Shown: positions 1 through 64,000 of the stretch, in pieces
How the letters are laid out: each line of letters begins with the position of its first letter
Position numbering within the stretch: position 1 is the stretch's first letter
Assembly: GCF_000755245.1 (NCBI RefSeq)
Contig: NZ_BBMP01000022.1
Location: forward strand, 310,001 to 374,000
Reading direction: 5' to 3'
DNA length: 64,000 nt
From: Halococcus sediminicola
GTDB taxonomy: Archaea > Halobacteriota > Halobacteria > Halobacteriales > Halococcaceae
Made by a program: the position numbers and the translations under genes
The notes under the pieces: model-generated
The model's database searches: none
The model's input: only the letters and a program-made list of their open reading frames with translations
What the model was told of the DNA's origin: nothing

Positions 1-1283
1 TTGTCGAGCACATCGACTGAAAAGGCCAATACTGTTTCGTGGCGCTCCTCGTCGGCGGTGCTCGCCACCGTGACGTCCCGCGGCGCGACGTCGCCGACCT
101 CGGCGCGGACGACGGGGATTTCGGCCTCTTCGAGCGTGTTCGCGACCGCCTCCAGACTCCCCAGCGTGTCGGCCTTGACCACGACGCCCTCCTCCTCGGT
201 CGTGACGCCGATGGCCGCGAGTTCCTCGCGGACTTCCTGGACGACCTCCTCGCGCGAGCGGTCGCGCACGACGCGGACCGGTGCGCCGGCCATCGCGCTG
301 TCCAGATCGGGCGCGGCGATCTTGAGGCCCGCCGCCGCGCTCACCGCGTCGACCTGCTCGAACCGCTTTTCGGTGCGGATCTCGGCGAGCGGGCGCGGCT
401 GGAGCAGCGCGCGCACGTCGGTCACGATCGGGTCGCCCGTGCTCCCCACGACGACCGTGTCGTCGGCGCGGACGGTTCCATCGTAGAGCACCACGTCGAT
501 GGCAGTGCCGAATCCCTTCTGTTCTTTGACTTCGAGGACCGTGCCCGCGCCCGGTCCCTCGCTGTCGATGGCCATCGCGTCCTTGAGATAGCGCTGTGAG
601 AGACCCATGAGCACGGTCAAGACGTCGGGGATCCCCTCGCCGGTCTCGGCGCTCGTGGGGACGACGCCGACGTTGTTGGCGAAGTTCTGGACGCGCCAGT
701 ACATATCGGCGGAGAAGTCGTGGTTGGAGAGTTCGCCGATGAGTTCGTACAGTCGTTCGTCGAGCATCTCGCGCGCGCGGTCCGATTGGGCGTCGTAACT
801 CTCCTGAATCGGGGCGTTGTCCTGTGGATTCCAGCCCGGAACGGTGTCGATCTTGTTCGCCGCTACGACGAACGGTGTTTCAGTACGCCGAAGGATATCG
901 ATGGCCTCGATGGTCTGGGGTTGGAAGCCGTCGTTCACGTCGACGACGAGCACGGCGATGTCGGCGAGCGCACCTCCACGAGAGCGTAGCGTCGAAAAGG
1001 AGTGGTGACCCGGTGTGTCGATGAACAGCAGTCCGGGAAGGTCGAAATCGGTCGGATCGACGAGGCTGCCCGCGAGTTCTGAGACGGTTTCCAAGGGGAC
1101 GGCGGTCGCGCCGATGTGTTGGGTGATCGCCCCCGCCTCGCCCTCTGTAACTGTGGAGCCGCGAATCCGGTCCAGTAAGGTCGTCTTCCCGTGGTCGACG
1201 TGACCGAGCACGGCGACGATGGGTGTCCGAAGCGTTGCTACTGCGTCGCCGTCCGTCTCCGCGTCAGTATGTGTCTCCGACAT
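1..1283 (-). CDS. infB: Translation initiation factor aIF-2 (IF5B type), C-terminus cut by window edge
   Basis: GTPase that promotes ribosomal subunit joining and initiator tRNA positioning. Reading the minus strand from the ATG at 1283 gives a short acidic N-terminus. It is followed at once by the P-loop GHVDHGKTT, the G3 motif DTPGHHSF and the NKID guanine-specificity motif, then a beta-barrel domain. About 427 residues are visible; archaeal IF5B is about 600, so the C-terminal domains lie left of the window. The N-terminal extension of eukaryotic eIF5B is absent, as is normal in archaea. A NUDIX gene lies 80 bp upstream on the same strand. The family call rests on the G-domain and its order of motifs and is secure. 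Confidence 0.96.
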
Positions 1284-1362
1284 GGCATTCACCCGAGAAA
1301 GTCGTTACTCGTTCGAGTCGGTCACAGCAGTTAAGCGCGTCGTCACGTCCGCGCCGACGGTG

Positions 1363-1971
1363 CTATCGGGGATTTCGCTCTCGGTCGTCCGCCGGGTGCG
1401 AGGCGAGATGGCCGTGTTTTTGCTCGTAGTTTCGCAGTTCGGCCGGGAGTTCGTCGGGACTGAACCACGCGAGGTCAGTGATCTCGCCGTGTCGTTCGAT
1501 TTCGGATTCGGCGAGTTCATCGCCGCCGACGGGACGGGCGGTGAACCCGACGACCGGAATCGGCAACCGATCGGGAGCGTCGAGCGAGAGTTCCATTAGT
1601 TGTGCGAACAGCACGTCCGTGATTTCACACGCGATGCCGGTTTCTTCCTGTGTTTCGCGGCGGGCCGTTTCGGCGGGCGTCTCACCCGCCTCACCAGCGC
1701 CGCCGGGCGTCTCCCACTCGTCGCGCGCCGGACTGTAGACACAGAGCAATCGACCCTCGGCGTCGACCACGCTCGCCCCGGCCGCGTAGGGATAGAAACG
1801 GTCGTGAAACGCCTCGGCGCTCGGCGGGAACGACCCCTCCTCGAACAGCGGCTCGACGGGAAGCGCATCGAGGCGCGGAACGGTTCCCCACCGCCGTTCG
1901 ACAGCGGCGAGCACGCACTCTGCGTGCTGGAGGGTCGCTTCTCGCACCGCAGCGCGCTCCGTATCGTTCAT
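1363..1971 (-). CDS. NUDIX hydrolase
   Basis: Predicted nucleoside-diphosphate-linked compound hydrolase. The protein of about 202 residues carries a NUDIX box beginning GGAGEAGETPAETARRE and continuing TQEETGI, which matches GX5EX7REUXEEXGU with its metal-binding glutamates. The roughly 75-residue N-terminal part is helical and resembles haloarchaeal NUDIX proteins annotated only at family level. The start at 1971 (MNDTERAAV) was preferred over an in-frame ATG 15 bp upstream because the extra MWPVR looks non-native; both are possible. It lies just upstream of infB on the same strand and could be co-transcribed. Substrate unknown. Confidence 0.85.
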   Translation of the reverse strand: MNDTERAAVREATLQHAECVLAAVERRWGTVPRLDALPVEPLFEEGSFPPSAEAFHDRFYPYAAGASVVDAEGRLLCVYSPARDEWETPGGAGEAGETPAETARRETQEETGIACEITDVLFAQLMELSLDAPDRLPIPVVGFTARPVGGDELAESEIERHGEITDLAWFSPDELPAELRNYEQKHGHLASHPADDRERNPR

Positions 1972-2081
1972 GCGGACGGGCCACACGCCAGCACGAAAAC
2001 GGTACCGCCGGTGCGCCGCGGCGGTATTTTCGTCTCGCGCCCTCCGTGGTGTTTATAATGGGCGGCCACGGTAGGGCGGGT

Positions 2082-2324
2082 ATGCCGGACGTACTCGCAC
2101 GGAAGCTCATCGACAAGGCCGTCATCGGCTCCGATGGAACTGAACTGGGCACGCTCTCGACGCTGACGATGGATCCCGGAACTGGAGAATTGGGCGACCT
2201 GCTCATCACGCCGCGCAGCGAGACCGCCGAACAGGTCGATCTGGAGCGCGACGACGATGGACGGTATGCCGTCGCCATCGGCCGCGTGCAGGCGGTCAAA
2301 GACCACATCGTCGTCGACCGCTGA
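2082..2324 (+). CDS. PRC-barrel domain protein
   Basis: Small protein of 80 residues made of a single PRC-barrel fold, recognisable from MPDVLARKLIDKAVIGSDG and the strand-turn pattern DPGTGELGDLLI. Archaeal stand-alone PRC-barrel proteins are linked to RNA metabolism (family knowledge) and to a cell-division role for CdpB-type members. This one overlaps nob1 by a single ATGA, so the two are almost certainly translated together. That favours a role in ribosome maturation, which is an inference from context. A longer in-frame ORF upstream is a shadow of the NUDIX gene. The ATG at 2082 follows a TATA-like GTTTATAAT at 2051-2059 by roughly 26 bp, consistent with a leaderless transcript. Confidence 0.85.
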   Translation: MPDVLARKLIDKAVIGSDGTELGTLSTLTMDPGTGELGDLLITPRSETAEQVDLERDDDGRYAVAIGRVQAVKDHIVVDR

Positions 2325-2782
2325 TGGAGATCCTCGACGCCTCGGCGTTCATCAACGAGTACGACGCCGGCGACGACGTTGCGACCGTGCCCGCCGTCGG
2401 CGACGAACTCGACGGCGAGAGTTCCTATCGCTACGACGCCCTCGAAGGGAGCGGTATGTACATTCACGTACCCGAAGAGGCCGTCGTCGGGCGCATCGAA
2501 CGCGCCGCGAGCGAGAGCGGCGACAAGGAGGAACTCTCCGAAACCGACATCGAACTGCTCGCGGCGGCCTTCGAACTCGATGCGAGACTGGTGACCGACG
2601 ACTACGCGATGCAGAACGTCGCCGAACGCCTCGACATTCATGTCGAGTTCATCGCCCGCGAGGGCATCGCCGAACAGCGCGACTGGGACTTCCAGTGTCA
2701 GGGTTGTGGCCGGGTCTTCGACGAGAACAAGGAGCGCTGCCCGATCTGTGGCAGCGACCTCACCAGAAAGAATCCCTCGTAG
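2324..2782 (+). CDS. nob1: rRNA maturation endonuclease Nob1
   Basis: PIN-domain RNase that cleaves the 3' end of pre-16S rRNA in the small ribosomal subunit. The 152-residue protein begins MEILDASAFI, with the first PIN aspartate at residue 5. Further acidic residues lie around ETDIELL (73-79) and TDD (91-93). It ends in a zinc ribbon with CQGC at 125-128 and CPIC at 139-142. This PIN plus C-terminal zinc ribbon order is the archaeal Nob1 layout. The start codon overlaps the stop of the PRC-barrel gene (ATGA), and the stop abuts the convergent CPBP gene. Confidence 0.93.
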   Translation: MEILDASAFINEYDAGDDVATVPAVGDELDGESSYRYDALEGSGMYIHVPEEAVVGRIERAASESGDKEELSETDIELLAAAFELDARLVTDDYAMQNVAERLDIHVEFIAREGIAEQRDWDFQCQGCGRVFDENKERCPICGSDLTRKNPS

Positions 2783-3574
2783 TCACGGCGAGAGAAGTCC
2801 CAAACCGCTCGTCTCGACGAGGTACAGTTGAGCGAACAGGACGGCGTTGTACGCGCCGTGGACCAGAATCGGAATCAGAAGGTTATCTGTGTACTCGTAG
2901 AGCGCACCGAGGACCAGTCCGAGAACGAACGTCGAGACGACGTAGCCCCAGACGCCACCCACGCCGCTGGCGGCGACGATGGCCGTGACGTGCGCGAGAC
3001 CGAAGAGCGCGCTCGACCCGACGACCGCGCCCACCGGCGAGAACACCCGCCGGAGCACGCCCTGGACGCCGCCGCGAAACAGCGTCTCCTCGCCCGGGCC
3101 GGTGGCGAGAAAGGAGAGCACGACGAGATACAGCGCGAGCGTCGGGTCCGAACGGACGGCATCGACGACACGATTCGTGCCGGGTGTGAGACCGAACTGC
3201 TGGAGGGCGAGACCGACCGCCTGCGAGGCGACGAGGAGAACGACGAAGCCACCGACCACCCAGCCGACGTCCCGGAGGGTGCGACGGGGTTGCGACAGCG
3301 AGGGCCATCGGATATCGAGTAGCCGGAGATGGTCGCCGTAGCGCATGTAGCCGAGGACGACGAGCACGAACGCGATACCTTGGACGAGCGTCGAGAGCGC
3401 GTAGCCGGCGGCGCTTTCGAGCGACAGGTCGGTGGCCGAAAAGAGCACGACGAGCGGGAGCGAGAGCAGGTTCGAGGCGAGAAAGCCGCCGGCGGCGAGA
3501 CCGAGCGCGACCGAGAGCACGAGCAGATAGTCGCGCCAGTCGCGCCCGCCGGCATCGACGTGTTCGGCTGCCAT
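2783..3574 (-). CDS. CPBP-family intramembrane glutamic metalloprotease
   Basis: Integral membrane protein of 263 residues with about seven hydrophobic segments. It carries the three CPBP/Abi motifs: EETLFRGG (Glu162, Glu163, Arg167), FGLAH (191-195) and a late histidine in ILVHGAYN (His239). Relatives such as Rce1 cleave CAAX-type or other membrane-embedded peptides, and some bacterial members give bacteriocin self-immunity. The haloarchaeal substrate is unknown. All catalytic residues look intact. The gene is convergent with nob1, with no intergenic gap. Confidence 0.88.
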   Translation of the reverse strand: MAAEHVDAGGRDWRDYLLVLSVALGLAAGGFLASNLLSLPLVVLFSATDLSLESAAGYALSTLVQGIAFVLVVLGYMRYGDHLRLLDIRWPSLSQPRRTLRDVGWVVGGFVVLLVASQAVGLALQQFGLTPGTNRVVDAVRSDPTLALYLVVLSFLATGPGEETLFRGGVQGVLRRVFSPVGAVVGSSALFGLAHVTAIVAASGVGGVWGYVVSTFVLGLVLGALYEYTDNLLIPILVHGAYNAVLFAQLYLVETSGLGLLSP

Positions 3575-3626
3575 TGCGTGCAGGCGTTCGTCGCCGGTTC
3601 GGCATACGTCCTCCGCTTTTGGCGCA

Positions 3627-4910
3627 TTACTCGACGACGAGACTGGTCTTTGCCGCGACGGATTCGCTCTCCTCGTTGCCCTCGCCGATCAGCCCCCGGG
3701 CCGCGCGCTTGCCCCACTCGACGGCGGGCTGGGTGAACGTCTCGATGCCGTACAACTCGCCCGCGAGCACGCAGGCGGTCTCCATCGTGTGGAGCAACTC
3801 ACCGATACCCTCCTCATCTACTCTGTCGAGTTCGATCCGAACCGAGGGGCGGCCCGCTTCGGCGAGGCTCGCCTCGGTGGCTTCGAACTCGGCGTCCAGC
3901 AGTTCGCCGAGTCCCGTGTCGCCAAGATACGCGAGGTTTGCGTGGTCGGTCTCGGGAACTCGACGGTCAGCGCGCTCGCGCGGGCGGACGAGCGTGACGA
4001 GCGTGTTTCGCGGCCCGGCACGGTAGCGCTGGAGCTGTGAGTGCTGGTCGGTCGCGCCGAGCGCTCTGGTTGGGAGCTGTCCCAGCCCGTCCTTACCGAG
4101 GCTCTCGGACCACAACTGTGCGAACCACTCGGCGAACGATTCGAGCGATTCGGCGTAGGGCATCATCGCGTTGACCGCCGCCCCGCGCACGTCAAGCGCG
4201 TACGCCACGGTTCCATAGGCGTAGGCCGGCGTCTCGAACAGCGACGGCGAGAGGTCCGCCGCACGCTTTCCACCGTCCAAGATCGCCCCGATGTCGTGGC
4301 CGCGGATGGCAGCCGGGGCGAGACCCACGACGGAGAGCGCGGAAAATCGGCCTGGAACACCATCAGGAACCGAGAGCGCGGGCAGGTCGTGGCGGTCGGC
4401 CAACTCGCGCAGCGGGCCGGAGTCACCCGTTATCGTCACCGTGCGGTCGGTCCAGTCGACGCCCGCCTCGGTGAACGCCTCACGAACCACCAGGAAGTTC
4501 GCCAGCGTCTCCGCGGTGGTGCCCGACCGCGAGACGACCGTCACGGCGGTCTCCGCGAGCGGGAGCAAGGAGAGCACTTCCGAGACGTGCTCGGGATCGA
4601 CGTTGTCGAGCGTCAAAATCCGGGAATCGCCGAGCGCCTCGGCGATGGTGGCCGCACCGAGCGCGCTCCCGCCGATGCCGACGACGAGAACGTATGCCGC
4701 GTCGTTCAGGGGGGCGATCGTGTCGGTGATCTCGTCGGGGTCGGTCGTTTCGGGGAGGCTCAGCGCGGCGTAGCCGAATTCGTCGCTCCGTCGTCCGTCC
4801 TCGATGCGCTCGTGGGCGCGCGCCACTCGCTCGTCGAGGCGGTCGAGGGCGTCGCGCGAGACACCCGGGGACGCCTCGGCGGCGAGCGCGTTGCCGATGT
4901 CGATTCGCAT
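3627..4910 (-). CDS. pgi: Glucose-6-phosphate isomerase
   Basis: Interconverts glucose-6-phosphate and fructose-6-phosphate in the cytoplasm. The 427-residue protein belongs to the classical PGI superfamily, with SIS-type phosphosugar-binding motifs GIGGSALG (78-85) and SRSGTT (127-132), not to the cupin-type archaeal PGI. It is shorter than bacterial PGI (about 550), as usual in haloarchaea. Haloarchaea use it mainly in gluconeogenesis and to supply sugars for glycosylation. Its product feeds glmS, found elsewhere in this window. It stands alone, divergent from the membrane-protein gene at 4985. Confidence 0.95.
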   Translation of the reverse strand: MRIDIGNALAAEASPGVSRDALDRLDERVARAHERIEDGRRSDEFGYAALSLPETTDPDEITDTIAPLNDAAYVLVVGIGGSALGAATIAEALGDSRILTLDNVDPEHVSEVLSLLPLAETAVTVVSRSGTTAETLANFLVVREAFTEAGVDWTDRTVTITGDSGPLRELADRHDLPALSVPDGVPGRFSALSVVGLAPAAIRGHDIGAILDGGKRAADLSPSLFETPAYAYGTVAYALDVRGAAVNAMMPYAESLESFAEWFAQLWSESLGKDGLGQLPTRALGATDQHSQLQRYRAGPRNTLVTLVRPRERADRRVPETDHANLAYLGDTGLGELLDAEFEATEASLAEAGRPSVRIELDRVDEEGIGELLHTMETACVLAGELYGIETFTQPAVEWGKRAARGLIGEGNEESESVAAKTSLVVE

Positions 4911-4984
4911 ACCACCCCTGACGGGGCCGCCCCCAAATCGTTGCCGACCGCGGCGTTTAATCGCCCACCGCCCCCAGAACCGGT

Positions 4985-5536
4985 ATGGCCGAGGCGAGCG
5001 TCGAGGAATCGGGTGGGGCGAGCGAAAAGGACGGGGAAGCCTATTCGGGGCTGTTCGGCGCGATCCCGTACGCGTTCGGGTCGAGCCGGTCGTGGCTGTT
5101 CAAAGCGTACGTCGTCGTCGGAGGACTCGCGGCGCTGCTCGTGGCGATTCTGATTGCGCTCTCGCTCGTCACGCTCGTCTCCCGGACGGCGAGTGCCGGT
5201 GGCGGGTCGCTGACGCTCTCGCGGGCGTTTTTCGTACTCGTCGGGCTGTTCGTCGTCGGGCCGCTGCTCGCGCCGGTCCTGTTCGTCGCGCGCCGTCACC
5301 GGCGCGTCGGCGACGAGAAGGGATACGACACGGGTCTCGCGCTCGCGGGCTATCTGTTCTTCGCCGCGCTCTACGTGGGACTGGTGATCACCATTCCGAC
5401 GGGCCAACAGGAGTCGGTCGGTGGCGCGCTCGCGGGCGTGGTCGAGTTCCTCTATTCGCTCCCCCAAATCTGGGGACTGGTCCCTCCGGCGCTCGCCGCC
5501 GTCGGTATCTACCTGACTCACCGATTGCTGCGCTGA
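4985..5536 (+). CDS. Haloarchaeal four-helix membrane protein, function unknown
   Basis: Protein of 183 residues with a polar N-terminus of about 35 residues, then four hydrophobic segments at about 40-65, 80-100, 117-137 and 153-180. Basic loops follow helix 2 (ARRHRRVG), which suggests they face the cytoplasm. No enzymatic motif or known domain was recognised. It has the look of a conserved core haloarchaeal membrane protein. It sits 48 bp upstream of a DUF5812-like gene on the same strand, and the pair may be one transcript. No function can be assigned. Confidence 0.75.
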   Translation: MAEASVEESGGASEKDGEAYSGLFGAIPYAFGSSRSWLFKAYVVVGGLAALLVAILIALSLVTLVSRTASAGGGSLTLSRAFFVLVGLFVVGPLLAPVLFVARRHRRVGDEKGYDTGLALAGYLFFAALYVGLVITIPTGQQESVGGALAGVVEFLYSLPQIWGLVPPALAAVGIYLTHRLLR

Positions 5537-5584
5537 GCGGCTCCGAACTGAAAGAGCCAATCGTGCCGCGCTCGAAGAGTGGAT

Positions 5585-6052
5585 ATGGAAAAGCAGAGCA
5601 CGTTTCTGGTCACCCACGCCGACGACGAATCGGCGGTCCTGCACGACACGGCCGACGAACAGGTCCACACGCTCGCCGAAAACTCCGGTCTCGACGCGGG
5701 CGACGCCGTGGAGGGAACGATCGCGCCCGCCGGACCGATGGAGCTCGCGTGGGAGCTGGTCGAAACGAATGCACAGCGCTCGCTCTCGGCAGCATACAGC
5801 GAGGAGCCGCCGACGAGTCAGGAGCGAGAGCTGGCGCAATCGCAGGAGGACGGTGAGTTGACGACCCGCGAACGCGCTGGCATCGGTGAAATTCACGTGC
5901 TCACGGTACCCGAAGAGCGCGTCGCGGAGGCCGTCGAGGACGTGCTCGACGACGAGGCGACGCTGGTGCGTGCGGCCCGGCTCGGGGTGAACCGGGTCGA
6001 GGTCCGGTCGGACCCGGAGGGGGGAATCGTGGCGGTTCGGTATCTGCCGTGA
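5585..6052 (+). CDS. DUF5812-like haloarchaeal protein
   Basis: Soluble acidic protein of about 155 residues, beginning MEKQSTFLVTHADDESAVLH. An N-terminal half resembling a small beta-barrel (a GDAVEGTI turn) is joined through a charged linker to a C-terminal domain rich in Val, Glu and Asp. The resemblance to the haloarchaeal DUF5812 family is from memory of the opening sequence and is not certain. The start may also be the GTG two codons upstream at 5579. No catalytic motif is visible. It ends just before the promoter of the surface-protein gene. Confidence 0.72.
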   Translation: MEKQSTFLVTHADDESAVLHDTADEQVHTLAENSGLDAGDAVEGTIAPAGPMELAWELVETNAQRSLSAAYSEEPPTSQERELAQSQEDGELTTRERAGIGEIHVLTVPEERVAEAVEDVLDDEATLVRAARLGVNRVEVRSDPEGGIVAVRYLP

Positions 6053-6071
6053 GCCGGTGAGTGTGCCACAA

Positions 6072-6110
6072 CAGAAAACTTATTCCACGATGCACGGAAC
6101 CCGGAGAGAG
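6072..6110 (+). promoter_or_regulatory. Predicted promoter of first PPC surface protein
   Basis: CAGAAAACTTATTCCACG contains a purine-rich BRE-like stretch and a TATA-like element (core near 6079-6084). It ends about 27 bp before the ATG at 6111, which fits a leaderless haloarchaeal transcript. Nearly the same words stand before the paralogous gene at 8141. Confidence 0.5.
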
Positions 6111-8111
6111 ATGAATTGGCGACTCGTCGTGTCGTGGCTGCTCGTCGTGGCGGTCTGTCTGGTCGCAGTGGGCGCACTTTCTGCGACGGCCGCAGCGCAG
6201 TACGACCCGGTCAACGAGACCGAACCAAACGATGACCGGGAGGGAGCGATGAAGATAGAAAAACGACAGTTCATCGAAGGAAGTACGAACCAGTCGGACG
6301 ACGACTGGTTCGCGTTCGATGCACGAGCTGACCACGCCATCAGGGTGACTGGCGGCATGGGGATAACATCCGCGAATCTCGCGCTGTACGGCCCGAACGG
6401 CGAGCAGCTCGGCAGCGGCAGCACCGGCGGAACAGAGGACACCGCCACCATCGGCGTCACAGCACCCACCGACGGAACGTACTACGTCCGGGCCAGCGGA
6501 GGCCAAGAGTACGAAACGCTATACAACTTCGCGGTCGCAACCACGGCTCCGGACGGATTCGAGCCGAACGACGACCGGAAGCAGGCGACGTCCCTCGAAT
6601 CGGATACAACGGTCCCGGGGACGATCAGCAACACAACCAACACCCGTGACGAGGACTGGTTCGCGGTTGATGCAGATGCGGGCGAGAACATCTTTGCGAC
6701 AGTCGGTTTGGACGATACTGGCGCTGAGTTCGGGCAGAACGTCCGTGTGGGCATCTACGATTCCAGCGGAAATCGGGTCGGCGAATTCGGCAGCTCCTCC
6801 ACCACGATAGACGGTATCGACGTGCGAGGAAATACGACCGAGCAGTTCTCGTCATCGGCCGGCGCTGGCGACCGATACGCAGTTACTGAACCCGGAACGT
6901 ACTACGTCCGTGTCTCCTCCGACGGAACCCGGCTCACCGGCTTCACCGGGTACAACCTCACGGTCAACGTGGGCGAAGGTCGGTTAGGGAGAGCACCGAT
7001 TCCCTCGGAGAACGAACTCCAGCAAGCGGCCGAGGAGCTTGCTCCGAACGCACAACAGGGGCGCGAACCGAACGGTGAAGTGGCGGACGCAACACGGATC
7101 GCCCGTCCCACCGTCAGGAGCGTGGCCACCCTGAACGACACCGATTACTTCACACTCGACGTCGAAGAGGGAGAAAGGATTTCGCTTGAAGCGACCCTCG
7201 CAGACGGAGAGAGCTACGGTGCGCTGTCGGTGGACCTGCGCACGCCCGACGGAGACACGATAATCAGCGGAAGCACAGTCGATCCCGGCACGTCCGCCAC
7301 TATCTTCGACGGAACTGCCGAGCAGAGCGGGAACTATCTGGTCACGGTGCGCCCGACCCGGGGGGTCGGTCCCTACGGATTGGCACGGCCCAACGCATAC
7401 GCGCTGAACGTCGAGCCGATTCCCGAGCGTACGCCGAACGATGCCAGCAGCCTTGTCATCGTCGGCGGCAGCCCCGAAAACAAGGTCACCTACCGGGTCG
7501 CCTATGAGGGCAGCATCGAGCGCAGCGGCGAGAGCCACGGCGCGCCGATCGAGGATCGTCACGTGACCGTCGATAGGGACGTCGACGAGATCGGCGACGG
7601 CAGGATCGACGGCCGGCTCGGCGGTGGCGGCGACGCCTACCTCGTCGATGGCGAAATCACCGGTCTCGAACTCGACGGCGACGCCGAAATCTATCTAAAC
7701 GGCGAGAAGGTCGATCCTGCCTCGCTCGGCAGCGTTTCGGATCAAGCAACGTCATCACCAGCGCCGACCGCCACGTCAACGCCGACAGCGACACCGTCAC
7801 CGACGCCAACCGCAACACCGACCTCCACGCCATCGCCAACGACCACAACCGCTACGCCCACCGATGGGTCAAGCACCGCACCCTTGCCGACGGGAACACA
7901 AACAGTGACCCGAACCGTGACGCCGACGGCAGCGGAGCCGACGACCGGAACTGGAACCGACGCGACGACGCCGACGGACCGTGACGGGCGGATCGTCGGC
8001 GGAGCGACGACCGAGGGCGAGACAACCTCGTCGAGCGGTCCGGGCTTCGGCCTCGTGAGCGGACTCGTTGTGATCGTCGCTGTCGCCGTCTTCGCCGTGC
8101 GTCGGCGGTAA
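6111..8111 (+). CDS. Secreted PPC-domain surface protein with PGF-CTERM anchor
   Basis: Cell-surface protein of about 666 residues. A Sec signal peptide (about 1-30, ending SATAAAQ) is followed by three beta-sandwich PPC-like repeats, each opened by an E(P)ND-type motif (ETEPNDDREGA, FEPNDDRKQA, REPNGEVADA) and closed by GTYYVR-type strands. Then comes a haloarchaeal C-terminal beta domain (SLVIVGGSPENK), a Thr/Pro-rich linker suited to O-glycosylation, and a terminal PGF motif with a hydrophobic helix and RRR tail. PGF-CTERM proteins are processed and lipid-anchored by archaeosortase ArtA. Starts at 6057 (GTG) or 6090 are possible; 6111 was chosen for TATA spacing and signal-peptide shape. 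Its paralogue follows immediately. Ligand unknown. Confidence 0.85.
   Translation: MNWRLVVSWLLVVAVCLVAVGALSATAAAQYDPVNETEPNDDREGAMKIEKRQFIEGSTNQSDDDWFAFDARADHAIRVTGGMGITSANLALYGPNGEQLGSGSTGGTEDTATIGVTAPTDGTYYVRASGGQEYETLYNFAVATTAPDGFEPNDDRKQATSLESDTTVPGTISNTTNTRDEDWFAVDADAGENIFATVGLDDTGAEFGQNVRVGIYDSSGNRVGEFGSSSTTIDGIDVRGNTTEQFSSSAGAGDRYAVTEPGTYYVRVSSDGTRLTGFTGYNLTVNVGEGRLGRAPIPSENELQQAAEELAPNAQQGREPNGEVADATRIARPTVRSVATLNDTDYFTLDVEEGERISLEATLADGESYGALSVDLRTPDGDTIISGSTVDPGTSATIFDGTAEQSGNYLVTVRPTRGVGPYGLARPNAYALNVEPIPERTPNDASSLVIVGGSPENKVTYRVAYEGSIERSGESHGAPIEDRHVTVDRDVDEIGDGRIDGRLGGGGDAYLVDGEITGLELDGDAEIYLNGEKVDPASLGSVSDQATSSPAPTATSTPTATPSPTPTATPTSTPSPTTTTATPTDGSSTAPLPTGTQTVTRTVTPTAAEPTTGTGTDATTPTDRDGRIVGGATTEGETTSSSGPGFGLVSGLVVIVAVAVFAVRRR
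7517..7706 (+). repeat. 190-bp direct repeat, copy 1
   Basis: This stretch matches 9141-9330 with no difference found on base-by-base reading. It encodes about 63 residues of the C-terminal beta domain, from ERSGESHGAP to IYLNGE. Outside it the two genes diverge at once, also at synonymous positions. This points to recent gene conversion. Confidence 0.93.
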
Positions 8112-8140
8112 TCGGACCAAGGCGTCGCCGACGAATGCAC

Positions 8141-8181
8141 CAGAAAGCCTATCACACGCTGCGATGAACGACTCCGAAATC
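8141..8181 (+). promoter_or_regulatory. Predicted promoter of second PPC surface protein
   Basis: CAGAAAGCCTATCACACG mirrors the element at 6072 (CAGAAARCYTATYMCACG in common). The TATA-like core near 8148-8153 lies about 30 bp before the ATG at 8182, matching a leaderless start. Confidence 0.45.
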
Positions 8182-9753
8182 ATGGGACGGATCACGAACG
8201 CGAAGCGGTTCGCGGTCCTCGTGGCGGGGCTCGTGGTCGTGTCGAGTCTGCTCGCTCCAGCGGTAATGGCACAGTCCGGGGTTCAGGATGAGCGTGAACC
8301 GAACGACACGCGGGAGAGCGCGACACCGATCGAGAAGGGCCAGTTCGTCGAAGGCACGGTGAACGCCACCGACGAGGACTGGCTCGCCTTCGACGCCGAG
8401 GCCGGCCACGCCATCCGAGTGACGGGTGGCGTCGGGGCGGAGTATCCGGCACTCACGCTGTACGGGCCGGACGGCGATGAGCTCGGCAGCGGGACGGCCG
8501 GCGGGACGGCGAATATGGTCGAGGTCGGCACGACGGCCCCCGAGACGGGAACGTACTACCTCCAGATCAGCTACGAGGACGAGTACGAGGCACGATACGG
8601 CGTCGCGGTTGCGACCGGAACGGCAGACAGGTTCGAGGCGAACGATGACCGCGGGAACGCGGTAGCGATCGAACCCGGTAGCTCACACGATGCGACGCTC
8701 CTTGCGGGCGAAGACGACTGGTTCGCGGTCGAGGCGGACGTGGGCGAGAACGTCACCGCCAGCGCCGAACTGACGAACACCGGTGGTGAAGTCTCCCAGA
8801 ACATTCGGACGGAACTCTACAGTCCGGATGGCGACCGAGTCGGCGAGGTCGGGGCGAACGTGGGTATGGAAAGCGGTCCATCGAACCGGACCTATGGACC
8901 AGAGATCGGATACAAGCCGATTGCGAGCCAACATCACGTCGCCAGTGAGTCCGGCACGTACTACGTCCGCGTCAGCCCAGCCGAATCCGGGAGCGTCGCC
9001 GGCTTCGTCGGCTACCAACTGTCCGTCGGGACGGCCGGTGGCTCCGACGACGAATCATCGAACGACGCCAGATCGCTCGTCATCATCGGCGGCAGTCCTG
9101 AGAACAAGGTTTCCTACGAAGTCGGCTTCGAGGGGAGCGCCGAGCGCAGCGGCGAGAGCCACGGCGCGCCGATCGAGGATCGTCACGTGACCGTCGATAG
9201 GGACGTCGACGAGATCGGCGACGGCAGGATCGACGGCCGGCTCGGCGGTGGCGGCGACGCCTACCTCGTCGATGGCGAAATCACCGGTCTCGAACTCGAC
9301 GGCGACGCCGAAATCTATCTAAACGGCGAGCGAGTCGCCCCGGCGCGGTTCGGGAGCGTCGCCGACGAAGAAACGGCGACACCAACGCCGACGGCGACCG
9401 TGACGCCGACAGCGACCGCCACACCGACGCCAACCCCGACCGAAACGGCGACACCTACCCCCACGCCAACACCGACGGCGACCGTGACGCCAACCGCTAC
9501 CGCGACACCCACACCGACCGAAACCGCGACGCCGACTGCAACGGCAGCCTCGACTGCAACGCCGACCGCCACCGCAGCGGCGACGTCGGCCACGACCGAA
9601 GTGGAAACGACGAACACGTCGGGAGAGGGACGGATACTCGGCGGAACCGACACTGCCACCGAAACGTCGAGTTCGAGCGGCCCCGGATTCGGCGTCACGG
9701 TCGCGGTGGGCGCGCTGCTGGCGGTCATGCTGGTGGCAGCGCGGCGGCGTTGA
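8182..9753 (+). CDS. Secreted PPC-domain surface protein with PGF-CTERM anchor (paralogue)
   Basis: Paralogue of the preceding gene, about 523 residues. It has a signal peptide ending APAVMAQ and two PPC-like repeats opened by EREPNDTRESA and FEANDDRGNA. The same C-terminal beta domain (SLVIIGGSPENK) follows, then a long Thr-Pro repeat linker of about 85 residues and a PGF-CTERM (GPGFGVTV, hydrophobic helix, RRR). It has one PPC repeat fewer than its neighbour. The start at 8164 is six codons longer and possible; 8182 is favoured by the duplicated promoter. Surface-exposed, probably heavily O-glycosylated and ArtA-processed (known for the family). Binding partner unknown. Confidence 0.85.
   Translation: MGRITNAKRFAVLVAGLVVVSSLLAPAVMAQSGVQDEREPNDTRESATPIEKGQFVEGTVNATDEDWLAFDAEAGHAIRVTGGVGAEYPALTLYGPDGDELGSGTAGGTANMVEVGTTAPETGTYYLQISYEDEYEARYGVAVATGTADRFEANDDRGNAVAIEPGSSHDATLLAGEDDWFAVEADVGENVTASAELTNTGGEVSQNIRTELYSPDGDRVGEVGANVGMESGPSNRTYGPEIGYKPIASQHHVASESGTYYVRVSPAESGSVAGFVGYQLSVGTAGGSDDESSNDARSLVIIGGSPENKVSYEVGFEGSAERSGESHGAPIEDRHVTVDRDVDEIGDGRIDGRLGGGGDAYLVDGEITGLELDGDAEIYLNGERVAPARFGSVADEETATPTPTATVTPTATATPTPTPTETATPTPTPTPTATVTPTATATPTPTETATPTATAASTATPTATAAATSATTEVETTNTSGEGRILGGTDTATETSSSSGPGFGVTVAVGALLAVMLVAARRR
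9141..9330 (+). repeat. 190-bp direct repeat, copy 2
   Basis: Second copy of the tract at 7517-7706, offset 1624 bp, in the other paralogue's reading frame. Both copies end exactly after the codons for LNGE. Confidence 0.93.
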
Positions 9754-9768
9754 GCGAGGGCGACATAC

Positions 9769-9780
9769 AAACGTTTATTC
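9769..9780 (+). promoter_or_regulatory. Predicted TATA promoter of secFD
   Basis: The element AACGTTTATTCA lies about 26-30 bp before the secF ATG at 9804, the usual haloarchaeal leaderless spacing. It argues against the longer in-frame start at 9750, which would lie inside the promoter. Confidence 0.5.
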
Positions 9781-9803
9781 AACGGCTGTCCGGACCGCAC
9801 GGC

Positions 9804-10667
9804 ATGGCCGCGCTCGACGTACCGGCAGTCGATTACACCGACTACACCGACCGTCAACTCGCCGCGATCCCGCTGGCGGTGCTCGTCCTCGCGCTCGCCG
9901 TGCTCGGCGGCTGGTTTCTCGTGACCGGCGCGCCGGTGACGCCCGGCATCGAGTTCACCGGCGGCACCGAACTCCAACTCACCGCACAGGTTCCTCAAGG
10001 GGAGGTCGGCGACGCCTTCGCCACCGAACCCGAATCGATCACGCCGACCAGCGGGGAGAACACCTACATCGTCACGTTCCAGTCGACGGACACCGACGCG
10101 CTCGCCGCCGACGCGCGGGCGGCCGGCTACAACGTCCAATCCGTGCAGTCAACGTCCGCGAGCTTCGGGTCTGATACCCAGCAGCTCGGGCTAGTGGGAC
10201 TGCTCGCGGCGTTCGTCGGGATGGCGCTGCTCGTGTTCGTGCTCTTTCGCACGTTCGTTCCCTCGATCGCGGTCATCCTATCGGCGTTTTCGGACATCGT
10301 GGTGCCGCTCGCGCTGATGAATCTGTTCGGGATCGAACTCTCCTTGGGCACCGTCGCAGCCCTCCTGATGCTCATCGGCTACAGCGTCGACTCCGACATC
10401 CTGCTCAACAACCACGTGCTCAAGCGCCGTGGCGACTTCTACGAGAGTACCTATCGCGCGCGGCGCACGGGGGTGACGATGACGCTCACCTCGATGTCGG
10501 CGATGGCGGTAATGGCGATCGTCGCCTCGAAGTACGTCTTCAACATCCCCCTCCTCTCGCAGGTCGGGGTCGTGCTCGTGATGGGGCTAGCGGTCGATCT
10601 GATGAACACCTACCTGCTGAACGTGAGCCTGCTTCGCTGGTACAAGTTCGAGGGGGTCGCGCGATGA
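9804..10667 (+). CDS. secF: Protein-export membrane protein SecF
   Basis: RND-type subunit that assists Sec-dependent protein export using the ion gradient. The protein has about 287 residues: an N-terminal helix, an extracytoplasmic domain with the conserved GIEFTGGTEL motif, and five further membrane segments in the C-terminal half. That half includes the conserved D-x6-N region (GYSVDSDILLNNH). In archaea secF precedes secD, the reverse of bacteria, and there is no SecA. Start at 9804 is set by the upstream TATA element. The stop overlaps the secD start (ATGA). The two large surface proteins just upstream are typical clients. Confidence 0.95.
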   Translation: MAALDVPAVDYTDYTDRQLAAIPLAVLVLALAVLGGWFLVTGAPVTPGIEFTGGTELQLTAQVPQGEVGDAFATEPESITPTSGENTYIVTFQSTDTDALAADARAAGYNVQSVQSTSASFGSDTQQLGLVGLLAAFVGMALLVFVLFRTFVPSIAVILSAFSDIVVPLALMNLFGIELSLGTVAALLMLIGYSVDSDILLNNHVLKRRGDFYESTYRARRTGVTMTLTSMSAMAVMAIVASKYVFNIPLLSQVGVVLVMGLAVDLMNTYLLNVSLLRWYKFEGVAR

Positions 10668-12277
10668 TACGGGACAACTGGCGCATCATTCTCTTGGTGG
10701 TGTTCGTCCTCGCGGCCGGAATCGCACTGTTCGCGCCCGGTCTCGGTGGCGGCGCGGCGGCGAACGCCACGGGCGCGAACGCCACGAGCGGCCCGACGAA
10801 TCTTCAATATGGATTGGATCTCTCGGGCGGGACGCAGATCCGCGCGCCGCTGTCGGGACTCACCGCCGAGAACGTCGACGTCGGTCCCCGGGCGGAGGGG
10901 AACCTCACCCGACAGGTGGCGAGCGAACTGAACGTCTCGGCGACCGACGTCCAGGTGCGAACCGGCAACGGCAGCGCCACCGTCGAGGTGTACTCGGAGA
11001 ACGTCTCGCGGGGTGCGTTCGCTGGCGCGCTCCAGTCGTCAGGCTACGACGTCCAGCAGAGCGACGTCCGCGACGGCCTGACCGACCAGACCTACGACAC
11101 CGCCGTCGAGGTGTTGAGCAACAAGATCAGCGAATCCGGCCTCTCCGGCGGCACCGTCCAGACCGTCTCGGCGGGCGGGGACCGCTACGTACAGATCGAG
11201 ATCCCCAATCAGAACCGCTCGGAGGTCAGGGAGCTCGTCGCGGACCAAGGCCGAGTGAAGACGGTCGCGTACTTCTCGGTCGCGGGGAATCGGACACCGG
11301 GCTACTGCGAGGGACCGGTCGGGGCGAACGGGAGCGCCAACGCGAGCGGGGACGGCCCGAGCACCTGTAACGTGACCGTGCTGCCGAGCCAGCAGTCGTT
11401 TCAGGACGTTCGACCGGTCCAGCAGGACCAACGGACCGGTCAGCCGATCGTTCCGGTGACGCTCACCGAGGCGGCCGCCGGACCGTTCACGCAGAAGATG
11501 CAGCGCTTCGGCTTCGACGACCCGGCGAACTCGACGTGTGGCTACGGGCAGGGCGGTGGCGGTCACTGTCTGCTGACCGTGCGTGACGGCGAGGTGGTCT
11601 ACTCGGCGAGCGTCCAGCCCGGTCTCGCCCGGCAGTTCGCCAGCGGCGAGTTCACCGACGACCCCGCCTACCAGACATCGGCACAGAACGTCTCCGAGGC
11701 TCAGAGTCTACAGGTCGACCTGCAGGCCGGTGCGCTGCCCGCGCCGCTCGACCTCCAGGAGGGAACGAGCCAGTACATCCTGCCGAGTGTTGCTCAGCGG
11801 TTCAAGAGTCTCTCGCTGGTCACGGGACTCGTGGCGGTGCTCGCTGTCAGCGTGTCGATCTTCGTCAGGTATCGTGAGCCACGGGTGGCGGTGCCGATGC
11901 TGTTGACGGGACTCGCCGAGGTGTTCATCCTGCTCGGCTTCGCGTCCACCATCGGGCTGGCGCTCGATCTCTCGCACATCGCGGGGTTCATCGCCGTCAT
12001 CGGGACGGGAGTCGACGACCTGGTGATCATCGCCGACGAGATCCTCCAGAGCGACGTGAGTACCGGCAAAGTGTTCCAGAGTCGGTTCCGGCGGGCGTTC
12101 TGGGTCATCGGCGCGGCCGCCGCGACCACCATCATCGCGATGAGCCCGCTCGCGCTGCTCTCGCTTGGCGATCTCCGCGGGTTCGCCATCATCACCATCG
12201 TCGGCGTGCTCATTGGCGTGCTGATCACACGCCCGGCCTACGGCAACGTGCTCCGACGGCTGCTTACCGACAACTGA
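10664..12277 (+). CDS. secD: Protein-export membrane protein SecD
   Basis: Partner of SecF in the export complex, 537 residues. It has an N-terminal membrane helix, the D1 motif LDLSGGTQI, and a large extracytoplasmic P1 region rich in Asn-X-Ser/Thr sequons. Five C-terminal helices follow, carrying GTGVDDLVIIADEI, the site of the ion-relay aspartates. Haloarchaeal SecD is extended in the periplasm-like domain relative to bacteria, and two Cys-containing insertions (GYCEGPVG, STCNV) are visible. Translationally coupled to secF through a 4-bp overlap. Confidence 0.95.
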   Translation: MIRDNWRIILLVVFVLAAGIALFAPGLGGGAAANATGANATSGPTNLQYGLDLSGGTQIRAPLSGLTAENVDVGPRAEGNLTRQVASELNVSATDVQVRTGNGSATVEVYSENVSRGAFAGALQSSGYDVQQSDVRDGLTDQTYDTAVEVLSNKISESGLSGGTVQTVSAGGDRYVQIEIPNQNRSEVRELVADQGRVKTVAYFSVAGNRTPGYCEGPVGANGSANASGDGPSTCNVTVLPSQQSFQDVRPVQQDQRTGQPIVPVTLTEAAAGPFTQKMQRFGFDDPANSTCGYGQGGGGHCLLTVRDGEVVYSASVQPGLARQFASGEFTDDPAYQTSAQNVSEAQSLQVDLQAGALPAPLDLQEGTSQYILPSVAQRFKSLSLVTGLVAVLAVSVSIFVRYREPRVAVPMLLTGLAEVFILLGFASTIGLALDLSHIAGFIAVIGTGVDDLVIIADEILQSDVSTGKVFQSRFRRAFWVIGAAAATTIIAMSPLALLSLGDLRGFAIITIVGVLIGVLITRPAYGNVLRRLLTDN

Positions 12278-12354
12278 GACGGCGCGGGATCGAATCGGCC
12301 ATTGACGACGCCAGCGAGCGGGAGCCTTTTGCGCCGGCCGCCTCAAACAGGATT

Positions 12355-13419
12355 ATGGCTCAAGCATCCGAACAGTACGGCGAGTGGCCGCTCAAGCGGC
12401 TGATGACCGAGGTCGTCGGCTCGGGACACAAATCCGCCGACGACATGACGCGCGCGCAGGCGACCGAAGCCTTCGAGCGCATCCTGGATGGCGAACCCGA
12501 TCATACGACGCTGGGGGCGTTCTGGCTCGCCAATCGCTGGAAGCGCAACACGCCCGAGGAACTGGCGGCGTACATCGACGTGATGGCCGACCAATCGGTG
12601 AAATTCGCCACGCCCGACTGCGACCCCGTCGACTGCGGGGCGAACTACGACGGGAAAGGTCGCTCGGCGATACTCGGCGTCGGAGCCGGCATCGTCGCCG
12701 CGGCGGCCGGCACTCCTGTCGTGACCCACTCCGGCGATCGCGTCCCCACCCAGAAGCAGGACGCCTACAAACACGTCCTCGACGAGTTGGATATCGAAAC
12801 CGACCTCGCACCCGCCGAGAGCGCCGACATGATCGACGAGACCGGCTTTGGCTTTTACTACCAGCCGAACTTCAATCCCGGCGTCGCCGATCTCGAAGCA
12901 CGCCGGGACATGATGGGCGTGCGGACGTTCGTCAACACCATCGAGACGCTCGCCAACCCCGCCGACGCCGAGGTCCACCTGGGAAGTTTCTACCATCTGC
13001 CCTATGCGAAGCGCATCATCGACACGTTCGCGGCGAGCGAGCGCTACGACATCCCCCGCGTGGTGATGTTCCAGGGGATGGAGGGCTACGACGACATCCG
13101 GCCCGGTTCGACGACGGTCGCCGTGGGTGAAGGCGGCGAACTCGACGATTTCGAGATCAGGACCGACGAGTACGGCATGAACTTCGCCGAGGAGGACCTG
13201 GAAGTCGACGACGTGGCGACGGAGTCGGCGGCGATCACTGAAGCCGTGCTCGCGGGCGATCGAGAAGACCGCTTCGCCGACGCCATCGCGCTCAACGGCG
13301 CGTTCCGCATCTACGCCCGCGAGGACTGCGACTCGCTCGACGAGGGGATCGCGATGGCGCGCGAGGCCATCGCCGACGGTAGCGCCGAAGCGGTCCTGGA
13401 CGGCCTTCGTGCGTTCTGA
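12355..13419 (+). CDS. TrpD-like glycosyltransferase family 3 protein, substrate unknown
   Basis: Protein of 354 residues with the overall fold order of anthranilate phosphoribosyltransferase: an N-terminal helical domain, then a glycine-rich alpha/beta domain. The PRPP loop GTGGD of real TrpD is replaced by CGANYDGK (94-101). The KHGNR-type anthranilate loop reads HSGDR (125-129), and the GLDE-type acidic motif reads MEGYDD (242-247). It therefore probably does not make phosphoribosylanthranilate. Haloarchaeal genomes often label such proteins as a second TrpD. No tryptophan genes are nearby; the neighbours are secD and a cyclophilin. Role undetermined. Confidence 0.75.
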   Translation: MAQASEQYGEWPLKRLMTEVVGSGHKSADDMTRAQATEAFERILDGEPDHTTLGAFWLANRWKRNTPEELAAYIDVMADQSVKFATPDCDPVDCGANYDGKGRSAILGVGAGIVAAAAGTPVVTHSGDRVPTQKQDAYKHVLDELDIETDLAPAESADMIDETGFGFYYQPNFNPGVADLEARRDMMGVRTFVNTIETLANPADAEVHLGSFYHLPYAKRIIDTFAASERYDIPRVVMFQGMEGYDDIRPGSTTVAVGEGGELDDFEIRTDEYGMNFAEEDLEVDDVATESAAITEAVLAGDREDRFADAIALNGAFRIYAREDCDSLDEGIAMAREAIADGSAEAVLDGLRAF

Positions 13420-13457
13420 GCCGGCAGGGTTTTCCATCGGGCCGCCGACGTGCGGGT

Positions 13458-13958
13458 ATGACAGACGCGACGCTGCACACCAACCGCGGCGACATCGAGG
13501 TCGAACTGTACGACGAGCGCGCGCCGCGGACAGTTGAAAACTTCGTCGGGCTGGCGACCGGCGAGCAGGAGTGGGAGGACGGCGGTGAGACGGTCGAAAA
13601 ACCGCTCTACGACGACGTAGCCTTCCACCGCATCATCGAGGGGTTCATGATCCAGGGCGGCGACCCCGACGAGAGCGGTCGCGGCGGCCCGGGCTACACC
13701 TTCGACGACGAGTTCCACGACGACCTGCGCCACGACTCCAAAGGTACTCTCTCGATGGCCAATTCGGGCCCCGACACGAACGGCTCGCAGTTCTTCATCA
13801 CGCTCGACGCCCAGCCCCATCTCGACGGTCGCCACGCGGTGTTCGGCGACGTCACGGACGGGATGGATGTCGTCGAGGAGATCGGCTCCGTACCGACCGA
13901 CGGAAACGACCAGCCCCAAGAGGAGGTCGTTCTGGAGTCGGTCGAGATCCACGAGTAG
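13458..13958 (+). CDS. Peptidyl-prolyl cis-trans isomerase, cyclophilin type
   Basis: Cytoplasmic prolyl isomerase of 166 residues. The single cyclophilin domain shows TVENFVGL, FHRIIEGFMIQGGD (catalytic Arg and Phe/Met/Gln pocket) and the SMANSGPDTNGSQFFIT signature, followed by LDGRHAVFG. There is no signal peptide. A small acidic insertion (EQEWEDGGETVEK) is typical of haloarchaeal members. Single gene, 39 bp after the TrpD-like gene. Confidence 0.95.
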   Translation: MTDATLHTNRGDIEVELYDERAPRTVENFVGLATGEQEWEDGGETVEKPLYDDVAFHRIIEGFMIQGGDPDESGRGGPGYTFDDEFHDDLRHDSKGTLSMANSGPDTNGSQFFITLDAQPHLDGRHAVFGDVTDGMDVVEEIGSVPTDGNDQPQEEVVLESVEIHE

Positions 13959-13997
13959 AACCGACAGACGAAACCGCGGGGGGATTCTCGTACGACT

Positions 13998-14333
13998 ATG
14001 CCCGACGACCCCGTCGATCCGAGCACCATCGGCGAGCGCGACGCCCCACCCATATCGGAGAAACCCTACAAGATCGTCTTCGAGGCGAACAAGTGTATCG
14101 CGGCGGGCAAATGCGCCGAGGTCTCCGCAAACTGGTCGATGAGCATCACCTCGGGGATCGCCCAACCTGCATCGTATTTCATCACCGAAGAGGAACTCGA
14201 CGACAACGTCCGGGCGGCCGAAGTCTGCCCGGCGAAGAAGGACCGGGGCGTGATCCACGTCGTCGACCGCCGGACGAACGAGGAGATCGCCCCCGATCCC
14301 GCGGGCGACGGCACGCTCTCGGTCGACTGGTGA
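13998..14333 (+). CDS. Ferredoxin, single-cluster type
   Basis: Electron-transfer protein of 111 residues. The cluster ligands visible are Cys33, Cys39 (CIAAGKC) and Cys77 (EVCPAKK). This C-x5-C...C-P pattern is typical of a [3Fe-4S] or Fer4-13/15-type single-cluster ferredoxin, not the plant-type [2Fe-2S] ferredoxin abundant in haloarchaea. A polar N-terminal extension of about 25 residues precedes the domain. The redox partner is not evident from the neighbours. Confidence 0.85.
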   Translation: MPDDPVDPSTIGERDAPPISEKPYKIVFEANKCIAAGKCAEVSANWSMSITSGIAQPASYFITEEELDDNVRAAEVCPAKKDRGVIHVVDRRTNEEIAPDPAGDGTLSVDW

Positions 14334-14373
14334 ATCGAAACGGGTTTTCGCGCGCGGGCGAACGCTGAACTGC

Positions 14374-14458
14374 GCGAGGGTGGCCGAGTCTGGCCAAAGG
14401 CGGCGGGCTTAAGACCCGCTCTCTCAGGAGTTCGTGCGTTCAAATCGCATCCCTCGCA
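14374..14458 (+). tRNA. tRNA-Leu (anticodon TAA)
   Basis: An 85-nt class II tRNA. The acceptor arms GCGAGGG and CCCTCGC pair fully, with A as discriminator. The anticodon stem GCGGG/CCCGC encloses CTTAAGA (anticodon TAA), followed by a long variable arm. The T arm is GTGCG-TTCAAAT-CGCAT. No intron and no encoded CCA. Confidence 0.95.
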
Positions 14459-14531
14459 CTCTCTGCCCTTTCCATGTCCATCGCCCGCACCGGCGACGGG
14501 TTTATCATGGTTCCGCATGAGCACTCACGTG

Positions 14532-14912
14532 ATGGACTCGGATCTGCTCGTCGACGGTATCGCCGACCAGCTCGTGACGGCTGCCCGGACCGCGACCGGC
14601 GACCGCCTCCGGTCGGTGACCTACTTCACCCGGACCGACTACGACCAGCTCTACCTCCGCGGCGACCTCGAACGGGATGCGGACGTGATGGACTTCATCG
14701 GCCACGAGTGGCACGACTTCAAGAACACCAGAGATGCCTACCGAAGCTCGGAACTCGGCGGCTATCGCCACACCATTCGCGTCTTCGAGAACGGCCATCT
14801 CCTGCGCATCACGACCGACCGCGACGGCGTGTTCGTCACCACCGACGGACTGACGATGAGTGACTTCGAGGCCGTGACCAGCGCCGTCCTCTCGGTTCTC
14901 GACGAGCGCTGA
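14532..14912 (+). CDS. Conserved haloarchaeal protein, unknown function
   Basis: Soluble protein of about 126 residues with a helix-strand alternation: a charged helix, then SVTYFTRTDYDQLYLRGDLE and a C-terminal HTIRVFENGHLLRITTDRDG-like strand pair. No catalytic motif or metal site was recognised. A TATA-like TTTATC lies at 14501-14506. The ATG at 14532 is the right distance downstream for a leaderless start, whereas the ATG at 14517 would fall inside the promoter window. It lies just after tRNA-Leu. Confidence 0.7.
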   Translation: MDSDLLVDGIADQLVTAARTATGDRLRSVTYFTRTDYDQLYLRGDLERDADVMDFIGHEWHDFKNTRDAYRSSELGGYRHTIRVFENGHLLRITTDRDGVFVTTDGLTMSDFEAVTSAVLSVLDER

Positions 14913-14948
14913 CGACGCGCTTTTGCCCGCGAGCGCCCGAACGCAGCC

Positions 14949-15431
14949 ATGACCGACGACGCGTTCGCGACTCACGACGCCTACGAATCGAGTGAGGGAG
15001 AGTACGCGCTCACGACCACGCCGTTCGACGGCCGCGTCGCCGTCGATGGCGACGAGTATCGAGTGACGGTGACGATGCCGACGCTCGACGCCGCCGCCGA
15101 GGAGCCGGTCGAGGACGTCCTCGAGAATGGGTGGTTCGAGACGCTCTCGCTCCGCCTCGAAGACGCCGAGGGCGCGACGCGCGGGGATATCGATGTTCCC
15201 GACCCGACCGTCAAGCAGGTGGGCGAGGAGGTGCGCGTCGAGTGGGTGCTCGTACGGGCTGACGGGACGCGGGCAGCCGAGGCGGCGAAGGCGCTCATCG
15301 AGTATGCCGAGGGAACGTACGTCGAGGGCATCGTTCCGGGCTATTCGTACCACTCGCCCGTCGCCGACCTCATCGCGAGTGCTCGGACGGAGGGCGACGG
15401 CGAGGGCGAGCGCGGCCCGATGCCCCTTTAG
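14949..15431 (+). CDS. DUF5813-like haloarchaeal protein
   Basis: Soluble acidic protein of 160 residues beginning MTDDAFATHDAYESSEGEYA. Strands with YRVTVTMPTLD and VRVEWVLVRADG alternate with helices, and the C-terminus is a charged tail ending GPMPL. I associate it with the haloarchaeal DUF5813 family by its opening residues, without certainty. Its TAG stop overlaps the stop of the convergent trkA-type gene by three bases. Function unknown. Confidence 0.72.
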   Translation: MTDDAFATHDAYESSEGEYALTTTPFDGRVAVDGDEYRVTVTMPTLDAAAEEPVEDVLENGWFETLSLRLEDAEGATRGDIDVPDPTVKQVGEEVRVEWVLVRADGTRAAEAAKALIEYAEGTYVEGIVPGYSYHSPVADLIASARTEGDGEGERGPMPL

Positions 15432-16096
15432 ATGGTGCCGACGACGATGCGCCGCACGTCGCCGAGCACGTCGAAATCCGCGAGCGCGACCAGTCGGTCG
15501 CCGCGTTCGAGCGAATCGTCCTCGCGTGGCAGGTCGACCGCCTCGCCCTCCTTACCGAAGGCGAGTAGCTGTGCGCCGCCGGGCAGTTCGAGTTCGCTCA
15601 GGCTGTAGCCACGCATCGGCGAGGACTCGGTGACGGTGAACTCGACGAGTTGGAGGTGCTGGGCGATATCGGCGATGGCGCGGGTCGAGCCGCCGACGAG
15701 GGCGTTCTTCGCGCCGATCGCGCCGAGGCGTTCTGGATAGACCACCTCGTCGACCTCGGTGGCGTACTTCCGGTAGATCTCCTGATAGTAGTCGTCGTCG
15801 GCGCGCATCACGGTGCGACAGTCGTGTGCCTTGGCGACCATGCAGGCGACGAAGTTCGTCGTGAGGTCGCCGGTGAGCGCGCCGAGGGCGTCCGCCTCGG
15901 CGACGCCCGCCTCCAACAGGTCCTCCTCCCGACTGCCGTCGCCCTCAATGACGTCGACGATTTCGAGGCGCTCGCTCCAGAGCCGTTCCAACTGCGCGGG
16001 GTCGCTGTCGACGACGGTCGCCTCGTGGCCCTCCTCGGCGAGCACGCGCGCGGTCCGCAGTCCGACCCGACCGGCACCGACGATAACGAATCGCAT
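15428..16096 (-). CDS. TrkA-type potassium channel/transport regulatory protein
   Basis: Cytoplasmic regulator of K+ uptake or channels, 222 residues. The N-terminal RCK/TrkA-N domain starts with the Rossmann motif VIVGAGRVG and includes VVDSDP for NAD(H)/nucleotide binding. The C-terminal TrkA-C domain spans about 140-222 (LQLVEFTVTESSPMRGYSL). It has a single RCK unit, half the size of E. coli TrkA. No channel gene is adjacent, so it probably works with a TrkH or channel encoded elsewhere. Potassium control is central in salt-in halophiles. Confidence 0.9.
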   Translation of the reverse strand: MRFVIVGAGRVGLRTARVLAEEGHEATVVDSDPAQLERLWSERLEIVDVIEGDGSREEDLLEAGVAEADALGALTGDLTTNFVACMVAKAHDCRTVMRADDDYYQEIYRKYATEVDEVVYPERLGAIGAKNALVGGSTRAIADIAQHLQLVEFTVTESSPMRGYSLSELELPGGAQLLAFGKEGEAVDLPREDDSLERGDRLVALADFDVLGDVRRIVVGTI

Positions 16097-16215
16097 ACCC
16101 CCTCTACACCGGCGGCCACAATAACGTTACTCACGGCGACCGGGCGGTGAACGCTGTGACGACGCCATCCGTGCGGTTTCGACACCCGGAAGGTCGTTCG
16201 GGAAGTAGACGGGGT

Positions 16216-16542
16216 ATGGTCTCGGTCGCCGACATCGTGGGGTTGCTCGTCGTCGTCGGCGTCAACGCCGCCGTCGCCGCGCTCCTCACCCGACTTCTCC
16301 GCGTGCAGCTCACCACCCGCTGGGGTGTCGTCGTCTACGTGCTCGTGCTCGTCCCCATCGTGCAGGTGCTCGTCACCCTTCTGTTCACCGGGCCGCTCGG
16401 TCTCGGTCCCGACCTCGGGGGTGGGCTCACCGTCGTCGGCGTCGCAGTCGCGCTCCCGTTCGCGCTCGGGGTCGCCTTCGATTACTTCTGGATGCCAACG
16501 CCCGACGAGGTCGAACTGCCCGACACGCTGCGGGAGACCTAA
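16216..16542 (+). CDS. Small haloarchaeal membrane protein, unknown function
   Basis: Protein of about 108 residues with three hydrophobic segments (about 4-25, 35-58 and 66-88) and a short acidic C-terminal tail [15 protein letters not shown]. No domain recognised. The ATG at 16216 was chosen because the in-frame upstream stretch back to 16147 is Arg-rich and unlike a haloarchaeal protein. The stop overlaps that of convergent tmk by four bases. Confidence 0.7.
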
Positions 16543-17117
16543 TCCAACAATCGGTCGAGGGCCGTCTCGACCGCCGCGAGCACGTCTTCGGGGGGCTGGC
16601 TCGCGTCGACCCTGACGAACCGCTCGGGTTCGTACTCGACGAGTTGTTCGTAGTTCGACCGGACGGCGGCGAGATAGCCGGCCTGCTCGAACTTGTTCGT
16701 CGCGCCGCTTCGCGCCGCACCGGTCTCGGGGTCGACGTCGAGATAGATGGTCGCATCGGGAGGGATGGTCCACGGCTGATGCACCCCACGAATGTACTCC
16801 ATCGGTCGCGTTATCTCGCCGTCGAGCGCCGCGCCCTGATAGGCGTAGCGCGAATCGGAGTAGCGGTCCGAGACCACCAGTTCGCCGTCGGCGAGCGCGG
16901 GGCGCACAGTATTGGCGAGGTGGGCGGCGTGGTCGGCGGTGTAGAGGAAGAGTTCGGCGAGCGGGTCCGCTTCCGAATCGCGAATCGAGCGCGCGACCGC
17001 CTCGCCGTACCACGAGTCGGTCGGCTCGCGGGTGAACACGCCGTCGTAGGAGTTGCGGAGCGCCTCCCAGACGGTGGTCTTGCCGCTGCCGTCGATGCCC
17101 TCTATCGTGACGAGCAT
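16539..17117 (-). CDS. tmk: Thymidylate kinase
   Basis: Phosphorylates dTMP to dTDP for DNA synthesis. The 192-residue protein carries the P-loop GIDGSGKTT, the DR(Y/H) motif [13 protein letters not shown] and the TREPT nucleotide-binding element. Length is close to the usual 200. The lid region (SGATNKFEQ) lacks the multiple arginines of the E. coli type. It stands divergent from the NAD-binding protein gene at 17198 across an 80-bp gap. Confidence 0.94.
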
Positions 17118-17197
17118 GCGTGTCGTTCGCCCGCCGACGGGTAAGTCTCGCCTTCCGGTGACGGTAGTTTTAGGTCGTCAGCGCGGCTAGTCGGGGT

Positions 17198-18079
17198 ATG
17201 GATGTCCTCGTGACCGGTGGCGACGGCTTCGTCGGACGCTACCTCTGTGACGAACTGGCCGAGCGCGGCCATAGCGTGACGGCACTCTCCCGTGACCCCG
17301 ACCCCTCGGTGTTCGATGGGGACGTCACGACCGCCGTCGGCGACGTGACGGCCTACGACTCCATTGTGGACACGTTCGCGGGTCACGATGCGGTCGTCAA
17401 TCTCGTCGCGCTCTCGCCGCTCTTTCAACCGCCGAGCGGAACGAGCCACCGTGAAGTCCACCTTCATGGGACGGAAAACGCCGTGCGGGCCGCCGAGGAA
17501 CATAGTATAAAACGGTTCGTCCAGATGAGCGCGCTCGGCGCGGATTCCGATGGTGAAACGGCGTACATCCGCACGAAGGGCCGTGCCGAGGGAGTGGTCA
17601 AAGATTCGGACCTCGACTGGACGATCTTCCGGCCCTCCGTCGTCTTCGGCGACGGCGGCGAGTTCGTCTCCTTCACGAAGAAAGTCACGCCGCCGTATCT
17701 CGCCCCCCTCCCCCGTGGCGGGCGCACGCGCTTTCAGCCCATCTGGGTCGGCGACCTCGCGCCGATGCTCGCCGATGGACTCGACGACGAGCACACCGGT
17801 GAGACGTACGAACTCGGCGGTCCAGCAGTATTGACGCTCGCCGACGTCGCCAAACTCGCCTATCGCGCGGAGGGCAAGCCCGTCTCCGTGCTGCCGGTGC
17901 CGATGGGGTTGACCAAACTCGGGATGAGCGCCGTCGGTCCCCTCCCGGTGATTCCCTTCGGCCCGGACCAGGCGCGCTCGCTCGAAATGGACAACGTGGT
18001 GCAGCAAAACGACATCGGTGCGTTCGGGCGGGGCGAGTCGGACCTGACGACGCTCGCCTCCTATCTCGACGTCCGCTGA
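17198..18079 (+). CDS. NmrA/NDUFA9-like NAD(P)-binding protein
   Basis: Atypical short-chain dehydrogenase of 293 residues. The N-terminal Rossmann motif is TGGDGFVGRYL. A second region, FVQMSALGADSDGETAYIRTKGRAE, has the Ser and Tyr/Lys positions of the SDR active site partly rewritten, as in the complex I assembly subunit NDUFA9/NuoX and NmrA groups. Haloarchaeal relatives are often labelled complex I NAD(P)-binding subunit family. Enzymatic activity cannot be assumed. No respiratory genes are adjacent. Confidence 0.82.
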   Translation: MDVLVTGGDGFVGRYLCDELAERGHSVTALSRDPDPSVFDGDVTTAVGDVTAYDSIVDTFAGHDAVVNLVALSPLFQPPSGTSHREVHLHGTENAVRAAEEHSIKRFVQMSALGADSDGETAYIRTKGRAEGVVKDSDLDWTIFRPSVVFGDGGEFVSFTKKVTPPYLAPLPRGGRTRFQPIWVGDLAPMLADGLDDEHTGETYELGGPAVLTLADVAKLAYRAEGKPVSVLPVPMGLTKLGMSAVGPLPVIPFGPDQARSLEMDNVVQQNDIGAFGRGESDLTTLASYLDVR

Positions 18080-18164
18080 CCACGCCCGTCTTCGGCCACC
18101 GTCAGCCACACGTCAGACGCGCGGCTGACGGGCGTTTTCGCCCGGCGGCGCGGCCGTGACACAA

Positions 18165-18174
18165 CGTTTATATC
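18165..18174 (+). promoter_or_regulatory. TATA box upstream of secreted protein gene
   Basis: CGTTTATATC is a good match to the haloarchaeal TATA box. Transcription should begin near 18195, leaving a short leader before the ATG at 18222. Confidence 0.5.
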
Positions 18175-18221
18175 GTCGTCGATGTTCGATTGAACAACCC
18201 CTGACACGGGACAGCACGCCG

Positions 18222-18986
18222 ATGACCGACTCGCCCCTCCTCCCCGTTCTCGCCGTCCTGCTAGTGGCTCTTCCGCTCGTCGCCACGCCCGCCGGAGCCG
18301 TCTCGGCGACGGCCAACGGCACGCCAGATGGCGCGCGCGTGGGCGAGAACGTCTCGGCGACCTTTGTGCTCGACGACCTCTACACGGAAGCCCCGACCGC
18401 GTGGCGACTCCACGCCGACACCGAACTCCGTAACGGCACGTGGACGGTCACGGCGGCGGGTCTCGACGGCAGCACGCTCGCCACGCGCTCGTTTCGAGGT
18501 CGGTCGTTCGACACGCCCGTGCGTGCTGCACAGAACGTGAGTAAACTGACGGTTCGGGTGACGGGCACCGCGCCGCCGGTCGAGAATTTCACCTACCGAC
18601 CGCGCGAGAAGTTCGCGCTCGCCGCACTCGCTCGCGGGCAGAACGGCTCCCGGGTCACCATCGACGACTGGTCGGCCGCCCACTACACGCCGGAGAGTCG
18701 CTCGGCGCGGCGGACGCTCAACGCGACGCAGACGGCCGTCGACGAGGACGGTAGCGACGACCTCGAAGAGCGCTTTGGGTTCGCCGTCATGGCCTACCGA
18801 AACGAGAGTTTCGGGCTGTCGAACGCCATCGCGAGCGACGTCAAGAGCACCGCCGAACGACCGGACTACCCCGTCGCCTTCCTCTCCGGACTCTTCCTCG
18901 GGGCCATCGCGGTCGCGCTCGGCGCTGCCGGTCTCCGCTCGTATCGGGAACGAGCACACGACGGCGACCAGTGGTCCGACCGCTGA
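18222..18986 (+). CDS. Secreted membrane-anchored protein, unknown function
   Basis: Protein of about 254 residues: a signal peptide (about 1-28, ending PAGAVSA), an extracytoplasmic domain with five or more Asn-X-Ser/Thr sequons (NGT, NVS, NGT, NVS, NFT), and a C-terminal membrane helix at about 220-240 followed by a charged cytoplasmic tail. This is a type I topology without PGF-CTERM. The sequons suit N-glycosylation. No known domain. Start at 18222 chosen because the upstream extension to 18156 is Arg-rich and would precede the signal peptide. Confidence 0.72.
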   Translation: MTDSPLLPVLAVLLVALPLVATPAGAVSATANGTPDGARVGENVSATFVLDDLYTEAPTAWRLHADTELRNGTWTVTAAGLDGSTLATRSFRGRSFDTPVRAAQNVSKLTVRVTGTAPPVENFTYRPREKFALAALARGQNGSRVTIDDWSAAHYTPESRSARRTLNATQTAVDEDGSDDLEERFGFAVMAYRNESFGLSNAIASDVKSTAERPDYPVAFLSGLFLGAIAVALGAAGLRSYRERAHDGDQWSDR

Positions 18987-19015
18987 GGGTTTGTCCGTCG
19001 AAGCGTAGATGCGGT

Positions 19016-19633
19016 ATGCGCGTCGTCGTGCCCTTCGCGGCCGAACAGCCGAAAACCCGTCTCGGGGACCTGCTGACACCCACCGAGCGCCGCGAGTTCG
19101 CCCGCGCGATGCTCGCCGACGTGCTCTCCGCCCTCCGCGCAAGCGGTCACGACCCCGAACTCCTCGCGACGGTGCCGGTCGACATCGACGCCCCCACGAC
19201 CGTCGACGAGCGCCCGCTGACGGCGGCCGTGAACGCGGTTCTCGAAACGACCTCACCCGTCGCAGTCGTGATGGCCGACCTCCCGCTCGCGTCGCCCGCC
19301 GCGCTCTCGAAACTATTTGACAGTCGAGAAGACGTGGTGCTCGCACCCGGTCGCGGCGGCGGGACGAACGCGCTCGTCGCTCGCCATCCCGATTTCCGCG
19401 CCGACTACCACGGTACCTCCTATCTGGACCATCTCGACCGTGCCCACCGCATCGGCGCGAGCGTCGAAACCGTCGATTCGTTTCGGCTTGGGACCGACAT
19501 CGACGAGCGCGCCGACCTCGCCGAGGTGCTCGTCCACGGCGACGGGCGGGCGCGCGCGTGGCTCGACCGGGCCGGGGTTCGACTCACTCGTGAGGATGGC
19601 CGCGTGGGCGTCACGCGCTCCGGAGACCGGTGA
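19016..19633 (+). CDS. cofC: 2-phospho-L-lactate guanylyltransferase
   Basis: Coenzyme F420 biosynthesis: activates 2-phospholactate with GTP before transfer to Fo. The 205-residue protein begins MRVVVPFAAEQPKTRL, a diverged nucleotidyltransferase start with the basic P-K-TRL loop. It contains VVMADLPLASP and a glycine-rich APGRGGGTNAL segment characteristic of CofC. The ATG at 19016 is 27 bp after the preceding gene's stop. It is followed by cofG and convergent cofH, so three Fo/F420 steps are clustered. Confidence 0.93.
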   Translation: MRVVVPFAAEQPKTRLGDLLTPTERREFARAMLADVLSALRASGHDPELLATVPVDIDAPTTVDERPLTAAVNAVLETTSPVAVVMADLPLASPAALSKLFDSREDVVLAPGRGGGTNALVARHPDFRADYHGTSYLDHLDRAHRIGASVETVDSFRLGTDIDERADLAEVLVHGDGRARAWLDRAGVRLTREDGRVGVTRSGDR

Positions 19634-19779
19634 ATCGGGTCGAAGTTGGGACAACCGTTTTGTCGGGCGACCGCCGAGTTCCGTTCGCGCGAGCCGGGTC
19701 GCGCGCAGTCGGTCGGTGTCGTCCCCTCCCGACACCGGCTTCCGGACAGTCTTTTGCCCGCCGCCCACGAGACGTTCCC

Positions 19780-20856
19780 ATGACCGGTCTCGCCGCCCTC
19801 GACACTGCCGACGAACGCGACTCTCTCTGCTCGGTGGGTCCCGGAGACGTCGACCCCGCGCCGGAACTCTCCTTCGCGCGCAACGTGTTCGTCCCGCTGA
19901 CGACGGCCTGCCGGTACACCTGTTCGTATTGTACGTACTTCGACCCACCCGGCGAGGCCTCGCTGATGAGCCGCGAACAGGTCCGCGACATGCTCGAAAC
20001 CGGTGCGGACGCCGGCTGTACGGAAGCCCTGTTCACGTTCGGCGACACGCCCGACGCGCGCTACACCGAAATCCACGACCAACTCGCCGCGTGGGGCTAC
20101 GACTCGATCCACGACTACCTGTACGCGATGTGCGACCTCGCCTTGGAGGTGGGACTGCTCCCCCACAGCAACCCCGGCGACCTCAGTAGGGGTAAAATGG
20201 CCCGCCTCGCGGAGGTGAATGCCTCGATGGGCGTCATGCTCGAAACCACCGCCGACGTCGACGCTCATTCGGGACCGCGGAAGAAGACGCCCGAACAGCG
20301 CCTCGAAACCATCCGCGCGGCCGGCGAGGTCGGGATTCCGTTTACTACTGGCATCCTCGTGGGTATCGGCGAGGACTGGACCGACCGCGCCGAGTCGCTG
20401 CTCGCCATCCGTGCACTGCACGAAGAGTACGGCCACATCCAAGAGATCATCGTCCAGCCGGTGGCCGAAAACGAGCGCTGGCGCGGTCACACACCCACAG
20501 TTGAGGTGCTGCGCCGGGCGGTTGCGATGGCCCGCTACGCGCTCCCCGATGAGATTTCCGTACAGGTCCCGCCGAACCTCGCGCCCGTCCGCGAGGTCGT
20601 CGACTGTGGCGTCGACGATCTCGGGGGAGTGTCGCCAATCACCGACGACCACATCAACCCCGACTACGCGTGGCCCGCGCTGCGCGAACTGGAGTCCATC
20701 GCCGACGATGCGGGCGTCCCTCTCCGCGAGCGCCTGCCGACCCACGACCACTACATCGAGAACGGCTGGCTCGCACCGCGAATCGAGCGCGCCATTGACC
20801 GCGACGACGAGGCTGGCGAGCGCTACCGGGCGGTGCTCTCGGCGGCGAGCGACTGA
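19780..20856 (+). CDS. cofG: FO synthase subunit 1 (7,8-didemethyl-8-hydroxy-5-deazariboflavin synthase)
   Basis: Radical SAM enzyme that, with CofH, builds the deazaflavin chromophore of F420. The 358-residue protein has the cluster motif CRYTCSYC (Cys44, Cys48, Cys51) followed by TYF, and a C-terminal barrel with QVPPNLAP and GGVSPITDDHINP typical of CofG. The ATG at 19780 gives a normal N-terminus; the in-frame extension back to 19630 is Arg-rich and rejected. It ends 6 bp from convergent cofH. Confidence 0.95.
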   Translation: MTGLAALDTADERDSLCSVGPGDVDPAPELSFARNVFVPLTTACRYTCSYCTYFDPPGEASLMSREQVRDMLETGADAGCTEALFTFGDTPDARYTEIHDQLAAWGYDSIHDYLYAMCDLALEVGLLPHSNPGDLSRGKMARLAEVNASMGVMLETTADVDAHSGPRKKTPEQRLETIRAAGEVGIPFTTGILVGIGEDWTDRAESLLAIRALHEEYGHIQEIIVQPVAENERWRGHTPTVEVLRRAVAMARYALPDEISVQVPPNLAPVREVVDCGVDDLGGVSPITDDHINPDYAWPALRELESIADDAGVPLRERLPTHDHYIENGWLAPRIERAIDRDDEAGERYRAVLSAASD

Positions 20857-20862
20857 CGCCGC

Positions 20863-22230
20863 TCAGTTGTCGGCGTGCGTACGGTTTTTCGACCCATCGT
20901 CGAACAGCGGCGTCCCGTCGGCCTGCGGCCCGAGCTGTGGTCCGGTCGGGTTCGCCGGGTCGATGTCCCGAATCCGCCGGTAGTCCGTCGAGCGCTCGGC
21001 GGGCGTCCGTCCGATGGCCGCAATCATCTCGACGTACTCGGCGAAACTCCGGTACTCGCCGAACTCGCCGCCCGCGCGCTTGGTGATTTCCTCCGAGAGG
21101 ATAGTGCCCATGAAGTCGTTCGCGCCACACGAAAGCATCTTGAGGCCCTGCTGGTCGCCGTATTTCACCCAGCTCGACTGGATGTTGTCGATGTTGTCGA
21201 GAAAGAGTCTGGAGACCGCGATCATCAGTTCGTCCTCGTCGTCGGTGGCTCCGGACTCGACGATGCCGCGCTCGGCCAGCGGCGTGTTCGGATGGATAAA
21301 GGAGAGGGGAACGAACTCGGTGATGTTTCCAGTTCGGTCCTGCAACTCGCGCACCCGCTGGAGGTGTCTCACCCGATGAGCGGCGTTCTCGACGTGGCCG
21401 TACATGATCGTCGCGGTCATGTCGAGACCCACGCTGGCGGCGGCCTCCATCGCCGTCAGCCACCCATCAGTATCGATCTTGCCCGGACAGATGACGTCGC
21501 GCACCTCGTCGACGAGAATTTCGGCCGCCGTTCCGGGCACCGAATCCAGCCCCGCCGCTTTCAGTCGGCCATAGACTTCCTCGTAGCTCCAGTCGGTGCC
21601 GCGACGGGCGTGATAGGCCTCCTCGGGCGTCATCGAGTGGAGGTGCACTCCACTCGTGCTCATCGCGTCCATCTGTTCGAGATAGGTGCCGGGGTCGGTG
21701 TCGTAGGCCGCCGGCGGACGGTAGTTCACCGTTTTGGGGGCGTCGTCGTAGCCCGCGAGGATCTCGTGGTGGTCGTCGTCGAGCGCGAACGCGGGATGCA
21801 GCCCCGAAACGGAGGTGACCTCGTAGATGCCGCGTTTCGCTGCCTGCTCGACGATCTCCCGTGATTCGGCGGGCGTCTTGGTGAAGCCACCATGACTCTC
21901 CTCGCTGTCCGATTGAAACCGGTGTGAGCTGTCCTTGAAGTTGCAGAACAGACAGCCAGTATTGCAGGCGGTCGTGACGTTGTTGTTGAGGTTCGCGACG
22001 AAGGTGACGCGCTCGCCAACTACCTCCGCCCGGCGGCGGTCGGCGGCTTCGAGCACCCGCTCTTTACGCTCGGGGTCGATTCCCGAACTTCCTGTACCAG
22101 TGGTGATGAGTTCGATGCCGTCGGCGACCGCGAGGCGCTCTCTCCCCTGTGCCTTCCGGAGAGCGTTCTCGAAGGACTGGTCAGTCTCGGGAACGTACTC
22201 GAAGCCGAACTCCCCGCGCGAGCGCTGCAT
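20863..22230 (-). CDS. cofH: FO synthase subunit 2
   Basis: Radical SAM partner of CofG; it couples 4-hydroxybenzyl from tyrosine to a ribityl-uracil. The 455-residue protein has CNTGCLFC (Cys89, Cys93, Cys96) and further CofH segments such as YHARRGTDWSYEEV and PGTAAEILVDEVRDVICP. It is longer than methanogen CofH (about 360), with an acidic N-terminal 80 residues and a C-terminal tail, as in haloarchaea. The start at 22230 (MQRSRGEF) follows the residue composition change; an upstream extension in frame is a shadow of the zinc-finger genes. Confidence 0.94.
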   Translation of the reverse strand: MQRSRGEFGFEYVPETDQSFENALRKAQGRERLAVADGIELITTGTGSSGIDPERKERVLEAADRRRAEVVGERVTFVANLNNNVTTACNTGCLFCNFKDSSHRFQSDSEESHGGFTKTPAESREIVEQAAKRGIYEVTSVSGLHPAFALDDDHHEILAGYDDAPKTVNYRPPAAYDTDPGTYLEQMDAMSTSGVHLHSMTPEEAYHARRGTDWSYEEVYGRLKAAGLDSVPGTAAEILVDEVRDVICPGKIDTDGWLTAMEAAASVGLDMTATIMYGHVENAAHRVRHLQRVRELQDRTGNITEFVPLSFIHPNTPLAERGIVESGATDDEDELMIAVSRLFLDNIDNIQSSWVKYGDQQGLKMLSCGANDFMGTILSEEITKRAGGEFGEYRSFAEYVEMIAAIGRTPAERSTDYRRIRDIDPANPTGPQLGPQADGTPLFDDGSKNRTHADN

Positions 22231-22273
22231 GAGTGAGAGGCGCGGCGAGTGCGTTAAAATCCCACGGTGGTCG

Positions 22274-22510
22274 TCAGGCGGACTGGCCCGACGGCGAGGG
22301 CTCGGAGAGTTCGCCGTCGAGGTCCGCAAAGCAGTCCGGACAGACCATCCGTATCGTCTCGGTCTCCTCGCCGGGACCGCTCTCGTCGATGAGGACGGCC
22401 CGGCAGTTCGGGTACTCGCGCGGGCTGAGGTCCGTTCCACAGAGCGCACAGTCCGTCCCGGCCGGGGTCGTCTCGGGCGTCTCGCCGGGTGGCTCCGGGT
22501 TCTCGCTCAT
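22274..22510 (-). CDS. Small zinc-finger protein
   Basis: Protein of 78 residues with a disordered acidic N-terminus and two CxxC knuckles: CALCG and CPDCF. The spacing of about 30 residues is typical of haloarchaeal one-domain zinc-finger microproteins. The start at 22510 overlaps the stop of the next upstream small gene (ATGA). No function is known. Zinc binding is inferred from the cysteines. Confidence 0.72.
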   Translation of the reverse strand: MSENPEPPGETPETTPAGTDCALCGTDLSPREYPNCRAVLIDESGPGEETETIRMVCPDCFADLDGELSEPSPSGQSA

Positions 22511-22665
22511 CGGTCGCCCCCCTCGAAGCGAGCGCTCAGTTCGTTCCAGCAGCCACGACAGAGCCGGTAGGACGACTGGTCGCCGTCCGCGGAGTCGTCT
22601 TCGAGTCGGATGCGCCACTGAGACTCGCCACGCGACTCACACTTCGCACAGATGGATTCGGTCAT
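22507..22665 (-). CDS. Zinc-finger microprotein, 52 residues
   Basis: Short gene starting at the ATG 22665 and beginning MTESICAKCESRGESQW. It has CAKC near the N-terminus and a second knuckle CRGC about 30 residues later, then a short acidic tail ending FEGGDR. Its TGA overlaps the ATG of the downstream zinc-finger gene, so the two are translationally coupled. The conserved cysteine pairs, start-stop overlap and coding-like composition support a real gene. It is probably cotranscribed with its partner, and perhaps with cofH downstream. Role unknown. Confidence 0.72.
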   Translation of the reverse strand: MTESICAKCESRGESQWRIRLEDDSADGDQSSYRLCRGCWNELSARFEGGDR

Positions 22666-22760
22666 GTGGGAGGTTCTGGCCACACGCTTGGTGACGGAGC
22701 GACCTATATGTTTGCTCGCGCGATGACAACCGCTTAGTTCGCCGCCGCCGACCCCCTCCC

Positions 22761-23783
22761 ATGACCAGCGTCAAGGAGTTCCGTGTCGAGCGGGCGGCCA
22801 CGCCCGACGAGCTCGGTCGCGGACGGTTCGTCTTCACCGACGCCTACTCGATCTTCGATTGGGGGCGCATGCCCGACGCCATCCCCGAGAAGGGCCGGAG
22901 TCTCTGTGCGATGGGCGCACACAACTTCTCGCTGCTCGAAGCCGAGGGGATCCCGACACACTATCGAGGTGTCGTCGCCGACGGCTCGGTGACCGACCTC
23001 GAAGACGCGGACGACGCGCCGCGTGAGATGGCCATCGATCTCGCGCAGGTGCCAGACCTCCCGGTCGAGGATGGAGCCTACGACTACGGAGCCTTCCACG
23101 TCGACGCGGGCGACAACTACCTGATTCCGCTCGAAATCGTCTTCCGGAACTCGGTTCCGGAGGGGTCGAGTCTGCGCTCGCGGCGCGACCCCGAGGCGGT
23201 GAGTCTCGACGCCGCCGAGTGGCCCGACGAGTCGGTGGAACTGTCGGAACCGGTCGTCGAGTTCTCGACGAAGTTCGAGGAACAGGACCGCTATCTCACC
23301 CGCAAGGAAGCCGACGCGATCGCCGGCCGGGCGACGCTCGACGAACTCGCAACCCTCGCCCGCGAGGTGAATCGCGTCGTGACCGAGCGCGCCGAGGAAG
23401 TGGGGCTGACCCACGAGGACGGCAAGATCGAGTGCCTCTATCACGACGGCGAGGTGCGCGTCGCGGACGTCGTGGGAACGTTCGACGAGAACCGGTTTTC
23501 GTACGACGGGCACGAACTCTCGAAGGAGGTGCTCAGGCAGTATCACAAACGCACCCAATCCGAGTGGGTCGCGGCCGTGGGCGAGGCGAAAGGCGAGGCC
23601 GCCGAGGGTGGCAAAACCGACTGGCGGGCACTCTGTGAACCCGACCCCGAACCGCTCGCCCAAGACGTCATCGCTACGGCGAGCGACCTCTACACCGCCG
23701 GCGCGAACGCCTACCTCGGTCGGGAACTGTTCGACGCACCCGACCTCAATAGCGCGGTCGCAGCAGCAGGTGCACTGGAGTAG
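22761..23783 (+). CDS. purC: Phosphoribosylaminoimidazole-succinocarboxamide synthase
   Basis: SAICAR synthetase, purine biosynthesis step joining aspartate to CAIR with ATP. The 340-residue protein shows the PurC hallmarks VFTDAYSIFDWGRMPD and IPLEIVFRNSVPEGSS, plus DGKIECLYHDGEVRVADVVG. It is longer than bacterial PurC (about 240), closer to the eukaryotic and haloarchaeal form. The order purC, purS, purQ suggests a purine operon; purL is not in the window. Confidence 0.95.
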   Translation: MTSVKEFRVERAATPDELGRGRFVFTDAYSIFDWGRMPDAIPEKGRSLCAMGAHNFSLLEAEGIPTHYRGVVADGSVTDLEDADDAPREMAIDLAQVPDLPVEDGAYDYGAFHVDAGDNYLIPLEIVFRNSVPEGSSLRSRRDPEAVSLDAAEWPDESVELSEPVVEFSTKFEEQDRYLTRKEADAIAGRATLDELATLAREVNRVVTERAEEVGLTHEDGKIECLYHDGEVRVADVVGTFDENRFSYDGHELSKEVLRQYHKRTQSEWVAAVGEAKGEAAEGGKTDWRALCEPDPEPLAQDVIATASDLYTAGANAYLGRELFDAPDLNSAVAAAGALE

Positions 23784-23822
23784 TTTCGAAGCGCTTTCGC
23801 CCGCCCGGACGAGTCAGTATCC

Positions 23823-24074
23823 ATGACCGCTTACACCGCCGTCGTCACCGTGCGACTGAAGCGGGGCGTGCTCGACCCCGAGGCCGAGACCACCCGACAG
23901 GCACTCGAACGGCTCGGCTTCGAACTCGGCGAACTGCGCGCGGCCGACCGCTTCGAGATCGACCTCGACGCCGAAAGCGAGGCCACCGCCGAAGAGCGCG
24001 CCGACGAGATGGCTGAACGCCTGCTTGCGAATCCCACGATCCACGACTACTCCGTAGCAATCGAGAACAGATGA
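23823..24074 (+). CDS. purS: FGAM synthase subunit PurS
   Basis: Small scaffold subunit (83 residues) of formylglycinamidine ribonucleotide synthase, holding PurL and PurQ together. It begins MTAYTAVVTVRLKRGVLDPEAE and ends in NPTIHDYSVAIENR, the usual PurS pattern. The stop overlaps the purQ start (ATGA). Confidence 0.95.
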   Translation: MTAYTAVVTVRLKRGVLDPEAETTRQALERLGFELGELRAADRFEIDLDAESEATAEERADEMAERLLANPTIHDYSVAIENR

Positions 24075-24748
24075 CGGTTTCAGTGATCCAGTTCGGCGGC
24101 TCGAACTGCGACCGCGACGCCGTGCGCGCGCTCGACGCGGTGGGTGTCGAAGCCGAGCGCGTCTGGCACGAGGACGGACTCCCCGACGATCCCTCGGGCA
24201 TCGTCCTCCCCGGTGGATTCTCCTACGGCGATTACCTCCGCGCGGGCGCGATGGCCGGGCGCGCACCCATCGTCGAGGCGGTCCGCGACGCCGCGCGCGA
24301 GGGGGTTCCGGTGCTCGGCATCTGTAACGGCGCGCAGGTCGGCTGCGAGGCGGGGCTCACGGTAGGAGCCTTCACCACGAACGCGAGCGCACGCTTCCAA
24401 TGCGAGCACGTCCATCTTCGTGTGGAGAACGCCGAGACACCGTGGACGCGCGCCTTCGCGGCGGGCGAGGTCATCTCGCTGCCCATCGCCCACGGCGAGG
24501 GACGCTTCGAGATCGACGAGGCGAAACTCGCCGCACTCGACGACGAGAACCGCATCCTCTTTCGCTACTGCGACGCGGATGGAAATCTGACGACGGCGGC
24601 GAACCCCAACGGCTCGACGGGCGCGGTGGCGGGTCTCTGCGGCGAGCACGGGAACGTCGCCGTGTTGATGCCCCATCCAGAGCGCGCGACGCTGCCGGAA
24701 CTCGGTGGCACGGATGGACGGGGAATCCTGCGCGGGTTCGCCGAGTGA
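24071..24748 (+). CDS. purQ: FGAM synthase glutaminase subunit PurQ
   Basis: Class I glutamine amidotransferase subunit that delivers ammonia to PurL. The 225-residue protein has the nucleophile elbow LGICNGAQVG, PGGFSYGDYLRAGA upstream of it, and the catalytic His/Glu pair near the end (MPHPERA). The start overlaps purS by four bases. Confidence 0.96.
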   Translation: MTVSVIQFGGSNCDRDAVRALDAVGVEAERVWHEDGLPDDPSGIVLPGGFSYGDYLRAGAMAGRAPIVEAVRDAAREGVPVLGICNGAQVGCEAGLTVGAFTTNASARFQCEHVHLRVENAETPWTRAFAAGEVISLPIAHGEGRFEIDEAKLAALDDENRILFRYCDADGNLTTAANPNGSTGAVAGLCGEHGNVAVLMPHPERATLPELGGTDGRGILRGFAE

Positions 24749-24795
24749 AGTCGGGCGACCGTGGGTTTTTGTCCGTGGCGATGATACTGCTTTAC

Positions 24796-24906
24796 ATGGG
24801 TGAGCGCGCGTGTTACCTCGCGATCTGTCCGAACTGTGACCTGCAGGTGTCGATCGCCGACGATACCTGTCCCGAGTGTGGAGCCGCCATCGACGCCGGC
24901 GAATGA
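24796..24906 (+). CDS. Zinc-ribbon microprotein, 36 residues
   Basis: Very small protein beginning MGERACYLAICPNCDLQVS, with a second knuckle CPECG about 14 residues later, a compact zinc-ribbon. An ATG at 24781 would add five hydrophobic residues; 24796 is preferred. It lies 47 bp after purQ and might be on the same transcript. The tight CPNC...CPEC pattern makes chance unlikely. Function unknown. Confidence 0.65.
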   Translation: MGERACYLAICPNCDLQVSIADDTCPECGAAIDAGE

Positions 24907-24970
24907 TTCCGAACTGATGGATCGGCCGCTATCGGTCGAACAGCAGGCGAGAACGATCGACTGAAAAGTT

Positions 24971-26041
24971 CTATCGCGCCAACGGCATCCCGTAACTCTT
25001 CTCGCGCTCCATTACCGTCTCCCACGTCCGTTCGCACCCACAGGAGACTTGCGAAAACACGGACGGGTCCTGTCGGAGATCGAAGTCCTTGATCGCGGTT
25101 TGAACGTGGTCGTCACACTCCCCGCAGTTGTGCGGACCTCTATCGGAGCCGTGGCCAACAGGATCGGAGATCACGAGCGCGTCGGCGTCGGCGGTCGATT
25201 CTAGAACTTCAGCCACCGACCAGAGCCACGGCGGGCGATAGCCACCGTCGTGATACAGTTCCTCGACCATCGTGTGGCGCTGGACATTGCATGGGTTCAT
25301 CGACACGGTGTGGGCGTACTCCGCACAGCGCCGGACGGACGATTGCATGTCCGCGACGGCCTCCGATTCGCTGAGGAAGGGGGGTTTCATCAGGAGATAC
25401 GCTTTGATACCCGCGCCCGCATCTTGGGCCTGCTCGCTCGCCGTGACGAAATCGGCAAAATCGAAATACTTGTTCACGCAGTCGTGGCGCACCCTGTCGG
25501 TGGCGGTCTCCAGTCCGACCGCCACGTCGACCGCGAGCCCCTGTTCGGTGAAGTCGGCGAGGCGGTCGTGCTCGACGAAATCGGGTAAGGATTCGACGAC
25601 GATGCGCTCGCGGTCGCCGAAGGTCTCGGCGATCGCTCGGCGGCTTTCGGCGGGCACTTCGCGTTCGTCGAGGAAGCTCCCAGAAGTGTAGATCTTGATC
25701 AGCGGACACGGCTCGTCGCTGTTTTCGCGTTCGTGGTCGAGACAGGCGTCGAGTTGGTCCACGAGCGCGTCGTGAGGGACCGTCCCGCCCTCGACCGACT
25801 CGGCGACGTAGCCACACATCGTACAGCCACCGGCGCGCGCCCAGCGACAGCCGCCAGTGTTCAGGATGATGGTCAGACTATCTCGTACGCCATCGGGCGT
25901 GTTGTCCTCGTCGACCCACACCCGGGTCGGTTCGTGCGGGTCGTAGGTTCGGTCGTTGCGCGCGCGAATCTCGCGCATCGCGGCGTTGTGGGCGTCCATG
26001 CCCTTCCCCGTCTCGTAGACTTCGGGGCTCGGCTGACTCAT
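24971..26041 (-). CDS. Archaeosine biosynthesis radical SAM protein RaSEA
   Basis: Works with ArcS to convert preQ0-lysine at tRNA position 15 into archaeosine (established for the RaSEA-ArcS complex). The 356-residue protein has the unusual cluster motif C-x7-C-x2-C: Cys65, Cys73 and Cys76 in GGCRWARAGGCTMCGY. It also has a B12-less radical SAM barrel and a C-terminal Cys-rich tail (CGECDD, CGCER). The start at 26041 (MSQPSPEVYE) was preferred to an ATG nine codons upstream. It lies directly downstream of arcS, 74 bp away on the same strand. Confidence 0.92.
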   Translation of the reverse strand: MSQPSPEVYETGKGMDAHNAAMREIRARNDRTYDPHEPTRVWVDEDNTPDGVRDSLTIILNTGGCRWARAGGCTMCGYVAESVEGGTVPHDALVDQLDACLDHERENSDEPCPLIKIYTSGSFLDEREVPAESRRAIAETFGDRERIVVESLPDFVEHDRLADFTEQGLAVDVAVGLETATDRVRHDCVNKYFDFADFVTASEQAQDAGAGIKAYLLMKPPFLSESEAVADMQSSVRRCAEYAHTVSMNPCNVQRHTMVEELYHDGGYRPPWLWSVAEVLESTADADALVISDPVGHGSDRGPHNCGECDDHVQTAIKDFDLRQDPSVFSQVSCGCERTWETVMEREKSYGMPLAR

Positions 26042-26115
26042 TGGATGGGGTACCGTGCCGAGCGCCAAAACCCCACCGTCCGCTGCCCGTTTCGTGATCT
26101 CGTCGTTCTCGTCGC

Positions 26116-27858
26116 CTACCGCTCCTCGACGTGGCGCACGTCGACGGCCATCCCCCGGGAACTTTCGACCATCGCACGCCCGTGCGTCGTCGCGCGCCCG
26201 ACCGCGAACGCCTTCGGCCCCCTGACGACGACCTCATCGCCGACTCGAATCTCCTCACTCGCATCGACGATTCCCGGCGCGAGCACGCTTCCGTGGGGGA
26301 CGAACTCGTCGATCTCGACGGTCTTGGTCGGTGCGTCGCTCGCGACCCAGCGGTGTGCGCCCGCGAGCGTGAGTGCGAGCGTTCCGTACTGGGGCACCAT
26401 CGTGGCGAGATGATCGTCGCCGTGGACTCTTAGCTTCGGATAGCGCCCCTTCGTCGAGATATCCTCGAATAGGTCGTCGCCGGCAGCGGGGCCGAACTGG
26501 TAGTCGGCGATCGCCCGGACGGTGTTGTGCTCGCGCTCGCGTTTCGAGTATTTGAGTTCTCCTTCCAGCGCACCCGCGAGGTTCGACAGGGAGTCGCCCG
26601 TCGTGGGGTGATTCTCGACGGTGTACTCGAAGTCGATGTCGAGGGAATCCTCGACGCGCTCGGTGATCTGTCGGTAGTCGTCTGGCACGTGGGCGATGAC
26701 TCGGGAGTACTGGTTGCGCGCGAGGTAGGCTTCCAGCACGTTCGCAACGAACTCGACCTCGCCGGCGGTCCATTCGCCCGTGACCACCGAATCGTAGTGC
26801 TGGGCCGGGTATGTACATTCGAGCTCCTGGGGCACGACGCCGATGGGCGAGGTCATCGACACGGTGTGCGCCCGGAACTGTATCGCGTCGTGGAACTGAC
26901 CGTGGCTCTGGGATTCGCTGTAGGGTTTCGTCGCCGAGCAGGGCACGAGCACGAGCGGATTGGAGAATCGACTGCGATAACGGGTCGTGACGCGTTCGGC
27001 GAAGCGCTGGATCTCCACTCGTCGAAGGCTCTCCTCGCTGGCGGCGAGCAACTCGTTGCGACGGAAGACCGGTGCGTGCGCTTCGAGATACGAATACTGC
27101 TGGTCGAACCGTCGGAGGGCGGCGGTGAGCCACGCCTCGTGGCGGACCTGTCCTTCGAGATAGTCCCGCAACCGCCCCCGGCGGATGCGCTCGCGGGCGA
27201 TGCGGAGTTGGGCGGCGAGCGCGTTCTCGTTGTGGGCCGCACAGTCCTCGCGGTCGAATTCTTCCACATTCTGTTGGCAGGCCGGACACGCACAGGGCAG
27301 TTCGTCGAGGCCGGCGAGAAAGTGCTCGCCGTCGCTCGTGAGATATTTTCCTTGTGTGCCCTTCACGACCGCACGATCAGCGTCGAACAGGTCGACGCCC
27401 GCGTACGCGAGCAGGGCGACGTTCGCCGGCGTCGCCACGCCCGGCAGATAGAGCGCCGCGTCGCCGGGGATCGCGTCTTTCACGTCGACGATGCCCTCGA
27501 CGAACGCGCGGCCGTGGCCGACCAGCCCCTGTGAATTCGAGAGGACGTAGGCGTCGCTGCCGTATTCGGTGGCCGTTCCGGAGGAAATCACGGCCGCACT
27601 CGGACCGTCGATGGCGGGTGGCGAAACGGCAAATGCATCCTCGACTTCGTCGGGGGTGCCGGCCGGCAGCGCCCGATGTGGAAGGACGGTGAGCGCGTCG
27701 GGATCGCCGGCAGGCGGTTCGCGCGCTTCGGGCCAGAGACTGCCCGCATCGGTGATGCTGTCGCCGACGAGTGCGGGCGTCGTGAGCGGTTCCGCGAGTC
27801 GGAGTTCGCCGATGCGCGCCGGCCCGTCGCGCTCGTGGATTTCGAAGTGGTCGGTCAT
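26116..27858 (-). CDS. arcS: Archaeosine synthase ArcS
   Basis: TgtA paralogue that attaches lysine to preQ0 in tRNA G15 as the first step towards archaeosine. The 580-residue protein has a degenerate TGT-like N-terminal half, a zinc motif CACPAC near residue 190, the ArcS-specific core segment LVPCSATKPYSESQSH, and a C-terminal PUA domain (about 505-580, ending MAVDVRHVEER). TGT catalytic aspartates are not retained, as is normal for ArcS. Start at 27858 (MTDHFEIHERDG); the upstream extension was rejected. Gene order RaSEA-arcS-tgtA groups the pathway. Confidence 0.94.
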   Translation of the reverse strand: MTDHFEIHERDGPARIGELRLAEPLTTPALVGDSITDAGSLWPEAREPPAGDPDALTVLPHRALPAGTPDEVEDAFAVSPPAIDGPSAAVISSGTATEYGSDAYVLSNSQGLVGHGRAFVEGIVDVKDAIPGDAALYLPGVATPANVALLAYAGVDLFDADRAVVKGTQGKYLTSDGEHFLAGLDELPCACPACQQNVEEFDREDCAAHNENALAAQLRIARERIRRGRLRDYLEGQVRHEAWLTAALRRFDQQYSYLEAHAPVFRRNELLAASEESLRRVEIQRFAERVTTRYRSRFSNPLVLVPCSATKPYSESQSHGQFHDAIQFRAHTVSMTSPIGVVPQELECTYPAQHYDSVVTGEWTAGEVEFVANVLEAYLARNQYSRVIAHVPDDYRQITERVEDSLDIDFEYTVENHPTTGDSLSNLAGALEGELKYSKREREHNTVRAIADYQFGPAAGDDLFEDISTKGRYPKLRVHGDDHLATMVPQYGTLALTLAGAHRWVASDAPTKTVEIDEFVPHGSVLAPGIVDASEEIRVGDEVVVRGPKAFAVGRATTHGRAMVESSRGMAVDVRHVEER

Positions 27859-27965
27859 GACCGGAGTTCGTCGTGCTCGTCGTATTCGTCCATCGGTTCG
27901 TGTAGCACCCGACACCCGAGCGAAACGTTATCACTACCCATGACGTAGTCGATACGGCGTTCACC

Positions 27966-28130
27966 ATGACGAAAGAAGTGATCTGTGGCGAGGTAACCGG
28001 AGACTGTGCGTTTCACGTGCGCTCCGACGACGAGGACGAGGTCGTCGACGTCGTCCAACGACACGCCGAGACGAAACACGCCATGTCCCTCTCGCGCTCC
28101 GAGACGCGCGACCTCGTTCAGGACGCGTAG
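27966..28130 (+). CDS. DUF1059-type small protein
   Basis: A 54-residue protein beginning MTKEVICGEVTGDCAFHVRS, with conserved Cys7 and Cys14 and a C-terminal helix HAETKHAMSLSRSETRDL. This matches the DUF1059 family of small proteins with a C...C...H...H-like arrangement (possible zinc binding). It sits alone on the plus strand between arcS and tgtA, which both run on the minus strand. It shares a 107-bp divergent promoter region with arcS. Function unknown. Confidence 0.8.
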   Translation: MTKEVICGEVTGDCAFHVRSDDEDEVVDVVQRHAETKHAMSLSRSETRDLVQDA

Positions 28131-28188
28131 GTATCTCGGCACGCACGGGACGTTCGTCGCTCGTGTTTCCCTCTCTTCGCCAGCGCCC

Positions 28189-29664
28189 TCACTGCCGATC
28201 CACGGCGTCGAGGCGCTCGATGTGAACCGCACTCGGCACTCGCGCGAGCGCACTCTCGGGCCAGCCGCGATGAGCGAGCGTGAACTCCCCATCGGAGTTC
28301 GTCTCGACCAGTCGGCGAACGCCCTCGGCCGCCTGCTCGTAAGCCTGCTCGTCCATCCTGTCGGGTACCTCGGCGGTGAGCGGGTAGGTCTCCGAGAGCG
28401 CACGTGGGAGCGGGCCAAAGGGCGGAACGACGCGCCAGGATTCGTCGTATGCGGCGTTGGTGTCGCCCTCGGTCAGCAGAATCTCGCCGTCGACCGAGAG
28501 CCGTGCGAGGCGCTCGTGATGACGGCGGACCTCCGGCCGGCGGGCGCTCTCGGCCGAGAGGTAGAAGAAGGCGTCTTTCGAGGCCGGATCCTCCTTTTCC
28601 AACTGGTCGGCGTGATCGAGCAGCGCGCGATAACCGTCGAGCATCGCCGGATGGCCGCGGGCGCGCGCCTCGACGAGTTCGAGCAGGTCACCCCGACGGA
28701 TGGCCTGCTTGATGCGCCGGAGTTCGCCGAAGCTCACGTAGAGGTTGTGCTGGGCGAGGCGCGTCTCGCGCTCGTCGTCGGGCATCGCGCGGAGTTCGTC
28801 GGGCGTGTGTGCGACGCAGACCGGACACTCGCAGGGGAGATAGTCGAGTTCCGGGAGGCGTTCGGTGCCGCGGACAGTGAGATAACGATCGTCGCGGGCG
28901 TAGAGCGCGTAGGCCGCCGAATCGAACAGGTCGCAGCCGAGTGCGACCGCGAGCGCGAACATCATCGGATGGCCCGCCCCAAAGAGGTGGACGGGAGAGG
29001 CCACACCCAGCCCGCGCTTCGCGGCCGCGATCACGTCGACCATCTTCCCGTATTCGTAGGCGTTCATCAGAGGGACGACCGCGCCGATCGGGTGGATGTC
29101 GAGCCCGGTCGCGCGGGCGTCGCGGGCGGCCCGCTCGCGCAGGTCGGTGTGAACGCCACCCTGTACCGGGGCGTTGACGAGCATTGCGCCGGTGTCGACG
29201 TCCTGGATCGATTCGAGTCGGTCCTGTGTGGTCGCGAGTTCGTCGGCGGCGCGCTCGCGGCCCGCCTCGGGCGGCGTCGGGATGTCGACCGGCGTACCGA
29301 TATCGGAGCCGATCTGATACTGGAACTCCAAGATTTCGGCGCTCGTGACGTCGATCTCGCCGTATTCGGCCAGTTGGAACGAGCCCGAGTCGGTCATGAT
29401 CGCGCCGGAGAAGTCGAGCAGGTCGTGGAGACCCTTCGAGAGCGCTTCCTCGCGGTAGTCGCTCTGAGAAATGATATAGCCGTTAGTGATACATATCTCC
29501 GCGCCGAACTCGTTTTCGAGCCGTGCGGGCGAAATCGTCTGGAGGTTCGGGTTGACGACGGGCATGAGGGCTGGTGTCTCGACGACCGTGTCGGACTGTG
29601 GCACCCGAAGTTCGCCGATGCGACCGGCGGCGTCGGCGCTGCGGAGTTCGAAAACGTCGTTCAT
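28189..29664 (-). CDS. tgtA: tRNA-guanine(15) transglycosylase
   Basis: Exchanges G15 of archaeal tRNAs for preQ0, the entry reaction of archaeosine synthesis. The 491-residue protein retains the TGT active site: TDSGSFQL with the catalytic aspartate, [10 protein letters not shown], and the zinc site CECPVC with a downstream His. The C-terminal PUA domain of methanogen/Pyrococcus TgtA is lacking; haloarchaeal TgtA is known to be shorter in this way. Upstream (29688) lies a NUDIX gene on the same strand. Confidence 0.95.
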
Positions 29665-29687
29665 GGGGAGATTCGGCCGGCGCGCGT

Positions 29688-30251
29688 CTAAGGCACTCCG
29701 CTTTCCGCGCCGAATCGGGCGTGATAGAGCAGGCAGAGCGCGCTGCGCCCGTCGCGGAGGTCATCGTTCGCGAGCGCACCGAGTAGATCGTCGTATTCGG
29801 CCGTATCGACCCGGATGGATTCGTTGTCGTCCAGTTCCCGTGAGCCCGTGGGCCGGCAGCCGTGCGCGACGAAGTGGTGATGGACCGAATCCGCGAGGCC
29901 GTTGAGCGGTTCGACGGTCGTGAGGAGTTCCATTTCCGCGGCGATATAGCCCGTCTCCTCCTCGAACTCGCGTCGCGCCGCCTGCTCGACCTCCTCGCCG
30001 GGTTCGACGGTGCCGGCCGGCAGTCCGCGACTCATCCGCTCGACCGCCTGTCGCCACTCCTCGATGACTACGACTTCCCCCTCGGGGGTGAACCCCAACA
30101 CGACGACTGCGGCGGGATCGGCGACCGAATCGAACCCCGTCTCGGTGCCGTCGGGCAGGCGCACTCGCTCGTGGACGACCTCGAAGCCCGGGCAGGAGTA
30201 GGCCGTGTTCGATTCGAGCGTCTCCCAGGCGAGCGGGTCGGGGTCGCTCAC
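29688..30251 (-). CDS. NUDIX hydrolase, ADP-ribose pyrophosphatase-like
   Basis: Protein of about 187 residues with a complete NUDIX box: [20 protein letters not shown] followed by TGY. The preceding region, [21 protein letters not shown], resembles the NudF/ADP-ribose pyrophosphatase group (QYR/EWRQ, E(L)PAG), which cleaves ADP-ribose to AMP and ribose-5-phosphate. Substrate is inferred, not proven. The likely start is a GTG at 30251 that overlaps the TGA of the upstream hydrolase (GTGA). A longer frame upstream is a shadow of that gene. Confidence 0.85.
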
Positions 30252-31132
30252 GCGAGGAACTCCCCTAACAGCTCGTTCACCTTTTCGGGCACGTCGTTTT
30301 GCACCCAGTGGCTCGCCTCTGGCAGGCGCTCGATGCGGACGTCGGAAACCCACCGGCCGAGGCCCTCGGTAAGTTCGACCCCGAGCGCACGATCCCGTTC
30401 ACCCCAGATCACCAGAGTCTCGGCCTTGATCGTCGGGTCTCGTCCGTTCGATCCCGCCAGCCCGAACCACCGACGCAGTTGGGCGCGGCCGAACGCCCGA
30501 TAGTAGTTGAGCGCCGCCGTGAGCGCTCCAGGCTGGGCGATGGCGCGTTCGTACCGTTCGATATCGGACTCGTCGAACGCCGCGTTCGTCAGATCGATGC
30601 GCAATATCAAGTCGAGCCAGCCATCGGTTCGTTCCAGAACCGCTTCGGGAATCCGAGGAAGTTGGAAGAACAGCGCGTACCACGACCGGGCGAGCTGTGC
30701 CGGCGAGCGCAGTTCGCGTTCGAGCGCCGCGGGATGGGGTGCGTTCAGTACAGCGAGCCGTTCGAGGCGCTCGGGATGACGGTGGCCGAACTCCCACGCG
30801 ACGACGCCGCCCCAGTCGTGGCCAACCACACTCGCCCGCTCGGCCCCGAAGTGGTCGATGAGGTCGGTTACGTCGCCCGTGAGCCGGTCAAGACGGTACG
30901 AATCCACGCCAGGTGGCTTCTCCGAGCGGTTGTACCCCCTCAGATCCGGCGCGACGACGTGAAAATCCGCCGCGAGCGCCTCGATTTGGTGACGCCACGC
31001 GTACCAGAACTCGGGAAAGCCGTGCAACAACACCACGAGCGGGTTTTCCGGCTCGCCGGCCTCCACGTAGTGCAATACGACGCTATCGAGGTGTGCCCAT
31101 CCGTGGGTCCACGGTGTCGCCGAGTCGTTCAC
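30248..31132 (-). CDS. Alpha/beta hydrolase, epoxide hydrolase-like
   Basis: Protein of 294 residues with the alpha/beta hydrolase core: oxyanion motif HGFPEFWYAWRHQ, nucleophile elbow GHDWGG with Asp106 as nucleophile, a cap domain around 130-215, and the catalytic histidine near 275 (EASHW). An aspartate nucleophile points to epoxide hydrolase or haloalkane dehalogenase chemistry; the HGFPE(F)W signature favours epoxide hydrolase. Natural substrate unknown. Overlaps the downstream NUDIX start. Confidence 0.88.
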   Translation of the reverse strand: MNDSATPWTHGWAHLDSVVLHYVEAGEPENPLVVLLHGFPEFWYAWRHQIEALAADFHVVAPDLRGYNRSEKPPGVDSYRLDRLTGDVTDLIDHFGAERASVVGHDWGGVVAWEFGHRHPERLERLAVLNAPHPAALERELRSPAQLARSWYALFFQLPRIPEAVLERTDGWLDLILRIDLTNAAFDESDIERYERAIAQPGALTAALNYYRAFGRAQLRRWFGLAGSNGRDPTIKAETLVIWGERDRALGVELTEGLGRWVSDVRIERLPEASHWVQNDVPEKVNELLGEFLA

Positions 31133-31208
31133 GGCACACCCACGCTGATAAATCCCATTCGGCGATACCGAATCGAGCTATCTGGACGATGGACGCCCGT
31201 ACGGATGG

Positions 31209-32276
31209 TCATTGCTCGATACCCGGTACGTCCTCGCGTTCGACGCCGTCGAAGTCGAGCACGAACTCCGGACCGAACGCGGCGGCCGGCGTCTGAAAGC
31301 CAGCCCCGACCGCGCCGTCGAGTACGCGCCGGGCGATTTCGGTCGCGGTTCGTGCGGTGAACTCGTAGGTATCCGGTGTTTGGAGGCGAGCGGCGGCGCG
31401 CTCGCCCGCGCCGTTCTCGACTGCGCCCCAGACCCGCGTGGTGCTCCGGGCGCGCTCGTCGGCGGTCGGGCCGCTGACTGCCGCGTCGACGGCCCCGTTC
31501 AGCAGTCGTTGGACCGGCGCGGTACCGAGTAGGGGTGTCAGAACTCCCGTCTTCTTCATCACCGATGCGGCGTACTTCGGGACCGTCGCGTAGGTCTCGA
31601 CGTTCGGAATGCCGGTCGTGTAGTACGCCGTCGCAACGTCGCCCCACGGGATCGTCACTGCCGTACTCGCACCGCCGCCGAGGTCGATCTTCCGAACCTT
31701 CCACGCCGGCGGCACGGTCTCGATCGCGCCGTCGATGCGCGCCGCACCGCCGTGCGAGAGTCCCTCAACGACCGACTTCAGAGTACCCGGCGAGAAGGTT
31801 CCCAATCCATCGATGGCGAGGCTGAGCCGCTCGGCGTCGGGAAGTTGCGTGTGGAGATACGCCGCGAGACAGTCCGTGGGCACCACGTCGAAGCCAACGC
31901 CCGGCAGCAACGTCACGCCGGCCTTCTCGGCGTCGCGGTCGCGCTCGGCGGTGGCCTCGAACGCACCGATTTCGCCCGTGATGTCGAGGTAGTCCGTCCC
32001 GCTCTCGATGGACGCAGTCACGAGCGGGTCGGCCGTGGCCGAAAAGGGTCCCGCACAGTTCAACACCGCGTCGAACTCCTCGATGTGCGATGCGACGACC
32101 GACGGATGGTCGAGGCTAAACACGCGATGGTCGAGCCCCCGGTCGGTCGCCTGTCGTTCGACCGGTTCGGCACGCCGGCCGGCGAGTGTCGGTTCCAGTC
32201 CCGCTTCGTCGGCGGTTTCGGTGATGAGCGCGCCCGTGTAGCCGTACGAGCCGTAGATGAGCAGGTCGTCTCCCAT
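31209..32276 (-). CDS. Saccharopine dehydrogenase-like reductase
   Basis: NAD(P)-dependent oxidoreductase of 355 residues. It begins MGDDLLIYGSYGYTGALI (Rossmann motif GSYGYTG) and continues with VLNCAGPFSATADP and YLDITGE, features shared with saccharopine dehydrogenase-like and mycobacterial trans-acting enoyl reductases. It is not a lysine-pathway enzyme by context. Start at 32276 chosen over nine upstream codons. It stands 76 bp upstream of the alpha/beta hydrolase and may share its transcript. Confidence 0.85.
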   Translation of the reverse strand: MGDDLLIYGSYGYTGALITETADEAGLEPTLAGRRAEPVERQATDRGLDHRVFSLDHPSVVASHIEEFDAVLNCAGPFSATADPLVTASIESGTDYLDITGEIGAFEATAERDRDAEKAGVTLLPGVGFDVVPTDCLAAYLHTQLPDAERLSLAIDGLGTFSPGTLKSVVEGLSHGGAARIDGAIETVPPAWKVRKIDLGGGASTAVTIPWGDVATAYYTTGIPNVETYATVPKYAASVMKKTGVLTPLLGTAPVQRLLNGAVDAAVSGPTADERARSTTRVWGAVENGAGERAAARLQTPDTYEFTARTATEIARRVLDGAVGAGFQTPAAAFGPEFVLDFDGVEREDVPGIEQ

Positions 32277-32434
32277 GCGCCGCTGTTGGGCGGGGATATG
32301 CAAAACTCACGGGGTAGCGCACACGGACTGACGGCGAGCGGAGCGAGCGTCGGACGGAGTACGCGCTATCTTTGGTCCAGATTTTCCCCTGAGAGAAGCG
32401 CGTCGCTGCGCGAGGTGCAAAATGGTGGGATGAA
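32277..32434 (-). promoter_or_regulatory. Intergenic region between reductase gene and tRNA-Pro
   Basis: No gene visible. The 158 bp hold the promoter for the reductase on the minus strand and the 3' flank of tRNA-Pro. The word GGCGAGCGGAGCGAGCGTC, of a kind common between haloarchaeal genes, is present. Confidence 0.4.
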
Positions 32435-32507
32435 TGGGCCGGCGCGAATTCGAATCGCGGTTACGGCCACCCGAAGGCCGAAGGATACCAAGCTACCCCA
32501 CCGGCCC
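32435..32507 (-). tRNA. tRNA-Pro (anticodon CGG)
   Basis: A 73-nt tRNA on the minus strand. Acceptor GGGCCGG pairs with CCGGCCC with discriminator A. The anticodon stem CGGCC/GGCCG encloses TTCGGGT (anticodon CGG), and the T arm is CGCGA-TTCGAAT-TCGCG. No intron and no encoded CCA. Confidence 0.95.
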
Positions 32508-32548
32508 GCACTCGGTGTCAGGGTCACGGGCGTGTTAACCCTTCCGTT

Positions 32549-32965
32549 CTACCCAGTCGCGGTGAGATAGACCGCGACGACCGCGAGCGCGATGCCCGCT
32601 CCCTTCTGGAGCGTCAGCGAATCGTCGAGAAAGAGCACGCTCAGCAGCGAACTCCCGACGAGGAACATCCCGTAGACGGGTGTGACGACGCTCACCGGGC
32701 CGGTCGCGAGCGCGCGGTAGTACGCGAGGATACCGACTGCAAGAAACACGCCCGCACCGACCATGTAGAGAGCGGTTCTGCCGGCGAAGTACGTCGCCAC
32801 CGACTCGTTTTCGTAGATCGTGAGACCGACTGCCGAGACGAGGAGGATGCCGTTGGCGACCATCGCGACCACGCTCGACGGCGCGTTGTCCATCGCGAGC
32901 GACGCCAACGGGGTGAAGATGCTGTAGCCGACGAGCGCGACGAGCGCCCAGCCCAGATAGTGCAT
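32549..32965 (-). CDS. Half-length EamA/DMT-family membrane protein
   Basis: Protein of about 138 residues with five hydrophobic segments, covering one EamA unit instead of the usual two in tandem (about 290 residues). The end, GPVSVVTPVYGMFLVGSSLL through LTLQKGAGIALAVVAVYL, is the classic EamA closing pattern. Such half-size members act as dimers, as in small multidrug-resistance proteins (family knowledge). Substrate unknown. The start could also be an ATG eight codons upstream at 32989. Confidence 0.8.
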   Translation of the reverse strand: MHYLGWALVALVGYSIFTPLASLAMDNAPSSVVAMVANGILLVSAVGLTIYENESVATYFAGRTALYMVGAGVFLAVGILAYYRALATGPVSVVTPVYGMFLVGSSLLSVLFLDDSLTLQKGAGIALAVVAVYLTATG

Positions 32966-33014
32966 ACCCCTCCGATTCACCCGAGCCATACATATCCTTC
33001 AGCCGCGGCAATCG

Positions 33015-33602
33015 TCAGTAGCGCACGAACCCACCGGTGTCGAGCCAGTTGTGCGCGACCGTGATGGCGTGGTCGGCGTGGAGCCGTTCCGGACCGAGGC
33101 GCACGCGCCGGTCGGCCCACTCGGCCAGCAGCTCCGCCTCGCGTTCAGTGAAATCCCGATGATCCGACAGCACGAACGCCGGCTCCGCGGGCGGTTCGGT
33201 CTCCACGACCGATTCGCCCTCCTCGTGGAGTTCGAGCAGTGTCCCATCGAGTTCGTCGAGCACACCCTCGAACCCGCGCCGCGAGATCGACACGCCGGGC
33301 GAGCTTTCGGCGGCCATGTGGCCGATCGCGCCGTCCTTCTCGTCGAGCGCGCCCCGAATCAGCGCGGCCGTCGAGCGCTCGTCGGGGTTGAGGTTTCTGA
33401 GTTCGGATCCCTCGAAGCGCACGGTGAACTCGTCCTGCAGAACGAGCCAGACGCGGACTTCCTCGCGGATCGCGTGTGAGAGACAGAACGCCGAGTTCAC
33501 ACAGCGACAGAGCACGTCCAGTCGCCCCGCCCCCGTGAGATCGTCGAGCGAGAAATCGGCGGCGAGCGGCACTTCGTGACCGAGAACGACGAACTGGCGC
33601 AT
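33015..33602 (-). CDS. trmY: tRNA (pseudouridine(54)-N1)-methyltransferase TrmY
   Basis: SPOUT methyltransferase that methylates pseudouridine 54 in the T loop of archaeal tRNA to m1-pseudouridine. The 195-residue protein begins [21 protein letters not shown], the TrmY signature. It ends in the SPOUT knot region with [17 protein letters not shown] and [14 protein letters not shown]. The start at 33602 removes four implausible residues. It is downstream of aglM (37-bp gap) on the same strand. Its substrate base is made by Pus10, encoded at 52325. Confidence 0.93.
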
Positions 33603-33639
33603 GGCGCGACTCACCGCTCGATCGGAATAGCGCCGTCGA

Positions 33640-34935
33640 TCACCAGGTCAGCCCCTCGTATGTCATTCCGTCTCGGGAATCGACGATGCGCCGGCCGTCG
33701 ACCACGATCTGCTGCTCCATGTCGTCGAATTCACCGTCGAGCGCCGCGAACTCGTCCCAGTCGGTGACGACGAGCGCGCCGTGGGCGTCGGTGAGCGCCG
33801 CCCCGGCCGACTCGACGTACTCGACGTCGGGGAACTTCTCGGCCATCGCGTCGCTGGCGACCGGATCGTAGGCGGCGACCTCGGCCCCACGGTCTAGCAG
33901 TTCGTCGATGACGAGCGTCGCGCGCGACCCGCGGATGTCGTCCGTGCCCGGCTTGAATGCGAGACCGAGCACAGCGATCCGTCGGTCCTCGACGTCGATG
34001 TGCCGTTCGAGCAGTTCGAGCATCCGTCGGGGCTGGCCGTCGTTGACCGCGACCACGCTGTCGAGCAGTTCGGGAGTGTAACCCGCCTCGCGGCCCGCCG
34101 CCCGGAGGGCGTCGGTGTCCTTCGGGAAACACGAGCCGCCCCACCCCACACCGGAGCGGAGGAACTGCGAACTGATGCGCTCGTCGAGACCGATGGCCTC
34201 CGCCACCTCGTAGGAGTCGACGCCGAACTCCTTGCAGAGGTTGCCGAGTTCGTTGATGAGGCTGATCTTCCCGGCCAGAAAGACGTTGTTGGCGTATTTG
34301 ACCATCATCGCCTCGCGCCGGCCGGTCTCGACGATGGGGATACCGTCGTTGTCGGCGACGAGCGGCTCGTACAGTTCGTCGAGACGATCGAGTGCGCGCT
34401 CGTCCTCGGCTCCGAAGACGAGTTTGTCGGGCCCCATGAAGTCGGCGACCGCCGACCCCTGACTCTGGAACTCGGGATTGACCGCGACGCCGAACTCCTG
34501 TCCTGCTTTCTTCCCCGAGACTTCTTCGAGCAACGGTTCGAGCCGTTCCTCGACGGTGCCGGGGATCACCGTGCTCTTGACGACCACGAGGTGGTAGCCC
34601 TCCTTCTCGGCGAGCGCCTCGCCCACGTCGCGCGTGCCGGCTTCGAGCGCACCGAGGTCGATGCTGCCGTCCTCGCGCGAGGGCGTCTGGAGCGCGAGAA
34701 AGGTGATGTCGGTCTCACGGAGGGCGGCGTGGTCGGTCGTCGCAGTCAGTTTCGTGCCGGCGTGGGTTTCGACCAGTTCGGCGAGGCCCGGTTCGTGGAT
34801 CGGCGTCTCGCCGGCGTTGATGGTGTCGACGATATCGGTATCGATATCGATGGCGGTCACACGATGTCCGAGGTCGGCGAGACACGCTGCAACCGTCGTT
34901 CCCACGTAGCCGCTGCCGACGACGCTCACGTTCAT
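33640..34935 (-). CDS. aglM: UDP-glucose 6-dehydrogenase (AglM type)
   Basis: Oxidises UDP-glucose to UDP-glucuronate, a precursor for S-layer N-glycans in haloarchaea. The 431-residue protein has [10 protein letters not shown] at the NAD site, the catalytic-lysine region ([11 protein letters not shown]), the catalytic Cys269 in [12 protein letters not shown], and a C-terminal UDP-binding domain with [16 protein letters not shown]. The true substrate could be UDP-GlcNAc or UDP-ManNAc in related enzymes. Its sugar-nucleotide partners lie at 42-50 kb. Start at 34935 is the first Met before the Rossmann motif. Confidence 0.9.
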
Positions 34936-35023
34936 ACACCCCGTTCCCCGGCGGCCGCTTTGAGGATTGGGGTGTTCTCGTGTGGGGCAAACAGTAATGA
35001 GGGTTTGTTCTGTATCGTGAGAT

Positions 35024-35824
35024 ATGGTGGATGCTACCATCGACGTCGTCGACCGTGGCGTGCTCGAAACTGACCTGAACTACCTCGTCGAGGGCAACAC
35101 GCTCGGCAGCCACGACGAACCGAACCCCGACACCGACTACGTCGAAATCCCCGTCCCGAACTTCGTCATCGACCATCCCGAAGGCACCATCCTCTGGGAC
35201 ACCGGCTCGCATCACGAGGCCGGCGAGGGCCACTGGCCCGACGGACTCGTCCAAGCCTTCTATCCGAAGGACGCCCACGAACACCGCCTCGACGACGACC
35301 TGGAGGACGCGGGCTACTCCATCGACGAGATCGACTGCGTGTTCCAGAGCCATCTCCACCTCGACCACGCGGGCGGCCTCGAGTTCTTCGACGGGACGGA
35401 TACTCCCATATTCGTCCACGAAGAGGAACTCAAATTCGCCTACTACAGCGCGAAATCCTCGGAGGGGAGTGCGGCCTACGTCCTCGACGACTTCGACCAC
35501 GATCTCAACTGGCAGGTGCTCCACCGTGAGGAGGAGACCCACTTTACGGATGTCGAGTTCATCCGCCTGCCCGGTCACACGCCAGGAATGACCGGCACGA
35601 TGATCCATCTCGACGACGCTACCGTGGTCTTCGCCGGTGACGAGATCTACATGTCCGAAAACTACGACGACGAGATCCCGCTGGGCGCGGGCTTGCTCTG
35701 GAGCCACCGTCACTGGTTCCGGAGCATGAAGCTCCTGAAGGAACTCGAACGCCGCCACGACGCCGACATCGTCTACGGCCACGACCCCGACCAGTTCGCG
35801 GCCATCCAGGACGGGTGGTCATGA
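35024..35824 (+). CDS. Metallo-beta-lactamase-fold lactonase (AHL/gamma-butyrolactone lactonase type)
   Basis: Hydrolase of 266 residues with the dinuclear zinc motif SHLHLDHAGG (His110, His112, Asp114, His115). Downstream metal ligands are in LPGHTPG, FAGDEIY and YGHDPDQF. The pattern is that of the N-acyl-homoserine lactonase family, which includes AiiA and the Agrobacterium gamma-butyrolactone lactonase BlcC/AttM. The start follows a short gap from divergent aglM. The stop overlaps the alcohol dehydrogenase start (ATGA), which favours a catabolic lactone substrate whose open hydroxyacid goes to the next enzyme. That substrate is an inference. Confidence 0.88.
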   Translation: MVDATIDVVDRGVLETDLNYLVEGNTLGSHDEPNPDTDYVEIPVPNFVIDHPEGTILWDTGSHHEAGEGHWPDGLVQAFYPKDAHEHRLDDDLEDAGYSIDEIDCVFQSHLHLDHAGGLEFFDGTDTPIFVHEEELKFAYYSAKSSEGSAAYVLDDFDHDLNWQVLHREEETHFTDVEFIRLPGHTPGMTGTMIHLDDATVVFAGDEIYMSENYDDEIPLGAGLLWSHRHWFRSMKLLKELERRHDADIVYGHDPDQFAAIQDGWS

Positions 35825-37134
35825 GCTACGACCGCTCGGTGTCGGCTCCCGAGCACACGATGGAGCCGGAGACGGTCTGGCACCTCCAGATGCCCCAGAT
35901 CAGGTTCGGCCGGAACGCCGTCGGTGAACTCGGCTATCAACTCCGTGACCTCGGCGTCGCCGAGAACGCCCACGGACTGGTCATCACCGACCAGAACCTC
36001 ACCGACCTCGGCCACGCCGAGCGCGTGACCGACGAACTCCACGACGCCGGCTTCGAGACCGACACCTACGACGACGTCGAGCGCGAACCGTCCATCGCCG
36101 ACATCGACGATTGCCTCTCGTTCGTCCGTGACGAGCAGGGTGAGGGGGGCTACGATTTCTACGTGGGATTCGGCGGCGGGAGCTGCATGGACACGGCGAA
36201 GGCGACCCGTGCGGTCATCGAAAACGGCGGCGGAGCGCTCGATTACGTCGCCGAACCCACGGGCGAGGGCGAGACGCTCACCGAATCGAACGTGCCCCTG
36301 ATACTGATGCCGACGACTGCGGGCACAGGAGCCGAAACCTCGCCGGTGGCGATACTTTCCGTCGAGGAAAAGGAGGTCAAAGAGGGGATTTCGAGCAATC
36401 ACGTCCGGGCGGACGCCGCCGTCTTGGACCCCACCTTCACGACGACCCTTCCCCCGGACATCACGGCGAAGACGGCGATGGACGCGCTCGGCCACGCCAT
36501 CGAGGGCTACACGACGCACGAGTTCGACAGCCTCCTGCACGCGGGCGACCCGGCCTCGCGACCCACCTACGCCGGCCGCACGCCCGTCACGAACCAGTTC
36601 TCGGAGGCCGCGATCGACCTGCTCTCCTCGAACGTTCGACAGGTCGTGAACAACGGCGACGACATCGAGGCCCGCTCGGCGATGTTGCAAGGGGCGCTGT
36701 TCGGCGCGATTGCAGGGCTTACGGCGGGCGCGACGCTCTGTCACGCGATGGCCTACCCGGTTGGCAATAGCTACCATACCTTCCACGGCGAGACCATCGC
36801 GGTGCTCACGCCCGCGAGCACGCTCGGCTACAACGCCGCGAGCAACCCCGAACGGTTCGCGCGTCTCGCCGAGATGCTCGGGGCCGACACGTCGGGGATG
36901 AGCACCCGCGACGCGGCGATGGAAGCCAAATCGGAGTATATCCGCCTCCAGCGCGACCTGAACGTGCTGCCGAGTGGACTCGCCGACCTCGCGGGCATCA
37001 CCGAGGACGACCTCAACTGGCTCGCCGAACAGACCACCGAAACCCAGCAGCGACTGCTCCGGACGAACCCGCGGCCCGTGACGACCGAGGACGTCCACGA
37101 CATCTTCGCCGACGCACTCCACAACTGGGAGTAG
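35821..37134 (+). CDS. Iron-containing alcohol dehydrogenase, hydroxyacid-oxoacid transhydrogenase-like
   Basis: Group III alcohol dehydrogenase of 437 residues. The NAD-binding loop is GFGGGSCMD (116-124), followed by MPTTAGTGAE. Likely metal ligands are Asp221, His225 (DALGHAIEGY), His308 and His322 (CHAMAYPVGNSYHTFHGE). Overall pattern and length match the hydroxyacid-oxoacid transhydrogenase group, whose known substrate is gamma-hydroxybutyrate; BlcB/AttL of Agrobacterium is a functional comparison. Overlap with the lactonase gene by ATGA indicates a coupled pathway. Exact substrate unproven. Confidence 0.88.
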   Translation: MSYDRSVSAPEHTMEPETVWHLQMPQIRFGRNAVGELGYQLRDLGVAENAHGLVITDQNLTDLGHAERVTDELHDAGFETDTYDDVEREPSIADIDDCLSFVRDEQGEGGYDFYVGFGGGSCMDTAKATRAVIENGGGALDYVAEPTGEGETLTESNVPLILMPTTAGTGAETSPVAILSVEEKEVKEGISSNHVRADAAVLDPTFTTTLPPDITAKTAMDALGHAIEGYTTHEFDSLLHAGDPASRPTYAGRTPVTNQFSEAAIDLLSSNVRQVVNNGDDIEARSAMLQGALFGAIAGLTAGATLCHAMAYPVGNSYHTFHGETIAVLTPASTLGYNAASNPERFARLAEMLGADTSGMSTRDAAMEAKSEYIRLQRDLNVLPSGLADLAGITEDDLNWLAEQTTETQQRLLRTNPRPVTTEDVHDIFADALHNWE

Positions 37135-37265
37135 CTCTCGAGTGTCCGTGCGACGCGGTTCGTTTTCCTCCTCGTCGATCACACCGCCACGAAATCGCTC
37201 GATGTCTTCGACCCGAACGTTCTCGTGCCGTGATTGTGGTCGGTGGCTCCCAGAGATTGTACACG

Positions 37266-37276
37266 AAAGTATATGT
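37266..37276 (+). promoter_or_regulatory. TATA box of FilR1-type regulator
   Basis: AAAGTATATGT is a TATA box centred about 28 bp before the ATG at 37300, fitting a leaderless transcript. The palindrome TGTACA lies just upstream. This promoter lacks the TTTCAC/GTGAAA operator found before the two following genes. Confidence 0.5.
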
Positions 37277-37299
37277 AGTTTGGAGAACATCTAGGCGGG

Positions 37300-38157
37300 A
37301 TGACTATGAGTTCGATGATCAACGACGCCGACGGACGATCGCCGCGCGAGGATGTCGAGTTCCTCGCGCGCTCGGCCCACCGCGTCGGCGTGCTCGGCAG
37401 GCTGGCCGACCGACCCCACGAGCGGGTCGAACTACGCGAGGCCACAGGTGCATCCTCACCCACGCTCGGGCGCGTGCTCGGCGATTTCGAGGGACGGCGC
37501 TGGGTCGTCCGGCAGGGCCACCGATACGAGCTCACGCCGCTTGGGGAGTTCGTCGCCGACCGTTTCGAGGACCTCCTCGACGCGATGACGACCGAACGAA
37601 AGCTCCGGGACGTCTGGCGATGGCTACCACGCGAGATGGAGGGGTTCTCGGTCGAACTGTTCGCCGATGCGGTCGTTTCGTATCCCGGCCCTCGCTACCC
37701 CTACGAACCGGTCGAGCGCGTCACGCACCTGATAGAGCGAACGGACGCGATGTTCGGCTTCGGCACCACCGTCTTCAAGACCATCAACGTCGAGGCGGTC
37801 TGTGAGGGTGTGCTCGACGATATGACGTACGAGTACATCTACTCGCCCGACGTGTTGGAGGCGACCGTCGCCTGTGCTCCCGAGCGGGTCGCCGCCGCGG
37901 CCGCGCGCGATAATTGTACTATTCTCGTCCACGACGCGCTGCCCGACGAGGACCGCTGTGGTCTCGGCATCTTCGACGACTGTATGGGGATCTGCTGTCA
38001 CGACTCGGCAACGGGGATGCTGGAAGCCATCGTCGACACTGAATCGGCCGCCGCACGCGAGTGGGCCGTCTCAGTCTACGACCGCTATCGGGCCGAGGCC
38101 AGACCGCTCGACCCCAAGGAGGCAGAGGCGCTCGTTTCGTCACACCTCGCCTCGTGA
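37300..38157 (+). CDS. Winged-helix transcriptional regulator with FilR1-type C-terminal domain
   Basis: Regulator of 285 residues. The N-terminal winged HTH spans about 18-85 (HRVGVLGRLADRP, ASSPTLGRVLGDFEGRRWV). A middle helical linker follows. The C-terminal domain of about 150 residues has the pattern of the methanogen filament regulator FilR1 (DUF1724-like), a probable small-ligand sensor, including ILVHDALPDEDRCGLGIFDD. It is the nearest regulator to the cupin and flavin-oxidoreductase genes and the best candidate to bind their shared operator. That assignment is inference. Confidence 0.86.
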   Translation: MTMSSMINDADGRSPREDVEFLARSAHRVGVLGRLADRPHERVELREATGASSPTLGRVLGDFEGRRWVVRQGHRYELTPLGEFVADRFEDLLDAMTTERKLRDVWRWLPREMEGFSVELFADAVVSYPGPRYPYEPVERVTHLIERTDAMFGFGTTVFKTINVEAVCEGVLDDMTYEYIYSPDVLEATVACAPERVAAAAARDNCTILVHDALPDEDRCGLGIFDDCMGICCHDSATGMLEAIVDTESAAAREWAVSVYDRYRAEARPLDPKEAEALVSSHLAS

Positions 38158-38191
38158 ACGACGCGAGGGTGGCCCCGTGCCCGATCGGCGG

Positions 38192-38229
38192 TTTCACGCC
38201 GTGAAATATTTCACTAGAAATCTATACTT
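38192..38229 (+). promoter_or_regulatory. Operator/promoter copy 1 (TTTCAC triple half-site plus TATA)
   Basis: TTTCACGCCGTGAAA (38192-38206) is a perfect 6-bp-arm inverted repeat. GTGAAATATTTCAC (38201-38214) makes a second overlapping one, and CTATACTT follows as TATA box. It differs at three of 38 positions from the copy at 38768-38805, with identical spacing. Transcription should start near 38251, just before the GGAGGAG at 38253. Confidence 0.8.
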
Positions 38230-38266
38230 CATCCCCGAGTCTATCCGTGTGTGGAGGAGATGACCA

Positions 38267-38650
38267 ATGCGACAAGCGAACGAAGAGATACCGACCAAGA
38301 TCGACATCCCGAACGCCGTCGTACAGCAACAGACGGGGTTCGGCGATGCGAGCGAGTACGGCGAAATGGCCGCGGAATATTTCCGTATCACCGGCGGGAC
38401 CGATATCTCGCCACTACTCGAAGGACTGCCGGACGACCTGTGTCAGGTTCCACACTGGGGCTACATCGTCGATGGAGCCATCAACGTCCGCTACACCGAC
38501 GGCACCGAAGAGGACAGTACGGCCGGTGAGTTCGTCTACTGGCCGCCGGGACACACCGTTCGGGCCGACGAGGACTCGGAGCTTCTCCTGTTCAGTCCGA
38601 ACGAACACGAAGCCGTCTTCGACCACATGCTGGAGAAGATGAACGAGTAG
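38267..38650 (+). CDS. Cupin-domain protein
   Basis: Protein of 127 residues with a single cupin barrel in its C-terminal two-thirds (PHWGYIVDGAINVRYTDG, then GEFVYWPPGHTVRADEDSEL). A histidine in each of the two motifs is kept (PHWG, PGHTV), so metal binding is possible, but the full G(X)5HXH consensus is not present. A Shine-Dalgarno GGAGGAG lies 7 bp upstream of ATG 38267. Expression should be shared with the flavin oxidoreductase because both have the same 38-bp operator/promoter. Function not determined. Confidence 0.82.
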   Translation: MRQANEEIPTKIDIPNAVVQQQTGFGDASEYGEMAAEYFRITGGTDISPLLEGLPDDLCQVPHWGYIVDGAINVRYTDGTEEDSTAGEFVYWPPGHTVRADEDSELLLFSPNEHEAVFDHMLEKMNE

Positions 38651-38767
38651 TCCCCGGTCAGCAACACCTCTTTTTCGATCGATGCCGAACGGCTACCCTA
38701 ACAACTGATGCCGGCTCGTTTGCCTGTATTACCCACCGAGATCGTGGCCTCTCACAGAGACGAGCGT

Positions 38768-38805
38768 TTTCACACCGTGAAACATTTCACTAGGAATCTA
38801 TACTT
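38768..38805 (+). promoter_or_regulatory. Operator/promoter copy 2 (TTTCAC triple half-site plus TATA)
   Basis: TTTCACACCGTGAAA (38768-38782), third half-site TTTCAC (38785-38790) and CTATACTT (38798-38805) repeat copy 1 with only three substitutions: one in the first spacer, one in the second spacer and one upstream of TATA. All half-site bases are unchanged. It drives the flavin oxidoreductase, whose GGAGGT ribosome site is at 38833. Confidence 0.8.
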
Positions 38806-38845
38806 TCCGCCGACGAGTAGTCACTTCTCGTTGGAGGTACCAGCG

Positions 38846-40243
38846 ATGGCAACAGAGCGACACCGACTGGACGAAACGGCAGTGAACGAGTTCGACGAGG
38901 GGTTCCGCGGGGAGGTCATCGGGCAGAAGGCGGCGGGATACGACGACGCGCGCGTGATATACAACGCGATGATCGACAAGCGCCCGGCGCTCATCGCGCG
39001 GTGTGTCGACGTCGCAGACGTGGTGGCGGCCGTGAACTTCGGCCGCGAGCACGACCTCGACATCGCGGTTCGCAGCGGCGGCCACAACGGTCCGGGTCTC
39101 GCGCTGGTCGACGACGGCATCGTCGTCGACCTCTCCGAGATGACCGGCGTCCACGTCGATCCGGAGGCGAAGACCGCACGGGTCGAACCCGGCTGCACGT
39201 GGGGTGACGTCGACCACGCGACCCACGCCTTCGGGCTGGCGACCGTCAGTGGAATTATCTCCACGACCGGCGTCGGCGGTCTGACGCTGGGTGGTGGGCA
39301 CGGCTACCTCACCCGAAAACACGGGTTGACCATCGACAACCTACTCTCGGCGGACGTCGTACTGGCCGACGGACGGCTGGTCCACGCGAGCGCCGATGAA
39401 CACGAGGACCTGTTCTGGGCGCTGCGCGGCGGCGGTGGCAACTTCGGCGTGGTCACCTCCTTCGAGTTTCGACTTCACGAGGTCGAAACGGTGGTCGCCG
39501 GACCGCTGTTCTGGCCGATCGAGGAACTCGAATCGACCATGCGCTGGTATCGTGACTGGCTCGCCCAGACACCGGAGGACGTCTACGCCTTCTATCTCGT
39601 CGCCGAGGTGCCGGGCGATCCGTTCCCGCCGGAGATCCACGGCGAGAACATCTGCGGGCTAGTGTGGTGTTATCTGGGACCGGAAGACGACATCGACGAG
39701 ATACTTCAGCCGGCACGCGAGGTCGCAGAGCCGCTGTTCGAACACGTCGGCGCGATGCCCTACACGGCGCTCCAGGGGTTGTTCGACGGTCTCTACCCGC
39801 CCGGCGACCAGTGGTACTGGAAGGGCAACTTCGTCGATGAACTGACCGACGACGCCATCGCCGAACACGAGCGCTTCGCCGCGGTGCCGACACCACAGTC
39901 GACGATGCATCTCTATCCCATCGACGGTGCCGTCCACGACGTCGCCTCCGACGCGACGGCGTGGAACAGGCGCGACGCCAACTGGTCGATGGTCATCGCG
40001 GGCGTCGCCCCGGACCCCGACGAGCGAGAGACCATCACCGACTGGGCCCGCGACTACTGGGAAGCACTACACACCCATTCGGCCAGCGGCGCGTACGTCA
40101 ACTTCCTGATGGAGGAGGGCGAAGAGCGGATTCGGGCCACCTACGGCGACAACTACGAGCGCCTCCAAGCGGTCAAAGCCGAGTACGACCCCGAGAACGT
40201 CTTTCACGTGAACCAGAACGTGAAGCCCGCACCGGTCGAGTGA
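38846..40243 (+). CDS. FAD-linked oxidoreductase with BBE domain
   Basis: Flavoprotein of 465 residues in the berberine-bridge/PCMH family. The FAD-binding domain has IAVRSGGHNGPG, whose His is the usual 8-alpha-histidyl FAD site, and GGLTLGGGHGYLTRKHGLT. The C-terminal BBE segment ends YDPENVFHVNQNV. These enzymes oxidise sugars, alcohols or alkaloid-like compounds with O2. A second covalent cysteine, as in GOOX-type enzymes, may be in VEPGCTWGDV. Start at 38846 follows the Shine-Dalgarno GGAGGT. The in-frame extension upstream covers the operator and is rejected. Confidence 0.9.
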   Translation: MATERHRLDETAVNEFDEGFRGEVIGQKAAGYDDARVIYNAMIDKRPALIARCVDVADVVAAVNFGREHDLDIAVRSGGHNGPGLALVDDGIVVDLSEMTGVHVDPEAKTARVEPGCTWGDVDHATHAFGLATVSGIISTTGVGGLTLGGGHGYLTRKHGLTIDNLLSADVVLADGRLVHASADEHEDLFWALRGGGGNFGVVTSFEFRLHEVETVVAGPLFWPIEELESTMRWYRDWLAQTPEDVYAFYLVAEVPGDPFPPEIHGENICGLVWCYLGPEDDIDEILQPAREVAEPLFEHVGAMPYTALQGLFDGLYPPGDQWYWKGNFVDELTDDAIAEHERFAAVPTPQSTMHLYPIDGAVHDVASDATAWNRRDANWSMVIAGVAPDPDERETITDWARDYWEALHTHSASGAYVNFLMEEGEERIRATYGDNYERLQAVKAEYDPENVFHVNQNVKPAPVE

Positions 40244-40267
40244 CCGCCCGTCCGGGAGACCGCTCGT

Positions 40268-41956
40268 TCAGGCGTGTTCCCCGATGTTCTCGCTGTCGCG
40301 GAGGCTCGCCCGCCTGACCTTCCCGGTCTCGGTCTTCGGCAACTCCTCGACGAACGCCACTTCGCGTGGATACTCGTAGGCCGCGAGGCGCTCTTTGACG
40401 TGTGTCTGTAGCTCCTCGCGGAGTGCCGCCGACGGTTCGTGGCCGTCGGCGAGCACCACGAACGCCTTCGGGATCTCGCCGCGCTCGTCGTCGGGCACGC
40501 CGATGACCGCTCCGTCGGCGACCGCCGTGTGGCCTGCGAGGCTCTCTTCGACCTCCTCCGGGCCGATGCGATAGCCCGCCGAGATGATGACGTCGTCCTT
40601 CCGGCTCTTGAACGTCACGTACCCCTCGGCATCCATCGATCCCAGATCCTCGGTGAGCAGCCAACCATTGCGGACTTTCCGGTCAGTGCGCTCTGGCTTG
40701 CCCCAGTATTCCTTGAAACACACCGGGTTGCCGTCGTATCGAACGGCGATTTCGCCCGTATCACCGGTCTCGACGGTGGCTTCGGCGGTTTCGGGGTCGA
40801 CGATTGCGACCTCCATGCCGGGGGCGGCCCGCCCCATCTTGCCCTCGCGGAACTCGGTCAGAACTGTGCAGTCGCCGATAGTGAGGTTCGCCTCCGTCTG
40901 TCCATATCCCTCGTGGACCGCCGCGCCGGCGAAGGTCTCTTCGGCCCAGTCGACGATGGACTGACCGAGCGACTCGCCGCCGCTGGCGATGGTCCGCAAG
41001 TCGGCGACGTCGTACTCGGGTGATTCGACCTGCATCATCATCCGAAGCGCGGTCGGCGGCGCGAAGTAGTTCGTCACCTCGTACTTCTCGATCAGTTCGA
41101 ACGCTTTCTCGGCGTCGAACGGTCCGCCGGCGTAGGCGAGTACGGGTTTTCCGTAGTAGAGCGCCGGAAAGAGCACGTCGAACAGCGAGGCGACCCACGC
41201 CCACTCCGAGGGCGTCCAGAAGACGTCCGCATCGTTCAGTTCCACGTTGCAGAAGGTGGTGAGAAAGAGCGGGAGGTGGCCCAGGAGGACGCGATGGGCG
41301 TGGCGCACGCCCTTCGGTTCGCCGGTCGTCCCCGAGGTGTAGATGACGATGGCGTCGTCTTCGGCTTCCGTCTCCCGGGTCTCGAACTCGCTCGAAATGC
41401 CGTCGATGGCGTCCCAGAGGTCGGTTTCGTTCTTCTCGGCTGTGGCGTCCACCGTGACGACCGTCGCCAGCGAATCGCACTCGTCGCGTACCTCGCGCAG
41501 CGCATCGACGTTCGATCCGTCGGCGATACACGCCACCGCACCGCTGTCGCCGAGGCGATAGGAAAGCGCGTCGGGCCCGAAGAGCGTGCTCAGCGGGACC
41601 GATACCGCGCCGAGTTTCCACGCCGCGACGTGGGCGAAGACGGTTTCGGGCTTCTGTGGGGCGTTCACGCCCACCCGGTCGCCGCGCTCGACACCCTGTT
41701 CGTGGAGGTAGTTCGCCAGCCGGTTCGAGATGTCTCGTAACTCGTCGAAGGTGTACGACCGCTCCTCGCCGGCCTCGGTCTCGGCGTACAGTGCCACTCT
41801 GTCCTCTCCGGCCCATCGGTCACAGAGATAGCTCGCCATGTTGAATGTGTGAGGGATCTCCCACTCGAAGTCGTCGTGGAGTCGGTCGTAGCTCTCCCAG
41901 TCGTCCTCGTAGAAGTGATAGGCGGCGAGGCGTTCCGTGTCGGATTCGTTGGTCAT
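40268..41956 (-). CDS. Acyl-CoA synthetase (AMP-forming)
   Basis: Ligase of 562 residues activating a carboxylic acid to its CoA thioester. Motifs: P-loop-like YTSGTTGEPKG, EGYGQTEAN, and the hinge region FKSRKDDVIISAGYRIGPEEVE with the late catalytic lysine in PKTETGKVRR. The group resembles medium-chain or acetate-like acyl-CoA synthetases of haloarchaea. Convergent with the flavin oxidoreductase (24-bp gap). A catabolic link is possible but unproven. Confidence 0.92.
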   Translation of the reverse strand: MTNESDTERLAAYHFYEDDWESYDRLHDDFEWEIPHTFNMASYLCDRWAGEDRVALYAETEAGEERSYTFDELRDISNRLANYLHEQGVERGDRVGVNAPQKPETVFAHVAAWKLGAVSVPLSTLFGPDALSYRLGDSGAVACIADGSNVDALREVRDECDSLATVVTVDATAEKNETDLWDAIDGISSEFETRETEAEDDAIVIYTSGTTGEPKGVRHAHRVLLGHLPLFLTTFCNVELNDADVFWTPSEWAWVASLFDVLFPALYYGKPVLAYAGGPFDAEKAFELIEKYEVTNYFAPPTALRMMMQVESPEYDVADLRTIASGGESLGQSIVDWAEETFAGAAVHEGYGQTEANLTIGDCTVLTEFREGKMGRAAPGMEVAIVDPETAEATVETGDTGEIAVRYDGNPVCFKEYWGKPERTDRKVRNGWLLTEDLGSMDAEGYVTFKSRKDDVIISAGYRIGPEEVEESLAGHTAVADGAVIGVPDDERGEIPKAFVVLADGHEPSAALREELQTHVKERLAAYEYPREVAFVEELPKTETGKVRRASLRDSENIGEHA

Positions 41957-42071
41957 CGGTATCGATCCCCATAGCAGTACGGCTGGGGACGTCATAAAAC
42001 TCCGTGCCGGTCGCTCCTCGACGTCACCGGATGACGACAGACTCTTGAGACGCCGCGCGCGTTGTAGGTCC

Positions 42072-42845
42072 ATGAAAGCCGTCGTGCTGGCCGCCGGCGA
42101 GGGCACGCGCCTCCGGCCGCTGACCGAGGAGAAACCGAAGGGGATGGTCGAAGTCGACGGTAAACCCATCCTCACGCACTGTTTCGAGCAGTTGGCCGAA
42201 CTCGGCGCGACCGAACTGCTCGTCGTCGTCGGCTATCGCAAGGAGGCCATCATCGAACACTACGGCGACGAGTTCGAGGGCGTACCCATCACCTACACCC
42301 ACCAGCGCGAGCAGGCCGGCCTCGCCCACGCCCTCCTGACCGTCGAGGAGCACATCGACGAGGACTTCATGCTCATCCTCGGCGACAACATCTTCAACGC
42401 GAATCTCACCGACGTCGTCGACCGCCAGCGCGAGGACCGCGCCGACGCCGCCTTCCTCGTCGAGGAAGTGCCGATGGAGGAGGCCAACCGGTATGGCGTC
42501 TGTGACACCAACGACTACGGCGAGGTCACCGACGTCATCGAAAAACCCGACGACCCACCGACGAACCTCGTGCTCACGGGCTTCTATACCTTCACACCCG
42601 CCATCTTCCACGCCTGCCACCTCGTCCAGCCCTCCGCCCGCGGCGAGTACGAACTCTCGGAGGCCGTCGACCTGCTCCTGCGCTCGGGCCGGACCATCGA
42701 CGCCGTGCGGATGGACGGCTGGCGCATCGACGTCGGTTATCCAGAAGACAGGGACGAAGCCGAACGCAGACTCCAAGCCGCACGTGGCGACCTCGAATCG
42801 GAAGGCGAGGCGAGCGCCGACGCCGCCGTGGACGCCGAAGAGTAG
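42072..42845 (+). CDS. Sugar-1-phosphate nucleotidyltransferase
   Basis: Protein of 257 residues that activates a sugar phosphate with NTP. It begins MKAVVLAAGEGTRLRPLTEE, then KPKGMVEV. It continues with LGDNIFNANL (Mg/substrate) and EKPDDPPTNLVLTGFY. The size and sequence match AglF-type glucose-1-phosphate uridylyltransferases and RmlA-like enzymes of haloarchaea. No left-handed helix domain, in contrast to the enzyme at 47839. The stop abuts the convergent epimerase gene at 42846. Confidence 0.9.
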   Translation: MKAVVLAAGEGTRLRPLTEEKPKGMVEVDGKPILTHCFEQLAELGATELLVVVGYRKEAIIEHYGDEFEGVPITYTHQREQAGLAHALLTVEEHIDEDFMLILGDNIFNANLTDVVDRQREDRADAAFLVEEVPMEEANRYGVCDTNDYGEVTDVIEKPDDPPTNLVLTGFYTFTPAIFHACHLVQPSARGEYELSEAVDLLLRSGRTIDAVRMDGWRIDVGYPEDRDEAERRLQAARGDLESEGEASADAAVDAEE

Positions 42846-43814
42846 CTACGTCTGCAACCGCTCTCGTACCGTGTCTTCGAGCGAGTGCTCGACGCTCCAG
42901 CCGAGTGTTTCGCGGGTGCGCGTCGTATCGACCGGGAACCGATCGACCAGCGTCTCGCCCGAGCGTGGGTTTTCCACCAATTCGACGTCCACCTCGACGT
43001 CGCGCTCCTCGCTCGCGACGCGGGCGACGAGTTCGGCGATTGCCATCACGCTCGGGTCCTCGTCGCTCCCGAGTTCGTACTTTTCGACGCCTGTGTCGCC
43101 GGCGGCGAGCTGGTCGACCATCCGCTCGGCGCTCCTGACGTACGCCCGGGCGACGTCCTCCACGTGGATGTAGTTGCGCGACTGACTGCCCGGTTCGTAC
43201 ACAGTCAGGGTCTCGCCGGCGAGCGCGCGGTCGAGGAAGAAGTTCGTGACGGTGCCCTTCGAGACGCGCTCGCCGTCGATTTCGTGGTCACCGTAGAGGT
43301 TCGACTTCAAGAAGAGGTGTGCTGGGAACGTCCCGTCGGCGAGGTCCTCGATGGCGTGCTCGTTCAGCAGTTTGGTCCGACCGTACCAGTTGAGCGGATT
43401 TCGAGAATGGTCGACGGTGATGGGGAACGCTTCAGGGTCGCCGACGGTCGCCATGCTGAACGGAAAGACCAGTCCTGTACCCGTCTTCCGACAGTACCAC
43501 GCCACGTTCTCGGTGCCCTGTACGTTGACCTCGTAGGCGAGGTCCTGGCGATTTTCGCAGTCGGGAACCCCCGAAAGTGCGGCCAGATGCATCACGATGT
43601 CCGCGCCCGCGAATGCTTCTTCGACCCGCCCTCGGTCGCGCACGTCGACGTGCTCGACGGTCACGTCGCCGATCGCCCGAACGTCGCCCAGATAGAAATT
43701 GTCGAGCGCCGTCACCTCCCAGTCGGGGTAGGCAGCAGTGAGCTTGTCGACCACGCAACTGCCGATGTAGCCCGCCGCGCCGGTCACGGCGATAGTGGGG
43801 ATATCGGCCGTCAT
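42846..43814 (-). CDS. NAD-dependent epimerase/dehydratase (extended SDR)
   Basis: Nucleotide-sugar SDR of 322 residues. NAD motif TGAAGYIGS, active-site region FPFSMATVGDP with catalytic NWYGRTK (Tyr-x3-Lys). The region SRNYIHVEDVARAYV is the usual extended-SDR signature. A polar middle segment (LKSNLYGDHEIDGERVSKG) may bind the sugar. Last gene of a three-SDR operon with 4-bp overlaps. Confidence 0.88.
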   Translation of the reverse strand: MTADIPTIAVTGAAGYIGSCVVDKLTAAYPDWEVTALDNFYLGDVRAIGDVTVEHVDVRDRGRVEEAFAGADIVMHLAALSGVPDCENRQDLAYEVNVQGTENVAWYCRKTGTGLVFPFSMATVGDPEAFPITVDHSRNPLNWYGRTKLLNEHAIEDLADGTFPAHLFLKSNLYGDHEIDGERVSKGTVTNFFLDRALAGETLTVYEPGSQSRNYIHVEDVARAYVRSAERMVDQLAAGDTGVEKYELGSDEDPSVMAIAELVARVASEERDVEVDVELVENPRSGETLVDRFPVDTTRTRETLGWSVEHSLEDTVRERLQT

Positions 43815-44737
43815 CCGCGGAACCTCCGGGCGAGATCGTCGACGCCCTCGCGGAGGGTGGTCTCGGGGTCGAAGCCCGTCTCGCCCACACGGTCGAAGTT
43901 CACGTGATAGGACGGTCCGGGGTGTTCGTCTTCGAGGTATGTCACGTCGACTGCATCGATTGCCTCGCTAATGAGTGTGGCGACGTCCTCGATCCGGTAG
44001 TTCTCGTCGTTCGCACCGACGTTGTAGACGGGTTCCGACCAGCTTTCCGGTTCGAGCGCCGCCGCGCGGTAGGCACGTGCGGCATCCCGAACGTGGATGA
44101 AGGGTCGCCAGTTCGAACCGTCGCCGTAGACGGTGAGCGGTCGGCCGGTGAGCGCGCGGAAGACGAACTGGTTGACGACGAGATTGAACCGGATGCCCGG
44201 TGCGTCGCCGTAGACGGTGCTCAGGCGCAGCGCCGTCCCGCTCATCCCGTGCTCGTCGGCGTACTCGGCGAGGAGCTTCTCGGATTCGTGTTTGGTCTCG
44301 GCGTAGGGATTGATCGGGTCCGGGTCGGTCTCCTCGTCGATGTCGGTGCTCGTCGCTCGTCCATAAATATTGCACGAGGAGGCGAGCACGGTGCGTGTGA
44401 CACCCGTCTTTCCGGCGGCGGTCAGCACGTTTCGGGTCCCCTCCAGATTGGTCGCGTAGGTCTGCTCGCGGCGGTCGTGGGTGCTGTCCGCGCCGGTGAT
44501 GGCCGCCAGATGGACGACCGTATCGACGTCTCTGACGGCGCTCTCGACGTCGCCGTACTCGCGGACGTCGCCCTGCCGGAACTCGCACTCCTCGACACAG
44601 CCCATCAGGTTCCGTGGCGACCCGGTCGAGAGGTCGTCGAGCACCACCGTTCGATTCACGCGATCGTCGTCGACCAAGAGGGGCACGAGCGCGCTGCCGA
44701 TGTAGCCACAGCCGCCGGTGACGAGCAGGTCGGTCAC
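43811..44737 (-). CDS. NAD-dependent epimerase/dehydratase (UDP-glucose 4-epimerase-like)
   Basis: Extended SDR of 308 residues: TGGCGYIGSAL, LASSCNIYG with NPYAETK as catalytic Tyr-x3-Lys, and RPFIHVRDAARAY. Resembles GalE-like sugar epimerases or nucleotide-sugar dehydratases; the exact substrate cannot be read. Overlaps its neighbours by four bases on both sides (ATGA). Confidence 0.88.
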   Translation of the reverse strand: MTDLLVTGGCGYIGSALVPLLVDDDRVNRTVVLDDLSTGSPRNLMGCVEECEFRQGDVREYGDVESAVRDVDTVVHLAAITGADSTHDRREQTYATNLEGTRNVLTAAGKTGVTRTVLASSCNIYGRATSTDIDEETDPDPINPYAETKHESEKLLAEYADEHGMSGTALRLSTVYGDAPGIRFNLVVNQFVFRALTGRPLTVYGDGSNWRPFIHVRDAARAYRAAALEPESWSEPVYNVGANDENYRIEDVATLISEAIDAVDVTYLEDEHPGPSYHVNFDRVGETGFDPETTLREGVDDLARRFRG

Positions 44738-45900
44738 GATTCGAGGACGTCCGGCAGGAAGCGGTCCTCGTGGGCCGCGATGACCGCTTTTCGATCGGTC
44801 ATCGCGTCGAGCACCTCACCGATCCCCGCTTCGAAATCGACCGACCCGCCGCCGATGAGCGCGTCGTATCGCTCATGGTCGATCTCCATCCGGTGGGTCT
44901 CGTCCTCGTCGCGCGGGTTCTCGATGTGCTCGACAGCGACGTCGAGACCGTGCTCGTCGCCGACCGCCGCGATGGTCTCGGCGATCTCGACGATGCTGAT
45001 GGCTCGGGTGACCTGATTGTAGACGGTGTGGGAATCGGGCCGGTCGTCGGGGTCGCCGAGTGCGAGGCGGGCGAGGCCCTCGACGGCGTCTTCCAAACTG
45101 ACGAACGGCTTTCGCTGCTCGCCCTTGCCATACACAGTCAGGGGATAGCCCGCGACCGCTTGCGCCGCGAACCGGTGGGCGACCACGCCGAAGTAGTAGT
45201 CGAAGTCCAATCTCGTATGCAGTCGGTCGTCGGCACGCGTCTCGTCGGTGCCGGCTCCATAGACGATGGCCGTCCGCACGTCGCTGATGGGGATGTCGAA
45301 CTGGCTGTGGGCCAGTCGGAGGTTGGCCGCGTCGTGGCTTTTCGTGAGGTGATACCACGAACCGGCCATCGCGGGGAAGGGGACCGCATCGTGCTCGCCC
45401 TCGTGTTCCATCGTCGCACCGCCCTCCGGAATCGGAAATCCGGGCGCGCCGTACACGCCGGTGGTGGTGGTCTCGATGAAATGGGTATCTGTGAAGCCGG
45501 CTTCGTGCAGACCCCACACCAGATTTCGCGTCGCCTGCAGGTTGTTGTGCTGGGTCTCGTTGGCGCGCTCGCCGTTGATCTGTGAGTAGGGTGCGGAAGG
45601 CTGGGCGGCGGTGTGGACGATTGCTCGCGGCTCGTGGACCGCGAGCAGCCGGTCCACGAACGCTCGGTCCGTGAGGTCGCCCTCGACAAAGGAGAGATTC
45701 GTGTAGCCCTGCTCCTCGGCGGCCGCCAGCCGGTCGTCCATCGAGGCGACCGCCGTGGCACTCGTCGCGCCGACGGAGGCGACCCACTCGCGGCGGGCGA
45801 AGTTGTCGACACAGAGCACCCGCTCGTCGGTTCGGTCGGCGATTCTGAGCGCGGTCGGCCAGCCGACGTAGCCGTCGGCCCCGGTGACGATGATGGTCAT
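44734..45900 (-). CDS. UDP-sulfoquinovose synthase-like SDR
   Basis: Protein of 388 residues aligned by eye with SQD1/Agl3 along its length. Matching segments are YGAPGFPIPEG, SWYHLTKSHDAANLRLA, VYGAGTDETRADDRLHTRLD and GYPLTVYGKGEQRKPFVSLE. NAD motif is TGADGYVG, and the catalytic pair is Tyr183/Lys187. SQD1 has TMGEYG at the loop containing the catalytic Thr; here it reads TTGVYG (146-151), so the glutamate is replaced by Val149. SQD1 joins sulfite to UDP-glucose for sulfolipid or N-glycan sulfoquinovose. Family membership is strong; the exact product is uncertain because of that substitution. First gene of the operon. Confidence 0.87.
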   Translation of the reverse strand: MTIIVTGADGYVGWPTALRIADRTDERVLCVDNFARREWVASVGATSATAVASMDDRLAAAEEQGYTNLSFVEGDLTDRAFVDRLLAVHEPRAIVHTAAQPSAPYSQINGERANETQHNNLQATRNLVWGLHEAGFTDTHFIETTTTGVYGAPGFPIPEGGATMEHEGEHDAVPFPAMAGSWYHLTKSHDAANLRLAHSQFDIPISDVRTAIVYGAGTDETRADDRLHTRLDFDYYFGVVAHRFAAQAVAGYPLTVYGKGEQRKPFVSLEDAVEGLARLALGDPDDRPDSHTVYNQVTRAISIVEIAETIAAVGDEHGLDVAVEHIENPRDEDETHRMEIDHERYDALIGGGSVDFEAGIGEVLDAMTDRKAVIAAHEDRFLPDVLES

Positions 45901-45902
45901 GA

Positions 45903-45950
45903 GTTACTCGCTGTCCGAGTAACCGAGCGGGTCGGCAAAAACGTTTGCCG
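45903..45950 (-). promoter_or_regulatory. Two inverted repeats in promoter of the SDR operon
   Basis: GTTACTCG-CTGTC-CGAGTAAC (45903-45923) ends its 8-bp arms 3 bp from the start codon of the sulfoquinovose-synthase-like gene. A second inverted repeat CGGCAAA-AACG-TTTGCCG (45933-45950) lies where a TATA/BRE would be. Operator or 5'-leader hairpin; function not established. Confidence 0.5.
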
Positions 45951-46051
45951 TTCTCTCGCTTGCCACCGACGCTCGATAGTTCGGCTCCCGGAGGCGAGAG
46001 AAACGACTGTCACGGGCGGCTGAACGAGCGAAAAGGGTGACTGGGCGAACG

Positions 46052-47839
46052 CTATTCGACGGTCACACTTTTAGCGAGATTGCGGGGTTTGTCGATGGAG
46101 CGGCCGAGCTGGTCGGCGGTGTGGTAGGCCAGCAGTTGGAGCTGGACGTTGGCGAGGACGGCGGCGGTCCGGGGATGGGTTTCGGGGATCTCGAGTACGT
46201 GGTCGGCGTAGCGCTCGACGTCCGACTGCCCATCGGTGACGGCGATGACGGGCGCGTCGCGTGCCTCGACTTCCTTGACGTTGCCCACCGTCTTGCGCGC
46301 GAGTTCGCCGTCGCCGGTGGTGATGGCGACCACGGGCGTGTTGTCGGTCACGAGCGCGAGCGGGCCGTGTTTGAGTTCGCCCGCCGCAAAGCCCTCGGCG
46401 TGGCGGTAGGTGATCTCCTTGAGTTTGAGCGCGCCTTCGAGCGCCACCGGATAGTTCAGCCCGCGCCCGATGAAGAAGTACGCATTCGCGTCGAGATACG
46501 CCTCCGCGACCGCCTCGGCGGTCGAGTCGTCGATGACCTCTTGGACTGTGCTCGGAAGGTCACGCAGCGCGCCGAGCGTCTCGCGGTCGTGGTCGTCGGT
46601 GGCCGCGAGCGCGAAGAGGTTGAGCGCCGCCAGTTGGGAGGCGAAGGTCTTCGAGGCCGCGACGCCGATCTCGGGCCCCGCGCGTATGTAGAGGGTGTGG
46701 TCGCACTCGCGGGCAACCGTCGACCCCACCACATTCGTGAGCGCGAGCGTGCGCGCGCCGCGTCGCTGTGCCTCCCGGAGTGCGCTCAACGTGTCGGCGG
46801 TCTCGCCACTTTGAGTGACGCCAACGACGAGCGAATCGCCCAACGGCGGCGGCGAGGTGACGTACTCGCTTCCCAGAAACGCCTGAGCAGGGATGCCCGC
46901 CTCGCGGAACAGCTCCGCACCGTACAGCGCCGCGTGATAGGAGGTGCCACAGGCGACGAACTGCACGCTCTGCGGGCTGACGCCAGCGAGTTCCTCCAGT
47001 TCGACCTGCCCGCCGAGTTCGTCGACGCGCCCGCGCAGACACTGCCGGAGCGCGCGCGGTTGCTCGTGGATCTCCTTCAGCATGAAGTGGTCGTACCCAC
47101 TCTTGCCCGTCTCCTCGGCGTCCCACTCGACCGTGTTGACGGTCTTTGTGACCGGCTCGCCGTCGACCGTCGAGACCGCCCAGCCCTCGCCGTCGATGCG
47201 TGCGACCTCGCCGTCCTCCAGATAGACCACGCGGTCGGTGAAGTGGCGGAAGGCGGGCACGTCGCTCGCGAGATAGGTCGCGCCGTCGTCGATGCCGAGC
47301 ACTAATGGTGAGTCCTGTCTGGCACAGAACACCGCGTCGCTCCCCGCAAAGACGGCCGCGATGGCGTAGCTGCCCTCGATGCGCTCGGTCGCCGCGCGGA
47401 AGGCTTCTTCGTGACTCGCGCCGTCGGCGAGCGCCGACTCGATGAGGTGGGGCACCACTTCGGTGTCGGTGTCGCTCAGGAACTCGTGGCCCGCCGCCGT
47501 GAGTTCGTCCCTGATCTCCTGGAAGTTCTCGATGATACCGTTGTGGATGACCGCGACCTCGCCCTCGCAGTCGGCGTGTGGGTGGGAGTTGCGGTCGCTC
47601 GGCGGGCCGTGCGTGCTCCAGCGGGTGTGGCCGATGCCGACGTGACCGGAGAGCGTCGTGTCTTCGAGCGCCGCTTCGAGGTTTTTGAGTTCGCCCTCAC
47701 GCTTTTCGATTTCGACGGTGCCGTTGGCGAGCGCGACGCCCGCCGAGTCGTACCCGCGGTATTCGAGCTTCGAGAGACCGTGCATCAGCACGTCCAGCGT
47801 CTCGTCGGGCCGGCCGACGCAGCCCACGATGCCACACAT
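46052..47839 (-). CDS. glmS: Glutamine--fructose-6-phosphate aminotransferase (isomerising)
   Basis: Makes glucosamine-6-phosphate from fructose-6-phosphate and glutamine, the entry to UDP-GlcNAc. The 595-residue protein begins MCGIVGCVG, with the nucleophilic Cys2. An N-terminal glutaminase domain is followed by two SIS domains (CGTSYHAALYG; VGVTQSGETADT) and ends AKSVTVE, the usual GlmS terminus. Its ATG overlaps the stop of the upstream GlmU-like gene by one base, so amino-sugar synthesis and activation are coupled. Confidence 0.96.
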   Translation of the reverse strand: MCGIVGCVGRPDETLDVLMHGLSKLEYRGYDSAGVALANGTVEIEKREGELKNLEAALEDTTLSGHVGIGHTRWSTHGPPSDRNSHPHADCEGEVAVIHNGIIENFQEIRDELTAAGHEFLSDTDTEVVPHLIESALADGASHEEAFRAATERIEGSYAIAAVFAGSDAVFCARQDSPLVLGIDDGATYLASDVPAFRHFTDRVVYLEDGEVARIDGEGWAVSTVDGEPVTKTVNTVEWDAEETGKSGYDHFMLKEIHEQPRALRQCLRGRVDELGGQVELEELAGVSPQSVQFVACGTSYHAALYGAELFREAGIPAQAFLGSEYVTSPPPLGDSLVVGVTQSGETADTLSALREAQRRGARTLALTNVVGSTVARECDHTLYIRAGPEIGVAASKTFASQLAALNLFALAATDDHDRETLGALRDLPSTVQEVIDDSTAEAVAEAYLDANAYFFIGRGLNYPVALEGALKLKEITYRHAEGFAAGELKHGPLALVTDNTPVVAITTGDGELARKTVGNVKEVEARDAPVIAVTDGQSDVERYADHVLEIPETHPRTAAVLANVQLQLLAYHTADQLGRSIDKPRNLAKSVTVE

Positions 47840-49038
47840 CAGCCCATCACCTCCGCGTCGGCGGGTATCTCGCCGCGCGCTCGCACGCCCGCGTGCAGTC
47901 GTGCGCCCGGACCGACCAGCGTGCCGGGTTCGAGCGTGACCCCACCTCCGGTGTCGACCCGGTCGGCGACGACCGCCCCGAGCGAGCGGTCCTCGTGGAT
48001 GCGCGTTCCCACCCGGACGTCGGTCTGGCCGCCGGGCACGAGCGTGTCCGCCCCGAGGGTCACGTCCTGGCCGGCAATGCAGTCGAGTATCGTACTGCCC
48101 GGTCCGACGCGCGTGTCGCTATCGAGTACCGTGCGCGCGACGGTCGCGTTCGCCTCGACTGTGACGTTGCGTCCGAGCGCGACGTCCGGACCCACCACCG
48201 CACCGGGACCCACTTCGCAGTCCGGACCGACGACCACGGGAGCCTGTAGTGTCGCCGCCTCGTGGACGAGCGACGAGTCGTCGACCCAGACGCCCTGTTC
48301 GCGCGCCGGTTCGTCCACACGACCCCGTGCGAGGATTTCTTGAGTCACGGTCAGGAGGTCCCACGGGTAGGTGGCGTGTGGCGAGAGACCCTCGACGCGC
48401 ACCCCACGGATGTCCTCGCCCGCGTCGATGAGCTGGGCGAGCGTGTCGGGCAGTTGGAGTTCGCCGTCGCGGCGGTCGGTCTCCTCGATGGCGTCGAAGA
48501 TCGTGGTTCGAAAGGCGTAGACGCCGGCGTTGATGAGGCGATACTCGTCGGAATCGGGTTTCTCGACGATCTCGTCGATGCGGCCCTCGCGGAGGTCGAC
48601 CGCTCCATACCTACTCACGTCGCGGTGTTCGAGCACGCCGAGCGTGGCGGCGGATGCGGGGTGGTTCTCGAACTCGGCGACGACGTCGGTGACCAGCCCG
48701 GCGTCGAGGACCCGGTCGCCGTTGACGAGCAAGAACGGCTCGTCGATGACCGAGCGCGCCTGCAGGAGGGCGTGGCCGCTGCCGAGCTGTTTGTCCTGGA
48801 TCACGTAGTCGAGGGGCGTGTCGCGGTAGGTCGGTCCGAAGTGTTCCTGGACGCGGTCGCGCTTGTAGCCGATGACCACGGTGATCTCCTCGATGCCGGC
48901 GTCGATGAGGGCGTCGAAGACGTAGCCGAGGATCGGCCGGTTCGCCGCGGGCAACATCGGTTTGGGACGGTTGTGCGTCAGCGGGCGGAGGCGGTTTCCC
49001 TCCCCGGCCGCGAGGACGACGGCGGTGCGAACGCTCAT
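47839..49038 (-). CDS. Bifunctional sugar-1-phosphate nucleotidyltransferase/acetyltransferase (GlmU-like)
   Basis: Two-domain enzyme of 399 residues. The N-terminal nucleotidyltransferase has AAGEGNRLRPLT followed by NRPKPMLP. The C-terminal left-handed beta-helix, from about 250, has hexapeptide repeats (APVVVGPDCEVGPGAVVGPD, VALGRNV). This is the archaeal GlmU layout that acetylates glucosamine-1-phosphate and forms UDP-GlcNAc. The last steps after GlmS fit, apart from phosphoglucosamine mutase, which is not in the window. Start at 49038 (MSVRTAVVL). Confidence 0.9.
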   Translation of the reverse strand: MSVRTAVVLAAGEGNRLRPLTHNRPKPMLPAANRPILGYVFDALIDAGIEEITVVIGYKRDRVQEHFGPTYRDTPLDYVIQDKQLGSGHALLQARSVIDEPFLLVNGDRVLDAGLVTDVVAEFENHPASAATLGVLEHRDVSRYGAVDLREGRIDEIVEKPDSDEYRLINAGVYAFRTTIFDAIEETDRRDGELQLPDTLAQLIDAGEDIRGVRVEGLSPHATYPWDLLTVTQEILARGRVDEPAREQGVWVDDSSLVHEAATLQAPVVVGPDCEVGPGAVVGPDVALGRNVTVEANATVARTVLDSDTRVGPGSTILDCIAGQDVTLGADTLVPGGQTDVRVGTRIHEDRSLGAVVADRVDTGGGVTLEPGTLVGPGARLHAGVRARGEIPADAEVMG

Positions 49039-49142
49039 TGAGTATCTGTCCACGGCGAGCGATTTCAACGTTCTGGCTGGCCGCTCGGGCTGGCACGAAA
49101 CGACTCCGACGACGCTTTGAGGACCGCCCCGGAATCGCCGCC

Positions 49143-50651
49143 GTGTCCATCGGCAGCGTCGTCGCCGCCGTCCGGCGTCTGCTCGCGCCGGGCGGGGACC
49201 TCACCGAACGCGCGGTCACCAGCGGCGTCTGGGTCGCGCTCACGAACGTCGTCGACCGCGTGCTCCAGCTCGCGATGGTGCTGTTGGTCGCGCGCCTCAT
49301 CGGTCCCGGCTCCTATGGGGTGATGGCGCTCGCACTGGTGGTGATGAGTGCGCTGACCCAGCTCTCCCGGTTGGGCATCGACGCCGCGCTCATCCAGCGC
49401 GAGGAGAGCGATGTGGATGCCTATCTCGACACGGCGTGGATGATGCAGAACGCGCGCGGGCTGGTTGTCGCGGCGGTACTGTTCGCCAGCGCGCCGGTGC
49501 TGGCCGGCTTCTTCGACGAGTCCCAACTCACGCCCGTCCTGCGCGTGCTCGCGCTCTCGCCGCTGCTGTCCGGTCTCCAAAATCCCGGACTGCTCTATCT
49601 CAAGAAGGACCTCCGCTTCGACAAGCAGTTCGTCTACACCATCGCGGGCACCGTTCTGTACGTCGCGGTCGCGCTGGCCGTCGCGCTCGTCACCAGGTCC
49701 GTGTGGGCGCTCGTCTTCGGACTGGTCGCCAGCGATTTCGCTCGACTCGTGGTCTCCTATCTCATCGTCGACTACCGGCCGCGACCCCGCTTCGACGTCG
49801 ACCACGCGCGCGAACTGTTCGGCTACGGCAAGTGGATCTTCGCTTCCGGCGTCGTCCTCTTTCTCATCATGGAGGGCGACGACGCCTTCGTCGGCTGGTA
49901 TCTCGGGACCGCCGTCGTCGGTCTCTATCAACTGGCCTACCGCGTCTCGAACGCGCCCGCGACCGAGGTCACTCAGACCATCTCCAGCGTGGTCTTTCCG
50001 ACGTATGCGAAGATGCAGAGTGACGACCGCCAACTCAGGGATGGCTTCTTCAAGACCGTTCAGCTCACGACGTTCGTCTCCTTCCCGATCGCGGTCGGCA
50101 TCGCCGCCGTCGCGCCGACGTTCGTCGATACGTTCCTCACCGAGCAGTGGGACGCGATGGTCCCCATGATCCAGCTGCTCGCCGCGTGGGGGCTGCTGCG
50201 CTCGCTGGGTGCGACCACCGGCCCGCTCTTTCAGGCCATCGGCAAACCCGACGTCCCCACCAAGATCCAGTTCGGAAAGTTACTGATTATCGCGGCATTC
50301 ATCTACCCCGCGACGGCGCGCTACGGCGCGGTCGGCACGGGACTGGTCATCGTTGGCAACTCGCTCGTGTTCTCCGAGCCGGTCGCGACGTATCTGGCGA
50401 CGCGAGCGGTCGACGGCTCGTATGCGCGACTCCTTCGCCTCGTCGCCTACCCGGCCCTCGCCAGCGCCCCGATGGGGCTGGCCGTCGTCGGCGTCCACCG
50501 CGCGGGCGTCGCCACGGGCGTCGTCGAGTTCGTTCTGTTAGTGCTCGTCGGCGTCGCCGTCTACGCCGCGCTCACGCTCGCGCTCGAACGTTTTTCGAAC
50601 TACGACAGCGTGGCGCTCTGCCGGCGGCTGGCCACGACCGTCCTCTCGTGA
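49143..50651 (+). CDS. Polysaccharide flippase (Wzx/RfbX family)
   Basis: Membrane protein of about 502 residues with 12-14 hydrophobic segments and the polysaccharide-biosynthesis-protein pattern near the start (VTSGVWVALTNVVDRVLQLA, ARLIGPGSYGVMALALVVMS). Family members flip lipid-linked oligosaccharides across the membrane, in haloarchaea probably dolichol-linked N-glycan precursors. The start appears to be GTG at 49143; an in-frame ATG at 49038 would lie in the divergent GlmU-like gene's start region. Convergent with the aldehyde dehydrogenase gene. Confidence 0.88.
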   Translation: MSIGSVVAAVRRLLAPGGDLTERAVTSGVWVALTNVVDRVLQLAMVLLVARLIGPGSYGVMALALVVMSALTQLSRLGIDAALIQREESDVDAYLDTAWMMQNARGLVVAAVLFASAPVLAGFFDESQLTPVLRVLALSPLLSGLQNPGLLYLKKDLRFDKQFVYTIAGTVLYVAVALAVALVTRSVWALVFGLVASDFARLVVSYLIVDYRPRPRFDVDHARELFGYGKWIFASGVVLFLIMEGDDAFVGWYLGTAVVGLYQLAYRVSNAPATEVTQTISSVVFPTYAKMQSDDRQLRDGFFKTVQLTTFVSFPIAVGIAAVAPTFVDTFLTEQWDAMVPMIQLLAAWGLLRSLGATTGPLFQAIGKPDVPTKIQFGKLLIIAAFIYPATARYGAVGTGLVIVGNSLVFSEPVATYLATRAVDGSYARLLRLVAYPALASAPMGLAVVGVHRAGVATGVVEFVLLVLVGVAVYAALTLALERFSNYDSVALCRRLATTVLS

Positions 50652-50652
50652 C

Positions 50653-52200
50653 TCAGCCCATCCGCGGCAGCCCGCCGAAGTTCAGCATTACCGACTTCGT
50701 CTGGGTGTACTCCTCGTAGGTTTCCTCCGAGAGTTCGCGCCCGAGCCCCGACCGCTTGTAGCCACCGTGGGGAACGGGTTCGAAGAGGTCGTTGTAGGTG
50801 TTCACCCACACCGTGCCGGCGTCGAGTTCCTCGGCGACCCCGTGGGCGGTTTCGAGGTTCTCGGTCCAGACCCCCGATGCCAGCCCGTACTGGGTCTCGT
50901 TCGCCCGTGCGAGCATCTCGTCTTCGTCCTCCCAGCGAAGCACCGACAGCACTGGCCCGAAGACCTCCTCGCAGGCCACGGTGTGGTCGTTTGTGACATC
51001 CTCGATGATGGTCGGCTCGACGAAGGGCGCGCCCTCCAGATCGGCGTCGTCGGGTGCGCCACCGCCGTACCTGACCGTCGCGCCCTCGGCCTTCGCGGTC
51101 TCGACGTACGAGAGCACCTCCTCGCGGTGGTCGGCGTCCACGAGCGGTCCCATGTCGGTCCGGCCTTCGAGCGGGTCGCCCACGGTGAGACCGGCGGTGC
51201 GCTCCTCGAACAGTTCCATGAACTCCTCGTAAACGTCCTCGTGGAGGAACATTCTCGAGCCCGCGGTACACTGCTCGCCCTGATTGAACCAGATGCTGAT
51301 GACCGCTCCCTCGACCGCTTTCTCCAGATCGGCGTCGGGATAGACGATGTTCGGACTCTTCCCACCGAGTTCGAGCGACACGGGCGTGATGGTCTCGGCG
51401 GCGTTTTTCATGACGTGTTCGCCGGCCCGCGTCGAACCGGTGAGCGAGAGTTTGTCGATGTCGTGGTGGGAAGTGATGGCGTCACCGACCTCGCTGCCGG
51501 CACCCGTCACGACGTTCACGGTGCCTGAGGGCAGTACCCCGTCGACGATTTTGGCGATTTCGAGCGTCGAGAGCGCCGCGCGCGAGGAGGGTTTGAACAC
51601 CACAGTGTTGCCGGCGGCGAGCGCGGGGGCCATCTTCCAGCCGACGAACATCGCGGGGAAGTTCCACGCGCTGATCTGGCCCACCACCCCGTGTGGCTCC
51701 TGTTTGGTGTAGGCGAGTTTGTCCGATCCCATCGGCGGGAGTCGGCCCTCCGATTCGGTGCGCGCGAGACTCGCAAAGAACCGGAACTGCTCAACCATGA
51801 TGGTCGCGTCCACGAACGCCGAGTGCTGGTTGGCCTTGCCCATCTCCAGACTGTCGATGCGGGCGATGCGGAGCTTTTCGTCCTCCAGTTCGTCGGCCAC
51901 CTCCAACAAAAGATCCGAGCGCTGACGCGGCGATTTCTGACTCCACGTGCCCTCGAAGGCCTCACGCGCGCTCGCCACCGCCCGGTCGACGTCCGCGGGT
52001 GTACCGCGCTGGAAGTCGGCAAGCGCTTCGCCCGTGGTGGCGTCGGTCGCGGTCATCGTTTCGGTACTCTCCGATTCGACCCACTCGCCGTCGATGAGGT
52101 GGCCGTATTCGTCCTCGGAAATCGCGCTTTCTGCCGTGTTGCGATGCTTCTCGACGATTTCCTCACTCACTCGACCGTCGTCGGTGTATTCCTCTTGCAT
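50653..52200 (-). CDS. NAD(P)-dependent aldehyde dehydrogenase
   Basis: Enzyme of 515 residues oxidising an aldehyde to the acid. The general-base Glu277 is in LELGGKSPNIV and nucleophile Cys311 in FNQGEQCTAGSR. NAD-binding loop FTGST is seen as SLTGSTRAG, and EEVFGPVLSV is present. Substrate cannot be decided; betaine-aldehyde and succinate-semialdehyde dehydrogenases look similar. The latter would fit the lactonase/alcohol dehydrogenase operon 13 kb away, which is speculative. Start at 52200 (MQEEYTDDGR). Confidence 0.92.
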   Translation of the reverse strand: MQEEYTDDGRVSEEIVEKHRNTAESAISEDEYGHLIDGEWVESESTETMTATDATTGEALADFQRGTPADVDRAVASAREAFEGTWSQKSPRQRSDLLLEVADELEDEKLRIARIDSLEMGKANQHSAFVDATIMVEQFRFFASLARTESEGRLPPMGSDKLAYTKQEPHGVVGQISAWNFPAMFVGWKMAPALAAGNTVVFKPSSRAALSTLEIAKIVDGVLPSGTVNVVTGAGSEVGDAITSHHDIDKLSLTGSTRAGEHVMKNAAETITPVSLELGGKSPNIVYPDADLEKAVEGAVISIWFNQGEQCTAGSRMFLHEDVYEEFMELFEERTAGLTVGDPLEGRTDMGPLVDADHREEVLSYVETAKAEGATVRYGGGAPDDADLEGAPFVEPTIIEDVTNDHTVACEEVFGPVLSVLRWEDEDEMLARANETQYGLASGVWTENLETAHGVAEELDAGTVWVNTYNDLFEPVPHGGYKRSGLGRELSEETYEEYTQTKSVMLNFGGLPRMG

Positions 52201-52324
52201 GGTGTGGCTGACTGTCGTGCCCGTCAACCGGTCCCGTTCCAGCATAACAGTTCTCACGGCTATGCACGGTGGTTTAGGACCCGCGAATCACAACACGTGA
52301 GTGTCCAGCGCACGTTTCGAGTTC

Positions 52325-53632
52325 ATGTCCATCCTCGACGACGCGCGGGCCGTCATCGACAGCGGCCCCGTCTGTGATTGCTGCCTCGGGCGCGTCTTCG
52401 CCGACCGGAGCTTCGGTCTCACGAACGACGCGCGCGGCCGTGCGCTCCGAACCACGGTCGCGCTCGACGCGGACGAACCGTTCGAGGAATCCGACGAGTG
52501 CTGGGTCTGTGAGGGCGAGTGCAACCGCTTCGACGCATGGGCCGAGCGCGCGGTCGACGCGCTCGAGGGCGTCGAGTTCGAGACCTATCAGGTCGGCACG
52601 CGCGTCCCGCCGCTGATCGAGGAGAACGACCGCCTGCTCCGCGAGGACAGCGGCTTGCCCACCGACGCCGGCGAGTCGTTCAAATCGGAACTGAACCGCG
52701 AGGTCGGCAAGCGCGTCGGCGAGCGCACGGGGACGGAAGTCGACTTCGAGCGCCCGGACGTGCTCGCGCTCGTCAACCTCGACCGCGGCGACGTCGACGT
52801 GCAGGTGAACCCGGCGTTCGTCTACGGTCGGTATCGAAAACTCGACCGCGGGATTCCACAGACAGAGTGGCCCTGCCGAGAGTGTGGCGGCAGCGGCAAA
52901 CAATTGGCTGCGGACGGCGGCGAGGAGTCCTGTGACTACTGCGGCGGCAGCGGCTACCTCTACGCCGAGAGCGTCGAGGAACTGACCGCGCCGGTCGTGA
53001 AGGAGGCGATGGACGGTGCCGAAGCAGTGTTTCACGGCGCAGGGCGCGAGGACGTCGACGCCAGAATGATGGGTACCGGCCGCCCCTTTGTGATCGAAGT
53101 CAAACACCCCCAACAACGGGCGGTCGACACCACGAAACTCGAAGCCGACGTCAACGAGTTCGCCGAGGGAACAGTTGAAATCGAGGGGTTGCGGCGCGCC
53201 ACCCACGAGATGGTCGAGCGCGTGAAGGAACTCGACGCGCACAAGACCTACTCGATGAGCGTGGAGTTCGCCACACCGGTCGAGGAGGAAGTGTTCGACG
53301 AGGCACTCGACGCCCTCGACGGCGCGCGCATCGAACAGCACACCCCACAGCGGGTGGACCACCGGCGGGCGAGTCGCACCCGCGAGCGCGACGTCTACGA
53401 GATCGAAGGCGAACTCGACGACGCGCGCCACGCTACCGTCGAACTCCGCGGTGCCGGCGGTCTCTACGTCAAGGAGCTGATGAGCGGCGACGAAGGGCGG
53501 ACGGAGCCGAGTCTCGCGGGCTTGGTGGGCGTCGACTGCGAGGTGACGGCCCTCGATGTGCTCGCCGTCGCGGGCGAGGACGAGCGGTTCGACCACCCGG
53601 ACTATCTCGTCGAAAGCGAAGCGGACGAATAG
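52325..53632 (+). CDS. pus10: tRNA pseudouridine synthase Pus10
   Basis: Makes pseudouridine 54 and/or 55 in the T loop of archaeal tRNA. The 435-residue protein has an N-terminal zinc/THUMP region (CDCC at 17-20, CWVC...C at 59-66). A second pair of knuckles, CRECGGSG (184-191) and CDYCGGSG (203-210), resembles DnaJ zinc repeats. The catalytic domain has GREDVDARMMGTGRPF, whose aspartate at about 245 is the likely nucleophile. Start at 52325 (MSILDDARAV); an ATG at 52301 in frame is less likely. Divergent from aldehyde dehydrogenase. Confidence 0.95.
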   Translation: MSILDDARAVIDSGPVCDCCLGRVFADRSFGLTNDARGRALRTTVALDADEPFEESDECWVCEGECNRFDAWAERAVDALEGVEFETYQVGTRVPPLIEENDRLLREDSGLPTDAGESFKSELNREVGKRVGERTGTEVDFERPDVLALVNLDRGDVDVQVNPAFVYGRYRKLDRGIPQTEWPCRECGGSGKQLAADGGEESCDYCGGSGYLYAESVEELTAPVVKEAMDGAEAVFHGAGREDVDARMMGTGRPFVIEVKHPQQRAVDTTKLEADVNEFAEGTVEIEGLRRATHEMVERVKELDAHKTYSMSVEFATPVEEEVFDEALDALDGARIEQHTPQRVDHRRASRTRERDVYEIEGELDDARHATVELRGAGGLYVKELMSGDEGRTEPSLAGLVGVDCEVTALDVLAVAGEDERFDHPDYLVESEADE

Positions 53633-53704
53633 CCCGCTTCGAGTTCCCTCGCGCCGCGCTCGCCCGACCACGGGAGTTATGGCGCTCCTCGCTGTCCCGT
53701 GGGC

Positions 53705-54067
53705 ATGATCGACTGGCGACGGATCGACCACGTGCAGGTGACGATTCCATCGAACGCGATGGACGCGGCCCGCGAGTTCTACGGCGACGTGCTCGGTCTC
53801 ACAGAACGCGACCAACCCGACTCGTTCGGCGAGGGTGACACCGCCTGGTTTCGCGCCGACGACGTCGAGATTCACCTCGCCGTCGAGCCATCGAGAGAGC
53901 GCTCGCGGCGACATCCCGCCTTCGAGGTCACGGACGTCGCCGCGGCACGCGCCCACCTCGAAGCCCACGACATCGAGACGGTCGAGGAGCCGAAGATCCC
54001 CGGCCGCGAGCGGTTTTCCTTCCGTGACCCGTTTGACAACCGCATCGAACTGCTCCAGCGAGCGTGA
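53705..54067 (+). CDS. VOC/glyoxalase-family protein
   Basis: Protein of about 120 residues with one VOC unit pair: IDHVQVTIPSNAMDAAREFY...VLGLTERD and the later FSFRDPFDNRIELLQ, holding His and Glu candidates for metal binding. Dioxygenase, glyoxalase or resistance roles are all possible; no substrate can be named. The start at 53705 follows a possible GTG two codons earlier. The stop overlaps the rnhB GTG start (GTGA). Confidence 0.85.
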   Translation: MIDWRRIDHVQVTIPSNAMDAAREFYGDVLGLTERDQPDSFGEGDTAWFRADDVEIHLAVEPSRERSRRHPAFEVTDVAAARAHLEAHDIETVEEPKIPGRERFSFRDPFDNRIELLQRA

Positions 54068-54735
54068 CCGAGGACCGCTCGACTCCCGATGGCGAGACGG
54101 CCACGAAACGGTTCGGCGTCGACGAGGCGGGTCGCGGCCCCGTGCTGGGGTCGCTGTTCGTCGCATGCGTCAGCGCCGATCCAACTACTCTCCCCGCGGG
54201 TATCGACGATTCGAAGCGACTCACGTCGACTCGCCGCGAGGCGCTGGCCGCCGAACTGCGCGCCGACGAGCGCGTGTCGGTCGCCATCGTCGAAGTCACG
54301 TCCGAGGCGATCGACGACGGGAGCCTGAACGCGCTCACGGTCACGGCGATGGCCGACGCCATCGACCGCGTGGCCCCCGACTGTGCGGGCGTCGTGGACG
54401 CCTGCGACACCGACGCGGGGCGATTCGGCCGGCGAGTCGCGTCGGAAACCGCCTCCGAAGTCGAAATCGTGGCCGAACACGGAGCCGACGAGACACACGA
54501 GATCGTCGGCGCGGCGAGCATCGTGGCGAAGGTCGCCCGCGACGAACACGTCGCCGGATTCGCTGCCGAGCACGGGCCGGTGGGCAGCGGCTACCCGAGC
54601 GACGGGACCACCCGCGCATTCCTCCGGGAGTACGTCCGCGAACACGGCGACCTTCCGCCGTTCGCGCGCGTGTCGTGGCAGACGAGTCGGGACATCCTCG
54701 AAGCCGCCGATCAGTCGGCACTCGCGGATTTCTGA
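54064..54735 (+). CDS. rnhB: Ribonuclease HII
   Basis: Removes RNA from RNA/DNA hybrids and excises misincorporated ribonucleotides. The 223-residue protein starts at a GTG overlapping the VOC gene stop. It has VDEAGRGPVLG with Asp20 and Glu21 of the DEDD set, a third acidic residue in VVDACDTD, and IVAKVARDEH. The order and length match archaeal RNase HII. Confidence 0.95.
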   Translation: MTEDRSTPDGETATKRFGVDEAGRGPVLGSLFVACVSADPTTLPAGIDDSKRLTSTRREALAAELRADERVSVAIVEVTSEAIDDGSLNALTVTAMADAIDRVAPDCAGVVDACDTDAGRFGRRVASETASEVEIVAEHGADETHEIVGAASIVAKVARDEHVAGFAAEHGPVGSGYPSDGTTRAFLREYVREHGDLPPFARVSWQTSRDILEAADQSALADF

Positions 54736-54806
54736 GTCACCGCCGGAGTACGACCCGCACCACCGCCGCGGTCAGTCGCAGGGCTGTTCGAGGGGAGAGT
54801 CGTGAG

Positions 54807-55664
54807 TTACGGCCAATCGGGGCCGACGTCGACGAGCGCGGCGCTCACGTTCCAGAGCTGTTCGCGCAGTCGGTCGTCGCCGACACGCGGGTCGGGGTCG
54901 GCCGGATCGCGGCCCTCGAAGTACGTGTGGGTGGTGTCGGGGTCGACGGCGAGATCGACGAGCGGGGCGGCGGCCGCCGGAACCGTGGTGCCGGCGATGG
55001 GAAGGCGTGCGGCGAGGGCCATGAACGTCCGGACGGGCAGCGCGGCGTGTCGGTAGAGGCCGCTGCCGGGCACGAACCCCGGATGGACGGCGTTGACGGG
55101 GAGGTCGACTCGCGCGGCGAGTTCGGTGGTGAAGAGCAGGTTCGCCAGTTTCGAGCGCGCGTAGGCCGCGAACGCCTCGTAGTCCGCTTCGAGCCGCAGG
55201 TCCGCGAAGTCGACCTCGCCGCGGCGGTGCACGGTCGAGGAGGTGTTCACGATGCGGGCGCCGGGAGTGTCGGCGAGGAGACCGAGCAGGTCGTGGGTGA
55301 GCAGGTACGGCGCGAGGTGGTTGACCGCGAGGGTCAGTTCGTGGCCGTCGGTCGTGAGCCGACGGGCGTCCTGCGAGCAGGCGGCGTTGTTCACGAGTAC
55401 GTCGAGGCGGTCGTACCGGTTCCGGAACTCGTCGGCGAGCGCGCGTACGGTCGCCATCGACGCGAAATCCGCACGGAAGAGTTGCGCACTGCCGCCGGCC
55501 CGCTCGATTTCGGCGACGGTTTCCTCCCCGCGCTCGCGCGAGCGCCCGGTCACGACGACGTGCGCTCCACGAGCGCCGAGTCGGCGAGCCACTTCGCGCC
55601 CGATGCCACCCGTCGCGCCGGTGACGAGCGCGACCTGACCATCCATCGCCTCGGAATCGTTCAT
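54807..55664 (-). CDS. Short-chain dehydrogenase/reductase
   Basis: Classical SDR of 285 residues: TGATGGIGREVA for NAD(P), NNAA (VNNAACSQ), the active-site Ser in NTSST, and YARSK (Tyr-x3-Lys) in FAAYARSKLANLLF. The latter, with VHPGFVPGSGLYRH, is typical of the retinol dehydrogenase/WWOX-like SDR group. Substrate unknown. The start at 55664 gives MNDSEAMDGQ. It stands divergent from the siroheme decarboxylase gene. Confidence 0.9.
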   Translation of the reverse strand: MNDSEAMDGQVALVTGATGGIGREVARRLGARGAHVVVTGRSRERGEETVAEIERAGGSAQLFRADFASMATVRALADEFRNRYDRLDVLVNNAACSQDARRLTTDGHELTLAVNHLAPYLLTHDLLGLLADTPGARIVNTSSTVHRRGEVDFADLRLEADYEAFAAYARSKLANLLFTTELAARVDLPVNAVHPGFVPGSGLYRHAALPVRTFMALAARLPIAGTTVPAAAAPLVDLAVDPDTTHTYFEGRDPADPDPRVGDDRLREQLWNVSAALVDVGPDWP

Positions 55665-55741
55665 ACCGATCGAGCGCGCGCAGCGGGCATAACGGCGACG
55701 GAACCGACAGACCGTAGTTCGCGCACACCGAAGGCTGGCCA

Positions 55742-56782
55742 ATGAGTTCGCTGGCCGAGGACTGGCGGGCCGACCTCGATGCGGTCGACGGCCGCCTGAT
55801 AGACGACTACCAGAGCGGGTTTCCGGTCGAGGAGCGGCCGTTCCGCGCGGTCGGCGCGGCGCTCGGCATCGACGAGGACGAGGCGCTCGCCCGCGTCGTG
55901 GCGCTCCGCGAACGAGGCATCTTCCGCCGGTTCGGCGCGGTGCTCAACCCGCCCGTCATCGGCTCCTCGACGCTCGCGGCGGTGCAGGCCCCCGAGGAGC
56001 GCTTTGCGGAGATCGCCGAGATCGTCAACGACCACCGCCAAGTGAACCACAACTACCGGCGCGACCACGACTGGAACATGTGGTTCGTCGTCACCGCCGG
56101 TTCGCGCGAGACGCGCGACGCGATCCTCGCCGACATCGAGGAGCGGACTGGATGTCCGGTCTTGAACCTTCCGATGCTGACTGATTTCTACATCAACCTC
56201 GAGTTCCCGGTCGTGAACGCCGACCGCTTCGCCCGCGAGTCGAGCGGCGGGGGCGAGGACGTGCGCGCGACCGCCATCAGCGAGTCCGCGACGGGTGACC
56301 TCTCGGCACTCGACGCGCGACTCCTGCTGGCCATCCAAGGTGGGTTCCCGCTGACGGCGACGCCCTACTGCGACATCGCCGCAGAACTCGATGCTTCGAC
56401 CGACGCGGTGCTCGACGCCATCCACCGGTTGCGCGAGACGGGCTGTATCAAGCGCATCGGCTGCGTCGTCAACCACGTCGTTACGGGCTTCGACGCCAAC
56501 TGCATGGTCGTCTGGGACGTGCCCGACGACGATCTCGATAGCCGCGGGACCGAGGTCGGCGCGCTGTCCTACGTGACGCTCTGCTATCACCGCCCGCGCA
56601 GACCCGAGCAGGGGTGGCCGTACAACCTGTTCACGATGATTCACGGCCGCGACGCCGACACGGTCGACGAGAAGATCGACGACCTCGCCGGCGAACACCT
56701 CCCTTACGCCCACGAACGGCTCTACTCGACGGAAACGCTGAAACAGACCGGCGCACAGTACGAAGAGTTGCTCGGGAACTGA
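55742..56782 (+). CDS. Fused siroheme decarboxylase (AhbA-AhbB / NirDL type)
   Basis: Protein of 346 residues containing two Lrp/AsnC-like siroheme decarboxylase units: about 10-165 (winged helix with RFGAVLNPPVIG, then WNMWFVV) and about 185-340 (RIGCVVNHVVTGFDANCMVVW, then LCYHRPRR and NLFTMIHG). Each AhbA or AhbB is normally a separate protein of about 150-170 residues. The pair removes two acetate side chains from siroheme to give 12,18-didecarboxysiroheme on the archaeal heme route. It could be misread as an AsnC regulator. No other heme genes are adjacent. Confidence 0.87.
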   Translation: MSSLAEDWRADLDAVDGRLIDDYQSGFPVEERPFRAVGAALGIDEDEALARVVALRERGIFRRFGAVLNPPVIGSSTLAAVQAPEERFAEIAEIVNDHRQVNHNYRRDHDWNMWFVVTAGSRETRDAILADIEERTGCPVLNLPMLTDFYINLEFPVVNADRFARESSGGGEDVRATAISESATGDLSALDARLLLAIQGGFPLTATPYCDIAAELDASTDAVLDAIHRLRETGCIKRIGCVVNHVVTGFDANCMVVWDVPDDDLDSRGTEVGALSYVTLCYHRPRRPEQGWPYNLFTMIHGRDADTVDEKIDDLAGEHLPYAHERLYSTETLKQTGAQYEELLGN

Positions 56783-57024
56783 ATCGGTCGTTCGCCCCGT
56801 TTGGTGGCTGTTGCTTTTCGTCCGGATTTCGTGGAGTGGTTCGCGGAGCGAATCCGAGCCGAAAAAGCGGTGAGACGTGAGGCTTCACGGCGCTGTACGG
56901 GGTGATCACGGTGATCGAGCACCGCAGGTACGACGGCGGATCGAAAGCGGGTGTGCGAGAATAGTTCTCGTCGGTTCTGCAAGCAACAAATATAACCCAC
57001 ACAGCCTTGAGTCATGGATAAGAC
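56783..57024 (+). promoter_or_regulatory. 242-bp intergenic region with TATA promoter of dockerin protein gene
   Basis: No convincing gene. The right end holds CAAATATAACC (56987-56997), a TATA box about 30 bp before the ATG at 57025. The left part is lower in coding-like periodicity and shows nothing further. Confidence 0.5.
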
Positions 57025-59190
57025 ATGACTGATATCAATCGGAATCGGCGACGATTCCTGCAACTCACCGGCGCGACGGCCCTCGCAGCCGGCGTCGGAG
57101 CGGCGGTCTCGGGGTCCGCCGGCGCGCAGGCGTCGGCGTGGACCATCGCCGACTCGCCGACGGACAAGACGCTCCATGACGTGGTGCAGTCAAGCGAAGG
57201 GCCGTACGCCGTCGGTAGCGGCGGGAAAGTGCTCGCGCGCCGGGCCGACGGCTGGGAGGTCGTCGTCCAGAAGGGACCCACGGTCGAATCGAACACGCTG
57301 CGGGGAGCCGGCGTCACCGACGACGGGAAGACCGTGTGGTTCGCCGGCGGGTCGGGCGTCGTCGCCCAGTACGACGTGGTCGAAGAGCAGCTCACCGACT
57401 ACTCCGCGCCGATGGGGAAGACGAGCACGTGGGAGGACGTCGCCGTCACAGGAAAAGCGGGAGCCGAGACCGTCCACCTCGTCAACGGCTCCGGCGAGGT
57501 CTTGAACGGAACCAAGACCGATTCAGGGGGAATGGACTGGGGCGAGGTGCAGAAACCGCCGGCAGGAGAGAGCGCCGACGGGTCGAGCATGAAGGGCATC
57601 GACTTCGCCAGCGCCTCGGTCGGGCACGTCTCGAACACGAGCACGAAGGTCTACGAGACGACTGATTCGGGAGGGAGCTATCGGGAGATCGGCATCGACG
57701 GCGGCAGCGTCGGGCTGTACGGCGTGGCGAGCGTGAGCGAATCGGACGTCAACGTGGTCGGCGGCAGCGGCACCATATATCGCTACGACGGATCGACGTG
57801 GACGCCGATGGAGGCCGGGCAGAGCACCATCTACGGCATCGACCGCGACGGGAGTGCGGGACTGGCCGTTGGATCGGGCGGGCGCGTCTACGACCGGGCC
57901 AGCCCCGGCACGTGGACCAAGGCCGAGACGCCAACGAGCAAGAAGCTCCGGGGAGCGGCGCTCGACACCGCCGGAGGCTACCCGGACGTCGCCGTCGGCT
58001 CCGGTGGAACCATCATCGAACGCGGCGAGTACACCGCCGACCCACCAGCCGAGAAAGAGCCACGGCCCGACCCGGCCGAGTGGACCGAGGCGAGTTCGTC
58101 GACGGGCAAGACGCTCAATGATACCGTCCAATCGAGTCAGGGACCGTACGCCGTCGGCGGTGGCGGGCGCGTCCTCGCGCGGGGTTCGACGGGCTGGACG
58201 ACCGTCGTCGAGAAGGGGCCCACGGGCCAGGGCAACACCCTCACCGGCGCGGCCGTGACCGACGACGGCAAGCACGTCTGGTTCGCCGGCGGCAGCGGCG
58301 TCATCGGCGAGTACGACGTCAAGAGCGGGACGAAAACCGACTACTCGAAGCCCGAAGGGGAGACGAGCACGTGGGAGGACATCGCGGTGGTCGGCAGCGC
58401 CGGCAGCGAGACGGTCTTCTTGATCAACGGCTCCGGCGAGTTCTTCTCCGGAACCAAGACTGCATCGGGCGGGATGAACTGGGGCGACATCATCAAACCC
58501 GGCGGCGGCTCCAGCGCGAAGGGCATCGACTTCATCGACCGGAGTACGGGCTACGTCTGCGATACGAACGCGAAGGTCTACGAGACGACCGACGGTGGGG
58601 ATAGCTGGGCAGAGATCGGTATCCAGGGTGGAAGCGTCGGGCTGTACGACGTCGCTGCCGTGAGTCCCGAGGAGATCGACGTCGCGGCCGGCGACGGCTC
58701 CATCTTCCACTATAATGGAGCGGTCTGGACGAAACTCTACGCCGGCGGGAACGCGCTCAACGCCATCACCCGCGAGGGAGAGAAGGGCCTCGCGGCCGGC
58801 GGGGGTGGCACGGTCTTCGAGCGCACCGGAACGGGCTGGCAGCCCGACGAAACGCCCGTGAGCAACACCCTGCAGGGCGTCACGTTCGACACCACGGGAT
58901 CGTACCCGGACGTCGCCGTCGGTTCCAGTGGAACCATCATCGAACGCGGCGAGTACACCGCCGCGCCCGAGCCGATCGGTGACTTCGAGAATCCTCCACA
59001 GGACCTCGATGGCGACGGGAAATACGAGGACGTCGACGGCGACGGCGAACTGACGAAGGCCGACGCGGAGGCGCTGTTCGACAATCTCGATGACCCAGCG
59101 GTGACGAACAACGCCGCAGCGTTCGATTTCAACGGCAACGGTCGCATCGACTACGACGACATCGTGACGCTCGACAACATGGCCGAGTGA
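57025..59190 (+). CDS. Tat-exported beta-propeller-like protein with C-terminal dockerin
   Basis: Exported protein of 721 residues. The N-terminus has a twin-arginine signal (NRRRFLQLTGATALAAG). Two tandem modules of about 310 residues (about 38-345 and 350-655) each contain Kelch/YCF48-like blades with GLYGVAS/GLYDVAA, VWFAGGSGV and SGTIIERGEYTA repeated in the same order. The C-terminal 60 residues form a type I dockerin: calcium loops DVDGDGELTKAD and DFNGNGRIDYDD. No C-terminal anchor, so it is probably held through the dockerin. The next gene, 4 bp downstream, has a cohesin-like domain. Partnering is an inference from family knowledge. Confidence 0.85.
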   Translation: MTDINRNRRRFLQLTGATALAAGVGAAVSGSAGAQASAWTIADSPTDKTLHDVVQSSEGPYAVGSGGKVLARRADGWEVVVQKGPTVESNTLRGAGVTDDGKTVWFAGGSGVVAQYDVVEEQLTDYSAPMGKTSTWEDVAVTGKAGAETVHLVNGSGEVLNGTKTDSGGMDWGEVQKPPAGESADGSSMKGIDFASASVGHVSNTSTKVYETTDSGGSYREIGIDGGSVGLYGVASVSESDVNVVGGSGTIYRYDGSTWTPMEAGQSTIYGIDRDGSAGLAVGSGGRVYDRASPGTWTKAETPTSKKLRGAALDTAGGYPDVAVGSGGTIIERGEYTADPPAEKEPRPDPAEWTEASSSTGKTLNDTVQSSQGPYAVGGGGRVLARGSTGWTTVVEKGPTGQGNTLTGAAVTDDGKHVWFAGGSGVIGEYDVKSGTKTDYSKPEGETSTWEDIAVVGSAGSETVFLINGSGEFFSGTKTASGGMNWGDIIKPGGGSSAKGIDFIDRSTGYVCDTNAKVYETTDGGDSWAEIGIQGGSVGLYDVAAVSPEEIDVAAGDGSIFHYNGAVWTKLYAGGNALNAITREGEKGLAAGGGGTVFERTGTGWQPDETPVSNTLQGVTFDTTGSYPDVAVGSSGTIIERGEYTAAPEPIGDFENPPQDLDGDGKYEDVDGDGELTKADAEALFDNLDDPAVTNNAAAFDFNGNGRIDYDDIVTLDNMAE

Positions 59191-59194
59191 ATCG

Positions 59195-60964
59195 ATGGGC
59201 GACGACAGCAGATACCAAATGAGCGAAGACAGACGGTTCGGCGGCTGGAATCGAGCGGCAACAGTAGTGATGATTGGTCTCGTCGTGGCGTCGCTGGCGG
59301 TCGCGGGCGTGGCCGTCAGCGGTCCCTTGGTCGGCCAGAGCGTGGCACAGACACAGGAACCGGCGACCATCGCCGCCGGGAGTACGAGCACGTCGCCGGG
59401 GGCGAGCGCGAGCGTCGACCTGACGCTCTCGACCGCCCCGGAGGGGGTGTCGGGCTACGACCTCGTGGTGCGGCTGGCCGACCCAAGCGTGGGAACCATC
59501 ACGAGCGCGTCGGTCGCCAGCGAGTTCGGTCTCGACAGGGTATCGGTCAGCGACGACGGTACGACGGTGATGCTCGCGGGTGTCGACAACGACGAGAACG
59601 TCCAGCCGGGCGCGACGGACGTCCAACTGGGAACCGTCGAGCTGACCGGTGAGAGCGCGGGAACGACGCAAGTCGTTGTCGAGGAGGTCAACCTCGATGA
59701 CGACGACGGCAATGCCGCCAACCCCGGGACTACACCCGGAACGCTGACGGTCGCCGGTGCGGGAACCGACACGCCGACCGGGACGGCCACGGCAACCGAG
59801 ACGCGTACCGCGACCGAAACGGCCACGCCAACGGCGACCGATACACCGACCAGCACAGAAACGACCGCGACGACCGATACAGCCACCACGAGTACGACAA
59901 CCGAAACGGCGACCGCGACGGAGACGGCGACCGAAACGACCACGCCGACCGACACCGAGCAGCCGACCGGCACCGAGACCGCGGGTCCAACGGCGACGCC
60001 GACCGATACGACGACGCCGACAAGCACGGCGGAGTCGACGACTGCCGAAACGGAGACCGCAACTGAAACCGAGACCCCAACGGGGACCGATACGAGCGCA
60101 CGGACGGCCACGACGGAGCCGACCGACACGGCCGGTGAGACGACCGCAGCGGAGACCGAGGCGAAAACGGACGAGAGCGGAACGGAGACGACCAGCGAGG
60201 GCGGCAGCGGCGGCGCGGAAACGAGCGACGGTGCAGCGGATGACGATGCAACGGATGGATCGCTCGACGAACGCGCGGTCGCCGAATCGCTGGCCGGAAG
60301 CAGTCTCTCGGACGGGCAGGTCGAGGGAGTGAGCGCAGCGCTCTCGGCGAGCGGTCTCACCGACGACCGGACGACGGCCATCACCGACGCGCTCGCCGGC
60401 GACGGACTGAGCGACGAGCAACGCGGCGCAATCGCCGATACCATCGCGGACGGCGATCTCTCGGATCAACAGTTCGTGGCGCTGAGCGAGGCGCTCGCAG
60501 ACGGCAGCCTCACGACCGCCGAACGCGACGCGCTCGGCTTCCTCGGCAGCGACGGGGCGACCTACTACCAGATCGACCTCGTGCGCGGCGAGCCGATCGA
60601 GCAGTTGCGCGGGCCGAACGGTACCTACACGAACGACCAGTTGGTCCGGTTCGCCCACGGCAGCAGCGAGGAGCCGATCACGCGGCGCTCCGTGGGCGAG
60701 TTCACCACCGACGCGGCGCTCGCCGAGCGCATCGAGAGTCGGAACATCACCGTCGAAAACGGCACGGCGAGCACGACGTTCACCGTCGCCGAGGGCGAGT
60801 CGGTGACGCTCTCGCTGGTGAGCTACACGAAACCCGGCCCGGTGTGGTCGCCCGCGACCGAGCACCTCCAGGAGTACGTCGACGGCGAAACCCGAACGTT
60901 CGAATCGGGCACGCACACGCTCCGCGTCGATCTGCCGCAGAACGCGACCGACGAAGAGAGATAG
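59195..60964 (+). CDS. Secreted protein with cohesin-like domain, Thr-rich linker and helical repeats
   Basis: Protein of 589 residues: an N-terminal hydrophobic segment (about 24-50, AATVVMIGLVVASLAVAGVA) that may be a signal peptide or anchor, then a beta domain of about 60-185 with GYDLVVRLADPS and VQLGTVELTG, which resembles cohesin. Next are a Thr/Glu/Ala-rich linker of about 160 residues, several 18-residue helical units opened by LSDGQ/LTDDR/LSDEQ/LSDQQ (about 360-440), and a final beta domain. No PGF-CTERM. It follows the dockerin gene by 4 bp. An ATG at 59219 is an alternative start. Cohesin assignment is by eye. Confidence 0.75.
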   Translation: MGDDSRYQMSEDRRFGGWNRAATVVMIGLVVASLAVAGVAVSGPLVGQSVAQTQEPATIAAGSTSTSPGASASVDLTLSTAPEGVSGYDLVVRLADPSVGTITSASVASEFGLDRVSVSDDGTTVMLAGVDNDENVQPGATDVQLGTVELTGESAGTTQVVVEEVNLDDDDGNAANPGTTPGTLTVAGAGTDTPTGTATATETRTATETATPTATDTPTSTETTATTDTATTSTTTETATATETATETTTPTDTEQPTGTETAGPTATPTDTTTPTSTAESTTAETETATETETPTGTDTSARTATTEPTDTAGETTAAETEAKTDESGTETTSEGGSGGAETSDGAADDDATDGSLDERAVAESLAGSSLSDGQVEGVSAALSASGLTDDRTTAITDALAGDGLSDEQRGAIADTIADGDLSDQQFVALSEALADGSLTTAERDALGFLGSDGATYYQIDLVRGEPIEQLRGPNGTYTNDQLVRFAHGSSEEPITRRSVGEFTTDAALAERIESRNITVENGTASTTFTVAEGESVTLSLVSYTKPGPVWSPATEHLQEYVDGETRTFESGTHTLRVDLPQNATDEER

Positions 60965-61119
60965 CTAGCCACACGATTCGAGACGGATAGCAGACTGCGA
61001 AACGGTTCACCGGTTGTTTTTCGGTCGCAGTCGAAAAAAGTAGGGGAGAGACGACGGTTCCCGAGCGGTGCGTACACGATCCGGTAGCATCGCTTTCGCG
61101 TGGACGGTGGTCGAGACGG
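60965..61119 (+). other. Intergenic region after the cohesin gene
   Basis: No gene seen. GGTTGTTTTTCGG, centred near 61018, contains five T on the plus strand, a possible archaeal oligo-T terminator for the dockerin-cohesin operon. Confidence 0.4.
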
Positions 61120-61377
61120 TCAGCGGTCGGCGGTCGTGAACAGCAGCGGTGCGACCAGCAGGAGACCGAGCCCGAGATAGAGGTAGTGGCCGGGACCGTC
61201 AATGCTCGGGACGACCGCGAACAGCAGGCCGAACGTCATCGTCTGGAGAGCGAGCACCTTTCCGGACCGCTGGGTGAGCGCGGCGAGCGTCGCCAGCACG
61301 AACACGACCAACAGCACCTGCCCGAAGTTGTACTGGAGCAGGAATTTGTCGAGCACCTGCAGCGGTAGCGTGAACAT
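61120..61377 (-). CDS. Small membrane protein, unknown function
   Basis: Protein of 85 residues beginning MFTLPLQVLDKFLLQYNFGQ, with three hydrophobic segments. No known domain. It lies 36 bp downstream of another small membrane-protein gene on the same strand. The two are probably one transcript. Conserved-looking haloarchaeal composition only. Confidence 0.7.
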   Translation of the reverse strand: MFTLPLQVLDKFLLQYNFGQVLLVVFVLATLAALTQRSGKVLALQTMTFGLLFAVVPSIDGPGHYLYLGLGLLLVAPLLFTTADR

Positions 61378-61413
61378 CCTCGTCAGGGGATGGGTCGGTC
61401 GCCGATTTCAAGG

Positions 61414-61620
61414 TTACGACCCGTCGCTGCGCGCGCCGAGGTCGATGGGTCGGATCCAACGATACCAGACGAACAGCGCCATCGCCAGATAGCCGACGCC
61501 CCAGACGAGCATTCCGATGGTGTCGAAGCCGAGCGACGAGAGCGCGTAGTCGGCCATACCGGGAACGACGACACCGGTGGCGACCACGAGACCGAACAGC
61601 AGGCGCTCGTCGATGGTCAC
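61414..61620 (-). CDS. Small membrane protein, unknown function
   Basis: Protein of 68 residues with two hydrophobic segments (LLFGLVVATGVVVPGMADY and IGMLVWGVGYLAMALFVWY) and a short basic/acidic tail. No motif recognised. Upstream gene of a two-gene pair with 61120-61377. Its start region shares a divergent 231-bp spacer with the gene at 61852, where no other feature is seen. Confidence 0.68.
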   Translation of the reverse strand: MTIDERLLFGLVVATGVVVPGMADYALSSLGFDTIGMLVWGVGYLAMALFVWYRWIRPIDLGARSDGS

Positions 61621-61851
61621 GGGCGACCCACCCGACGGCTGCGACGTCGTGAACGGTTCATGCCTACGGAAGGGTCTCGAAGCGCCTCAATTTCTCGGTT
61701 CGAGGCCGCCGGGCGAACGGTTCGGTTTCGGTCGGTTCGCGCCGAAACGGTGGGAAACGGCGGGCAACGGTGCTCGTGATTCAAGGCCCAGTCGTGTCTC
61801 GGTCCACCCGTGACGGCGGGGATGCCCGCACCGCCCGCCGACAGCCCCACC

Positions 61852-62160
61852 ATGACAGCCACCGACTTGACGCCCGACCGCACCGCCCCCGCCGTCGGGG
61901 ACGTTCTCTACGAGACCCGCAGTCACGAGCGCTACGCCGTCGTCGTCGCCACCGACCCGGTCGGCGTGACCCTCCGCCGGAACGGGAGCGAGCAGTTCGT
62001 CCCGCACGCGATGTTCGGGCGGTGGAACGACAGCTCGCTGCGAGTGGAGCCGGCGCTGGCCGAACATCACGGAACCGAGACGACGGCCCGTCGAAACGAG
62101 CGGCTGGACCACGGACGGGAGTTCGCGCCCGCCGCAGCGGTCCGCTGTCGTCACTCCTGA
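61852..62160 (+). CDS. Small haloarchaeal protein, unknown function
   Basis: Soluble protein of about 102 residues. The visible core is a short beta region: AVGDVLYETRSHERYAVVVA and DPVGVTLRRNGSEQFVPHAM, reminiscent of a small SH3-like or KOW-like barrel. The C-terminus is charged and Arg-rich. ATG 61852 is preferred; ATG 61822 or a GTG at 61810 are alternatives. Function not known. Confidence 0.62.
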   Translation: MTATDLTPDRTAPAVGDVLYETRSHERYAVVVATDPVGVTLRRNGSEQFVPHAMFGRWNDSSLRVEPALAEHHGTETTARRNERLDHGREFAPAAAVRCRHS

Positions 62161-62235
62161 CGGCGTCGCGGTCCGACCCGCCCGCATCACTCGATAATCC
62201 ACACAAAGCTTATGCTCTCAGAGCGCCAACTACTG

Positions 62236-62313
62236 GTTGGAGCGCGGCGCGCTCCCCGGACAGCGGGGTTCCGTTGCGTGGCATCACCTGTAACTTTCCC
62301 CTGCTGTCTTTTT
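62236..62313 (+). ncRNA. Candidate small RNA
   Basis: A TATA-like AAAGCTTATGC (62205-62215) precedes a stem GGAGCGC-GGC-GCGCTCC (62239-62255), then a second short stem CCCC...GGGG (62254-62268). An oligo-T run (62309-62313) follows that could end transcription. The region carries no ORF of interest. It could equally be the 5' region of nothing; expression is undetermined. Confidence 0.3.
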
Positions 62314-62435
62314 CGACGAATCAGCGACGAGCGACACGACAGTCGACACGAAAACAGTTGTAGACGAATCGGTCAACGGGATGTAAACCACGCGAAGACG
62401 GCCCGACTCTCTACGTTCTCGATGCGCACCAAAAA

Positions 62436-62457
62436 TGGGCCGACGCGGATTTGAACC
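62436..62457 (-). repeat. tRNA-Ile 3'-end fragment (possible attachment-site remnant)
   Basis: The 22 bp match the last 22 nt of tRNA-Ile at 62616-62637 with one mismatch (G for A at 62442, in the acceptor stem). Such copies arise when integrative elements enter at a tRNA 3' end. The 158 bp between the copies hold no integrase. Confidence 0.7.
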
Positions 62458-62615
62458 AGAGCAAGACGGTCGCGTTCGCTTCGCTCACGCGCTGCGACTT
62501 GCAGGGCTCAAATCCGGTTGCGTTCACGTTTCGCTCCTCACGTCCGTTTTCCATGACTTCGCTTCGCTCCTCACGACGTTTCACTCGCTTTGTTCGTGAA
62601 ACCGTCGCAGAAACG

Positions 62616-62689
62616 TGGGCCAACGCGGATTTGAACCGCGGACCTCCCGGTTATCAGCCGAGCGCTCAACCTAACTGAGCTATTGGCCC
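62616..62689 (-). tRNA. tRNA-Ile (anticodon GAT)
   Basis: A 74-nt tRNA on the minus strand. Acceptor GGGCCAA pairs with TTGGCCC, discriminator A. D arm GCTC/GAGC; anticodon stem CTCGG/CCGGG (one G-T pair) with loop CTGATAA (anticodon GAT). T arm CGCGG-TTCAAAT-CCGCG. Its 3' end is partly duplicated upstream at 62436. Confidence 0.95.
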
Positions 62690-62738
62690 GACACTCGCCG
62701 TTGCTCCCATCCGCTTGTAAGCGTTTCTTTTCGAGCTC

Positions 62739-63239
62739 TCACTCCCGGCTCGGGTCGCCGTCCGGGTCGTGGACCTCGTAGCTCTCGGCATCGACGTCGT
62801 AGGTGTCCTCCTCGTCGGGGAAGCCGCCACCGTAGGCGACGCCGCTGGCGATCCCGCCCATCTTCCGGTCGAGGTACGGGATCACGAGCCATCGCTTGAT
62901 CGCCTTACGGACGGGCCAGCGCGTCACCGGCACGACCAGCACCAACCCGACGAGGTCGGTCACCAGCCCCGGCGTGAGCAAGAACGCGCCCGCGGCGATG
63001 AGCAACCCGCCGTCGAGCAGTTCGTCGCCCGGCAGCGAGCCACGCTGGATCTGGCTCTGGATCTTCTGAGCCGTGTGGCGGCCCTCGGCGCGGACGAGTA
63101 ACATTCCGATGAGCGCCGTGAGCACGACCAGCGCCACCGCCCCGACCCAACCGAGCGGCGTCTGCGTCGCCACCGCGACGAGCACCACCATGTCGAACAG
63201 CGGGATCAAAAGGAGCAATCCGAGTATCCGGAGCAGCAT
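62739..63239 (-). CDS. fxsA: FxsA-family membrane protein
   Basis: Cytoplasmic membrane protein of 166 residues with the FxsA pattern: MLLRILGLLLLIPLFDMVVL, then ALIGMLLVRAEG, and LLTPGLVTDLVGLVLVVP. About three or four hydrophobic segments. The C-terminal 40 residues are acidic and polar. E. coli FxsA affects phage F exclusion when overproduced; the archaeal role is unknown. Single gene 49 bp after tRNA-Ile. Confidence 0.9.
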   Translation of the reverse strand: MLLRILGLLLLIPLFDMVVLVAVATQTPLGWVGAVALVVLTALIGMLLVRAEGRHTAQKIQSQIQRGSLPGDELLDGGLLIAAGAFLLTPGLVTDLVGLVLVVPVTRWPVRKAIKRWLVIPYLDRKMGGIASGVAYGGGFPDEEDTYDVDAESYEVHDPDGDPSRE

Positions 63240-63325
63240 GGCTCACCTACTGGTCGCGCACGCAAAACCCTTTCCTGACGGGCGTGATCGAATCGTTCCG
63301 TGGCCTCACGTGATGAACTCCCGAT

Positions 63326-63336
63326 GAGTTTATTGT
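63326..63336 (+). promoter_or_regulatory. TATA box of TrmB-family regulator
   Basis: GAGTTTATTGT lies about 28 bp before the ATG at 63359, so the transcript is probably leaderless. Confidence 0.5.
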
Positions 63337-63358
63337 GGTGGGATGGGACAGGGAGACA

Positions 63359-64000
63359 ATGGCGGACCTCAGCGACCTCGGTCTCTCCGAGTACGAGGCA
63401 CGCGTCTATCGGGCGCTGCTCGACACCGGTCCAACGACCGCAAAGGAGCTGTCCCGCGCCAGCGGCGTGCCGATGGGTCGCATCTACGACGTGCTCGCGA
63501 GCATCGAGACCCACAGCCTGATACGGTCACAGGACGCCTCCCGGCCCAAGAAGTATGTCGCGGTCGAGCCGGAGACGGCCCTCTCGCGGCTGCTCGAGGA
63601 TCGCCGGCGCGAACTCGACGCCAGAGCCGACCAGTACGAACAAGTCGTCGAGGAACTCGTGAGCGAACTCGACGCCACCCAGCGGACCGACGAGCGGTTC
63701 TGGACGGCTGCGGTCGGGCCCGCCGAGACCATCGACCTGCTTGAAGAGCGCATCGCGGCCGCCGACGACAGCGTGGTAATGGTCGCGGCGGCGCTGTCGG
63801 CACAGTTCGACACGGACGCGGTCGGCAACCGCGTCGCCGAGCGGCTGAACGCGGCCATCGAGCGCGGCGTCGACGTCTCACTGCTGATGCGCCCCGAACT
63901 CGTCGCGGCACTGCCCGAAACGGTCGGCGAGCGCTACGTGAACGCGCTCTCGCCACACGAACGGTTCAGCACGCGCACGAGCGAGACTGTCGAGCGCACG
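63359..64000 (+). CDS. TrmB-family transcriptional regulator, right edge truncated
   Basis: About 214 residues visible. The N-terminal winged HTH begins MADLSDLGLSEYEARVYRAL and continues TTAKELSRASGVPMGRIYDVL with the recognition helix. A coiled-coil-like helix (about 70-110) follows, then a domain beginning FWTAAVGPAETIDLLEERI with the PLD-like alpha/beta repeats of TrmB proteins. TrmB members often sense sugars, but many haloarchaeal ones have other ligands. The end is cut by the window, so the ligand domain is incomplete. Confidence 0.9.
   Translation, partial: MADLSDLGLSEYEARVYRALLDTGPTTAKELSRASGVPMGRIYDVLASIETHSLIRSQDASRPKKYVAVEPETALSRLLEDRRRELDARADQYEQVVEELVSELDATQRTDERFWTAAVGPAETIDLLEERIAAADDSVVMVAAALSAQFDTDAVGNRVAERLNAAIERGVDVSLLMRPELVAALPETVGERYVNALSPHERFSTRTSETVERT

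Follow-up and report, generated by a model that had tools for sequence, protein, structure and literature searches.

A predicted TrmB-like local regulator in haloarchaea, with its probable upstream site and interchangeable target enzymes

Among the closest described archaeal systems, regulators of the TrmB type activate transcription from sites upstream of the BRE/TATA region and repress it from sites downstream (PMC4158304). GvpE, too, depends on position: its site must be close to the BRE, and the distance is critical (PMC4390858). FilR1 stimulated promoters in a reporter system (PMC3991700). For the HVO_A0261/FilR1-type family, the literature that we searched held no haloarchaeal member with a known DNA site. 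We found no paper on HVO_A0261 itself, and searches on FilR1 returned only methanogens, two-component surveys and unrelated uses of the name. A search on TTTCAC/GTGAAA gave the UV motif TTTCACTTTCA as its only relevant find. Here we examine a gene of this family, the DNA site that its product probably reads and the enzyme genes behind that site, all located in a 64-kb window (the whole stretch of DNA analyzed) of the Halococcus sediminicola genome.

The regulator gene (37300–38157, forward strand) encodes 285 residues, comprising an HVO_A0261_N winged helix and a FilR1_middle domain of phospholipase-D-like/TrmB-like fold (E-values of 1.2e-28 and 1.3e-22). Both curated cut-offs of the corresponding Pfam families were passed (PF25213, 99.3 bits vs. 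35; PF08350, 80.7 bits vs. 27). With respect to sequence, the protein belongs to these families and not to TrmB, as no Pfam TrmB match was found at an E-value of 0.001. The AlphaFold model (pLDDT 94) displays a winged helix whose recognition helix, assigned from the model's secondary structure, spans residues 53–65 (codons at 37456–37494, forward strand). The best Foldseek matches were TrmBL2 (E = 5.7e-11) and TrmB (6.6e-6). Structural alignment relates the second domain to phospholipase-D-like folds, among them the sugar-binding domain of TrmB (Z = 13.3, rmsd 2.6, 128 aligned residues). The model has the TrmB-family order, with a phospholipase-D-like effector domain after the winged helix, and its predicted fold is TrmB-like. 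Thiol sensing through conserved cysteines was considered and set aside; C220, C232 and C233 are kept in just 84, 78 and 68% of cases, too few for such a claim.

An initial annotation of this DNA had described two 38-bp elements, 576 bp apart and differing at three positions, as controlling a cupin gene and a flavin oxidoreductase gene beside a winged-helix regulator gene. The window coordinates and a whole-genome count bear out the description of the elements, and all of the named genes are present. The elements occupy 38192–38229 and 38768–38805 (576 nt from start to start), and their three mismatches, at positions 7, 16 and 27 of 38, all fall outside the half-sites. The pattern TTTCAC-N3-GTGAAA-N2-TTTCAC has two exact copies in the 64 kb; the chance figure for this 18-base pattern is 0.02 even with up to three mismatches. 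In the whole genome of 3.76 Mb, only the window copies match with at most one mismatch, and the next best match has two. A chance repeat is ruled out by the genome counts and the controls. The annotation had further reasoned from the conservation of all 18 half-site bases while the spacers vary. Although that observation is correct, the probability that three changes all miss the half-site bases is about 13% by our own arithmetic, C(20,3)/C(38,3); the argument is thus weak taken alone, and the cross-genome data carry the proof.

Each exact copy abuts the BRE/TATA region of one gene, and all features lie on the forward strand. At the cupin promoter, half-sites 1 and 2 (TTTCAC-GCC-GTGAAA, 38192–38206) constitute the predicted dimer site of the regulator; the third half-site (TTTCAC, 38209–38214) is conserved but unpaired with the helix change described below. 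The BRE/TATA region follows at a fixed distance (38217–38229), and a profile of 65 sites suggests a −10 TA at 38242–38243 and a transcription start near 38253. At the FAD-oxidase promoter, the equivalent features are TTTCAC-ACC-GTGAAA (38768–38782), the third TTTCAC (38785–38790), the BRE/TATA region assigned from the same profile (38793–38805) and, again by projection, a −10 TA at 38818–38819 with a start near 38829. The first target gene (38267–38650, forward strand) encodes a 127-residue cupin that matches Cupin_2 with an E-value of 1e-4, under the curated cut-off; a PDB sequence search with it gave no match. The second (38846–40243, forward strand) encodes a 465-residue FAD-dependent oxidase/oxygenase of the BBE/EncM type, with FAD_binding_4 and BBE domains. 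Its nearest PDB relative is EncM (E about 1e-108), the similarity extending over essentially the full length (residues 7–462). Directly upstream of the regulator gene on the same strand (35024–37134) are a lactonase-like gene of the metallo-beta-lactamase fold and an iron-containing alcohol dehydrogenase gene. We considered these as module members and rejected them: they are absent from the other regulator loci, bar one distant match of 32%.

Alignment of 65 sites on the motif revealed further conserved bases outside the half-sites, each block at a set distance: AG and A within positions 25–29, a TATA-like block at 32–36, CGTA at 49–52 and a purine at 62. These blocks presumably represent the BRE, the TATA box, the haloarchaeal −10 element (which we take the CGTA to be) and the start site. 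In this profile, the site sits directly upstream of the BRE with fixed spacing, as an upstream activator site would. The elements had been named a twin operator-promoter; their position suggests an upstream activating site more than a classical operator. Half-site 3 is unlikely to be a general promoter element in this genome, as a search for TTTCAC plus BRE/TATA matched exactly at the two window promoters only, with a single one-mismatch match, which is the control level. In three loci elsewhere (L136, L139 and L144), TTTCAC/GTGAAA is displaced by about 20 bp in the upstream direction and a TTTCAG half-site adjoins the promoter, which gives the appearance of a stretched spacing.

We searched 293 genomes of the order for the motif, allowing up to one mismatch and using the reversed pattern as a control. 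The motif occurred at 35 places in 31 of the 293 genomes; the reversed pattern occurred at none. The 3-kb loci around these places contain a regulator homologue (about 50–70% identity) in all cases except two (L008 and L009), and places outside the loci fetched first have a homologue, at least a partial one, nearby. Wider stretches around the two exceptions (L163 and L164) contained no regulator. The genes that follow these sites are nonetheless homologues of targets known from other loci; one encodes an FMO-type oxidoreductase (81%), the other a methyltransferase (about 60%). Conversely, a search that started from the regulator protein found homologues at E 1e-60 in 68 of the 293 genomes. Of 99 homologues, 56 had a same-strand site (at most three mismatches) no more than about 320 bp beyond the end of the regulator match, while 50 shuffled patterns yielded 0. 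In the cupin group, the arrangement differs: the cupin gene precedes the regulator, and the site lies ahead of the cupin, about 590–990 bp before the regulator. A contig scan with one protein as the query recovered only six relatives. Eleven fresh exact TTTCAC sites were also inspected; ten adjoin a regulator, and the helix, readable in nine cases, is S52/P54 every time. The remaining one (L205; G324:C1 near 3474321) lies upstream of a gene for a 248-residue membrane protein and has no regulator homologue within about 10 kb (19.5-kb stretch); this gene is a possible distant target.

The regulator's own promoter had been said to lack the motif, and 97 of the 98 loci tested agree: a same-strand site was found in 1. 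In that locus (L071), the best site is in the upstream intergenic region and faces the opposite way. The annotation's proposal would have been undermined by a motif that was widespread and unrelated to the regulator; in the 293 genomes, the outcome favors the proposal.

Comparison of the homologues showed that residues 52–54 vary along with the DNA site. Specifically, S52 (codon 37453–37455, forward strand) and P54 (codon 37459–37461, forward strand) covary with site bases 3 and 13. S52/P54 is paired with T at 3 and A at 13 in 58 loci, H52/S54 with G and C in 4, and no exception was seen. The base change that accompanies H52/S54 is symmetric and confined to half-sites 1 and 2. It keeps the palindrome of half-sites 1 and 2 and breaks that of 2 and 3; therefore, half-sites 1 and 2 are likely the dimer site, and a regulator dimer most likely reads this pair. 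Half-site 3 is conserved but obeys a different rule: it is still TTTCAC in the H52 group and is of the TGCA type in the FMO group despite an unchanged helix. Thus, of the claim that there are three half-sites of one kind, their presence is upheld, but they are not equivalent, since the first two track the regulator's helix and the third does not.

A forward test of this rule employed TTGCAC-N3-GTGCAA-N2-TTTCAC as the query in 391 genomes. It found 14 sites in 13 genomes (control, 0), three of the 14 being already in the first set, and all 14 adjoin an H52/S54 regulator, one apparently frameshifted. This copy, in L206 (2413–3175), has an intact variant site next to it. A broader contrast, made over a uniform 300-nt stretch, associated P54 or its absence with TTTCA- or TTGCA-type words, respectively, with a Fisher p of 2e-11 among relatives that are not independent. 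On the tree, the helix changed three times, and a sign test was not significant; the H52 group is a single clade, and the residue-base pairing hence represents few evolutionary events. Another clade, with SSST in the helix (L141–L170), has no TTTCAC pair; its promoters have TTGCA/TGCAA words and often retain a TCACTAG-like stretch ahead of the TATA box. The paired changes in helix and bases lend indirect support to sequence-specific DNA binding by the regulator. That one regulator serves both window genes, and that the adjacent FilR1-type protein is this regulator, is strongly supported by the co-localization in many genomes, by the regulator-less sites before the same enzyme families and by the covariation of helix and site. 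The pairing of regulator and site, along with the target genes, can be regarded as well supported by sequence.

Might the twin elements be merely a recent duplicate of one promoter, devoid of regulatory meaning? Their likeness does continue through both spacers and BRE/TATA (42 nt at 90% identity in a repeat search). Nevertheless, the same bases are conserved over 65 loci in many genera and another twin arrangement exists with different target genes, and we find such a reading hardly credible. It is also very improbable that the site is bound by some other, genome-wide regulator, with the neighboring protein a mere passenger. In favor of this idea, the regulator-site pairing rests on sequence comparison, half-site 3, which does not track the helix, may be bound by a different protein, and the TTTCACTTTCA motif occurs upstream of TATA boxes at UV-induced genes in Halobacterium (PMC2556686). 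But the present site is not scattered through the genome; it is nearly always beside the regulator, and the helix and base changes are paired, also in 14 of 14 forward-test cases.

The explanation that we favor, with a probability of roughly 0.7, is that the protein encoded at 37300–38157 acts as a local winged-helix regulator. Its dimer would bind TTTCAC-N3-GTGAAA through recognition helix 53–65 at the cupin and FAD-oxidase promoters and, positioned immediately upstream of BRE/TATA, would activate by helping to recruit TFB/TBP. The trigger would be a small molecule sensed by its TrmB-like phospholipase-D-fold domain (we infer ligand control), and the cupin and the FAD oxidase would be switched on together. 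Elsewhere among the haloarchaea, this pair of regulator and site precedes a different enzyme gene. Three points count against the explanation: a simple dimer does not account for half-site 3, the residue-base pairing reflects few evolutionary events, and the exact site in L205 has no regulator homologue within about 10 kb. Activation, while unproven, appears likelier than repression, by about two to one or better, because of the site's fixed distance upstream of BRE/TATA and the precedents of TrmB-type regulators, GvpE and FilR1. The same regulator and site could instead repress: bound by the BRE, the protein would hinder TFB/TBP loading until a ligand released it. The bacterial MarR/HxlR-type detoxification regulators offer a precedent, the winged helix is similar to those of YodB, HypR, QsrR, MhqR and MarR, the targets are of the kind that such repressors control, and the third half-site is close to the BRE. 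Bacterial MarR/HxlR-type repressors often control themselves; own-promoter sites are nearly absent here (1/98). Moreover, a fixed position upstream of BRE/TATA is the activating one for TrmB-type regulators (PMC4158304). Taken together, we deem repression unlikely, albeit a serious contender to ligand-triggered activation.

The genes behind the site or regulator are diverse. Cupin homologues follow in 11 other loci. In addition to cupins and EncM/BBE-type oxidases, the set includes various methyltransferases, FMO-type oxidoreductases, an alpha/beta hydrolase, a nitroreductase, and SCO4226-like, OsmC-like, SnoaL-like and CMD-family proteins. This assortment suggests small-molecule modification or detoxification as the common theme. 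In the second twin (L165:1–3171; G096:C176), exact sites precede genes for a 109-residue SCO4226-like protein and a methyltransferase-like protein, both sites being downstream of a partial regulator. The window's own genome has two further regulator paralogues (L088 on contig C1 and L092 on contig C25; about 59–60% identical), both with diverged sites of their own; one precedes a cupin gene and the other an FMO-type gene, an arrangement that fits insulated parallel modules.

The site has been kept over dozens of haloarchaeal species while the enzyme differs. The system may be described as a TrmB-like local regulator with an upstream site and exchangeable target enzymes. More tentatively, and with some doubt, we envision a portable switch, in which a readable helix-to-base code lets a single regulator lineage retain its address while the enzyme is exchanged, and paralogous modules within a genome thereby stay insulated; half-site 3, read by another protein or a further regulator unit, would make activation two-input. 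For the poorly studied HVO_A0261/FilR1-type family, these results provide a first predicted DNA address and targets listed across many genomes, as well as a residue-to-base rule that has withstood a forward test. The questions of ligand and activation become directly testable in ordinary laboratory haloarchaea, for which the modules also supply natural switches that may prove orthogonal to one another.

Several features of the locus recur in known systems. The Halobacterium UV-response motif TTTCACTTTCA likewise has a TTTCAC half-site upstream of a TATA box (PMC2556686), but it is a direct repeat without a palindrome at radA-type genes. Neither element here contains that repeat: TAG comes after the third TTTCAC, and N3-GTGAAA after the first. 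The activating site of haloarchaeal GvpE, its UAS, abuts the BRE at a critical distance (PMC4390858), a similar placement, whereas GvpE is leucine-zipper-like, and its site and fold are unrelated to those of the regulator here. FilR1 of Methanosaeta harundinacea, a reported promoter stimulator (PMC3991700), has the FilR1_middle domain in common with our protein. FilR1 acts on methanogenesis genes together with the histidine kinase FilI, while the regulator here adjoins one enzyme gene or two, and the neighbors examined included no kinase gene. The bacterial MarR/HxlR-type proteins YodB, HypR, QsrR and MhqR have a similar winged helix; regulators of this type exert local control of oxidoreductase-type genes. 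They are repressors and lack the phospholipase-D-like domain, unlike the regulator here. TrmBL1/Tgr of the Thermococcales and halobacterial TrmB (VNG1451C) do combine a winged helix with a phospholipase-D-like effector domain, as here, and their activating site has the same placement upstream of BRE/TATA (PMC4158304). The TGM palindrome of TrmBL1/Tgr, TATCAC-N5-GTGATA, compares with TTTCAC-N3-GTGAAA at our locus (PMC4158304). Unlike TrmB, the present regulator carries other Pfam domains, and in place of a sugar regulon its control would be local, at a single locus, with three half-sites.
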